This document shows positions 1 through 38,256 of a stretch of DNA of 38,256 nt, one piece after another. Origin of the DNA: a virus; IMG/VR virus record IMGVR_UViG_3300037246_000393, positions 1 to 38,256 of that record; one strand, given 5' to 3'. The notes under the pieces are model-generated. The model was given only the letters and a program-made list of their open reading frames with translations, searched no databases and had not been told where the DNA came from. The first letter of the stretch is position 1. The number at the start of each line of letters is the position of its first letter. The translations under genes were made by a program, and so were the position numbers.

Positions 1-2
1 GC

Positions 3-251
3 TACTACCAGATACTCCACCGTTGCAAGCATCGGAAATGTTACATAGCCAAAGGTATCAAGTGCCAGTTTAAATCCTATAGGCACTTTGCCAGCTATGT
101 CAATGGCGTACTGGGTATTGATCCCAGAGGTAAAGAGTGCCACCGTGTTAACAATAATGGTGACTATGAGGAAGGGAACATAGCGTTTCCTACTAAGGCA
201 CACCATAGAGAGATACATGCTAAATTAACGAAGGAGACACGCAATGCGTAA
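3..251 (+). CDS. HNH homing-type endonuclease, C-terminal part (5' end outside window)
   Basis: An open frame enters from the left edge and stops at 249-251; no start is visible, so the gene is partial (82 codons remain). The segment GIDPRGKECHRVNNNGDYEE, followed by GNIAFPTK, matches the C-terminal core of phage HNH endonucleases, where an (H)R(I/V)(D/N)NNGxYExGN block ends the beta-beta-alpha metal finger. Such enzymes nick or cut DNA and often act as free-standing homing genes in phage replication regions. The stop codon overlaps the start of the next gene (244) by eight bases. A second, decayed copy of the same C-terminal block lies at 1506-1637. The metal-finger assignment is motif reading; the catalytic His region is only partly inside the window. 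Confidence 0.7.
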   Translation, partial: YYQILHRCKHRKCYIAKGIKCQFKSYRHFASYVNGVLGIDPRGKECHRVNNNGDYEEGNIAFPTKAHHREIHAKLTKETRNA

Positions 252-852
252 GTATAGAGTAGTAATGTATAAGGCCAAGTGGTTCGATGACAGCTTGGTA
301 GATAACACGATTGACACATGGACTATGCTGGTCAATCTTCCATACGTTATGTGGAGAGAGAAATTTAACCTTAAAGAAGTGAAGCGGTTCATCAAGTGGT
401 GCTATGCTCACGTTGAGATATGGGTTCCACATTACAACAGTCCGAGTGAACCTCGTGAAATTGACTGGTGGAACGGACACTGCTATACGTCAACCATGCG
501 AGACGACGAGGACGGAACTACTTTTCGTTCAGTGAAAGCAGTTATCTTTGATAAGTCACGCTGGGATTTTGTAGAGCTTGAAGCTGACACGCATGAAGAC
601 TTCAGACTTGCCTTGAAGTGGGCAGCTTACGAGGTAGCTACGAACACTGGCTACTCCACTGAAGACATCAAGACATTCATCCCGATTGCCCGGCATTTTG
701 TCAAGAAGAACAAACGTAACATCTGCTCAGAGTTTGCAGATAAATTTATGGTGCAGTGCAAGAACTTTGCTAAGCACAGAATGATGTCGCCTCGTAGACA
801 GGCGTACACAATATTTAAAGAACTTGGTAAAGAGTTCAGATCGGTGGAGTAG
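244..852 (+). CDS. permuted papain-like (YiiX / NlpC-P60-type) cysteine hydrolase
   Basis: The 202-aa product opens with KYRVVMYKAK, has a conserved His at about residue 56 (AHVEIW), a CYTSTMRDD segment near 80-88, RWDFVELEAD near 106-115 and a Cys at 161 in ICSEF. It ends with a SPRRQA motif near 182. This order (His first, nucleophile Cys late, after an xxCSE motif) is the circularly permuted papain/NlpC-P60 pattern seen in YiiX-like and many phage proteins. The family hydrolyses amide or ester bonds, but the phage substrate is not known. It might be a lysis amidase or act on a host protein; its place at the head of the replication operon argues against a simple endolysin. The start ATG follows GAAGGAGAC at good spacing and overlaps the HNH stop. 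Confidence 0.6.
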   Translation: MRKYRVVMYKAKWFDDSLVDNTIDTWTMLVNLPYVMWREKFNLKEVKRFIKWCYAHVEIWVPHYNSPSEPREIDWWNGHCYTSTMRDDEDGTTFRSVKAVIFDKSRWDFVELEADTHEDFRLALKWAAYEVATNTGYSTEDIKTFIPIARHFVKKNKRNICSEFADKFMVQCKNFAKHRMMSPRRQAYTIFKELGKEFRSVE

Positions 853-855
853 CTA

Positions 856-1239
856 ATGTTTGAAAGTGACTACATCTTAACAGGCGACCATCTATTGCGG
901 GAGCACCCTGATAAGTATATTACACCTACTGATAAGCAGATTTTCATCGACATTGATAGCAGGAAGCAGTATAAATTGTTCAAGGGCAGGTATGATATGC
1001 TGGACGATTACACAGGGGGAGAGGATTTTAATGCCAAAGAGTACCCGTCTCGCAGCGGCTTGCCGCACCGCCATATCATTGTAACCTTTAGTGAAAAAAT
1101 GACTGTGCTAGAGCAATTATTCTTGCAAAGTTTCTTGATGTCTGATCCTGAACGAGATATAATGTCTTACATTCAGCACAAGAACGGTGACAAGAATCCA
1201 ATATTATTAAGAAAAGTAAAGAACGGAGAAAAGAAATGA
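856..1239 (+). CDS. small AEP-primase-like conserved phage protein
   Basis: A 127-aa protein. A hydrophobic strand ending in DID (FIDIDS, residues 31-36) is followed by SRSGLPHRHIIVTF near 66-79 and LQSFLMSDPERD near 90-101. The pair hhhDhD and SxxxxHxH resembles motifs I and II of archaeo-eukaryotic primase (AEP) folds, but the protein is much shorter than functional AEP primases and no motif III can be assigned with confidence. It could be a minimal or degenerate AEP-like domain or an unrelated alpha/beta protein. It starts four bases after the preceding stop with a weak SD and overlaps the next gene by ATGA (1236-1239), so the two are probably translationally coupled. Treat function as unknown. 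Confidence 0.6.
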   Translation: MFESDYILTGDHLLREHPDKYITPTDKQIFIDIDSRKQYKLFKGRYDMLDDYTGGEDFNAKEYPSRSGLPHRHIIVTFSEKMTVLEQLFLQSFLMSDPERDIMSYIQHKNGDKNPILLRKVKNGEKK

Positions 1240-1502
1240 GTTTAAAAATTATTTTGAAACAGGCTATCCAGCTTTTCAAAGCTTACATGGCCAGCAAGCG
1301 AGGGCAAAAACGAGTAGCAGGTGTAGCTAATTTGTTCGGCGGTATGGTTGGTCAGCTGGACGCTGGCATAGCTGAGCTTGAAGCTGCTAAGCTCGAAACC
1401 AGAGATCGCATTGACGAGCTGAACGAACAGCTCAACGAGCAGAATGGTGATGTTGTCAAGGCTCACAGGTTGCTAATCAAACTGAAGGAGCTTACAGCAT
1501 AA
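1236..1502 (+). CDS. small coiled-coil protein of unknown function
   Basis: The 88-aa product has an N-terminal amphipathic basic segment (LKQAIQLFKAYMASKRGQKR) and a strong heptad-like helix from about residue 38 onward (LDAGIAELEAAKLETRDRI and on to LNEQLNEQ), so it is predicted to form a coiled coil. There is no catalytic motif. Its start overlaps the previous stop by ATGA and a GGAGAA sits upstream, fitting translational coupling. Similar short coiled-coil proteins are common in phage early operons, but I do not recognise a named family. Confidence 0.75.
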   Translation: MSLKIILKQAIQLFKAYMASKRGQKRVAGVANLFGGMVGQLDAGIAELEAAKLETRDRIDELNEQLNEQNGDVVKAHRLLIKLKELTA

Positions 1503-1505
1503 TGA

Positions 1506-1637
1506 AGAAAGATTCACTGGTGGCGTATACATAGGATTGATACCAACGGGCATTATGAGCCGGGGAATATTGAGTTTCTTACGAAGCCGGAACACGATGC
1601 GAAACATAAGACACGAATTAAAACTGTAGAGGTTTAG
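1506..1637 (+). pseudogene. decayed HNH endonuclease C-terminus
   Basis: Between two healthy genes an open frame without any ATG or GTG start encodes IHWWRIHRIDTNGHYEPGNI, then EFLTKPEHDAKHK, ending at a TAG two bases before the next start codon. The block HRIDTNGHYEPGNIEFLTK aligns residue by residue with HRVNNNGDYEEGNIAFPTK of the partial HNH gene at the left edge. Only about 43 codons remain and the N-terminal part is missing. An ATG at 1502 reads into a different frame and stops after ten codons. I infer the 3' scar of an HNH homing endonuclease that was inserted here and then deleted. Confidence 0.75.
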
Positions 1638-1638
1638 T

Positions 1639-2850
1639 ATGAAAAAATCGTGGAAACTTTCCGCATCATTTATAGCGGCTTTCAAAGCATGTGCCTTCCG
1701 CTGCTACGCTCAATATGTACTGGGGATCAGGATCATAGAAGAGGCTGACACGCTCCGTATGGGGACGAACTGGCATAAGGTACTAGAAGTGGCTGACATG
1801 GATACAACGTCACCATGCCCCTCGTGCTCGCTGAATGGGCCTGATTCTCAGTGCAGCTTGTGTAATGGCACGCTGAAGGTTATTGAAGACCAAATGAAAC
1901 GCATCACAGCGGACTTAAACGATGCTTATGAAATTAAACCAGCCAGCAAATCAGATGAAGACTGGGCAGTAGAGAAGGAGAAAATCTGGATAGCCTACAA
2001 CGGATATAGGCACTACTGGAAAGACGATGATAGCGAAGTTATAGCAGTAGAAGTCAAGTTCGAGTTACCACTGTACGGGCCAAGCGGAAAAGCATTGCCG
2101 GGTGTGGTAGTCGTGGGCATGATTGATAAGCTGCGAAGGCATAAGGATTCTGGTATCGTCTTTGTCGATGAGCATAAATCTACCAGTGCACCTATTGACA
2201 GTGACTCTACTTACTGGGCTAAGCTTAACCTTGACACGCAAACTTTGCTTTATGTTTACGCAGCTCGTGAGCTTCAGAAAGTTGGAGCACTGGAAATCTA
2301 TGGGATCAAAGCTACTGATCCGCTGATCTGCGAGGCCCGGTATGATGTGTGGAAAAAACCTACCATCAAAGCCAAGATGCTAACGCAGGGCGAGAGCAAA
2401 AAGTTTGTCGCAACTGGTGAGTACATGGACGACAAGTTTGAAGTTGGCGATCTACCCCACGGCTATACCGTTAATGGTGTACCTGCCGAGCATAAAGCAG
2501 GTGCTAAAGCGGGCACGTTCCAGATCAGGGAAACAGCAGAGATGTACGGTGCTAGATTATTCCAAGACATCGTTGCTAACCCAGAGAAACATTATGCAAG
2601 GCGTGTCATAGCTCGTACTGACTTGGAGCTTGAACGATTCGAGCAAGAGTTAATTAACATTTACAGAACAGTTCAATTTTTGAACAAGGAAGATCGGTGG
2701 TGGCATAATGAAGCACAGTGCGAAGCTACTTGGAAATGCCCTTATATTAGTAGTTGCTATAACGGTGTTGATCTTGACCCTAGTAATCCCCCCGAAGGAT
2801 TCAAGTGCATCTACAAACGAAAAGACGGAGACGCAAATGAAACAGAGTGA
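1639..2850 (+). CDS. PD-(D/E)XK exonuclease, RecB/Cas4-like with Fe-S cysteines
   Basis: This 403-aa protein carries the RecB-type nuclease core: His46 in GTNWHKVLE, E138 (VEVKFELP), D163 (GMIDKL), E178-x-K180 (VDEHKST) and the QxxxY motif at 201-205 (QTLLY). Three C-terminal cysteines in CEATWKCPYISSC (361, 367, 373) plus a Cys near 18-22 fit the 4Fe-4S staple of Cas4/AddB-type nucleases. Unusually, a DnaJ-like zinc knuckle (CPSC then CSLC, 60-75) is inserted after the N-terminal helix. The likely role is resecting dsDNA to make single strands for the Sak4-like ATPase downstream. Its ATG follows AGAGGTTT and comes two bases after the HNH scar. The 3' end overlaps the next gene. Confidence 0.85.
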   Translation: MKKSWKLSASFIAAFKACAFRCYAQYVLGIRIIEEADTLRMGTNWHKVLEVADMDTTSPCPSCSLNGPDSQCSLCNGTLKVIEDQMKRITADLNDAYEIKPASKSDEDWAVEKEKIWIAYNGYRHYWKDDDSEVIAVEVKFELPLYGPSGKALPGVVVVGMIDKLRRHKDSGIVFVDEHKSTSAPIDSDSTYWAKLNLDTQTLLYVYAARELQKVGALEIYGIKATDPLICEARYDVWKKPTIKAKMLTQGESKKFVATGEYMDDKFEVGDLPHGYTVNGVPAEHKAGAKAGTFQIRETAEMYGARLFQDIVANPEKHYARRVIARTDLELERFEQELINIYRTVQFLNKEDRWWHNEAQCEATWKCPYISSCYNGVDLDPSNPPEGFKCIYKRKDGDANETE

Positions 2851-3229
2851 CAAGGTACTAGCAGAGGTGAACGGCATACTCGGCCAAGCGTTGAGTGATC
2901 GTGACAGCATCATCACTGGTCAGGATCATCAGATCGAAACTCTACAGCTTGAGCTTTCAGCTGCTAAGAAGATGATTAGCATAGGTGCTAGTGAGATGGA
3001 AGGCAGTAGGGAACTTATCTCTAGTCTTACCACAACACGAAACAGTTTGGAGCAGGAGGTATTTAATCTGAAGGCCATCAACGAGATTCAGACTAATCGT
3101 TTGACCGAACTATCAGTGAAGGTTGATGAAGCTATGAAGTTCACTGACCAAGTGCGGATAGTTCTATTCGATGTGGTCGATAAGTACAAAGAATTGGAGG
3201 CGACTAATGACGCACGACGAACGGATTAG
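2837..3229 (+). CDS. coiled-coil protein of unknown function
   Basis: The 130-aa product begins MKQSDKVLAE and is almost entirely helical. Long runs of charged heptads such as HQIETLQLELSAAKK and NSLEQEVFNLKAINE predict an extended coiled coil. The open frame continues upstream to 2708, but that part lies inside the nuclease gene; I chose the ATG at 2837 because GGAG at 2827-2830 sits six bases upstream, and the resulting overlap of 14 bases is like its neighbours. No enzymatic motif is visible. It may be an accessory or scaffold protein of the recombination complex, by position only. Confidence 0.75.
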   Translation: MKQSDKVLAEVNGILGQALSDRDSIITGQDHQIETLQLELSAAKKMISIGASEMEGSRELISSLTTTRNSLEQEVFNLKAINEIQTNRLTELSVKVDEAMKFTDQVRIVLFDVVDKYKELEATNDARRTD

Positions 3230-3533
3230 ACATGAGTTCTTTCTACTACAGGGTAAGCTCGGTGCTGACGATCAGTTCTTCCACTTTGACAGATGCCCAG
3301 TTACTTTAGACGGTGACTTTCAGCTAACGTTTGACGCTGTGTACTGGGCTGACATCAACCTTGCGGATATATTTGGCAAAGAAGCATGGTACACCCCGAA
3401 GGAGTCTATGCGGCGTATTATGATCTTACTGTGCGACGATACCAAGAAGAAAATTGATTCGATAATTGAAATCTTAGAGAAGGAGAAACCTGATGCGGAA
3501 GCCAAGAATATCGGGACCGAAGAAAGCGGGTAG
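3207..3533 (+). CDS. conserved early protein of unknown function
   Basis: A 108-aa acidic protein starting MTHDERIRHEFF. The middle region (FHFDRCPVTLDGDFQLTFDA) looks like a small beta sheet, and the C-terminus is a charged helix (KKKIDSIIEILEKEKPD). The start ATG at 3207 has GGAGG seven bases upstream; the frame is open back to 3171 but that ATG has no SD. The gene overlaps the preceding gene by 23 bases and the following Sak4-like gene by 41 bases. I do not recognise the family. Confidence 0.7.
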   Translation: MTHDERIRHEFFLLQGKLGADDQFFHFDRCPVTLDGDFQLTFDAVYWADINLADIFGKEAWYTPKESMRRIMILLCDDTKKKIDSIIEILEKEKPDAEAKNIGTEESG

Positions 3534-4395
3534 CGGAGCTGCAACTGCTCCGGCTAAGCCAGCTAAGCAGTTTACAAAAGGTACGAACGGGGGAACTCAT
3601 GGTAAGAAGTTTCTTTTATATGCTGGCTCAGGGATGGGTAAGTCTTCTCTGGCTATACTTGCACCTGATCCTATCATCATCCCATTGGATGACGGCACTG
3701 CTGACCTACGTGACCCTTACACTGGGGACAAGATTATACAGGTCAACGATGTAGTAACGTTCGGCGACACCAGAGCAGTTATCCAGCAGCATGATTTGTT
3801 TGACGGGCATAAAACTGTTATCGTTGATACAGTGACTAAGCTGGAAGACATGTCACATGACTATATGTTCGAGACTATACCGCACGAAAAGGGTGGCACT
3901 GTAAAGAGCATTGAAGGTTATGGCTATGGTAAAGGCTACCGTCATTTGTACGACACCATGAAGTTATTCTTGCAAGACGTTGATGCTTTAATTAGAACAG
4001 GGTTGAATGTAATCCTGATCGCTCAGTGCACGAGTCGCCTGATCCCTAACGCAGCGGGTGAAGATTACCTTTGCTATTGTCCAAGGTTATATCCGGGCAG
4101 CAAGGGCACACCTTCAGTTGAAGAGCTGTATCGTGAGTGGGCTGACCATGTTCTGTTCATTGATTATACATCTACGGTTGTCAAGGATAAGAAGGCCAAG
4201 GGTGATACTACCAGAGCAATATTTACACAGAGTGAACTTCACTTTAGGGCGAAGTCACGTGTGCTAACTAGCGGAGAGTCGATACCACCAGTGGTTACTT
4301 TCGATGCTGTTGATGATGATTCTATATTCCAATACATATTCCCTGAAGGAGACGAAGATGCTAAATCTACTGTGCCCAACATACCGCCGGAGTAG
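3493..4395 (+). CDS. Sak4-like RecA-fold ATPase / recombinase (AAA_24)
   Basis: The 300-aa protein has a basic, Ala/Pro-rich N-terminal tail, then a P-loop YAGSGMGKSS (residues 43-52), a Walker B-like strand VIVDTV (109-114) and a region LNVILIAQC that fits the third core strand. The order and length match phage Sak4-type single-strand annealing proteins of the AAA_24 family, which are trimmed RecA/Rad51 relatives. Neighbours agree: a RecB-type nuclease upstream and a candidate SSB two genes downstream, the usual resection-annealing-SSB set. AAGGAG lies seven bases before the ATG. The C-terminus ends in an acidic segment that overlaps the next gene by 38 bases. Annealing rather than strand-exchange activity is inferred from the family. 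Confidence 0.82.
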   Translation: MRKPRISGPKKAGSGAATAPAKPAKQFTKGTNGGTHGKKFLLYAGSGMGKSSLAILAPDPIIIPLDDGTADLRDPYTGDKIIQVNDVVTFGDTRAVIQQHDLFDGHKTVIVDTVTKLEDMSHDYMFETIPHEKGGTVKSIEGYGYGKGYRHLYDTMKLFLQDVDALIRTGLNVILIAQCTSRLIPNAAGEDYLCYCPRLYPGSKGTPSVEELYREWADHVLFIDYTSTVVKDKKAKGDTTRAIFTQSELHFRAKSRVLTSGESIPPVVTFDAVDDDSIFQYIFPEGDEDAKSTVPNIPPE

Positions 4396-4717
4396 CCGTA
4401 AGATCGGACGTAATGAACCGTGTCCCTGTGGTGCTACTAGAGAAGTTGCTGGCGTTGACATGAATGAAACATTCAAGAATGTTGTGTTCAGCAAGGAGTA
4501 TGAGGAAAACGGAATTGACTTCAGAACAGTAATAACTATGCCAGTTAAGTTCAAGCACTGTCATGGTGACACTGAAAATATTAAGAAAGCTAATAAGCTT
4601 CAGAACTTTCTCAAGGAGCATTTTGTTAGTCTTCTGAATAAACCTCGTAAAGTCAGCAAGTTGCAAGCGTTGGCTACAAAATTTAAGTCTATATTTAATA
4701 AGAACAGGAGTAAGTAA
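4358..4717 (+). CDS. SEC-C zinc-motif protein with an interrupted motif
   Basis: The 119-aa product contains GRNEPCPCG at 17-25, the first half of the SEC-C zinc motif (normally GRNDPCPCGSGKKYKxCC/H). The second half, KFKHCHG, appears only at 64-70, after an insertion of about 38 residues. The ligands would be C22, C24, C68 and H69. The C-terminal half is basic and helical (KVSKLQALATKFKSIFNK). SEC-C motifs occur in SecA and in many proteins that bind nucleic acid or protein partners. The ATG at 4358 is preferred because AAGGAG lies just upstream; an upstream in-frame ATG at 4304 has no SD. It overlaps the Sak4-like gene and its TAATG joins it to the SSB gene. Confidence 0.65.
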   Translation: MLNLLCPTYRRSSRKIGRNEPCPCGATREVAGVDMNETFKNVVFSKEYEENGIDFRTVITMPVKFKHCHGDTENIKKANKLQNFLKEHFVSLLNKPRKVSKLQALATKFKSIFNKNRSK

Positions 4718-5667
4718 TGAAGGCACTTGGAAATTTTAGAGGGACCATCGTTGATGCTGGTGTTGCTGTAACCAGTGGTGGATACCCGCAGCTAGTAGCA
4801 AAGTTACACGTTGAAGAGATGTGGGACGAAGACGTTAAAGAATGGGCAGCGTGGGAAGACTTCGGATGGGATAAAGAAGAGATCAAGGATAGGTCAATCG
4901 TTGCTTACAATGTTCTGTTTGGTAAGAAGGGTTGTACTCTTAGCGGCGAGCAGGTTATGAAGATCACTGGCTGGGAAGGCGACTCGTTCGCTTCACTTGC
5001 TGCTATGGACCTTGAAGGCACGAAGCTTCAGTGGCGTAACGAAGAGAATACTTATGAACAGAAGACCAGCGTTCAGGTTACTTGGATCGACCTCTATGAC
5101 GCTGAACCCGGTGGCACTGTTCGCAAGCTCGATGACAAAGGTATCAAAGACCTTGATGCTAAGTTCGCTGAGTTTTTTAACAGTTCTGTCAAGGCTGAAT
5201 CTGCTCCTGCTGGTGGCCGCAAGCGTGGTACTAGAAAAGCTGCTGCTGCTCCTGCTGAAGAGCCTAAAGAAGAGGCCAAGACAGAAGCTCCCGCTGAAGA
5301 GCCTAAAGAGACTAAGCCTAAATCTAGGCCCGGTCGTCCGACGAAAGCTTCTAAGGCTGCTGCTAAAGCTGCGGCAGAAAAAGCTGCTAAGAGTGAGCCA
5401 CCTTCTGCACCGCCTGAAGCACCTGAAGAACCTGCTGAAGAACCAGTGGAAACAGATGTGCTCGAAACTAGTGGACCTTGCACTAAGCAAGAGGCATGGG
5501 CAGATGTTAACGAGTTGAAGTCAGCGAGTACGACTGACTCTGAGCTAGCTGCTGAATGGTTGAAACAGATCAAAGCCTTAGCACCCGGCAAAGAGCATAA
5601 GGACATCGCCGAAGAAGAGTGGGGTACGATTCGTGCCGCAGTGCTCGATGCTACTGCTACATTTTAA
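4717..5667 (+). CDS. putative ssDNA-binding protein with Lys/Ala/Pro linker and AT-hook
   Basis: The 316-aa protein has three parts. Residues 1-150 form a folded beta-rich domain (FRGTIVDAGVAVTSGGYPQL, W-rich strands) of the kind found directly after Sak4-like ATPases, where DUF669-like proteins act as phage SSBs. Residues about 160-245 are low complexity (A, P, E, K) and contain KSRPGRPTK, a good AT-hook core (RPGRP) for minor-groove binding. The last 65 residues form a separate helical domain (CTKQEAWADVNELKSAS and on). The SSB role is inferred from order and composition, not from a recognised OB-fold signature. Its start overlaps the preceding stop as TAATG, with AGGAG upstream. Confidence 0.6.
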   Translation: MKALGNFRGTIVDAGVAVTSGGYPQLVAKLHVEEMWDEDVKEWAAWEDFGWDKEEIKDRSIVAYNVLFGKKGCTLSGEQVMKITGWEGDSFASLAAMDLEGTKLQWRNEENTYEQKTSVQVTWIDLYDAEPGGTVRKLDDKGIKDLDAKFAEFFNSSVKAESAPAGGRKRGTRKAAAAPAEEPKEEAKTEAPAEEPKETKPKSRPGRPTKASKAAAKAAAEKAAKSEPPSAPPEAPEEPAEEPVETDVLETSGPCTKQEAWADVNELKSASTTDSELAAEWLKQIKALAPGKEHKDIAEEEWGTIRAAVLDATATF

Positions 5668-5683
5668 TTAAGGGAATTTAATA

Positions 5684-8002
5684 GTGAAGACTAACAAACA
5701 ACGATTAGAGCAATTGCATGATCTATGCCGAGAAAATATATTTGACAAGGCCATCGTTCAGCCGTTAGCTGATGAGCTGGGTGTTAGTATAGATTCACTA
5801 TTGAGGTTAGGTATCGGTTGTCGTCCCGGTGACGGCGACCGTACCTACACCTTCCCCGTTCGTTCTGGTAAGGGACAGCTGGTAGGAATTAACAGGAGAT
5901 TTATCAATGGATCAAAATGTTTCGTCACTGGCTCAAAACATGGCCTCTACTACGACCCTGAAGCTAACGCCACTACAGTGGGTGATTGCAGATCATATAA
6001 AGGAAGCTTCATTAGGCTCACTGACGCAGGAGTTCTATGCCCTATATGCGGAAGAGATGATTGGTGCATGGTATCGGAAGACAACCCACATGATCCTGCC
6101 GCAGCAATATGCGGAGTCACTGAAAAGGGTTCAGTTAAGCACATTGAAAACAGCGGATATTTACATATCCTCAAGGAGTCGGGTGACTTTTCCAAGACTG
6201 CCGGGGCTAATGATACAGGAGAAGAAGCAGGTGAGGTTGTCTTACTCACAGAGGGCCTTAGCGACACAGCAACGGGTCTTGATCTTGGCTTCGAGACGAT
6301 TGGACGTACTACAGCGTTGTGTGGAGTCAAAGAGATTCCAGCAGTTCTACGTGGGCGTAAGGTTAGGGCTATTGTAATTGGTGATAATGATACCGACCCT
6401 AAAGCAAAAGAAGTAGGACAGCGTGGAATGAAACGTGTGGCTGAAGCAGCGATAAGAATATGCACCAGTGTAATTATGGTGCTACCACCACCTGAGTTTA
6501 AAGATTTTCGTGAGTGGGTAACGACTGTCAAGCTAACTAAAGAACAGTTCATGCAGTGGGTTAAAGCTCACGGTGTAGTTGAAGAAGGACAGGATACATT
6601 GTCAAGTGACATCGCTTTTGACATAGCTAATGCGTGGCTCAAGCAGTATCACTTTGAAGATGGACTGCCTACGTTACGAGTTGACAAAGGGCAGTGGATG
6701 GAGTACGACGAGAACCATTACAAACTTATTAACATAGACTCGGTACGTGGTGAGCTTTACCGCCACCTTGAAGGAAAGAACTGCATTGTTAACGAAGCAG
6801 TAGTACCGTATAAAACTACGAGAGCTAAGGTCACTGATATAACTGATGCCCTTAACGGACTTTGCCTCACGGATCAGGATGCTCCATGCTGGCTAGAAGA
6901 CCGTGGGTTTCCACCAGTTACAGAAATCATACCATTTAAAAATGGAATACTTGACGTTAAAAAGTATATCGAAGGTGAGGTTGTGCTTTACGATCCTACA
7001 CCTGCGTTACTTAGTAATCATATTTTACCATACGATTTTGATGAAGACGCTGACTCGAAGCTGTGGCGTTCTTATGTCAATGAGATTTTTAACGATGATA
7101 CCATGAGTGTTGATCTACTCGCCCAATGGTTCGGGTACAATTGTGTACCAGACATGAGCCATGAAAAGATGATGCTATTCACTGGACGACCACGATCAGG
7201 CAAAGGTACTGTGATAACAGCTTTGATGAGTATGCTTGGCCGGGAACAATGCGTTAGCACAAGTTTCCAAAACCTATGCTCAGAGTTTGGATACCAACCG
7301 TTAGTAGGTAAACTGTCTGCGATCCTTGGTGATGCTAGAGTTCCTAAGCATTCGCAGTCACATAAAGCCTTAGAGAAATTGCTGCAAATAATTGGTGGCG
7401 ATCCGGTAGGTATCAGGCGTATGCACCGTGGAGAATTAGGTAGTACATACTTGACCTGTAGATTTACAGCTGCAATGAATGAACTTCCTGATATTCCAGA
7501 CAGTGCAAATGCGTTAGGTCCGAGAATGAATATCCTTGAGTTCCCAAATTCCTACGTGGGCAAAGAGAACAGAGGATTAAAAGCACAGCTAAGCAAAGAA
7601 GCTAGCAGCGGTAAGCTAATCAAGTTCGCTCTTGATGGGTTACGTTTACTGCATCAATGCGGATCGTTCTTAGAACCAGAGAACTCTAAAGCACAGCACA
7701 GGCAGATGGTCGAACTCGTTCAGCCCATGTCAGCTTTCTTGGCTGACTGCTGCGAGATGATGCCACCCGGTGATAGCGAAGAAGACTATCATGTCAGCAA
7801 GCAGGAACTTTATGATGTATGGGTAGGCTGGTGCGATGAAGCAAGAGTCGAACCCAATAAGATGACCGTATTCGGTAGGCGTGTTACTCAGGCGTGCCCC
7901 AATGTTGGAACCAAACAGATTCAAATTGAAGGCAGAAGACACCGAATGTACCGGGGTATCAGGGTAGCTAAGTGGGCTAAGCAAGCATACATGGGGAGAT
8001 AG
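5684..8002 (+). CDS. TOPRIM primase - SF3 helicase fusion (D5-like)
   Basis: The 772-aa protein combines priming and unwinding. Residues 119-143 hold a zinc site (CPIC, DDWC, AICG). The TOPRIM core has Glu190 in LLTEGLSD and D234-x-D236 in VIGDNDTD. A D5-type N-terminal helicase region follows (about 305-490). The SF3 AAA+ motor then shows Walker A GRPRSGKGT (501-509), Walker B-like ILGD (547-550), sensor Asn599 in AAMNELPD and an arginine-finger candidate at GPRMN (612-616). The C-terminus resembles a winged helix. It is the likely replicative primase-helicase; no phage DNA polymerase lies in the window, so a host polymerase or one encoded elsewhere must extend. It starts with GTG, preceded by AAGGGA. 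Confidence 0.88.
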   Translation: MKTNKQRLEQLHDLCRENIFDKAIVQPLADELGVSIDSLLRLGIGCRPGDGDRTYTFPVRSGKGQLVGINRRFINGSKCFVTGSKHGLYYDPEANATTVGDCRSYKGSFIRLTDAGVLCPICGRDDWCMVSEDNPHDPAAAICGVTEKGSVKHIENSGYLHILKESGDFSKTAGANDTGEEAGEVVLLTEGLSDTATGLDLGFETIGRTTALCGVKEIPAVLRGRKVRAIVIGDNDTDPKAKEVGQRGMKRVAEAAIRICTSVIMVLPPPEFKDFREWVTTVKLTKEQFMQWVKAHGVVEEGQDTLSSDIAFDIANAWLKQYHFEDGLPTLRVDKGQWMEYDENHYKLINIDSVRGELYRHLEGKNCIVNEAVVPYKTTRAKVTDITDALNGLCLTDQDAPCWLEDRGFPPVTEIIPFKNGILDVKKYIEGEVVLYDPTPALLSNHILPYDFDEDADSKLWRSYVNEIFNDDTMSVDLLAQWFGYNCVPDMSHEKMMLFTGRPRSGKGTVITALMSMLGREQCVSTSFQNLCSEFGYQPLVGKLSAILGDARVPKHSQSHKALEKLLQIIGGDPVGIRRMHRGELGSTYLTCRFTAAMNELPDIPDSANALGPRMNILEFPNSYVGKENRGLKAQLSKEASSGKLIKFALDGLRLLHQCGSFLEPENSKAQHRQMVELVQPMSAFLADCCEMMPPGDSEEDYHVSKQELYDVWVGWCDEARVEPNKMTVFGRRVTQACPNVGTKQIQIEGRRHRMYRGIRVAKWAKQAYMGR

Positions 8003-8003
8003 T

Positions 8004-8390
8004 ATGGACACAAGGATTGACAAGAGGGAAGAGTTACTTTCATTCGTCGTTCGCAGAATCGTATATGTTTATATTAAAAGAGCGATCAACGATGGACCAG
8101 TAGAAAATCTGGGTGCGTTCACTAGAATAGGTCCGAACAAAATAGCTAAAGGTTGGATCGTTAAAGTGACCACCCGGACAAAGCGGGACGTTTACATAGG
8201 CGTAAGCGTTAGCACTCTGGAAAGAGGTCCAGCTGGCTACGTCTTAGACTTAATAGAAGAAGTTTGCTGGGCGGGCTGGTGCGGTGACAAGTACCCTGAC
8301 AAGAAACTTTACGCAGGGGATAACCCGGAACATTATGCTGAGCTAAAAAGAATGGAGATTGAAGATGAACTTCAAGCCGAAGATAACTGA
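8004..8390 (+). CDS. conserved early protein of unknown function
   Basis: A 128-aa product starting MDTRIDKREELL, one base after the primase-helicase stop. The N-terminal half is basic and beta-rich (RIVYVYIKRA, GWIVKVTTRTKRDVYIGVSV); the C-terminal half is acidic, with a tryptophan-rich patch (EVCWAGWCGD). GGGGAG lies upstream of the start. It overlaps the next gene by 26 bases. No known motif is recognised; tight coupling to the replication gene suggests a replication-linked role, which is inference from position only. Confidence 0.65.
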   Translation: MDTRIDKREELLSFVVRRIVYVYIKRAINDGPVENLGAFTRIGPNKIAKGWIVKVTTRTKRDVYIGVSVSTLERGPAGYVLDLIEEVCWAGWCGDKYPDKKLYAGDNPEHYAELKRMEIEDELQAEDN

Positions 8391-8592
8391 TTACTGGACG
8401 CTGCAAGCGTGTTGCGATTATATTTATGAACTCACTGGCATTAAGCGGTTGCCTAACACATTGTTAGTGTGGCACAGAAAAGGATTGATCGGGCAGCATG
8501 GTAAAAGGGTTAAGCTGAAAACGGTTCTACGTATTAAACGTAGGTACTGCACGCAAATATGGCTGGACCATTTCTTGAAGGAGATTGGCTAA
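8365..8592 (+). CDS. excisionase-like / MerR-type HTH DNA-binding protein
   Basis: The 75-aa product reads WTLQACCDYIYELTG, then LVWHRKGLIG and KRVKLKTVLRIKR, ending in WLDHFLKEIG. This is the order of a small winged-helix excisionase/HTH_17 protein: a helix-turn-helix with a conserved W-(H)RKGLI turn, a beta wing with (R)VKLKT, and a final helix that closes on WLxxFL. Such proteins act as excisionases or small regulators. No integrase is visible in the window, so a regulator role is at least as likely. The ATG at 8365 is preferred over 8359 because GGAG lies upstream. Its TAA overlaps the next ATG (TAATG). Confidence 0.65.
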   Translation: MNFKPKITDYWTLQACCDYIYELTGIKRLPNTLLVWHRKGLIGQHGKRVKLKTVLRIKRRYCTQIWLDHFLKEIG

Positions 8593-8891
8593 TGAATTTA
8601 TCAACTGTATATGTGGTGGCCACTGAGCTTACGATTAGCCTTAATTTTACTGATGATCTAGAAACCCTGAGTAGCTTGGTAGCGTTACAGAATAACATCA
8701 TCTGGTGCAACGGTGGTAACAGCCGGGTAATAAAGATTAGTCAGATAGAGGAATTGCTGAGGACCGCCACGCTATTTACACAGCTTGACAATGAGACTGA
8801 AACGAAAAAAGGGCAACCACTCCAACATAGAATCTATTGGGATGATTGCCCTGAAGGTCAGCCAGATATGACCAAGCTGATTAAAGAATAA
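8592..8891 (+). CDS. small protein of unknown function, last gene of the left operon
   Basis: A 99-aa product starting MNLSTVYVVATEL. The first 60 residues look like a small alpha/beta fold (VVATELTISLNFTDD and IIWCNGGNSRVIKI); the tail is charged. It begins in a TAATG overlap with the HTH gene, with AAGGAG nine bases upstream, so it is coupled to it. Its 3' end overlaps the convergent minus-strand gene at 8881 by 11 bases, marking the border between the left operon and the late operon. Family not recognised. Confidence 0.65.
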   Translation: MNLSTVYVVATELTISLNFTDDLETLSSLVALQNNIIWCNGGNSRVIKISQIEELLRTATLFTQLDNETETKKGQPLQHRIYWDDCPEGQPDMTKLIKE

Positions 8892-9033
8892 GACTAATGA
8901 TTAGCGTACCAAAGAAAGCGTACATAACCAATCGAAGTTTAAAGTGCTCGCTAAGGTGGCCATCTAGTTTCTTGCCAAACTCGTCAAGCTTAGAGTCTAC
9001 CTTAGTGAGCAACGCTTTTTCTTTTGTATTCAT
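8881..9033 (-). CDS. small C-terminally membrane-anchored protein, holin/XhlA-like candidate
   Basis: The 50-aa product reads MNTKEKALLTKVDSKLDEFG, then KKLDGHLSEHFKLR, and ends in one hydrophobic segment (LVMYAFFGTLIISLIL). A charged amphipathic helix followed by a single transmembrane helix at the C-terminus is the layout of XhlA-like and other small phage lysis or membrane proteins. It is the last gene of the late operon, a usual place for lysis functions. The start lies two bases after the stop of the 1345-aa gene, with no strong SD, so it is probably translated by reinitiation. A tail-chaperone or anchor role cannot be excluded. Confidence 0.55.
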   Translation of the reverse strand: MNTKEKALLTKVDSKLDEFGKKLDGHLSEHFKLRLVMYAFFGTLIISLIL

Positions 9034-9035
9034 AA

Positions 9036-12000
9036 TTAGTGTTTCACTTTCAATTTAGTACTATCTTTTTTCTTGTTAGATTTCATAGAGTATTCACTCC
9101 ATACTAGTCTTCGCCAATCTTCTGTCTCACCAGTAGCCAGCTCCCATGCTCCTTCAGCAGCTTGAATTGCTTGGAGTGGAACCTTGCCACCTGTCCATGC
9201 CCCAGTAGTGCGAGCAGCTGATGTAATTATCTTTGACGGATCGCCCTGCTTGATAGCATTGACAAGTCTACCAGCTTCTTTAAACGGTGTCTCTGCAATG
9301 TTACCACTGCGTCCCCACTCACCAGTAGCGATGTTAAGAACTAACCCGCCGATGAATACAAACGGTGATAACAGATAAGCGGCAAGGTCTTTAGCTACTT
9401 CACCAGCTGTTTCCGGTGGCCTACCACGTGATACCATGCCTAATAGCATAGCAGGTAGCACCTGTGACATTAGCAATCTGTAACTTGCTTCAGCGACATT
9501 GATCTTTTTAGACTTAGCTTCACCTAGAATGTTATGCCATAAAAAGTTACCGTTCTGGTTCACCTGATTCTGAAAGATCGTCATGGCCTTAGCAAGTTCG
9601 CCGCCTCTAAAGAACATAGGCAAGTCAACTGCACTTCCCATAGGCTGCGTATCCTGAATTATTCCATCGGCAAATCGTACTGACTCTTCTTCGTTCATGC
9701 CCTGACCCTGAGCCAGTTGATACCCTGACCACCATACAGTAGTAGTGGTCCACTTGTCAATTGCCTGTGTCATTTTCATAGCAATTGGTGAAAGACCCTT
9801 ACCTTTGTAAAACTTCTGAAGCTGCTTCTTATCATATGTTGCACGCAAATCACGATCCCAATCACGATTCTTTAGCATCTCTGATTTACCAGTTGCTAAT
9901 TCTCTGATCGCAGTGTAGCCACCGGGCTTACCCATCTTAGACATGTTGGCAATTACCAAGGGGACCATTTTAGGATCAACAGCCATGCCAGTAAGAAGCG
10001 AACCACCCTGTTTCAGAGCAGTTGTGATCTTAAAGCCAAGCACATAGTTAACACTACTGGTTCTCAATGCTCTAATCATAGGTGAAAAAGCACTTGAGTC
10101 ATAAGCTGCTTTGCCACGCACAGAATCTTGTAGCCACTGTTGAAATATTTTAGCCCCATGCCCATACGTCACGTTGTTCAGGTTATGCCTGAGTCCCTTG
10201 TGGTTCAACATCGAACCTACCTTGTGAGCGATAGGGGCCATGACTTTGAAGCGTTCAACTGAGCGAGCAGCACGAGCATGGATCGCAAAGATGTCCAACT
10301 CGATTTCTCGCTTCGCACCTTTTTGCCTTTTCTTGGTACGCTCTTTGCCGGGTATAATTTTTTCACCCATAGTTGACTGAGTTAATCCCTCCAAAAAGTC
10401 GGGTGCTTCTAATTCGTCCCGGTCAGTAATGAAAGCGGTGATATAATTATCCTCTTTGACCAGTCCTTTAATACCTACAGCCTTAGCCACTGCTTCAAAT
10501 TGTGGCCACTGTTGTTCAAAGTAAGTAGAGATCAGATCAGCTACATATTTTTCTTTCTCATTAGCTTCTACTGATTCAACGATCTTAGCAATTGTATCTT
10601 CGTCGAACATCGAGGATAAATGATTGAGCGTCTTTTCATTCTTCGCTAAAGCATAAACACCGATACGTTCTGACGTAGCCAGCTTATCATCAATTCCAAT
10701 ATCAATAACCTCAGTCATCATTTGCGAAGCGTTTATGCCCTCTTCGTTTAACAGCTGGCTAGTTTGCTCCATGATAGCTGTGAAGTTGCCCACTGCTTTA
10801 ACATCGCCTTGCTTAACCGGGTTAAAAATGTTACGCATGAACGGGCCATCGTTTTCATAGTTGTCTAAAGCACGAGTAGCACGCCGCATCCTTGCTTGAC
10901 TCTGGAAGTAATACGATGTTGCAGACCGCATCTTATGTAAGCCCTGCTTAAACCAGCTGAACACTCTACGATCACGAGAAGTTAATGACGGCTTTTGCTT
11001 GCGTTCACGCAGCTTAGTCATCATTTCACCTACGGGTGTAACGTCCATGCCCTCTACATTCAAGCCTAACTCTTTAGCCTCATGCTCAAGAACCATCATT
11101 ATCTGTTCACGTTGAGCCGGGACCATATCTTTCATAGACTCTTTGCCAGTCAATCTCTTGTTCAATGCCCGGCTTTTAACAATGTCATAGCCAAGAAGAT
11201 CAGCCAAGTTGTGAGCACGATCCATAACTTGCTTCTTCGACAAGCGTTTACCCTCAATGGGTTGCTCGTCACGATCCAGCAGAGCTTTAGCATTAGTCCT
11301 GTTCTTGGCCAAGAACTGTAATTCCTGCTCTTCAGCATGTGAAGTATCTTTCTTCTCGCTAAGATTTCTAAACCTTACCTCGGCATCGTCAAGTTTCTGC
11401 TGAACTTTATCCATCGAAGTACCACGTTCTACTGCAACTGCGAGCTTATCAACATCAGGATTGATCTGTACTGGTGGTTGAATAACCTTAGCTGCGTCAA
11501 CTTCTCCTTCAGGCTTTCGCAACGAGATCGTTTCACCAGTAGCAAGATTATAAACTGCTAGCTCATTATGCTCTTCGCCAAGTTTAATAGCGTCTTCTTC
11601 AGTCTTAGCAATCTCAATTACGTCAAGATAAGTCTTACCTTCAGCTTCATCATACCACGTACCAACTTGACGATTAGGCTGCGACAACGCTTCGGCATGA
11701 TCCAGCTCAAACTGTTGAATAGTCTCTGGTGTAATTTCTTTACCATTGAGAATCTCTTCCTCTCCAATTCCAACTGGGAAACCTTCAGTGATAACACGGC
11801 CAGTACGTTGATTGATTGTTGACCCACCACTTGAATTGTGTGAGTCAGCTATAGACTCTGCAACTACTTGCGTATGAGCCACCTCAATAGGTACACCCTC
11901 GCTAATTTTCTCCGCCATTGAACCAGCTTGCTTGTTATTATAGCCAGCACTTTCAAAGCTCTTAACTAACTGTGGTCCTTTTTGCCCTGTCTTAACATCA

Positions 12001-13073
12001 ACCATAGCACCGGGGATGGGGAGCAGTGCCATAGATATAGCTGCTTCTTTCGCAGTTCCCCAGAGTCTCCCGGCACGCTCTCTTAAATCATTGGGCGTAA
12101 CGTCGAAGCCTTCTTTGTTAAGATACTCTGCTAGGTCTTCAGCAATAATAATGATACCTTCCTGAACGACTTCTTCAGCAACTTCAGAACCTAAAGTCGT
12201 ACCATATTTCTTGGCAGCTTTAGCGAGTACTTTTGCCATTGTCTTGCTGATAACTTTATTAGCACCCTGTCGAATACCGGGGATCAGATGATCTACCTGT
12301 AACTGCTCAATAAGTGCGTAAGGGATAGCGGCGAAACCAGCGATCATTTCAGCTGATTGAGAATCCACATCGTTATCACGCATACTCATCATCATTGATC
12401 CAGCACCCTGCTTATACCATGCCAAGGTAGAGCCTAATTTAAACCCAACCAAAGCACCACCGGGCACTGTAATTAGCTCTTCAGGTGCAGCCACCTGCGG
12501 ACCCAGTTGCCCGGCTACCGCTGCCATCGTTGCACCAGCCGCTATCGCCGCCGCTGACTGCCTACCGCCTTCAATTATGCCGGGTAAGATACTAGCAGCA
12601 CCATAGGTCATCTTACGGAGCAAACCAGCATCAGGAGCGATAGGGTCAAGCTGATTAACAGCCTGTGCCTGTCTATGCTCATTATAAACTCTATCAGCAG
12701 TAGCACGATCACCCATAAGGATCGCATCATAATACTTCTGATCTGCTTTAAAACTTGCATCGCCACGCTTAAAGGATTCTTTAATGTTAGCAAAGTGACT
12801 TCTGCTGTTGCGTGTAGCACCAGAGTTTATCCATTTGTTAGCCTCGCCGCTTGAAACAAAAGTCTCTCTCGTCATAGCTTTTGACGTTGTGCTGGTAGGT
12901 GAAGCAGCCTTTACCGTATCAAAGTATTTGGTGTAGGCAAGATTATTCATTTCCTTTGTATGACCAGTTTGCGGTGGAGCGATATTGACTGCTTCCAGAT
13001 TCTTGCTCCATGCGTCAAACCCACTCTCTTCAGGCTGGGATTCAAGCCCTGCTTTCCATGTTTCATAGCTCAT
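9036..13073 (-). CDS. giant internal virion / ejection protein (large polyvalent-type)
   Basis: At 1345 aa this is the longest gene. The N-terminus (about 1-140) is soluble and charged. Residues about 145-260 are Gly/Ala-rich and hydrophobic (GRQSAAAIAAGATMAAVAGQ and a later GGALVGFKLGSTLAW). A long helical charged middle follows. The C-terminal third (VNYVLGFKITTALKQGGSLL, WTTTTVWWSGYQLAQ, MTIFQNQVNQNGNFLWHN) resembles the LPD38-like region of large phage polyvalent and internal core proteins. Such proteins sit inside podovirus capsids and enter the cell with the DNA, forming a channel across the envelope. No lysozyme or protease motif was seen. The position near the 3' end of the late operon also fits an internal virion protein. 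Confidence 0.7.
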   Translation of the reverse strand: MSYETWKAGLESQPEESGFDAWSKNLEAVNIAPPQTGHTKEMNNLAYTKYFDTVKAASPTSTTSKAMTRETFVSSGEANKWINSGATRNSRSHFANIKESFKRGDASFKADQKYYDAILMGDRATADRVYNEHRQAQAVNQLDPIAPDAGLLRKMTYGAASILPGIIEGGRQSAAAIAAGATMAAVAGQLGPQVAAPEELITVPGGALVGFKLGSTLAWYKQGAGSMMMSMRDNDVDSQSAEMIAGFAAIPYALIEQLQVDHLIPGIRQGANKVISKTMAKVLAKAAKKYGTTLGSEVAEEVVQEGIIIIAEDLAEYLNKEGFDVTPNDLRERAGRLWGTAKEAAISMALLPIPGAMVDVKTGQKGPQLVKSFESAGYNNKQAGSMAEKISEGVPIEVAHTQVVAESIADSHNSSGGSTINQRTGRVITEGFPVGIGEEEILNGKEITPETIQQFELDHAEALSQPNRQVGTWYDEAEGKTYLDVIEIAKTEEDAIKLGEEHNELAVYNLATGETISLRKPEGEVDAAKVIQPPVQINPDVDKLAVAVERGTSMDKVQQKLDDAEVRFRNLSEKKDTSHAEEQELQFLAKNRTNAKALLDRDEQPIEGKRLSKKQVMDRAHNLADLLGYDIVKSRALNKRLTGKESMKDMVPAQREQIMMVLEHEAKELGLNVEGMDVTPVGEMMTKLRERKQKPSLTSRDRRVFSWFKQGLHKMRSATSYYFQSQARMRRATRALDNYENDGPFMRNIFNPVKQGDVKAVGNFTAIMEQTSQLLNEEGINASQMMTEVIDIGIDDKLATSERIGVYALAKNEKTLNHLSSMFDEDTIAKIVESVEANEKEKYVADLISTYFEQQWPQFEAVAKAVGIKGLVKEDNYITAFITDRDELEAPDFLEGLTQSTMGEKIIPGKERTKKRQKGAKREIELDIFAIHARAARSVERFKVMAPIAHKVGSMLNHKGLRHNLNNVTYGHGAKIFQQWLQDSVRGKAAYDSSAFSPMIRALRTSSVNYVLGFKITTALKQGGSLLTGMAVDPKMVPLVIANMSKMGKPGGYTAIRELATGKSEMLKNRDWDRDLRATYDKKQLQKFYKGKGLSPIAMKMTQAIDKWTTTTVWWSGYQLAQGQGMNEEESVRFADGIIQDTQPMGSAVDLPMFFRGGELAKAMTIFQNQVNQNGNFLWHNILGEAKSKKINVAEASYRLLMSQVLPAMLLGMVSRGRPPETAGEVAKDLAAYLLSPFVFIGGLVLNIATGEWGRSGNIAETPFKEAGRLVNAIKQGDPSKIITSAARTTGAWTGGKVPLQAIQAAEGAWELATGETEDWRRLVWSEYSMKSNKKKDSTKLKVKH

Positions 13074-13076
13074 AGT

Positions 13077-13967
13077 TTATTTCCAATAACCTAGTTTTAC
13101 ACCCTGTTCATAAGCAGCGGGGGTACGAGCAGCTTCCAAGTCTTGCTTAGAAGGAGGTGCTACTTTATTAGCTGACTGTTTAAACATAGTCTTCCGTACA
13201 GATTTTCCAATCGGGCTATCAATTGCACGAGTTGACTGCGGCACTAATCGTTTACTCATCTCTTTGCCAAGCTTACTTTTGGCCCGCAGTGCTTTGACCT
13301 CGGCAATTGGTTCTTTGCTATCTTTGGTGAACCATCTGCTATACTGCTTGTCGCTCTTCATCATCGCATCCCACCGCTGATCGAGCTGTCGCTGGTGCAA
13401 TGCGTCAAGTTGGTCATAACCTACCTGCACTTGCCAATCAGCGTACTGGTCAACCATACTGGTCATGGTCATCTTAGGCTTGCCCCACTCATAACCCCTC
13501 TTCTCTTCAAAGCCTGAAGCAAACTCACCCATCAAAGTAGACGCAGATCGAACACCAGATGAAGACATTGGTGCAGCTGCTTTACGCTCCGTAGGTGGTT
13601 TGGGGTACTTAGCTGCGAACGCTTCAGGTTCAAGAACCATTTTAAACATGGCCTGTTCACCCAGTCGTGCGTCCATCTGGCCCTGTGCCACCATAGTTTT
13701 AATACGGTTAATAGACCGCACACTATTTTCAGAAGCATACTTGCGTTGAAGCCAAGCGTTCTGATACTTAGCTGTAAGTGCCGCACTCTTACCAGTGAAC
13801 TGCTCATCAGTCAAATACTGTTGCTCCAACGCTCCTGCTTCATTAGCAAACTGCTGTTGGAGGGAACCACCATAAGCTTGATCCTGTTCTTGGAGTACCT
13901 TAATTGAGGGGTCCATTTGCTGCTGCTGCTGATTCGGGAGTTGTGCAATATCAAATCCACCGTTCAT
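13077..13967 (-). CDS. Gln-rich virion protein, candidate internal/ejection protein
   Basis: A 296-aa, mostly helical, Gln/Lys/Ala-rich protein. Near the start there is a polyglutamine stretch (LPNQQQQQMDPS), followed by helices typical of internal virion proteins (QQQFANEAGALEQQYLTDEQ). The C-terminal third is very basic. It lies directly before the giant ejection-type gene, four bases apart, and after the fibre genes. GGAG sits eight bases before the ATG. Composition and position suggest an internal virion protein that enters with DNA; the family itself is not recognised. Confidence 0.6.
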   Translation of the reverse strand: MNGGFDIAQLPNQQQQQMDPSIKVLQEQDQAYGGSLQQQFANEAGALEQQYLTDEQFTGKSAALTAKYQNAWLQRKYASENSVRSINRIKTMVAQGQMDARLGEQAMFKMVLEPEAFAAKYPKPPTERKAAAPMSSSGVRSASTLMGEFASGFEEKRGYEWGKPKMTMTSMVDQYADWQVQVGYDQLDALHQRQLDQRWDAMMKSDKQYSRWFTKDSKEPIAEVKALRAKSKLGKEMSKRLVPQSTRAIDSPIGKSVRKTMFKQSANKVAPPSKQDLEAARTPAAYEQGVKLGYWK

Positions 13968-13968
13968 A

Positions 13969-16431
13969 TTATGCTCCGATCCTTATTAGTGTTAATGAAA
14001 TGTCTTCGACTGTTATTGACCTGTCACCAGCGTCACTTGTATCTATCCATACTTCTACTGTGTCACCATTGGTAAGAACTGCGACACCGGATAAAGGTAT
14101 AGCAGCAACATCACCAGAGCCACCAGTTAAACTTCTATGTCCATGCAGACCGGGTAGTTCAGTTGCTCCGTCATTTATCCACACACTTACATCTATCGTA
14201 TGTGACTGTGCTGCGTTATTGTTCACGTGCATTGATGCGACTATGAAGTATGCCCCACCTGAAACTATGATCTCGTCTTGGCCGTGAACCGCTGTATCGT
14301 CACCAACGCTATGTCCATTAGTATCGAAGGCTGTGACTTGTACTTTAGCTGCACTGTTCAGTATCATCGGGGTAGTGTTGTCTTTGCCAAACATACTTGC
14401 AGTGTGCAAACCCTGACCGCTACCTTTAAAGTGTAAGTCACCCGATATATGTACGTTACCATTAACGTCTAACTTAGCTACAGGAGCATCAGCCCCAAGT
14501 CCAATACCAACCCTACCTAATTCGTCAATCTTCATCACAGAATTAGAAATATCAACATCATTAGTTTGTGCAGTCGCTTTAGTGGCAAAGTGCATTGTCC
14601 CTCTACCCCAACCGACACCATTAGCCTCAAAGAAGATACCAGCCCTTGCATAGCCGGGAGTACTAGAGTTTAATTGAAATAACAACCCGGTTGCTGTACC
14701 AGCAGTATGATAAGGATTTATCAATCTAAGTGCAGGTATCAGATACCCATTACCTAAAGGACTTCTAACACTCAATCGGTCAGGATACCCTGCCCCGCCA
14801 ATCTGTGTATTACCCTTAACGGCCATATCGCCAGTGGTATGCTTGACTGTCATTAACCCAGAAACATCTTGGTCGCTTACTACAAACCAGCCAGCAAAGC
14901 CGTCAATTACATTCTCAATAATTGCACCGTTAGCCACTGCCTCCATGATTAAATCACCATCGGAGTTTGTATATAATGTAGCGTGGTCTGATTTACTTCC
15001 ACTATCTTCAAGCGTGATCTTGCCATCATATACGCCTTCTTCTCCGATTACTAAATCTTGATCGACTGTCAGCTCACCGTAAATATGCAGCCATTCATCA
15101 GCAAAACTACCCTCGATTAAAGGGCCATCATTATTAGTGATCCAAAGTTTGCTCGGCGTAGTCTCACCAAAGCCAGCCTTGTAGCCAAGATAAACACAGT
15201 CATCCGCAGATGAATCCTCACCTGCCCACCCTCCTATCGCTGTGCCCCTGTCAACATTCAGTGCGTTCTGCAAACACCATGCACCGATGCCAGTAGTGTG
15301 CTGCATGTCAGTTGAACCCTCACCAGCTTTCATGCCGACAAATGTATTCTCAGTTTCATCGACCAGCAAATTACCAGCCTTATAGCCAATCAAAGTATTA
15401 CCATGGCCATTAACTAAGGCTGCACCAGCAGATAACCCAGCGATAAAAGCATCGCCCATACTGTTCTTACCGTCTGATCGTATCACCCCGGCAGTAATGA
15501 TAACATCACCACCACCAACTTCTACATGACCAGCATCGTAAGAAATAGCTGTGCCAAGTCTTAGCCACTGCCCATGCTCATTCCACTTTTCTATATTATC
15601 TGCAAATTCACCTGTCTGCACTCCGTCAACATTGCAGGTGTATATTTTTCTGTCGTCTATAAACGTGTCACCTACTGCCCAAGTAGCTCCACCTATCCAA
15701 GGTGCAGTCTGAAGCAAGTTATCGTGGCCTATATCAGATACATCTGCTGCAAGCCAAGGTACTTCACCAGTAGTATCCAGCAGCGTAGAAAAAGTAGCGT
15801 CACTGGACCACCTGATAAAGTAAGCTGTATCAGTTACATATTCTATGCAACCGTCTGACAGTAGAGCAACTTCTGAGCTAGCAGGGAACAGAGCAGCCTC
15901 ATATACCTGATCGAAGATCGGTATCCCTGTATCATCTGTTCCAACCCATACTTGGATTCTTACAGGTTCCGTTGCTGCTGTTGTACCAGTCTTAATGTAA
16001 ATCTGATCGACCAATATATCTTCGGTAGCTATGTAGTCATATTCTAAAGTAGTCCCTGACCACGGTGAAGAACTGTCCGACTGGTACACGCGCCTTACTG
16101 ACCTGTTGCTAGCATATAGCATCTTGGTGTCTGACACAGAAACCCCGTCCATCATAACACTGTGGGCAAAAAGATGTACGTGGCCATCGGGCATTACAGC
16201 AGAGAGATGATTACCCGCTGCACTCATGGCTAAGTTCAGGCCAAGTCCCAGAGAACCCGGACCAAGATCAAGCGTAGATGGTTGCCATATGTTACTAACA
16301 AGCCGTTTCAGTTTGGCCTTACCTGTAGAAGAATCGGTGGTAAGACGAACACTGTTCTCGGTCTTATGGTCCCCATGTAGGTACAACGTACCCTCCGGGT
16401 TATGCTCTTGTGGAATTTTATCAAAACTCAT
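13969..16431 (-). CDS. tail fibre / receptor-binding protein with YadA-like repeats and C1q-like tip
   Basis: An 820-aa fibre. The N-terminal part contains a probable beta-sandwich (residues about 110-220). Near 325-425 there are repeats of the GNTLIGYKAG, ENTFVGMKAG, YLGYKAGFG type, like YadA-head or fibre left-handed rolls. A segment GRVGIGLGADAPVAKLDVNG is typical of trimeric phage fibres. The last 130 residues (VQVTAFDTNGHSVGDD, then SGGAYFIVASMHVNN, VSVWINDG, LTNGDTVEVWID) look like a C1q/TNF jelly roll, a common receptor-binding tip. I chose the ATG at 16431 because GGAG lies seven bases upstream and it forms a TAATG overlap with the preceding fibre gene; an upstream ATG at 16446 has no SD. 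Confidence 0.75.
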   Translation of the reverse strand: MSFDKIPQEHNPEGTLYLHGDHKTENSVRLTTDSSTGKAKLKRLVSNIWQPSTLDLGPGSLGLGLNLAMSAAGNHLSAVMPDGHVHLFAHSVMMDGVSVSDTKMLYASNRSVRRVYQSDSSSPWSGTTLEYDYIATEDILVDQIYIKTGTTAATEPVRIQVWVGTDDTGIPIFDQVYEAALFPASSEVALLSDGCIEYVTDTAYFIRWSSDATFSTLLDTTGEVPWLAADVSDIGHDNLLQTAPWIGGATWAVGDTFIDDRKIYTCNVDGVQTGEFADNIEKWNEHGQWLRLGTAISYDAGHVEVGGGDVIITAGVIRSDGKNSMGDAFIAGLSAGAALVNGHGNTLIGYKAGNLLVDETENTFVGMKAGEGSTDMQHTTGIGAWCLQNALNVDRGTAIGGWAGEDSSADDCVYLGYKAGFGETTPSKLWITNNDGPLIEGSFADEWLHIYGELTVDQDLVIGEEGVYDGKITLEDSGSKSDHATLYTNSDGDLIMEAVANGAIIENVIDGFAGWFVVSDQDVSGLMTVKHTTGDMAVKGNTQIGGAGYPDRLSVRSPLGNGYLIPALRLINPYHTAGTATGLLFQLNSSTPGYARAGIFFEANGVGWGRGTMHFATKATAQTNDVDISNSVMKIDELGRVGIGLGADAPVAKLDVNGNVHISGDLHFKGSGQGLHTASMFGKDNTTPMILNSAAKVQVTAFDTNGHSVGDDTAVHGQDEIIVSGGAYFIVASMHVNNNAAQSHTIDVSVWINDGATELPGLHGHRSLTGGSGDVAAIPLSGVAVLTNGDTVEVWIDTSDAGDRSITVEDISLTLIRIGA

Positions 16432-17807
16432 TATCTTACTCCCCAACCGTAAGCCTCATCATACACAAGAACATACGATTCATTAAGGACCAGAGTTAAA
16501 TCACTGGCCACTCCATCAATATTATTTCCGTTCCTCCCAATGGTGCAAGTGTTCGTGTTGTCAATACATTTTACTTCAACTTCTCGCCCCTGTTCCGGGG
16601 ACGCTGGTAGATTAACTGTTACAGCATTGGCTGACGCATCTACCCATACCAGCCAGTCCGCTGTAATAACATTGTACGTGCTGTCATTAACAGTTCTGAC
16701 ATTAACGACATGACCACCAAGAAGTGTTACAGAATGAGCCGTAAGTTTTCCAGTGGTAACAAGGTCCTCATCCCCGAAGCTAATCTGTCCAGATGTACTT
16801 GTGATAGCACCATGAGCAAACAGCAAACTAGATGATGGAAAAGTCATAGCCCATGAGCTACCGACAGAGCTATAATTAAATCTATTTACACCAGCCAATG
16901 AAAGACCAATGGTCGTACTGCTTGCAAGTAAACCAGTATTATCTGCTGCAATACGTACAGCGGGAGACGCTGCTGAGCCACCAGAAACAATTTGCAAATG
17001 GTCTGTCAATATTAGACTAGTAAACGTAGGAGTGCTAGTATTTTTCCACACGTTAGCTCCACTGTCCCAGTAAAGTAGATCGTGGTCAGCAAGATCAGTG
17101 AAGAGCATATCGCTAAGGTCTTTCAAATATGGCAGCGAGTGTAGGTTAACAAGTACAATACCTTCAGTTGCATGTTTACGAATCACGATACCTAAAAGAT
17201 AAGTTGCGTCAGGAGCAGTTGGCGGGGCTGTTGCGAACCCTCCACCCTTAGCCAAGTAAGCTGGCATACCTTCTGCTGCAAACATACTTGTGTCTATGTC
17301 CCTGACGTACCCACTGGTAGTTACATAACCCTTCTGACCGTTGGCAATGTCTTCCGTGAGTAGCCCCACTGTCCTTAGCCCTACGCCAGTAGCGAAGTCA
17401 GCATCAGCTTCATCAATAGTAGGATTAGCACCAGTGGCCCCAGAGATATAAGCTGGTGTGCCGTTAAGCAGATCGCCACCAGAATTATTAGTGACCCGGA
17501 GAACTTCTTCCAACCCCATCTGAAGATTGACATGACCACCCTTCAGCCCAAGATTAACTGTTCCATCGTCATCGTTCCAAACCATTCTACCTTCAGCGGG
17601 TGCGACACCATTAGTCAAATCGAAGTCAATGTAGTCAACATTCGTAATAGGATTATTATTCATGTTCAGCGTACCAGTTAAATTTAGCCCGCCGAACGTG
17701 GGCACAGAACCGGGGCCGAGCACTGCGAAAGCTAACTTCCGCAGCACCCGGTTAAGGTTCACCCAGTCATCTTTCTGAACTTTTGGGATTAACGCAGGTG
17801 TACCCAT
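16431..17807 (-). CDS. tail fibre or fibre-connector protein
   Basis: A 458-aa beta-rich protein. The N-terminus (VNLNRVLRKLAFAVLGPGSV) followed by GGLNLTGTLNMNNNPITNV is the usual opening of trimeric phage fibre or connector shafts. The middle has SGGDLLNGTPAYISGATGAN, a region common in phage fibres with a small beta domain. The end (VNVRTVNDSTYNVITADWL, VTVNLPASPEQGREVEVK, TIGRNGNNIDG) is a common fibre tip fold. It is preceded by AAGGAGG nine bases from the ATG and coupled by TAATG to the longer fibre, so both probably work as one adsorption apparatus. The host receptor cannot be guessed. Confidence 0.72.
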   Translation of the reverse strand: MGTPALIPKVQKDDWVNLNRVLRKLAFAVLGPGSVPTFGGLNLTGTLNMNNNPITNVDYIDFDLTNGVAPAEGRMVWNDDDGTVNLGLKGGHVNLQMGLEEVLRVTNNSGGDLLNGTPAYISGATGANPTIDEADADFATGVGLRTVGLLTEDIANGQKGYVTTSGYVRDIDTSMFAAEGMPAYLAKGGGFATAPPTAPDATYLLGIVIRKHATEGIVLVNLHSLPYLKDLSDMLFTDLADHDLLYWDSGANVWKNTSTPTFTSLILTDHLQIVSGGSAASPAVRIAADNTGLLASSTTIGLSLAGVNRFNYSSVGSSWAMTFPSSSLLFAHGAITSTSGQISFGDEDLVTTGKLTAHSVTLLGGHVVNVRTVNDSTYNVITADWLVWVDASANAVTVNLPASPEQGREVEVKCIDNTNTCTIGRNGNNIDGVASDLTLVLNESYVLVYDEAYGWGVR

Positions 17808-17837
17808 GTCTAGCCACCTCCTTAGAAAACATTATCA

Positions 17838-18629
17838 TTAGTTAATTGGGCCGAGTCCTTGCTGTTCCCGGTAAGCCGGGTTGCTCATCCATGCTTCGGC
17901 CAGTCTAGCAAGGTCCGACATAGGCATCTCTTGATCTTGGTTAACTCGGTCCACCATCAGGCCACCTTCAGCAAGTGTGTCCATCGAAGGTGCGAACGCA
18001 GCAAACGGATCAGCACCAGCAGGAGCAGCAGGAGCATTAGGTATAGCACCTTCAAGCCCACCTGTCCCGCCACTGCCATAGTCAATACCAAAGTCTAAGG
18101 CAGTGGTCTTGCCAACATGCTGCGATGACGTAGACGCACTTGTCTGCGAGCTGCCTGTGTCTCGTGCGGCTAGTCTCGCTTTACTCGCAGCGGCTCTACT
18201 AGCGAACGTGCCCAGACCTGAAGTAGCAGAGCTTGAGCTGGTTGAGGATCGGGTGCGTGAGGCTCTATCCGCTGAAGCTATTTTCTCACGTGACGTAATA
18301 CTAGCAGCTGACAATTTCTCTCGCATGGCAAGTTCATCTGCTTTCGATAAGAAACCAGCTTTAGCAAGTAACCCCTGCATCTCCTGACCAGATCGTAGTC
18401 TCTCAGTCTCGGTCCTGTAAGGTGCACCCACCTCTTGCTCAAAGGCAGAAGGAATACTTTGGGCTATAGTTGTGCCAGAGAGTCCCCGGCTCACTAAGCC
18501 TTGCTGTGCTCCCGCTGTGTATTTGCGTTCTGCACCTTTTAATTGACTAGCACGCTGCTGGGAAAATTCTCCACCAGCTTTATATGTCTGTAGAACTTTG
18601 TCAAGAGCTGCCATTACATCATCAGCCAT
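17838..18629 (-). CDS. Ser/Ala-rich virion protein, candidate internal or tail-associated protein
   Basis: The 263-aa product starts MADDVMAALDKVLQTYKAG. Residues 20-75 (LKGAERKYTAGAQQGLVSRG, LSGTTIAQSIP) form a motif common in podovirus proteins encoded after the tail-tube-like gene. The middle is a low-complexity Ser/Ala/Arg linker (TRSSTSSSSATSGLG) and the end is Ala/Pro-rich. The start at 18629 makes a TAATG overlap with the 869-aa gene and has GGAG upstream; the open frame continues to 18683 but lacks an SD. The exact role is unknown; virion location is inferred from context. Confidence 0.6.
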   Translation of the reverse strand: MADDVMAALDKVLQTYKAGGEFSQQRASQLKGAERKYTAGAQQGLVSRGLSGTTIAQSIPSAFEQEVGAPYRTETERLRSGQEMQGLLAKAGFLSKADELAMREKLSAASITSREKIASADRASRTRSSTSSSSATSGLGTFASRAAASKARLAARDTGSSQTSASTSSQHVGKTTALDFGIDYGSGGTGGLEGAIPNAPAAPAGADPFAAFAPSMDTLAEGGLMVDRVNQDQEMPMSDLARLAEAWMSNPAYREQQGLGPIN

Positions 18630-21238
18630 TATCTCAATCTCCCACCTTTGGCAATAGCAATTAACGCCTGTTCCATTGCCCATGTTTGAGCAAGCGTTAT
18701 GTTTTTAACCTTAATGCCGCAGTACACACCACGGACTTTCTTTTTAAATGTCTTACGACTTCTGCCCGATCCCAGCTGCGAACCAGCAGCAGCAATAGGA
18801 GTTCCAGCAGCCATTTTCTTAGCTACTTCTTGAGCAGACTTACCAGTATAAAATTCATAAGATGCTCCGTCTGATTGAGGTGCTGCTCCGCCACCGCCAA
18901 GAATTAGATCAAATCCGGTAATCTTACCCTCGTCACCTGCCCACTTCGCCATAAGAAACGGGCCAAAGGTTACATAGCTTTCGATAGCTTGTGCTTGGCT
19001 CGTAATTTCATCGTCTTTGGTAGCGTCATCATGGAATCTAATATAGCCATCGGTACAGCCATACATAACTTGCTTATAGTCAGCGTCAAAAGCGTTGTAC
19101 TGGACAGAGCTAAATACCCCGTTACTTACAGGATACTCTTCAGGGAAAAAACCCTCTGTTCTAAAGTCGTACCAGTAGCAAGAGTTAGAGCCGTCAGCTA
19201 ACTTAACAATAGTAATAAGAATGCCAGCCCTACGTTTATCATAGGCCATGGTAATGCGGTGCGTACTAGGGTCAGCCCCTTCTTCACCGACCAAAGCGGG
19301 TAGCCTAATTTCAGATATACATTTAGGAGCACCACCCGGCAATGTTACCTTGTAGACGCCGTTGAGTCCCCAGAAGTAAAGCACATCGTCTTCACCCCAG
19401 CACCAACTATTAGCACCAAAGACACCAGTTGTTAAGTCTAATTCGTCAAGCGAGCCACCACTTGCAGGATCACCAGTCAAATACCACATTGAATCCACGC
19501 AACCGAAGATCAGATAATCATCTTTGTACGGGATCAACGCTGTGACCACATCACCCACTTCACCTGCGTCAGTATTATTACCAGCTACAGCCGACTGAGC
19601 ATCATTGATACCGTACAGCCAATCAAACGGATTAGCCTGTCTTGACATGTACCACTGATGCGGGGCGATGTTATTGCCAGATATGACAGCCCGCCCTCTG
19701 AACAAACAACCTAAAGTAGCTCTGGGTGGCAGTGCACCAAAATTAGTACTGTTTCCATAAGTAGTCCAATCATACCAATGCGGGCTAGCGACTTCAGCAC
19801 TGTTAGTCGTAAACGAAACGCTGGTCCCATCCGGGTTAGTGCCCGTAATTGCTTCACCATTCGTGAAAGTAGCAGCGGTGACGTTCGTGCCATAAATGGT
19901 ACAAGCCCCGCTTAATGACGTTATATAATCTACTGACATGGCAGCACCAGAAGTTCCACCAATGATGTAAGCTCCGAATTGTGGATACACGCCTACATTG
20001 GCAGTAGTAATTTTTGAATTTTGAAAGTCTGCTACTTTGAGTTTATCTTTATTGGTAACGAAAACTTTACCATAGCCTTCAAATATATTCAGCAAATCAC
20101 CACAGTCAATATCACCTGTCGCAGCGGGAAGCTCTGCCATAGTGCCGGGCGTAGCCTCGTACCACATCTCGTTATTGCCAACAGCAACTAACTTTTTAGA
20201 ATAATCAATATCAGTAGGTGTTACCGCAACTGTAGAAAAGACATAAATTTTAAGAGCAAAACTATCTTCGCCACCGCCATGAAGCCCCCAGCTCGAACCA
20301 GCATTATCAGTCTCCCACATAGTTCCTGCGGGATAAAGCCCCTCGCCAGTATTGAAGCTCAAAGGGGTATTAAGTGCGTTGCTCTGACGAACTATGATAG
20401 CATATTCTACGCCACCACTTACCGCTACTGGTGGTGTAAAATTAACAGGAAACCAAGGAAGGGGGCGGTTACTTATGTTCGCCAAGTTGTCCCGCTGATA
20501 CGTTGCTGTACCAAGGGCACTTCCGCTGGTGACAGGTGTTCCACTTTCATCGGTAGGAAAAATTTCTACAGTTATCGTAGAAGAGCCAGCATCAAACTGG
20601 TCAGCATACACCGACAGGTCAAGCCCCACTATTGATCCGTCTGCACCCGGCACAAATGTTTGGGCGACCCACCTAACAGTGTTAACACTACCCGAGGCTT
20701 CGGAGTCTCGATCTAGCACTAAGTCAGTGAGTAAAGTCGGATCACTTAGCGTTCCATAAATCTGGAAAGTAAACACACCACCAGCAGCTATGGACCCCCA
20801 GTTGGCCCCGCTATCGGTAGAGACACCAGCTATACCAGATGAATAGTCAGAAGTAGCCTCAGTCCTTTGCACAAGCTCAAGCTTATTAGAAAAGTCACCT
20901 GCTGGACAACTTAGTGCTATTGCGTATTGCGTGCCCCGAGTAAGGGCGTAAGATGAAGTAAATGTAACAGGGTAAAACGTGGTTGCCGTAGACACAAGAT
21001 CACCGTCAAATGATTGCGAGCTTAGTGACGATCCCGTGGGAAAACCAGTGATAGGATCAGTAGCGTAGATGTCAATTTGACAAGTCCCCGGCGAGCCAGT
21101 TCGATCCATGCGGAACGCTACTTGTTCTAGTGCATAGCCGTTAGTAGCAGTAAAAGTCATGGACCCATGTTTAGCTCCAAATATATCATAGCCAGCATTA
21201 AACTCGGCAATAGTATAATTATCTTGAAGATCACTCAT
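18629..21238 (-). CDS. large tail/stabilisation protein with two N-terminal beta-sandwich modules
   Basis: The 869-aa protein has two tandem related modules at about 1-165 and 170-335. Each has a strand-rich core, a turn TDPITGFPTGS or TDESGTPVTSG, a RGTQYAIALS or GGVEYAIIVRQ strand and a (D)SGANW or (N)AGSSW ending. From about 345 onward, repeated beta units (DYSKKLVAVGNNEMWYEA, GYGKVFVTNKDKLKVADF, YLTGDPASGGSLDELDL, RRAGILITIVKLADGSNSCY) look like a propeller. This matches tail-hub or stabilisation proteins (P22 gp10-like position, after the adaptor genes). The start overlaps the preceding stop. The modules probably decorate or bind surfaces; that is inference. Confidence 0.65.
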   Translation of the reverse strand: MSDLQDNYTIAEFNAGYDIFGAKHGSMTFTATNGYALEQVAFRMDRTGSPGTCQIDIYATDPITGFPTGSSLSSQSFDGDLVSTATTFYPVTFTSSYALTRGTQYAIALSCPAGDFSNKLELVQRTEATSDYSSGIAGVSTDSGANWGSIAAGGVFTFQIYGTLSDPTLLTDLVLDRDSEASGSVNTVRWVAQTFVPGADGSIVGLDLSVYADQFDAGSSTITVEIFPTDESGTPVTSGSALGTATYQRDNLANISNRPLPWFPVNFTPPVAVSGGVEYAIIVRQSNALNTPLSFNTGEGLYPAGTMWETDNAGSSWGLHGGGEDSFALKIYVFSTVAVTPTDIDYSKKLVAVGNNEMWYEATPGTMAELPAATGDIDCGDLLNIFEGYGKVFVTNKDKLKVADFQNSKITTANVGVYPQFGAYIIGGTSGAAMSVDYITSLSGACTIYGTNVTAATFTNGEAITGTNPDGTSVSFTTNSAEVASPHWYDWTTYGNSTNFGALPPRATLGCLFRGRAVISGNNIAPHQWYMSRQANPFDWLYGINDAQSAVAGNNTDAGEVGDVVTALIPYKDDYLIFGCVDSMWYLTGDPASGGSLDELDLTTGVFGANSWCWGEDDVLYFWGLNGVYKVTLPGGAPKCISEIRLPALVGEEGADPSTHRITMAYDKRRAGILITIVKLADGSNSCYWYDFRTEGFFPEEYPVSNGVFSSVQYNAFDADYKQVMYGCTDGYIRFHDDATKDDEITSQAQAIESYVTFGPFLMAKWAGDEGKITGFDLILGGGGAAPQSDGASYEFYTGKSAQEVAKKMAAGTPIAAAGSQLGSGRSRKTFKKKVRGVYCGIKVKNITLAQTWAMEQALIAIAKGGRLR

Positions 21239-21462
21239 TAGTTCACCACCGTAACTTTAGTAATAGCAACAATAGGAGTGGCCGCACCGCCTATTTGCTG
21301 CGAGTATCGTTTAATCATAGCAGGGCGTTGACCACCTCTTGCCCTGTTATCAATGCTGTCGTAGGGCCGACAATTATTCATGTTGTTAGACACTGCTAAA
21401 TCTTCTTCAGCTATTGCCCGACCCTTATCAACGCCGCCTATGGGAAATCCAAATACAGCCAT
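21238..21462 (-). CDS. small head-tail region protein of unknown function
   Basis: A 74-aa product starting MAVFGFPIGGVDKGRAIAEE. The segment NNCRPYDSIDNRARGGQRPA is a motif I associate with N-termini of tail-hub proteins, so this may be a split-off leader of the 869-aa protein, with which its stop overlaps the start (21238). GGAGG is five bases before the ATG. It lies downstream of the hairpin terminator at 21471-21503, so its transcript must come from read-through. Function unknown. Confidence 0.65.
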   Translation of the reverse strand: MAVFGFPIGGVDKGRAIAEEDLAVSNNMNNCRPYDSIDNRARGGQRPAMIKRYSQQIGGAATPIVAITKVTVVN

Positions 21463-21470
21463 GTTGCCTC

Positions 21471-21503
21471 CAAAGAAAATACCCCCGGCATTATACCGGG
21501 GGT
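21471..21503 (-). terminator. Rho-independent-type terminator on the minus strand
   Basis: Read on the minus strand, ACCCCCGG (8 bases) pairs perfectly with CCGGGGGT across a seven-base loop, followed by the T-rich run ATTTTCTTTGG. It lies directly after the 85-aa gene and before the small tail gene. A perfect GC-rich stem plus T-tract is a good intrinsic terminator, so it likely reduces transcription into the tail genes while read-through keeps them expressed. Confidence 0.75.
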
Positions 21504-21510
21504 AATATGA

Positions 21511-21768
21511 TTAGTTTTCAGCAGTCAACGCTTTGAATGATGCACTGTCAGTGTCACCTTCATTCACATATATTGCTGTCCCGTTACCGCCATTAGTCCT
21601 GCGGTGCGTACACCCTGTCGCATAGCCTTTAACACCGTTACCGGGATAGCCGTGGCCATAGCAGTCAAGGATTCCATCTTCGCTTCTAAAGATTACCTTC
21701 GGAACGCCAGTGCCAGCAGGGGCAGCAACCATATTTTCTAATTCAAACGCCATTGTAAATTCACTCAT
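21511..21768 (-). CDS. small virion decoration / head-fibre-like protein
   Basis: An 85-aa product starting MSEFTMAFELENMVAAPAG. The ending GYATGCTHRRTNGGNGTAIY, then VNEGDTDSASFKAL, follows a pattern seen in small phage head decoration or head-fibre proteins, in which a GYA(K)G beta turn is followed by a YVNEGTxxSAxF strand. GAGGAAAATT precedes the ATG. It sits between the adaptor gene and a strong terminator, consistent with high expression. The decoration role is family-level inference. Confidence 0.6.
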   Translation of the reverse strand: MSEFTMAFELENMVAAPAGTGVPKVIFRSEDGILDCYGHGYPGNGVKGYATGCTHRRTNGGNGTAIYVNEGDTDSASFKALTAEN

Positions 21769-21780
21769 AATTTTCCTCGT

Positions 21781-23085
21781 TTAACTAAATGTTACATTAT
21801 TCCAATTCCGCCTGTGTAGAGTATTTCTACCTCTGCCGGATTTATTGGTCGTACCTAAAGAGCGTGGTGCTGCCCTCATGTCAAGCTTAAGAGCATCAGG
21901 CAAATCTAGCTTCCTAAACTTGGAGAGAAACCCCCTGCCCGCTAACTCATCCACATCTTCTTCTGCTTGAGCCAAGCAAGCTGACTTAATAGCCTGATCG
22001 AATCTCATTCCTGCTGGGTGAAGGTTATTTACAGGCTGCACAAGATACGTGCTAGCAGAAGCGGGATCAACTGCCCCGGCTGTTCCAGCTATAAATAACC
22101 AGTCAGCAACCGTAAACGTCCCAGTAGTACTTTCATAATCAGTCACGATAGCATTGCTATTCGCCCCGGTTCCGTCCATGATCTTAATGATCTGACCATT
22201 GTAATAGTCATCAGGATAGAGATTGGCGAGGTCGCTATTGATAAGAGTAGTTCCGCTTCCACCTGTAGCTATACCAGTATCAATACTCACCTCGTCAAAG
22301 TAAACGCTATATGGGAACAGGATACTGTCTTCAGAAGTAGGTTTAGGATCAAACAGAATTTCAAACCTTCTCGTTGGGCCAGACCCAGAAGCATACGGTT
22401 CCAGTGCTTTAGTAGCAGCGAACAAAGGATAACCAGTCTGAATTGTAACAGCTCTTCGCTGCCTAATAAATGACTCGTCAACCCAGTCAATAATAGAAGA
22501 GTGGCTGGTGTTCTCATCATAAGAAATAGCACCATCAACGGAACCGCCGAAGTTTTCAGCAAGGGGATACCTGTGTGTGTCGCCGCCTACTGTTTCAACT
22601 GGTGTAATAGCATACGTAGAATCCGTCCCCGGAGCTGTACCGCCTGTGTTGCCACGTGCGTCAAGCCAATTACTAATCGTAATAGTACCCGTTGCCGCAG
22701 TGTAAGCCGTGACTTCTGCATAACTTCCACTCCCATCAATATAAATAAACCAACCATTTAGATCATCGTCATTGGGATACGCAGTAGTCAACGTAGCATC
22801 GACCAGAGTAGTATCTGACGCTGAGTCAGCAGTCCCGGTTACTCGTATATTAGTCATAGTAACCCGCATGATACGCCGCATCCAACGCCAGCCTACAGGC
22901 GGTGCAGCAGCGATAAATGCCCTAATGCCATCTCTTACTACCCTTCGGCAGAGATCGAGATCGTGCGGATCAGTAGGAATCATAGCGATGCCCTGACCAT
23001 TATCACCATAGTCAGCAACGCCGATTTCTCTAGCGATTCGCAGCACCAAGCCTTCAATAGATAACGCACTAGTAGGTTCACTCAT
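21781..23085 (-). CDS. head-tail adaptor / tubular protein with duplicated beta insert
   Basis: A 434-aa protein. The N-terminus (residues 8-75: LVLRIAREIGVADYGDNGQG, RVVRDGIRAFIAAAP) is an adaptor-like helical start followed by WRWMRR. Two similar inserts occur at about 82-162 and 270-351. Both contain TTL(V/I), then YPDD or YPND, a NGW/NGQ-(F/I)I turn, and TGT(I/F)T(I/V)(S/A)(N/D)WL before closing with a S-T-Y strand. The C-terminus (FDQAIKSACLAQAEEDVDEL) is again helical, so the fold is probably one helical adaptor with two beta inserts pointing outward. It lies between decoration-like genes and tail genes, where P22 gp4-like or T7 gp11-like adaptors sit. Its start overlaps the stop of the 58-aa gene. 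Confidence 0.6.
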   Translation of the reverse strand: MSEPTSALSIEGLVLRIAREIGVADYGDNGQGIAMIPTDPHDLDLCRRVVRDGIRAFIAAAPPVGWRWMRRIMRVTMTNIRVTGTADSASDTTLVDATLTTAYPNDDDLNGWFIYIDGSGSYAEVTAYTAATGTITISNWLDARGNTGGTAPGTDSTYAITPVETVGGDTHRYPLAENFGGSVDGAISYDENTSHSSIIDWVDESFIRQRRAVTIQTGYPLFAATKALEPYASGSGPTRRFEILFDPKPTSEDSILFPYSVYFDEVSIDTGIATGGSGTTLINSDLANLYPDDYYNGQIIKIMDGTGANSNAIVTDYESTTGTFTVADWLFIAGTAGAVDPASASTYLVQPVNNLHPAGMRFDQAIKSACLAQAEEDVDELAGRGFLSKFRKLDLPDALKLDMRAAPRSLGTTNKSGRGRNTLHRRNWNNVTFS

Positions 23086-23254
23086 CCTTCGATTCCTCTT
23101 TTTTATTAGCCAGTGTAAGCACTAAATATTCTTTTGAAACTTCCTTGAGCAGCTCAATATTCTGAACCAACACAAGATGCTCCTGCCTGTTCATGCTAAC
23201 AGAACTGATAACTTTATCAACATTAGCAAGTGCAGCTTTTAATTTTTCTTCCAT
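23078..23254 (-). CDS. small helical protein of unknown function
   Basis: The 58-aa product reads MEEKLKAALANVDKVISSVS, MNRQEHLVLVQNIELLKEVS, KEYLVLTLANKKEESKDE: one or two amphipathic, charged helices with no cysteine or membrane segment. GGAG lies seven bases before the ATG. Its stop overlaps the start of the adaptor gene by eight bases (ATGAGTGA), so it is coupled to it. It lies just downstream of the terminator at 23263-23299. Role unknown; small helical partners of adaptors or chaperones are possible. Confidence 0.65.
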   Translation of the reverse strand: MEEKLKAALANVDKVISSVSMNRQEHLVLVQNIELLKEVSKEYLVLTLANKKEESKDE

Positions 23255-23262
23255 AACTGTAC

Positions 23263-23299
23263 TCCAAAAAAAGCCCCGGACACATTACATGTCCGAGGC
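23263..23299 (-). terminator. Rho-independent-type terminator on the minus strand
   Basis: On the minus strand GCCTCGGACA pairs with TGTCCGGGGC (one wobble) around a short TGTAA loop, followed by seven consecutive T residues. It lies immediately downstream of the 290-aa decoration-like gene, and is the clearest intrinsic terminator in the window. Confidence 0.85.
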
Positions 23300-23314
23300 A
23301 TAACTTTAAAAAAC

Positions 23315-24187
23315 TTAGTACTGCTGTGCTACACGAACCCAATCAGTCTTCATGTTCATGCCATCAGCCACGGCAGATTCACCGATCCATGACAGAGTAG
23401 CAGCCATGAGAGTTTCACTGGGGTAGTTGGCATTAGTAGAGTCAATGGTGATGGCAACAGCATCGCCCAAGTCAACACCATCAGCGTAGAACCTGATCTT
23501 AGTGCTAATGCCAAGTGTAACAACCTTCATACCAATGCGGACATAGGTATCAGCTACCAGAGTAATGAGGCTACCTGTAGACTGTGCGGTCCCAGATGCA
23601 GCTTCATTGGACACGATGGTAAGGTCATCACCGTCATCAGACAAGCGAGCAAAACCAATGTAGTCAATGTCCTGCATGGTCAAGCCACCAGCGGCCATAA
23701 CGCCACCAGCATCTTTAGCTTCACCCGGCTGGCTAATACCAATAAACGAACCAGCGGTATCATCAGCAATAGTGCTGAACTTAACTCTGGCTTCAAACCA
23801 GAATTTCTTTTTCGAGCCAATGGCAGGTGTCTTAAAAGAACCTACTACATTGTCCCCGGCTACGATGCAGTCAACGTCAGCATCAGTACCATCATTGTCA
23901 AGCATAAGCACGCCATCAGCGTCAGCCTGAAGAGCCAGATCAACCAGCTTATCAGACTCGCAGAATGTGTACCAAGGCAGAACTCCATCTACACGACCTA
24001 CAGCAGCCGTGAAATCGGTTGCACTTACAGTCTCTTTGCCAACCAGAGCGTGCTTGAAGTCTTCAAAATAATGAAAGCCCTTGCCGGGAACTTCAGCAAA
24101 CTCTTCTACAGGGCAATCATTCCAAATGCTAGGGCTAGGCCCACGAGGATTTACAGCATTTTCTGTGCCCATCTGTACTTCGTTCAT
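23315..24187 (-). CDS. decoration-like / minor head protein, concanavalin-type jelly roll
   Basis: The 290-aa product starts MNEVQMGTENAVNPRGPSPS. The C-terminal 200 residues are beta-rich and follow a lectin-like (concanavalin/LamG) jelly-roll order: KKFWFEARVKFSTI, AGSFIGISQPG, YVRIGMKVVT, TKIRFYADGVDLG, ending MKTDWVRVAQQY. Such proteins often follow the major capsid gene and decorate the capsid. The ATG at 24187 has AAGGAA seven bases upstream; an upstream in-frame start at 24247 lies in the terminator hairpin of the capsid gene and is rejected. The gene is isolated by terminators on both sides, like the capsid gene before it. Confidence 0.65.
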   Translation of the reverse strand: MNEVQMGTENAVNPRGPSPSIWNDCPVEEFAEVPGKGFHYFEDFKHALVGKETVSATDFTAAVGRVDGVLPWYTFCESDKLVDLALQADADGVLMLDNDGTDADVDCIVAGDNVVGSFKTPAIGSKKKFWFEARVKFSTIADDTAGSFIGISQPGEAKDAGGVMAAGGLTMQDIDYIGFARLSDDGDDLTIVSNEAASGTAQSTGSLITLVADTYVRIGMKVVTLGISTKIRFYADGVDLGDAVAITIDSTNANYPSETLMAATLSWIGESAVADGMNMKTDWVRVAQQY

Positions 24188-24214
24188 ATCAAATTCCTTA
24201 CAAAATATATTAGC

Positions 24215-24247
24215 AGAACAAAAGTGGTGCAGCCGAAGCCACACCAC
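24215..24247 (-). terminator. Rho-independent-type terminator after the capsid gene
   Basis: On the minus strand GTGGTGTGGC pairs with GCTGCACCAC (two wobbles) capped by a stable TTCG tetraloop, followed by TTTTGTTCT. It lies 13 bases downstream of the major capsid stop. A UUCG-capped stem with a T-tract is a classic intrinsic terminator or mRNA 3'-end stabiliser, giving high capsid expression relative to downstream genes. Confidence 0.75.
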
Positions 24248-24259
24248 AATTAAATCAAA

Positions 24260-25351
24260 TTACGCAGTGGTCTTGTGCATTACAAAACCAGCAGTCCTAC
24301 GGTTGATGCAAAGGTTATTATGAGCACCATCAAGGAAGACAGTAAACACGGTATGCTGTGTACGGTCAGTGATAGGCTCGCCTTCATCCATCCAGTAACC
24401 ATCCTGAACGTAAGGGATAAACTTAGCAAAGTCAATGCAATAGATAGGACTGTAATCAGCACCCTCAAGTTGAGGAATAAAGACTACAGGCAACCTATTG
24501 ATGAAGCAAAGTCCACCATCGTCAACCTTGAGGTTTCCGAGCACATCTTTGCCAGTATGATTATCGTCCTTGAGATCAGCAAACTCCATAAGCTCCGCAA
24601 CTGTGGTACTATCAGTGTAGATACGCTTAGCAGCGACACGAGCATTAGAAGGGTCATTGATAAGCAGCGGCACTTTGAACCGAGTCTTCATAAACGCAAT
24701 ACGGAACGCCTTCAACATAGAGTTGTCAACCTTCGTGTAAGGGGCACAGTAGTTTCTCCACTTAGGCTCTTCACTAGCATCAATACCAGCGATGTTAGCA
24801 GTGAAGTTACCATTCTGATACTTAGCGGCGACACCATTAAAACCAGCAGAGCTATTTACAGTACCAGAAGCATCAGTGAAGAAGTTCAGGTAGTAAGGAA
24901 CACCGTAAGGGTTAATGTCATCGTTCGCACTATCAGGAGTCTTCCAAGCACGATCTTCGATAAGGTTAGCCAAATCCCAAAGACCATCAACCCGGCGAGT
25001 CTTGAGCAAGTTAACAAAGCCCTTAGCAGAGTTCTTATTCCGCATGATTTCAACTTTGTCCCAACTGTAGTTGGTTCCAAGCTGTGTCCAAGGCACTTTG
25101 ATCGTGTGCATTACTTCACCAACAGCAGGTGTATCAGTATCGTACAACCTTCGGTAGCGAGCGTTACCAGTAGGATCAAGCATGACCTTACGCTCAATCT
25201 GATTACCACCATCAATTTCCATCCGTTCATTCTGGTAAATTCGGCAGAACTCATAGTCCTGATTATCCCACATGACCTCAAACTGCTGGTCAGGTAGATC
25301 GTTCAATGTGGTTGCGATTAGGTCCACAAGTGCACTATTTTTTACACCCAT
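24260..25351 (-). CDS. major capsid protein (HK97-fold type)
   Basis: The 363-aa protein follows the scaffold gene and precedes a terminator and a decoration-like gene, the standard place of the major capsid gene. Sequence supports a capsid fold: an N-terminal arm (ALVDLIATTLNDLPDQQFEV), an extended loop region (QIERKVMLDPTGNARYRRLY), a long spine-like helix (NSMLKAFRIAFMKTRF) and C-terminal strands (LPVVFIPQLEGADYSPIYCI, THTVFTVFLD-like end). AAGGAAG precedes the ATG. The exact capsid family was not identified by eye; the call rests on order, size and overall pattern. A 340-codon open frame on the other strand is a mirror of this gene and is not a gene. Confidence 0.8.
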   Translation of the reverse strand: MGVKNSALVDLIATTLNDLPDQQFEVMWDNQDYEFCRIYQNERMEIDGGNQIERKVMLDPTGNARYRRLYDTDTPAVGEVMHTIKVPWTQLGTNYSWDKVEIMRNKNSAKGFVNLLKTRRVDGLWDLANLIEDRAWKTPDSANDDINPYGVPYYLNFFTDASGTVNSSAGFNGVAAKYQNGNFTANIAGIDASEEPKWRNYCAPYTKVDNSMLKAFRIAFMKTRFKVPLLINDPSNARVAAKRIYTDSTTVAELMEFADLKDDNHTGKDVLGNLKVDDGGLCFINRLPVVFIPQLEGADYSPIYCIDFAKFIPYVQDGYWMDEGEPITDRTQHTVFTVFLDGAHNNLCINRRTAGFVMHKTTA

Positions 25352-25398
25352 CTTAAAACTTCCTTAAAAAATATTACTTCATTTAATTACGAAACACT

Positions 25399-26481
25399 TT
25401 ACCATTTGATCGCAGCTAAACGCTCTTCAGTATTGGCGATGACATCTTTACTTGTCTTCGCTTTCTTAGGAGCTGATGTCGGCGATTTACTATTAGGTTT
25501 GAGCGTCATACTTTTCGACCGCTTCCTAACCTTATCCATGATGTCCTTGCGAATCATCTTTTCCCTTATGGGCTGGGTGATAAGAAGGTGTGCCCTGTCA
25601 AGAGCGTCCTCTATACCCAGTTCCTTGCCCAAAGCTTTAGCTCCGCTAATTTGCTCTTCAACCAATTCGATAACAGCTACACGGTTCATCTTTTCAGACG
25701 GCATAAGACCAGTCCAGTCTTTAGCGTCTTTGCCCAGTGCCCCGTATGTAACTGCAAATGCTTCCATGCCCGGTGCTCTAAAGAAGGAGTCAATCTTTTG
25801 GCCAATCACAGCAGCTTGATCGTCTGCCAATTTGTCTTGGTCAGTAACGAGCTGACTATTAGACTGGGCTGGACGTTTTTCAAGCTCGTTAAACATGGCC
25901 TCGCTCTGCTCCTGCATTTGCCCAAGGACACCAATTAGAGGATTATCAGGATCATCTAGTTGTAACTGCTCAAGATCAATCTTCTTGAAGCCCGGCTTAC
26001 TGGCAGGTTCCTCGGCAGGTTTATTAGCCTGTTCCTTTTTGTACCTCCCAATATTGGCAAACTCCTGCGATACACTATTCATTTGATCGTGCATCTTAGA
26101 AAAGGTCTTAATAGCTAATTCAGGATTAGCCTTCATAAACTCAACGATTTCTTTCTCGTCATATCCACCGTTAACCGCTGCACGATAATAAGCATCAGTG
26201 AGCTGCGGGCCTTCGTCATCTCCACCTTCTTCAGCTGCTTCTTCCTCTTCGCCCTCTTCCTCTTCGCTCTCTTCGCCCTCTTCCTCTTCGGTGTCTTCCT
26301 CTACCTCTTCCTCTTCTTCAGCGTCTTCATCAACTTCTTCGAGGTCATCTGCGTCAACTTCTTCGTTGTCAGGGATGATCTTATCAGCTGAAGGATCACC
26401 GCCTAGAACTTGCATTGCCTCTTCTGCTGCATCTAAAATTTCCTGTTCACTTTTTCCTGCTTCTGGTTTAGGTAACGCCAT
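25399..26481 (-). CDS. capsid scaffolding protein
   Basis: A 360-aa protein. It has a highly acidic stretch at about residues 40-92 (long runs of Glu and Asp), a central helical part (ELAIKTFSKMHDQMNSVSQE, LIGVLGQMQEQSEAMFNELE) and a basic C-terminal tail (RKDIMDKVRKRSKSMTLKPN, SAPKKAKTSKD). Acidic N-terminus, helical middle and basic end, placed right before the capsid gene, is the usual scaffold pattern; the basic end is the part that typically touches the capsid protein. The acidic run gives a purine-rich repeat tract on the minus strand at about 26215-26345. Confidence 0.78.
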   Translation of the reverse strand: MALPKPEAGKSEQEILDAAEEAMQVLGGDPSADKIIPDNEEVDADDLEEVDEDAEEEEEVEEDTEEEEGEESEEEEGEEEEAAEEGGDDEGPQLTDAYYRAAVNGGYDEKEIVEFMKANPELAIKTFSKMHDQMNSVSQEFANIGRYKKEQANKPAEEPASKPGFKKIDLEQLQLDDPDNPLIGVLGQMQEQSEAMFNELEKRPAQSNSQLVTDQDKLADDQAAVIGQKIDSFFRAPGMEAFAVTYGALGKDAKDWTGLMPSEKMNRVAVIELVEEQISGAKALGKELGIEDALDRAHLLITQPIREKMIRKDIMDKVRKRSKSMTLKPNSKSPTSAPKKAKTSKDVIANTEERLAAIKW

Positions 26482-26527
26482 TTCATTTCTCCTGTTATTT
26501 GCTGCCCAGCTTAGTGCCGGGGGTAGG

Positions 26528-26896
26528 TTATACAGTAGTTAGTTTCTTCACCCGCTTACGAGTTTTGCCGGGTTGCTTTACAAAGCCAGTCTTTTCCAAG
26601 TACGCATCATGCTTCGCATAATTATCAAAAATAGGCTGACCTGCATTAGTCATTTTAATATCAGGGAACGTTGCTAAATGCTCCGCTATCTGCTCAGGTG
26701 GTACAGCCATAGAGTCAGATATAATTGGCTTGCTGTAAGTGTCCTTGGGAGTGCTGAACAGATCAGCCTTAAAGTCACGCTCCATCCATGTCATTGTGCA
26801 TGACCCGCAAATCTCTTGATAGTCAGCGTGTGCCATCGGCTTTTTTACTTCTAGCTTGTGCCCGCAGTTAGGACACTTGTAAGAATACATCGGCAT
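26528..26896 (-). CDS. FmdB-like zinc-ribbon protein
   Basis: A 122-aa product with MPMYSYKCPNCGHKLEVKKP at the N-terminus and EICGSC at 28-33. Cys8, Cys11, Cys30 and Cys33 form a CxxC-x18-CxxC zinc ribbon, as in FmdB-type regulators, which also open MPxYxYxCxxCG. The rest of the protein is soluble and ends with a basic tail (GKTRKRVKKLTTV). In phages such genes often lie between portal and scaffold, as here, and their role is not settled; regulation of late genes or a structural zinc role are both possible. AGAGGTGATGT precedes the ATG. Confidence 0.72.
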   Translation of the reverse strand: MPMYSYKCPNCGHKLEVKKPMAHADYQEICGSCTMTWMERDFKADLFSTPKDTYSKPIISDSMAVPPEQIAEHLATFPDIKMTNAGQPIFDNYAKHDAYLEKTGFVKQPGKTRKRVKKLTTV

Positions 26897-26899
26897 ACA

Positions 26900-27109
26900 T
26901 CACCTCTTCTTTTTCTTCTTAGGGGCTTTATAGTTCTTACCCTTAAGCATCATCTGGACATTTCTTTTTAGGCTAGACACCCAAGTTTCTTTTTCTTTAG
27001 CCTTCTTTTTCTTCTTGGCGAATGCCTCGTTGCCAGCACGTTTCTTGGCTGACTTCTTCTTTCTCTTTCGGCTAATATTCTCTATATCCTTTTCAACGCT
27101 ATATGCCAT
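26900..27109 (-). CDS. Lys-rich small basic protein
   Basis: A 69-aa product in which lysine and arginine make up close to half of the residues (ISRKRKKKSAKKRAG, FAKKKKKAKEKE, a C-terminal APKKKKKR). It could bind DNA or RNA or neutralise DNA inside the head. GGAGG sits upstream of the ATG, and the start overlaps the preceding stop at 27109. Located between portal and scaffold genes. No family recognised; the extreme charge is the only clue. Confidence 0.65.
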   Translation of the reverse strand: MAYSVEKDIENISRKRKKKSAKKRAGNEAFAKKKKKAKEKETWVSSLKRNVQMMLKGKNYKAPKKKKKR

Positions 27110-27375
27110 TAGTCACCTCCAAATGTTTTCTTTAGTTTCTTATCGACCTTTTTCTCAAGTATTATGCTGTCGGCAGCGATCTTCTTTTTCTTAGCTGCCT
27201 CCATAGCTGCATCAGCTTTCTTTTGAACTTCCGCCAAAACAACTTTATAAAACTTAGGGTCGCCGTTTGCAATTTCCTCGGCTTCGATTAGCGTGTCAGC
27301 TTTAGACCTAACTTCCCAGCTATCGAAACCAGCTATTTTATCAGGTTTACTCAATTCGCAACAGTCTCCACTCAT
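27109..27375 (-). CDS. small Lys-rich helical protein of unknown function
   Basis: An 88-aa product. It opens with MSGDCCELSKPDKIAGFDSW (two adjacent Cys), then a long amphipathic helix rich in Ala, Lys and Glu (ADTLIEAEEIANGDPKFYK, EVQKKADAAMEAAKKKKIA). It lies immediately after the portal stop. GGAGG lies ten bases before the ATG, inside the portal end. Function unknown; small helical chaperone-like proteins in this place occur in other phages. Confidence 0.6.
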   Translation of the reverse strand: MSGDCCELSKPDKIAGFDSWEVRSKADTLIEAEEIANGDPKFYKVVLAEVQKKADAAMEAAKKKKIAADSIILEKKVDKKLKKTFGGD

Positions 27376-29166
27376 TTATAAGCCGCCTCCCATACCTGAC
27401 TGTGCCGCATTAGCCCCAGCCTGTGCGTCTTGGTTAAATTGTTGTTCAGGTGAATTAACTTGTCCACCTCCGAAGCCACCGTTCTGTGCTACCTCTCCGC
27501 CGCCAGCCTTACCCTGATTCTGCGGACCAAGTTGCAAACGCAAATTCATACGATTATTAAATTCAGGATCATCGAACCAAGGCATAACGTCAGTAGTTAG
27601 CCCCATCTGCTCAGCGAGATCAGTCAAGCAACGCTGAAGATTAAACGGGACACCCATTTGAAAAGCAATGTTAGCAGAGTTAGTTACGTTAGGCATAACT
27701 TGAGTTGCAAACTCTGTCATCAATCGAGCACGTGTCACAGGATCAGTAGGAACCATAGACTTAGCACGAATCTTAAATGTATAATCTAAGAAGTCGCCCT
27801 GTCGTTGCTCAGGTGTTAGAGTAATCTGCTGGAACTCTCCGCCAGTAGATCGCTTGGTCAGCGGTAGATCAATTAGCGGATCAGTATGAAGATACCATGC
27901 GATCCGCTTTGATACTTCTGCTGTTGCGTCATGCACCAAACCTTGAGCATCATCAAGGCTAACAGACATATTCGACTGCATAGCCTGTGTTCGGGTCGCA
28001 GTTTCTTTTGAACCCTTCGTGGCCTTTGACATATTGCCAGCCATTTGATCCGGGTTGCCAGCGACATAGTTAAACCACATCTGCATCTGCTGGACCATCT
28101 GCTCATTCCGGTTATTAGCCCCACCGAACGACATTACTTGTGCCGCCTGTGGGTCGCTTACTGCTATAGAATCACCGTCTTCTGCATCAATTACATCTTG
28201 TGCTTCATCAGCGAACTGAGGTGCATAGACGAAAACGTCCTTCTGCCTGTCAGCCTGATCCATCATTCTTTTGAATGTGCGGTTTGCAATCATGTGTAGG
28301 TCATACCACAAGCTCACTGGTGCGACAGGAAGGGGATTGCCCGGCACAGGGGGTGAGAAGTTGAGGAAAACGTAAGGTCCCTCAGAAGGGCCGTGGTAGT
28401 CCACAGAGCGAAGATAGCCATCAAGTATAATTTGCTGCGGATCAGAGATAGTTACAAGTGCATTCGCCTCTGGAATCCATAGTTCAACTACATCAACGTA
28501 GTCTTGTAATGTATAGGACTCCGCAACCCCTGAAGTTTTCCTTGTCATGTTCTCGGCCCGGCCATCTACAGCGAACTTAGATACTGGCAATTTCATAACC
28601 AGTTCTTTATCATAACTCGGATCGTCTAAGAGCTGCTGTCTTGGCACTCGAACCCTGCTACCGAGGAACGAAGACTTTCGCAGATCAGTACAGGTAGGAT
28701 CAAACACAAAATCATCAAGGTCTACGATCTCGGCGTACACTTGGCCGGGGTCGATATTGACATCGCCATCAACGATCATGTTCTCGCTGGAAGCAAGACT
28801 AACCTTCATAATCCCAAACGCAAAAATGGCCGACACAACCCAAGCTCGAATAGTTTCCTTCAGCTTTAGATCGCTGGCAGTCTTATCAACGGCAAGGCCC
28901 AGCATATCAGCATAACCTTTATACACTAAATGCTCAGATGAAACTTCAGTGATAGGATTCTGCATGACCATGTTGGGCACGTAAGTCTTGACGGTATTAA
29001 AAATCAAATTGATTGGCTCATCACCAGACATACCTTGCTTGTCCCGGTAATACTGCCCTACATATTCTTTCAAGAACATAGCCCTTGCTTTGCGGTATCC
29101 TTGAATACGCTCAAAGCCACGCTTAACTACGTTCTGAATCTTAGTTGGTGATACCTGTTCAGGCAT
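27376..29166 (-). CDS. portal protein
   Basis: A 596-aa protein directly downstream of TerL, of typical portal length. It has an N-terminal helix region (FERIQGYRKARAMFLKEYVG), a wing region (FNTVKTYVPNMVMQNPITEV, VDLDDFVFDP), a stem-like region (MIANRTFKRMMDQADRQKDV) and a crown with ATKGSKETATRTQAMQSNMS, all consistent with P22-like portals. The C-terminal tail is Gly/Gln/Asn-rich. Two in-frame ATGs sit at 29172 and 29166. I prefer 29166 because GAGG is then seven bases upstream; the other lies directly against the SD. The gene overlaps or abuts the TerL stop, so translation is coupled. Confidence 0.85.
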   Translation of the reverse strand: MPEQVSPTKIQNVVKRGFERIQGYRKARAMFLKEYVGQYYRDKQGMSGDEPINLIFNTVKTYVPNMVMQNPITEVSSEHLVYKGYADMLGLAVDKTASDLKLKETIRAWVVSAIFAFGIMKVSLASSENMIVDGDVNIDPGQVYAEIVDLDDFVFDPTCTDLRKSSFLGSRVRVPRQQLLDDPSYDKELVMKLPVSKFAVDGRAENMTRKTSGVAESYTLQDYVDVVELWIPEANALVTISDPQQIILDGYLRSVDYHGPSEGPYVFLNFSPPVPGNPLPVAPVSLWYDLHMIANRTFKRMMDQADRQKDVFVYAPQFADEAQDVIDAEDGDSIAVSDPQAAQVMSFGGANNRNEQMVQQMQMWFNYVAGNPDQMAGNMSKATKGSKETATRTQAMQSNMSVSLDDAQGLVHDATAEVSKRIAWYLHTDPLIDLPLTKRSTGGEFQQITLTPEQRQGDFLDYTFKIRAKSMVPTDPVTRARLMTEFATQVMPNVTNSANIAFQMGVPFNLQRCLTDLAEQMGLTTDVMPWFDDPEFNNRMNLRLQLGPQNQGKAGGGEVAQNGGFGGGQVNSPEQQFNQDAQAGANAAQSGMGGGL

Positions 29167-29168
29167 GG

Positions 29169-31079
29169 TCATCCCTCAAAGTTAAATTTATTTCTCCATT
29201 TACGGGTTTTGCCCCTTTTCTTCTTACTATCACGCTGCTTCTTTCGCCAGCCTACCGAGCCTACTGGAAAATCTGGCCCATCATGCTTAGCTGTCCCATG
29301 CTCTTTAGAGTCCAGTGTCAACGCATCAGCGATAACAACGTCACCGTGAGTTTTTCTGGCACTCTCGTTCTCTTCGACCATTTCAGCAGGACCAATTCCA
29401 CCACCTTTATAATAGATGTAAGTCTCTGCTTCTTCAAGGCCAAAGATGCTATGGTTAATATAGCCACCGTGGGCCAGCACTCTATCGTATTCAGTAAGAA
29501 GTTCTTCTTTAGCATCACGACTAGAGTGCCAACCATACTTACTCATTTTCTTTTCTGCCTTGTCGCCCTGTTTGTCCATGTAATAACAGTAAGGATACTT
29601 AAAGGCTTTGACTAGCTGTTTACCGAAGTCAACTCCGGGTCCATTTTTTTCCCACTTAATTAGCGGAAGTGATTTAGGTTTTCTGCCACCGCACCAGATA
29701 GCGAGTGCAACTGCCACTCTAGCCATTGCGAACGGCGGAGTATTAGCACAACGCCATTCAGCGATTTTCTCACCTGTCTCTCTACACTTGATAGAGATGA
29801 CAGAGTTTGAAGCACCCTGACCTTTGCCAATGTCACAGCCGAAAACGTAAGTCTTAGTTTGATCTGGCCTACCACCAATAAGATTACACCAGACACGCAG
29901 CTGACCATGTTTGCCCTTCGTCAGTTTCACGGCTTTGTAATCCTTAGCACGTATCTTCTGATACACAGCTGAGTCAGCTATTTTCTTATCCAGATGAATG
30001 TGATACCTATGCTTAGGCTCGCACCCGAATAAGGCAATATGCTTTTTAATATTGTTAAGAGTAAAGAACGTGTCACCAGACTCGGTATCCTTCATGTCAA
30101 CTTCACGAGCCATTTCCTTCGGTGATCGTTGCTTCTCTTCTTCCTTATACCAAGGTGAGCTAATGTGATAAGCACCAATTTCATCCTGCCACACATATCT
30201 ACCGCAACCCTTATCCGGGTGCTCCCACCACGCCAACTGAAACACTTCTATTTGACCAGACTTTTTCCAGCGAGCATACTCTGTACCCGGACCAGCCGGA
30301 GTAGAGTTTACGATTCTAAATGGTGATACGTCTTTAGTCGCTGAACGAATCAGTGAACCTTTTTCAACTTTCGCAAATTCATCTAGCAAAAGTACTTTAC
30401 GCCTGTCACCAGAACCAGCATTTTCGTTTGTTGACTCACCATCAATACACGCACCGTTAAGAATGTTCTTCATGTGCATACTGGTTCTATACTTCTCACC
30501 ACTTCGCACGCCGGGCGGAACCATCCACTCAGGTAGCCAGTTATTGATGTAGTCATGTTTTTGGAATAGGGCTTTCATGTTACCGGGCTGATCCACATAG
30601 TCTTTAGTACGTGACATCTCTAGCAGCTGTGCGTCATCAACGAACAACCACACCCAGTGCATGAAGGCAAGACCGCACCAGCTCGCACCCATGTCACGTG
30701 ACTTGTCAATCAGAATTGACGTAGGGTTCTTAAGCCGATACAGTAACTTTTCAAATAACTTATCCTGAACATTCCACGTTATAAAAGGTACGTGTTCATT
30801 TGCAACCTCAATTTCAAAACCAGTTAAAGGATCAATATCTTTCTGATGGAATGTCCACAAGAAGGTATTGATCCAAAATAGTAAAGACTGTGAGCAGGCA
30901 CTCATCAAGTCCTGCTGTAAAAATAAATCGTTCTCTGCTTTCTTCAGCAAATTGCCACGCCAAAGAATATTTTCTATCGGGTTCTTAGGAATCTTAATGT
31001 TAGTAATGGGGCATGTCCAATACCGTTCAGTTAAGGGGAATGGCGTAGACAGCTTAGGCTTTAGCGTCTCCATTATCAT
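29169..31079 (-). CDS. terminase large subunit
   Basis: A 636-aa ATPase-nuclease that packages DNA through the portal. The P-loop variant DKSRDMGASWC (about 125-135), Walker B RKVLLLDEFAKV (about 227-238), and the coupling motif NSTPAG (about 258-263) are clear. The C-terminal RNase H-like nuclease shows YVFGCDIGKGQGASNSV and a final HGDVVIADALTL with the last acidic residues. The ATG at 31079 is chosen because AGGAGGG lies upstream; the open frame continues to a TTG at 31103 without a good SD. It overlaps the small-subunit gene by 26 bases. The basic C-terminal tail (GWRKKQRDSKKKRGKTRKW) is typical. Confidence 0.92.
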   Translation of the reverse strand: MIMETLKPKLSTPFPLTERYWTCPITNIKIPKNPIENILWRGNLLKKAENDLFLQQDLMSACSQSLLFWINTFLWTFHQKDIDPLTGFEIEVANEHVPFITWNVQDKLFEKLLYRLKNPTSILIDKSRDMGASWCGLAFMHWVWLFVDDAQLLEMSRTKDYVDQPGNMKALFQKHDYINNWLPEWMVPPGVRSGEKYRTSMHMKNILNGACIDGESTNENAGSGDRRKVLLLDEFAKVEKGSLIRSATKDVSPFRIVNSTPAGPGTEYARWKKSGQIEVFQLAWWEHPDKGCGRYVWQDEIGAYHISSPWYKEEEKQRSPKEMAREVDMKDTESGDTFFTLNNIKKHIALFGCEPKHRYHIHLDKKIADSAVYQKIRAKDYKAVKLTKGKHGQLRVWCNLIGGRPDQTKTYVFGCDIGKGQGASNSVISIKCRETGEKIAEWRCANTPPFAMARVAVALAIWCGGRKPKSLPLIKWEKNGPGVDFGKQLVKAFKYPYCYYMDKQGDKAEKKMSKYGWHSSRDAKEELLTEYDRVLAHGGYINHSIFGLEEAETYIYYKGGGIGPAEMVEENESARKTHGDVVIADALTLDSKEHGTAKHDGPDFPVGSVGWRKKQRDSKKKRGKTRKWRNKFNFEG

Positions 31080-31440
31080 TATCAAGCCCTCCTGCTGCTT
31101 CAATTCGTTTCAACCCTTGATCGCTAACTTTCTTTGAAGTAGTTGGCCGGGTAACTTCGTCCTCTTGGACAGTTCCGCAGCGGCCTTCCATGCGATCCAT
31201 TAGAATAGTCGCCATCTTTAAATCAGGTGCGTGCTCAATTGTCTTGGACGCTCCATCTTCAACAAGGACCAGTTCTTTATAACCCAGTGCCATTCGCCAC
31301 ATTTTGCGAGCTAGCATTTCTGCTTTGGTTAGCATACGATCATCATCGCTACCTTCGCCGGGGAGGAACTCTGTCTCTTCTTCAGCGATCTTCCGAATGA
31401 ACTGGGACAGCATACGACCTGCCTTTGCTTTACTCGACAT
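31054..31440 (-). CDS. terminase small subunit, putative
   Basis: A 128-aa protein immediately before TerL. It is helical and charged (MLSQFIRKIAEEETEFLPGE, LTKAEMLARKMWRMALGY, LKMATILMDRMEGR). The pair TKAExLAxKxWxxAxGY and ILMDRMEGR is a pattern seen in phage TerS-like proteins. The small subunit recognises the packaging site. AAGGAGG five bases upstream supports the ATG at 31440 over an upstream start at 31458. Assignment rests on position and pattern, not on a known HTH. Confidence 0.65.
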   Translation of the reverse strand: MSSKAKAGRMLSQFIRKIAEEETEFLPGEGSDDDRMLTKAEMLARKMWRMALGYKELVLVEDGASKTIEHAPDLKMATILMDRMEGRCGTVQEDEVTRPTTSKKVSDQGLKRIEAAGGLDNDNGDAKA

Positions 31441-31451
31441 CGCTTCCTCCT

Positions 31452-31622
31452 TTAGCAAATATCTATACGGTGGATTATCTTATCACCGGATTCTAATTTT
31501 ATAGGTGGCTTGGACTTTCTGGTGTGACTCTCGCACGCTTGCTTAAGTGCACCCATGCCAAATAGAAAGCACAGTAACAGTATTAGCATAGCAACAAAAG
31601 GACCGCATAAATAATTCTTCAT
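31452..31622 (-). CDS. small inner-membrane protein of unknown function
   Basis: The 56-aa product reads MKNYLCGPFVAMLILLLCFL, FGMGALKQACESHTRKSKPP, IKLESGDKIIHRIDIC: one N-terminal transmembrane helix and a basic soluble tail with two cysteines. A GGGGG-type SD precedes the ATG at 31622. Such one-helix proteins upstream of terminase genes may be holin, antiholin or spanin-like. No lipobox of good quality is visible. Role not established. Confidence 0.6.
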   Translation of the reverse strand: MKNYLCGPFVAMLILLLCFLFGMGALKQACESHTRKSKPPIKLESGDKIIHRIDIC

Positions 31623-31623
31623 A

Positions 31624-32151
31624 TTAAAACCCCCACGATTCAAATAGTGTTACATCAGTTGGAATGTTACCACCACCACCGCCAGCACCACCATAAACTC
31701 CGAAGCGTAACGAGTTCACGTTGTCGGTCCAGCTGCCCCCACTGTTAGAAGTAAATATAAATTTTCCGCCAGAGTATTGAGTAAAGTCAACACCCACTTC
31801 TTGACTGCCCACGGTAGACTTAACATAAGCACAATACCTAGTGCCTTGTACTAATTCGACTGTGCCATCAAATGCGAAACTAAAGTCTTCTCGTGCAGAT
31901 TGGTTAAACGCTGAAGCAGGATAGGCAGTTGACTCTGCGAGTGGTCCACCTGTGGGCTTACTATTAGCGTCTGCTGCACTTATAACTACATGTACGTTGC
32001 CAGTGCCCCCGAGATTTCTCATCTCAAGTGTTAACCTAGTAACCTTTGCAGTAGCCAGTGCTAAAAACCCTTGGCCACTCCAACCTGTAGCGGTAATGGG
32101 CATATCGCCGCCAGTCGCTTCGAGCCACTCAGCTAGAACAATTTCAGCCAT
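31624..32151 (-). CDS. stand-alone beta-sandwich virion protein, paralogous to modules of the 869-aa protein
   Basis: The 175-aa product consists of one module that matches, in order, the two N-terminal modules of the 869-aa tail protein: KVTRLTLEMRNLGGTGNVHV, then ADANSKPTGGPLAES, VQGTRYCAYVKS, and TSNSGGSW with a closing FGVYG strand. A Gly-rich linker (GGAGGGGGN) and a short tail follow. It probably is a surface-exposed virion component or free-standing partner. GGAGC sits ten bases upstream. The domain resembles carbohydrate-binding or choice-of-anchor-type sandwiches, but no ligand is known. Confidence 0.65.
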   Translation of the reverse strand: MAEIVLAEWLEATGGDMPITATGWSGQGFLALATAKVTRLTLEMRNLGGTGNVHVVISAADANSKPTGGPLAESTAYPASAFNQSAREDFSFAFDGTVELVQGTRYCAYVKSTVGSQEVGVDFTQYSGGKFIFTSNSGGSWTDNVNSLRFGVYGGAGGGGGNIPTDVTLFESWGF

Positions 32152-32156
32152 AATAG

Positions 32157-32486
32157 TTAGCTCCTGTAAAGAATATAAACTTTTGCATCATTCGTCACGC
32201 CGTAGAACCTTAGATACTTCAAGTTCTTTACCGGGACAGGAATATACGTACTTACTAATAGCAAGAAGTCGCCAGCGTCAGCCGCGGTTTCGTCGCCATC
32301 AATTTTCATGCTTACGTCCTCTGCGTCCGTCCATAGTATAGCTGATCGGCATTCAGTGTCAGCTCCAACGGCAACGTTAGCTGCGATGGTCAATACCGAA
32401 GTACCACCATCTTTGCTGTTGCCAATCAACAGCCCTGCATCAGTGCCATCGTTATCAACAATGACAGCATTAACTTGTCCACCCAT
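32157..32486 (-). CDS. small beta-rich virion protein of unknown function
   Basis: A 109-aa beta-rich product (VNAVIVDNDGTDAGLLIGNS, SVLTIAANVAVGADTECRSA, LLLVSTYIPVPVKNLKYLRF). It contains DNDGTDAG, also seen as DNDGTDAD in the decoration-like protein at 23315, possibly chance. The ATG at 32486 forms a TAATG overlap with the upstream gene and GGAG lies upstream. The size and strand pattern fit a small decoration or tail-associated protein. Not recognised by family. Confidence 0.6.
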   Translation of the reverse strand: MGGQVNAVIVDNDGTDAGLLIGNSKDGGTSVLTIAANVAVGADTECRSAILWTDAEDVSMKIDGDETAADAGDFLLLVSTYIPVPVKNLKYLRFYGVTNDAKVYILYRS

Positions 32487-32689
32487 TAGAAGTCTTCTCC
32501 CGGCAAAAGTATTTTACTCTTTGGTTTATTTTTACCAGCTGCTAGCTCAGCAAACGCTTCGTTTACGAACTGGTCTTTTGGAATGTCCTGCCCCTCTTTT
32601 GGAAACTGATCGTACAGGTTGCTCAACATTTCCCTCGCTACGCCCCCCGGCTTTTTTCCGTTTTGGTTGTTTGTATTTTGGTTTGACAT
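32486..32689 (-). CDS. small hydrophilic protein of unknown function
   Basis: A 67-aa product with an Asn/Gln-rich start (MSNQNTNNQNGKKPGG), then a helix (VAREMLSNLYDQFP) and a charged middle ending in LLPGEDF. GGGAGG lies five bases before the ATG, one of the best SDs in this block, so this frame is favoured over the longer overlapping frame at 32547-32777. Function unknown. Confidence 0.65.
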   Translation of the reverse strand: MSNQNTNNQNGKKPGGVAREMLSNLYDQFPKEGQDIPKDQFVNEAFAELAAGKNKPKSKILLPGEDF

Positions 32690-32777
32690 TTAAGCCTCCC
32701 TTTTCTCTAAATTTTAGCAGCTCGTGATAAAACTTATACCACTTTTGCCTTGTCTCCGCTTTGCTTTGGATCATCAT
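32547..32777 (-). CDS. possible overlapping small basic gene (uncertain)
   Basis: A 76-codon frame starting MMIQSKAETRQKWYKFYHEL overlaps the 97-aa gene upstream (44 bases) and most of the 67-aa gene (143 bases) in another frame. Its first 28 codons cover the gap between those two genes and look protein-like; AAGG sits six bases before the ATG. The rest (KPKYKQPKRKKAGG and on) is a shadow-like, very basic composition. It may be a real out-of-frame overlapping gene or only an open frame. Confidence 0.3.
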   Translation of the reverse strand: MMIQSKAETRQKWYKFYHELLKFREKGGLNVKPKYKQPKRKKAGGRSEGNVEQPVRSVSKRGAGHSKRPVRKRSVC

Positions 32778-33027
32778 TAGAAGCCTTTGTCACAAATCCA
32801 GTAGGTCCGTCATGGAAGAAGTTTGTCTTGACTCGTTTGAAGAACAGCTCGTCCTCTTCTTTAGTCGCTACTTCTTTAACAAACTGAGCGAGTGATCTAC
32901 CCTTCGTGTCAACTGCATGAAAAGCAATGAGCCACAGCATAGAGTCACGGTTGCTAACAAACAGCTCGTGAGTTTCTGGCCGCACTCGCTTATGGTAGTA
33001 TTGCTTGCGAATTTCTTTAACTGTCAT
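32734..33027 (-). CDS. small protein of unknown function
   Basis: A 97-aa product with KQYYHKRVRPETHELFVSNR, then DSMLWLIAFHAVDTKG and SLAQFVKEVATKEEDELFFK. It is helical and contains many charged and aromatic residues. ATG overlaps the stop of the metallopeptidase gene as ATGA, with AAGGAG upstream, so the two are coupled. Nothing in the sequence identifies a function. Confidence 0.65.
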   Translation of the reverse strand: MTVKEIRKQYYHKRVRPETHELFVSNRDSMLWLIAFHAVDTKGRSLAQFVKEVATKEEDELFFKRVKTNFFHDGPTGFVTKASNDDPKQSGDKAKVV

Positions 33028-33380
33028 AGTTTACACTCCTTCACACATAATCGTGTCAATGGGTATTCAAAAAGTTGGCTGACAAATTCGCTATTGCCAC
33101 CTGCCATTTTAGTTTTGCCCAGTGTAGCAATGTGGATCATCTCGTGGATCAAAACTTGAGCCGGAGATATATCATTCACTTTGCACTGTTTATTATTTAG
33201 TCTTATGGCGGCATTGAAGCTACTGTCATATACAAGAACTTCACCTACAGTTTTATAAGTGTCAGCATGAGTTTCTAGCTGAATGTCCCAGTCCATGAGT
33301 CTCAATATTTTCTTTGTCCACTTTAAACATTGGAGTAATTCACGCTTGGTCCATTTATCATATGGTAATTGGTTAACCAT
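33024..33380 (-). CDS. SprT-like zinc metallopeptidase domain protein
   Basis: A 118-aa product. The HExxH motif is in VLIHEMIHIAT (about 77-87), where the two His and the Glu would bind zinc and activate water. The upstream part (LKWTKKILRLMDWDIQLETH, YDSSFNAAIRLNNKQ) matches the small SprT-like / phage metallopeptidase layout of W-(D/K)I(Q)L, beta strands and then HExxH. Substrate unknown; SprT-like domains usually act on protein-DNA complexes. CGGAGAAAAATACG precedes the ATG. It is the first substantial gene of the late operon. Confidence 0.7.
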   Translation of the reverse strand: MVNQLPYDKWTKRELLQCLKWTKKILRLMDWDIQLETHADTYKTVGEVLVYDSSFNAAIRLNNKQCKVNDISPAQVLIHEMIHIATLGKTKMAGGNSEFVSQLFEYPLTRLCVKECKL

Positions 33381-33404
33381 CGTATTTTTCTCCGTTAGTT
33401 TAAA

Positions 33405-33479
33405 TTACTTGCCGGGGCCGTCCTTCAGATCAGGATTATTATTAGCTTGACTCTTTATATATTTAGTATTATTAGTCAT
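33405..33479 (-). CDS. possible micro-ORF at the head of the late operon (uncertain)
   Basis: A 24-codon frame reads MTNNTKYIKSQANNNPDLKD and ends GPGK. AAGGGA lies ten bases upstream of its ATG. It precedes the metallopeptidase gene by 24 bases. It is too short to judge by composition, could be a leader peptide, and the call depends only on start, SD and position. Confidence 0.3.
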   Translation of the reverse strand: MTNNTKYIKSQANNNPDLKDGPGK

Positions 33480-34367
33480 CTATCCATAATCCCTTGTGAA
33501 AAAACATACCCCCTCTATATAATACCCCCTGACTATAGCGATTCTACCAGTTTAGCCAGAAAAATCTTATAATATTTTGAAAATAGTTACTATTGTTGAA
33601 CTTTTCCTGAAAATCAAGCTTACGCCTGTAAGTTAATTCCTGTAATGAGTATACAACGCTCATATAGTAGCATATGAAAAGCTCACTACATTTGTATTGT
33701 AAATTCGACGTATAAGTGGCCTTAGTAGACCTGATTATAATGATGTCTATTATTAAAAAATTACATTATTTATGCGTTCCTATTAAGGGTCCCATCGGCC
33801 CACGTGACAAAGGATCAAGGGTGACACCCGGGGGGTTAGACCTCTTGGGTTACAACTACTTGCCTACATCTCACGCACTATATCTCTATAACTATACACT
33901 ATAGTATACTTAATAATAGACCACCCACTACATGTAGTATGTTTTGCCTATATATAGGGCTTAACCCACTACATCTAGGACAAACGTGTTATAACCTATT
34001 CACTAGCATCATTGGAGTGCACACACAAGATGTGGGTCATCACTATCCAGAACACACTTTAAACACTTACATACACTACACTTACGACGATATGCACACT
34101 GCACACACAGTTTGAGTTAGTCCCATATATACATAGCTACCCTATACTGCCTTATTGAGTCTACTACTATAGCCCTATACCTCTTTTATATCTATACTCT
34201 AACATTAGAAAAATAAGAGTTGTATGTGCATATTGATATAAAGCCATTGATTATAAGAGTTTACAGTCCACACACAACTTTTCAACCTTCGTTATTGTAT
34301 GTGTAACGTATGTGCATCTATACTATTCTATGTGCATTTATTTATTTTTGCTTTATTTAATTATTTA
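33480..34367 (+). other. AT-rich divergent intergenic region, candidate origin/control region
   Basis: About 890 bases between the leftward late operon and the rightward small-gene arm hold no convincing gene. They contain two copies of ATACCCCCT 16 bases apart (33506, 33522); the 12-base perfect palindromes ACTACATGTAGT (33927-33938) and CCTATATATAGG (33947-33958); the palindrome AGTATACT (33903); two copies of CCCACTACAT (33924, 33965); three exact copies of TATGTGCAT (34223, 34309, 34329) with one variant at 34298; and a very AT-rich stretch (34335-34395). A short GC-rich island is at 33785-33860. This mix is typical of phage origins or regulatory hubs; no DnaA box was seen. Confidence 0.6.
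34223..34337 (+). repeat. TATGTGCAT short direct repeats (iteron-like)
   Basis: TATGTGCAT occurs at 34223-34231, 34309-34317 and 34329-34337, with TATGTGTAA at 34298-34306. An inverted ATGCACA lies near 34091. The repeats end against an AT-rich tract that leads into the first of the three matched promoters, so they may bind an initiator or regulator. Confidence 0.5.
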
Positions 34368-34397
34368 TTGAACAACTAATAATAATAAATGTATAAG
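34368..34397 (+). promoter_or_regulatory. promoter P1 of the right arm (TTGAAC-N18-TATAAG)
   Basis: TTGAAC at 34368-34373 and TATAAG at 34392-34397 are 18 bases apart, preceding the small membrane gene at 34443. The same hexamers and spacing occur at P2 and P3, which makes chance unlikely. The AT-rich run before it may help opening. Confidence 0.75.
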
Positions 34398-34442
34398 GTT
34401 GTGAAGTAAGATATTTAACAATTAAATAATTGAGGTGATAAG

Positions 34443-34520
34443 GTGGGAAATTTAGTCGCTGCTACTGTAATAGTAATTATTGCTATTTGGTGGGCAATAA
34501 CAAGTTTCAAGGACTATTAA
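34443..34520 (+). CDS. 25-aa single-helix membrane peptide
   Basis: GTG-started, reading MGNLVAATVIVIIAIWWAIT then SFKDY: one transmembrane helix and a tiny cytoplasmic-type tail. The GTG is supported because the preceding cassette has identical spacing to the ATG of the other two copies. It is the first gene after promoter P1. Tiny membrane peptides often alter host membrane or transport functions or act in lysis timing; which applies is unknown. Confidence 0.65.
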   Translation: MGNLVAATVIVIIAIWWAITSFKDY

Positions 34521-34537
34521 ATAATTGAGGTGATAAC

Positions 34538-34738
34538 ATGGAATTGAACGACTCATACTGTTTTAATATGGTGCAAGCAGATCAGGCTTTAGGTAATGGA
34601 TTGTTATTCAGTGCAAAGAAATTCATTGATGAAGCAGAAAAGTTTGCTGATTGTGAGTATGCAAAAAACGAAGTAATTGAAGCACGTGAAATATTAAGAG
34701 TAGAATCAATTAAGGTATTGGCCGAACGTTCTAAATAA
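34538..34738 (+). CDS. small helical acidic protein of unknown function
   Basis: A 66-aa product reading MELNDSYCFNMVQADQALGN, then GLLFSAKKFIDEAEKFAD, CEYAKNEVIEAREILRVE and a short end. It is predicted to be helical, like a small TPR-like or helical-hairpin unit. It starts exactly one base after the second leader cassette. No family recognised; position suggests an early accessory role. Confidence 0.75.
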   Translation: MELNDSYCFNMVQADQALGNGLLFSAKKFIDEAEKFADCEYAKNEVIEAREILRVESIKVLAERSK

Positions 34739-34751
34739 TTGAGGTGATAAA

Positions 34752-34823
34752 ATGGAAATGGGCATAGTGTTTTTAATTATGTTATCGTTTGTCAAACTAT
34801 TAAACAAGTGGGGGATATTATGA
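34752..34823 (+). CDS. 23-aa membrane peptide
   Basis: MEMGIVFLIMLSFVKLLNKW followed by GIL: a single hydrophobic helix with basic end. It starts after the third leader cassette and its stop overlaps the next ATG (ATGA at 34820-34823), so translation is coupled to the paralogue gene downstream. Confidence 0.6.
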   Translation: MEMGIVFLIMLSFVKLLNKWGIL

Positions 34824-35020
34824 GTAGTCTTGAATCACATTATCATATCAATGTCGCTAAGCATAGTGATAAATACTCTTTAGGAGTACACTATTTCGCC
34901 GTTGACGAAGTGAACAAAGTCAAGGCTGAAACAATATTTGCTGATTTGAAAGTCAAATTTCCTGATTGTAATGTTAGTGTTACCTATTGGGATATAGGGG
35001 GAACATCTCTTGACTGGTAA
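34820..35020 (+). CDS. mini-protein, paralogue of the gene at 36911
   Basis: The 66-aa product (MSSLESHYHINVAKHSDKYS and on, with VHYFAVDEVNKVKAETIFAD and CNVSVTYWDIGG) matches the 78-aa product at 36911 along its whole length: SHY(H/C)IN(V/I)AK, then HYFAVD/HHFAID, and (V/I)SVT(Y/H)W(D/N)I. It is an alpha/beta mini-protein with conserved His and Trp. I prefer the ATG at 34820, which has GGGGGA upstream and overlaps the previous stop, over a GTG at 34808. Function unknown; two paralogues in the same arm suggest a retained role. Confidence 0.75.
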   Translation: MSSLESHYHINVAKHSDKYSLGVHYFAVDEVNKVKAETIFADLKVKFPDCNVSVTYWDIGGTSLDW

Positions 35021-35038
35021 CAATTTCAAGTTTTTATT

Positions 35039-35071
35039 CGATAACATTTGAACAAATTATAAGTGTTATCG
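35039..35071 (+). repeat. inverted repeat at promoter P2 (operator candidate)
   Basis: CGATAACA at 35039-35046 and TGTTATCG at 35064-35071 are perfect inverted arms separated by 17 bases. The left arm ends one base before the TTGAAC and the right arm ends directly before TATAAG of P2. Such placement fits binding of a dimeric repressor across the promoter. Confidence 0.6.
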
Positions 35072-35077
35072 TATAAG
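35048..35077 (+). promoter_or_regulatory. promoter P2 of the right arm (TTGAAC-N18-TATAAG)
   Basis: TTGAAC at 35048-35053 and TATAAG at 35072-35077, 18 bases apart, in the gap before the gene at 35121. Upstream bases TTTGAACAAA and the CGTATAA around the -10 are shared with P3. The inverted repeat spans it. Confidence 0.78.
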
Positions 35078-35120
35078 TATTTGAAATGCTCTTTAAAACT
35101 TAATAATATGAGGTGATGCA

Positions 35121-35309
35121 ATGGATACCAAAATTCTCGTTCGCACAAAGAACGTTTACGGTAAAGATTTAGTCTATCCTGCTAATGAACAAGCTGAACA
35201 TTTTACGCATCTTACAGGAAAGAAAACATTTTCACGTTCTGACATTGTAAGGCTTGAGGCAATTGGTTTTGAGGTTACAAACTTGTCATTTACCAGTAAT
35301 CAATTTTAA
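35121..35309 (+). CDS. small conserved-looking protein of unknown function
   Basis: A 62-aa product starting MDTKILVRTKNVYGKDLVYP. The second half (HLTGKKTFSRSDIVRLEAIG) contains a helix that ends in a GFEV strand. It is reminiscent of small phage-borne regulators, but without a definite HTH. It lies 43 bases after promoter P2, preceded by a GAGGTGAT leader related to the repeated cassette. Role unknown. Confidence 0.7.
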   Translation: MDTKILVRTKNVYGKDLVYPANEQAEHFTHLTGKKTFSRSDIVRLEAIGFEVTNLSFTSNQF

Positions 35310-35321
35310 TTTGAAAATAGT

Positions 35322-35351
35322 TTGAACAAAAATAATTGCTGATCGTATAAC
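35322..35351 (+). promoter_or_regulatory. promoter P3 of the right arm (TTGAAC-N18-TATAAC)
   Basis: TTGAAC at 35322-35327 and TATAAC at 35346-35351, again 18 bases apart, in the intergenic space after the gene at 35121. It shares TTTGAACAAA and CGTATAA with P2. A leader of about 165 bases lies between it and the gene at 35519. Confidence 0.78.
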
Positions 35352-35390
35352 TAACTGAAACAACACAAGCGACAAAGTAAGAGATATTAA

Positions 35391-35466
35391 AAGGAGTATG
35401 CCTTATGAATGACGAATAAAATACTCATTCGGCGGTAGTCGGGTTAAATTGTCTTTGACTATCGCC
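35391..35466 (+). promoter_or_regulatory. leader with four-codon ORF and hairpin (attenuator-like)
   Basis: Downstream of P3, AAGGAG (35391-35396) stands eight bases before ATGAATGACGAATAA, a four-codon frame (MNDE, 35405-35419). It is followed by a ten-pair stem, GGCGGTAGTC (35431-35440) with GACTATCGCC (35457-35466), and an AT-rich run. The set resembles a small leader-peptide attenuator, but regulatory use is inferred. Confidence 0.45.
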
Positions 35467-35518
35467 GTATAAATATTTTACGCTCATTAAAACAATTAAA
35501 TAACTTAGGAGAATTATC

Positions 35519-35806
35519 ATGTGGCAACTAATCAATTGTGAAGCACAAAAATGCACAATGGATGATAGTAAGCATTACACAGTAATCCATTATTGCGGAT
35601 CAGGTCAAGTGAGATGCGACATTATGCGTACTGCGGAAGGTCAAACCGATGAGCCTGTGATGAGCTATAAGGGTTACTTCAAAGATGTTAGGAAATATGT
35701 AGTACGCTTTTTGGAGTACGCTCACATTAGCATGGAACACGCAAGTTATATCGGCGAAGAGCTGGCAAGAGCTGATATACTGAAAGAAGCATACAAGCAA
35801 GACTAG
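35519..35806 (+). CDS. small protein of unknown function
   Basis: A 95-aa product. The N-terminal half is beta-rich with cysteines (WQLINCEAQKCTMDD, TVIHYCGSGQVRCD); the C-terminal half is helical (KDVRKYVVRFLEYAHISMEH, ELARADILKEAYKQD). TAGGAGAATTATC precedes the ATG. It is the first sizeable gene after promoter P3 and its leader hairpin. The Cys pattern (8, 12, 26, 33) might bind metal, but spacing does not match a known zinc motif. Confidence 0.7.
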   Translation: MWQLINCEAQKCTMDDSKHYTVIHYCGSGQVRCDIMRTAEGQTDEPVMSYKGYFKDVRKYVVRFLEYAHISMEHASYIGEELARADILKEAYKQD

Positions 35807-35823
35807 ACCAATTGTTTTACCCA

Positions 35824-35853
35824 TCCTGTGTAGTCTTAACGGGTTACACAGGA
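35824..35853 (+). other. perfect nine-pair hairpin in intergenic RNA
   Basis: TCCTGTGTA (35824-35832) pairs perfectly with TACACAGGA (35845-35853) across a 12-base loop. No T-tract follows, so a terminator is unlikely. It lies between the genes at 35519 and 35880 and may be a processing site or an operator. Confidence 0.55.
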
Positions 35854-35879
35854 CTTATTAAACCGGAAGGGGTAGGATC

Positions 35880-36143
35880 ATGTGTATTGTAATTGATGTT
35901 AGGAACGCTGGTAAAGTTGAGCATGATACTAGCAATGATCCCGAATATATTGGGATCGTAGAAGTTGGTGAAAGTGTATTTTATATCGAGCTACACAAAA
36001 ATGGTTACCTATCAGCGGGTACTGCTTGTAACACTGGTATCATTCACCGTTACAAGCAAAAGTTTGATGATTGTTTCTCGAAAGATGAAAATCTTCAGAG
36101 TTTTATTGAAATGATTGAGCAAAAAGAAGTTGTAAACGTATAA
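35880..36143 (+). CDS. small protein of unknown function
   Basis: An 87-aa alpha/beta product starting MCIVIDVRNAGKVEHDTSND. Strands are visible at PEYIGIVEVGESVFYIELHK and GYLSAGTACNTGIIH, followed by an acidic helix. The start is preceded by a leader (ATTAAACCGGAAGGGGTA) that is closely repeated before the 41-aa gene at 36487. No family recognised. Confidence 0.7.
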   Translation: MCIVIDVRNAGKVEHDTSNDPEYIGIVEVGESVFYIELHKNGYLSAGTACNTGIIHRYKQKFDDCFSKDENLQSFIEMIEQKEVVNV

Positions 36144-36162
36144 TACTTTAGGAGGTAGTATC

Positions 36163-36369
36163 ATGGGATTAGACTATAAGAATATAAGCAAGGGTCAATA
36201 TGTAAATTCGGAATTGACAGAATCAGCAGTAGAAAATAGCAACGTGCGTAGTGATATAGGCGATCAGTGGTATTTACATGTAATCGCCGACTTAGTTAAC
36301 GAGAAAAAAGTCAGTGAGCAAGAGTTTGCGAATATATTTCAAGCACACGTTGAGCCTTTTGATGAATAA
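36163..36369 (+). CDS. small protein of unknown function
   Basis: A 68-aa product: MGLDYKNISKGQYVNSELTE, then SNVRSDIGDQWYLHVIADLV and KKVSEQEFANIFQAHVEPFD. A helix-rich, acidic protein. It follows the AGGAGGTAGTATC leader, identical to that of the gene at 36624; both begin MG. Function unknown. Confidence 0.7.
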   Translation: MGLDYKNISKGQYVNSELTESAVENSNVRSDIGDQWYLHVIADLVNEKKVSEQEFANIFQAHVEPFDE

Positions 36370-36370
36370 T

Positions 36371-36448
36371 TACCTCCTAAGTGATTAGCCTGTAGCAGTG
36401 CTACTTCCGGCATGGGTCGGATGGATCGGTTGCGATGCTGATGACAGG
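36371..36448 (+). other. anti-SD element and structured intergenic RNA
   Basis: TACCTCCTAAG at 36371-36381 is the exact reverse complement of CTTAGGAGGTA, the SD leader at 36895, and ten of its bases pair with the SDs at 36148 and 36609. After it come a perfect hairpin GTAGC-AGT-GCTAC (36392-36404) and an outer CCTGT/ACAGG pair (36389, 36444). The region may fold on neighbouring leaders and control initiation. TGATTAGC and GGTTGCG here recur at 37714 and 37753. Confidence 0.5.
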
Positions 36449-36486
36449 TTTAAGTACGTCAATACAATTAAACCAGAAGGTGTAAC

Positions 36487-36612
36487 ATGCATGAGCTAGA
36501 CTTACAGATTTTAGAAGAAGCACTAGACGTTTTGAAATGCTATAGTGGCGAAGTAGTGTCAGAAGCCATTGAAAATTTAAACATCGTTATTGAGCAAAGT
36601 GACAATCTTTAG
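36487..36612 (+). CDS. 41-aa acidic mini-protein
   Basis: MHELDLQILEEALDVLKCYS, then GEVVSEAIENLNIVIEQSDN and L: an acidic two-helix mini-protein. Its leader (ATTAAACCAGAAGGTGTA) is a near copy of that of the gene at 35880. The stop lies inside the next AGGAGGT cassette. Unknown function; acidic mini-proteins are often inhibitors or DNA mimics, but that is only a possibility. Confidence 0.6.
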   Translation: MHELDLQILEEALDVLKCYSGEVVSEAIENLNIVIEQSDNL

Positions 36613-36623
36613 GAGGTAGTATC

Positions 36624-36899
36624 ATGGGTGTAAACATATCGAAAGAAGAGCGTGACCAGTTTGCAATAGACCTTTACAATGAGACTTTAAAGGCTATAGG
36701 CAAACAGGATCGAATTGAGTACCGAGATTTGATTACGTATTTAAGAGTATTCGTTTTGAACGCTGACAAGTTCGATCAGTATGCCATTAGTTGTAAGCTG
36801 GATTTGGTATTGAATAACATGATCCGGTCAAAAGCAATTGAGTTTTCAGCTGGATTTGAGGGTCAAACAGTGCTAATCGGATTCTCGATCTTATCTTAG
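36624..36899 (+). CDS. small helical protein of unknown function
   Basis: A 91-aa product starting MGVNISKEERDQFAIDLYNE. It is helical throughout (ETLKAIGKQDRIEYRDLITY, LRVFVLNADKFDQYAIS) and ends with a beta pair (FEGQTVLIGFSILS). It has an AGGAGGTAGTATC leader identical to the gene at 36163. Its stop overlaps the following AGGAGGT leader. No known motif. Confidence 0.7.
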   Translation: MGVNISKEERDQFAIDLYNETLKAIGKQDRIEYRDLITYLRVFVLNADKFDQYAISCKLDLVLNNMIRSKAIEFSAGFEGQTVLIGFSILS

Positions 36900-36910
36900 G
36901 AGGTAGACTG

Positions 36911-37147
36911 ATGGATACACTACAATCGCATTACTGCATTAACATTGCAAAACGTAGCAAGGGTTATCGGACTGGCGGATTGTACGACATTGATTCTTAT
37001 ACTCACCACTTCGCAATTGACATAATCCATGAGGATAAGGCGAAAGAGGTATTCAAGGAAATGACAGTTGGTTACCCTCACCCCGAATACCAAATAAGCG
37101 TTACACATTGGAATATAAGCGGAAGGGGCAAAGAATGGAAGCCTTAA
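36911..37147 (+). CDS. mini-protein, paralogue of the gene at 34820
   Basis: The 78-aa product starts MDTLQSHYCINIAKRSKGYR and shares with the 66-aa product at 34820: SHYxIN(V/I)AK(R/H)S, then HHFAID against HYFAVD, KAKEVFKEM against KAETIFADL, and QISVTHWNISG against NVSVTYWDIGG. It has a longer loop (GGLYDIDSYT). Its stop lies inside the next gene. The function of the pair is unknown. Confidence 0.75.
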   Translation: MDTLQSHYCINIAKRSKGYRTGGLYDIDSYTHHFAIDIIHEDKAKEVFKEMTVGYPHPEYQISVTHWNISGRGKEWKP

Positions 37148-37278
37148 CAGAGCATGAAAAAGAGCTGGTCAAGGTGAAAGAGCAATTAGTTATAGCCAGA
37201 AGGACTAACTCTTACCGGATAAACTTATTGCAGACAAGAGAATTTCACTTGGAAAATAAAATTAAAATGAACAGGTGA
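37135..37278 (+). CDS. 47-aa basic coiled-coil peptide
   Basis: MEALTEHEKELVKVKEQLVI, then ARRTNSYRINLLQTREFHLE and NKIKMNR: one long charged helix with heptads. It starts inside the end of the paralogue gene, with GGAAGGGG upstream, so coupled translation is likely. Function unknown. Confidence 0.6.
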   Translation: MEALTEHEKELVKVKEQLVIARRTNSYRINLLQTREFHLENKIKMNR

Positions 37279-37282
37279 CAAG

Positions 37283-37369
37283 ATGTGGCGTATACGAAAG
37301 TGGATCAGGGAAAATATTGATGTACTGGCAATTGTAGCAATGATAGTAGCGTTAACATTTGTATATTAG
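37283..37369 (+). CDS. 28-aa membrane peptide
   Basis: MWRIRKWIRENIDVLAIVAM, then IVALTFVY: a basic start and one C-terminal hydrophobic helix. It begins four bases after the preceding stop. Its SD is weak (ACAGGTGACAAG). Like the peptides at 34443 and 34752 it would be an inner-membrane mini-protein. Confidence 0.55.
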   Translation: MWRIRKWIRENIDVLAIVAMIVALTFVY

Positions 37370-37382
37370 GGGGTAGGCTGAA

Positions 37383-37520
37383 ATGAATGGGAAAACAATT
37401 GAAGTGAAGACGCTTGATGCAATGGTTTGTATTTGCTCAAGGCTAAACAGGTTGGGCGATAACTTTAAGTGTAAGTTTGTAAACGAAGTTTGGATCATCA
37501 CACTGACAGGAGGTTATTAA
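37383..37520 (+). CDS. 45-aa protein of unknown function
   Basis: MNGKTIEVKTLDAMVCICSR, then LNRLGDNFKCKFVNEVWIIT and LTGGY: a small alpha/beta product with three cysteines (CIC and C). GGGGGTAGGCTGAA is upstream. The last codons contain the SD (AGGAGG) of the next gene, so the two are coupled. Confidence 0.6.
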   Translation: MNGKTIEVKTLDAMVCICSRLNRLGDNFKCKFVNEVWIITLTGGY

Positions 37521-37521
37521 G

Positions 37522-37692
37522 ATGGATAGTAAAGTAATCGAAAACCTAATTGCACTCAAGATGTATCACGAAAGCATTGGGTGCGGACTGGCAAAAGCTA
37601 GCCAAGGATCAGAAGTTGAGGATATGTATGTAACTGAAAAGCTGGAAGCATTTGCAAATCGTATGGGCTATGATCTGGTCAAGAAGAAGTAA
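37522..37692 (+). CDS. 56-aa helical protein of unknown function
   Basis: MDSKVIENLIALKMYHESIG, then CGLAKASQGSEVEDMYVTEK and LEAFANRMGYDLVKKK: helical with a basic end. AGGAGG lies nine bases before the ATG, inside the preceding gene. It is the last of the run of mini-genes before the 200-base gap. No family recognised. Confidence 0.65.
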   Translation: MDSKVIENLIALKMYHESIGCGLAKASQGSEVEDMYVTEKLEAFANRMGYDLVKKK

Positions 37693-37893
37693 ACTAAAAT
37701 ATATAACACAGTATGATTAGCTGACTGCTTTGGTATGCTGCATTAGCTACGTGGTTGCGAAAAGATAAACAGTGATCCGGTAAAAGGATCGTTTGGGGAT
37801 ATTGCGGAACGTAAAAGAGCACGAATGACTGCTACTATGTGGCCGAAGAAAACCGAACCAGCTTTTTAACTTTTACTTTAGGAGGTAAATAAA
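37693..37893 (+). other. intergenic region with hairpins and an amber-interrupted frame
   Basis: This 201-base gap holds TAGCT/AGCTA and GATCC/GGATC stems and the TGATTAGC (37714) and GGTTGCG (37753) segments shared with 36382-36434. A frame starting at an ATG (37735) is cut by TAG at 37744-37746 and then stays open for 40 codons (ending at 37869) with protein-like content (GCEKINSDPVKGSFGDIAER). It has no SD. It is most simply a decayed gene or a structured leader of the next gene. Confidence 0.45.
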
Positions 37894-38256
37894 ATGAAGT
37901 GCTTACTAATAGTAGATATGCAGGACTACTTCTTCAGTGAAGAACCTGAAGAGCTAAACAGAAAAATATGCGACAAGATCATTGAGTACAGAGAAGAGCG
38001 TGCACCCATAGTGGTATTGGAGTATAGGGATAATCCTTATGATCCTGACGATGAACGCTGCGGGCCTACTAACGACACGATCAAATATGAGCTAAAGGGG
38101 TATGGGCACTTGGCAGTGTTCGGGAAAGATGACGATGGTGGTGCTGAATTTTTGCGGAATTACTTTGATGAAGTTCAGGATGGAGTTGACGAGATTGAGC
38201 TGGTAGGAGTAAACCTTGATTGTTGCGTGGCTGATACGGCGATAGGGTTAGCCCGG
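37894..38256 (+). CDS. isochorismatase / nicotinamidase-like cysteine hydrolase (3' end outside window)
   Basis: The first 121 codons are visible and the gene runs off the edge. It opens with KCLLIVDMQDYF, which carries the conserved catalytic Asp of the family (VDMQ), has a Lys in AVFGKDDDG (about residue 78) and ends with VGVNLDCCVADTAIG, in which the Cys nucleophile sits in the usual GxxxxxCVxxTA motif. The triad Asp-Lys-Cys is complete. Members hydrolyse isochorismate, nicotinamide or related amides; the substrate cannot be read from this fragment. Preceded by AGGAGGTAAATAAA, the fourth copy of the leader cassette. An auxiliary metabolic role such as NAD salvage is a possibility only. Confidence 0.85.
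   Translation, partial: MKCLLIVDMQDYFFSEEPEELNRKICDKIIEYREERAPIVVLEYRDNPYDPDDERCGPTNDTIKYELKGYGHLAVFGKDDDGGAEFLRNYFDEVQDGVDEIELVGVNLDCCVADTAIGLAR

Follow-up and report, generated by a model that had tools for sequence, protein, structure and literature searches.

Fifteen tiny, fast-changing genes that probably interfere with the bacterial host in an uncultured tailed phage

Host takeover modules and the phage

Many inhibitors of host enzymes and defence systems come from small early phage genes, a main source of such proteins, and most of these genes cannot be annotated. The nearest described analogue of the gene block considered here is the host takeover module of the Bacillus phage SPO1, which consists of 26 mostly small early genes and has promoters and ribosome binding sites typical of highly expressed genes, the genome being much larger and the module occupying 12.4 kb in a terminal region; when expressed alone, 8 of the 26 slow host growth (PMC6873191). 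Structured RNA domains carried by phages are also known, for instance manA and wcaG of cyanophages, which lie in likely 5′ UTRs (PMC2864571).

Our block lies in IMG/VR record IMGVR_UViG_3300037246_000393, a single strand of 38,256 bases from an uncultured phage (the window, meaning the whole stretch analysed). Like the SPO1 module it groups mostly small genes, which have strong ribosome binding sites and few recognisable families, and it plausibly resembles a host takeover module by architecture, on paper. Toxicity was measured for SPO1, whereas the block is likened to it by an architecture read from sequence; own promoters of the SPO1 type are matched by sequence motif only, and structured RNA elements between the genes are a feature that distinguishes the block from the SPO1 module. 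We favour, with a probability of about 60%, a module of small early genes in which a constant backbone carries exchangeable cargo that probably acts on the host, with RNA control in cis.

A terminase search identified relatives with 92% (G002), 87% (G004), 76% (G007) and 51% (G008) identity, the genes of which are labelled g2, g4, g7 and g8. Because G002 and G007 have a 127-base terminal repeat they are probably complete circles, of ~48.1 and 49.4 kb, and the window comes from an uncultured tailed phage of a lineage of ~48 kb, from whose circle it lacks about 10 kb, located between the right and left window ends. Structural genes (terminase, portal, tail) are on the - strand and replication genes on the + strand, where the window encodes an exonuclease, a Sak4-like protein and a primase, and the relatives additionally a DNA polymerase A, a dATP/dGTP diphosphohydrolase and sigma region 4-like HTH proteins. 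The sign of the GC skew flips at about 34 kb and again at about 9 kb, which together with the strand layout suggests that the small genes are the first of the early arm; that they open this early, or replication, arm is what we infer from position, strand and promoters. The region dividing them from the terminase side contains blocks conserved in five contigs, such as AGTAGACC..ATATAAT and TTCCTATTAAGGGTC...CAAGGGT..ACC, and is a possible origin or divergent promoter region.

Searched at the nucleotide level, 50,697 phage records gave no match to the block. The sole terminase relative in a bacterial genome, on a Neptuniibacter MAG contig, is 54% identical, which is too weak to name the host, and we rejected this assignment. 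A phage-encoded SPFH/Band 7 protein (PF01145, E 1.7e-20; L028:3052-3543, in the late arm of G004; L036:4471-4935) has a relative near the terminase in a Neptuniibacter MAG contig. Small sigma-70 region 4-like HTH proteins are found in the relatives' early arm (L027:15501-15905, L025:3138-3605, L029:17312-17545), and the window's counterpart would fall in the missing 10 kb.

Table 1. Features of the block and its surroundings, in window coordinates.
Feature	Position	Strand	Description
Divergent inter-arm region	33381-34442		~1 kb without convincing genes; separates small genes from terminase side
P1 promoter-like motif	34368..34396	+	exact copy of TTGAAC-N17-GTATAA, ahead of m1-m4
m1	34443..34520	+	membrane peptide of 25 aa with a single helix, GTG start; homologue search negative
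m2	34538..34738	+	66 aa; homologue search negative
m3	34752..34823	+	23 aa, membrane peptide; G007 homologues
m4	34820..35020	+	66 aa, m11 paralogue, phrog_18878-like
P2 promoter-like motif	35048..35076	+	exact copy, ahead of m5
m5	35121..35309	+	62 aa; weak G004 homologue (28%)
P3 promoter-like motif	35322..35350	+	exact copy, ahead of m6; also kept in G002
Element A	35430..35467	+	hairpin in the m6 leader, z -3.67
m6	35519..35806	+	95 aa, DUF4346-like (sub-threshold); G002 93%, G004 65%; backbone
Element B	35817..35864	+	48 nt identical in window, G002 and G004; 13-pair hairpin 35824-35853
m7	35880..36143	+	87 aa, cargo position; G002 has another gene here and G004 has none
Weak promoter-like motif	36115..36143	+	one mismatch, overlaps m7 end
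m8	36163..36369	+	68 aa; G002 78%, G004 58%; backbone
Element C	36370..36486	+	anti-SD, 65-nt cloverleaf core 36387-36451, hairpin into next SD
m9	36487..36612	+	41 aa, cargo position; G002 and G004 have other genes here
m10	36624..36899	+	91 aa; G002 66%
m11	36911..37147	+	78 aa, m4 paralogue, absent from relatives
m12	37135..37278	+	47 aa, overlaps m11 end; G002 77%
m13	37283..37369	+	28 aa, cationic start and single membrane helix; G002 43%, G004 weak
m14	37383..37520	+	45 aa, cargo position
m15	37522..37692	+	56 aa, cargo position
Element D	37717..37871	+	~150-nt multibranch RNA, then T run; common to G002
Isochorismatase-fold hydrolase	37894..38256	+	next gene after block, cut by contig end

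Genes, promoter-like motifs and protein families

An initial annotation of this DNA had described a battery of 14 small frames; the battery stands, and the count becomes 15 ORFs (m1-m15) of 23-95 codons, all on the + strand between 34443 and 37692 (Table 1). It had also noted strong SDs, and most ORFs do have them: SDs with at least 5 matching bases precede 11 block ORFs of at least 20 aa, an excess over the mean of 0.98 and maximum of 6 obtained in 200 dinucleotide shuffles. Codon-usage scores exceed those of shuffles (p ≤ 0.028) in 14 of the 15, and the codon usage of the block resembles that of core genes. The one exception, m3, was accepted because it has homologues in G007, two in number, which are 65-70% identical to it with 15 of 23 residues invariant and synonymous sites saturated. 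The three single-helix membrane peptides of the annotation correspond to m1, m3 and m13, each a single hydrophobic helix with a 17-residue mean hydropathy of 2.1-2.5, compared to at most 1.2 for every other product.

The proposal of early-type promoters is likewise consistent with a repeated sigma-70-like motif, TTGAAC-N17-GTATAA, three exact copies of which lie within ~1 kb, all at the block and none elsewhere in the window. When one mismatch at most is allowed, the window as a whole contains 5 matches, where 0.29 are expected and none of the shuffles reached 5. The motif is also present in the corresponding block of G002 and of G004, and the third G002 copy, which overlaps the G002 m13 gene, may be there by chance. 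Most likely, host RNA polymerase would start at three or four of these putative promoters, giving polycistronic messages with strong SDs from which many tiny proteins could be made soon after infection.

That almost none of the products belongs to a recognisable family holds overall, with exceptions in m6 and in the pair m4/m11; the remaining products have only chance-level profile matches. When compared to Pfam, m6 aligns over residues 21-95 to DUF4346 (PF14251) with 23.7 bits, under the curated cut-off of 29.6, and the match is made by all three orthologues; in NCBIfam it aligns to the same C-terminal part of TIGR00284, also under the curated cut-off. In contrast to DUF4346 and the end of TIGR00284, m6 is a stand-alone 95-aa phage protein, for which a protein search found nothing beyond the known relatives. 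It looks more like a metabolic-type domain than an inhibitor, which counts against the explanation we favour. The products of m4 and m11 are paralogues from one phage family, with weak profile matches to phrog_18878 in PHROGs (E 0.027 and 0.061) and, in protein searches, only distant and weak matches to Brevundimonas phages (E 0.008-0.2). They have the motif SHYxxNVAK ... HF ... FPxPxYKxSxTxW in common with proteins of the phages vB_BgoS-Bajun and vB_BpoS-Poludnitsa, and the vB_BgoS-Bajun homologue likewise lies within a run of small hypothetical genes. Unlike the Brevundimonas phage proteins, the family is duplicated in the window phage, and neither m4 nor m11 has a counterpart in the relatives. 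AlphaFold models of m6 (pLDDT 67) and m11 (pLDDT 71) gave no Foldseek match to the PDB at E ≤0.001, and we do not believe the matches above this value to the Rubisco small subunit and to terminase.

The initial annotation read the block as a candidate for host takeover or counter-defence. Position, strand, promoters, SDs, size and turnover argue for the first part, and the nine or ten longest products gave no significant match to a known anti-defence or host-inhibitor family in PHROGs, Pfam, NCBIfam, PADLOC or the PDB, which counts against it and leaves the second part without direct support. Were the cargo mostly to inhibit anti-phage systems, and to be exchanged as host defences change, one would expect the early position and the rapid swapping of single small genes at fixed places that are seen; the adjacent isochorismatase-fold hydrolase could touch nicotinamide metabolism, which is used by some defences. 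This hydrolase scores 35.9 bits against the isochorismatase-like Pfam domain as a cut gene (cut-off 27), and its full-length G004 orthologue (L027:18213-18737, - strand) 49.7. The Asp/Lys/Cys triad (LIVDMQD, VFGKDD, GVNLDCCV), as read from the sequence, is intact, and a nicotinamidase-type enzyme is possible. Since anti-defence families were not matched, and the PADLOC matches of block products, in a library that holds defence and not counter-defence proteins, are partial and near chance, we regard a dedicated counter-defence island as unlikely. The favoured module reading, in which the small proteins would most likely modulate host machinery or defences by binding to them, draws on analogy, position and turnover.

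Backbone and exchanged genes

Comparison with the relatives separates the block from the rest of the genome. Homologues of its 15 genes number 5 in G002, 3 in G004 (m5, m6 and m8) and 1 in G007, with an m13 counterpart in G004 seen in a smaller search only. Of the late genes, 17 of 19 have homologues in each of these three phages, and of the replication genes 8 of 9 in G002 and in G004 and 7 of 9 in G007. Where genes are common their order is m6 - m8 - (m10 - m12) - m13, and differing single genes lie in between. For instance, the slot between m6 and m8 holds m7 in the window, g2_18 in G002 and nothing in G004, that after m8 holds m9, g2_20 or g4_16, and that after m13 holds m14-m15, g2_24 or g4_18, while the m11 slot has a gene in the window only. 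No convincing homology was found between m7 and the G002 genes at nearby places. The backbone in three phages comprises m6, m8 and RNA elements B and C, to which G002 adds m10, m12, m13 and D; under the favoured reading this backbone would stay in place as single adjacent cargo genes are exchanged. The comparison also singles out the first candidates: the backbone genes m6 and m8, the membrane peptides m3 and m13, which are under selection, and the duplicated family m4/m11.

Fast turnover alone fits neutral accessory genes too, and this is a point against our explanation. Mostly neutral or selfish genes, coming and going in a tolerant spot, would account for the many lineage-restricted ORFs, for a tandem duplication in G007 and for homing-endonuclease-like genes in the same arm of G002. 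The shared small genes are under purifying selection, dN being well below dS in comparisons of m3, m6, m8, m10, m12 and m13 with the relatives' homologues. As such selection is seen wherever close homologues exist, and as the genes have strong SDs and core-like codon usage, we consider a neutral origin very improbable. The duplication in G007 (L029, L035) is of a small-gene cassette that carries a 23-aa membrane peptide of the m3 type and a 58-aa protein, the copies being 84% identical.

Structured RNA elements in the spacers

The best-supported new feature of the block lies between its genes, where there are conserved folded RNAs that the initial annotation overlooked. The spacers after m6, m8 and m15 and the leader of m6 are conserved without coding, and all four contain folded elements (A-D in Table 1), the structures of which rest on two to four sequences. 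Sense strands fold better than antisense for B, C and D, and not for A. Element A has no double changes; in G004, G005 and G007 a leader hairpin of similar kind lies ahead of another early gene, one of 250 aa. A second copy of B in G004, ahead of its isochorismatase gene, has two pairs altered on both sides; a reading of B as a DNA operator is disfavoured, since the conserved central G-U pairs favour RNA.

Element C has a core of four helices and 23 pairs (97% of cells paired), of which 7 are altered on both sides compared to a mean of 2.3 in shuffled and 0-1 in slid controls, a test that is somewhat favourable since the structure was drawn from the same sequences. The minimum-energy fold of the window sequence departs from the cloverleaf by ~4 kcal/mol. 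The anti-SD upstream of the cloverleaf reads TTACCTCCTAA in the window and G002 and TACCTCCTAA in G004, and the hairpin running into the next SD uses bases that are also in the closing helix of the cloverleaf. ARAGORN found no tRNA or tmRNA gene at C, and loops of 3, 4 and 8 nt are incompatible with tRNA arms, so we rejected this identity. For element D the window and G002 have 39 consensus pairs, none broken and five altered on both sides. Folded as a single sequence, D has an ordinary energy (z -0.87), and the case for it therefore rests on covariation. Intrinsic terminators were rejected for all four elements, since a scan gave no + strand sites and a T run follows D only.

Rfam families for A-D were absent at E ≤ 1 in a search of the whole window, and a restricted search gave three chance-level matches (E 1-8). 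Strong matches to covariance models R1-R3 are confined to this lineage; among 294 bacterial genomes R1 matched once (E 9.6e-4 per genome), as chance alone would predict. A loose pattern for element C was found in 119 viral stretches, where the two strong model scores are G002 and G004. We rejected the weaker stretches (≤27 bits), which were selected by the same pattern and are mostly GC-rich.

These elements and the manA and wcaG RNAs are alike as structured RNA domains carried by phages. Unlike manA and wcaG, the elements have no Rfam match at E ≤ 1 over the window, and the gene that follows B or C varies from phage to phage. B and C are therefore not riboswitches tied to one gene; the RNA elements keep their position while adjacent genes are exchanged, and B and C behave like fixed components of the early message. 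Most likely the elements would work in cis, on the sense transcript and ahead of the next gene's SD, and so might tune translation, processing or stability; the covariation argues for the structures, and the effect is conjectured. More tentatively, and we hold this as a doubtful possibility, B, C and D could be new classes of phage regulatory RNA that keep early-message control constant while cargo swaps. C would then be a translational switch in which the closing helix of the cloverleaf competes with the hairpin before the next SD, the upstream TTACCTCCTAA being able to mask the SD of the next gene, and D would be a separate RNA of ~150 nt. Folded RNAs that stay fixed while the surrounding genes exchange would indicate that early phage genes are controlled at a level so far unrecognised.

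Internal gene control of the kind these RNAs suggest also bears on whether the block mainly serves the programme of the phage itself, through small regulators of its transcription, replication or translation, as might be supposed from its contiguity with the replication arm and the retention of m6 and m8 in three phages. Core replication functions are conserved across relatives, whereas two thirds of the block genes are absent from the nearest one, and we find such a role rather unlikely. The early module with host-directed cargo remains our preferred reading.

Two further observations concern genes near these features. A small protein with an HExxH-like motif (33024-33380, - strand) is 97% identical in G002 and has a weak SprT-like match (E 1e-4, under the cut-off). 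The early arm of G002 (L025, L023) has four related homing-endonuclease-like genes of the CxxC type (g2_6, g2_25, g2_35 and g2_38), one of which lies directly 3′ of RNA element D, and a related gene is found in G007.
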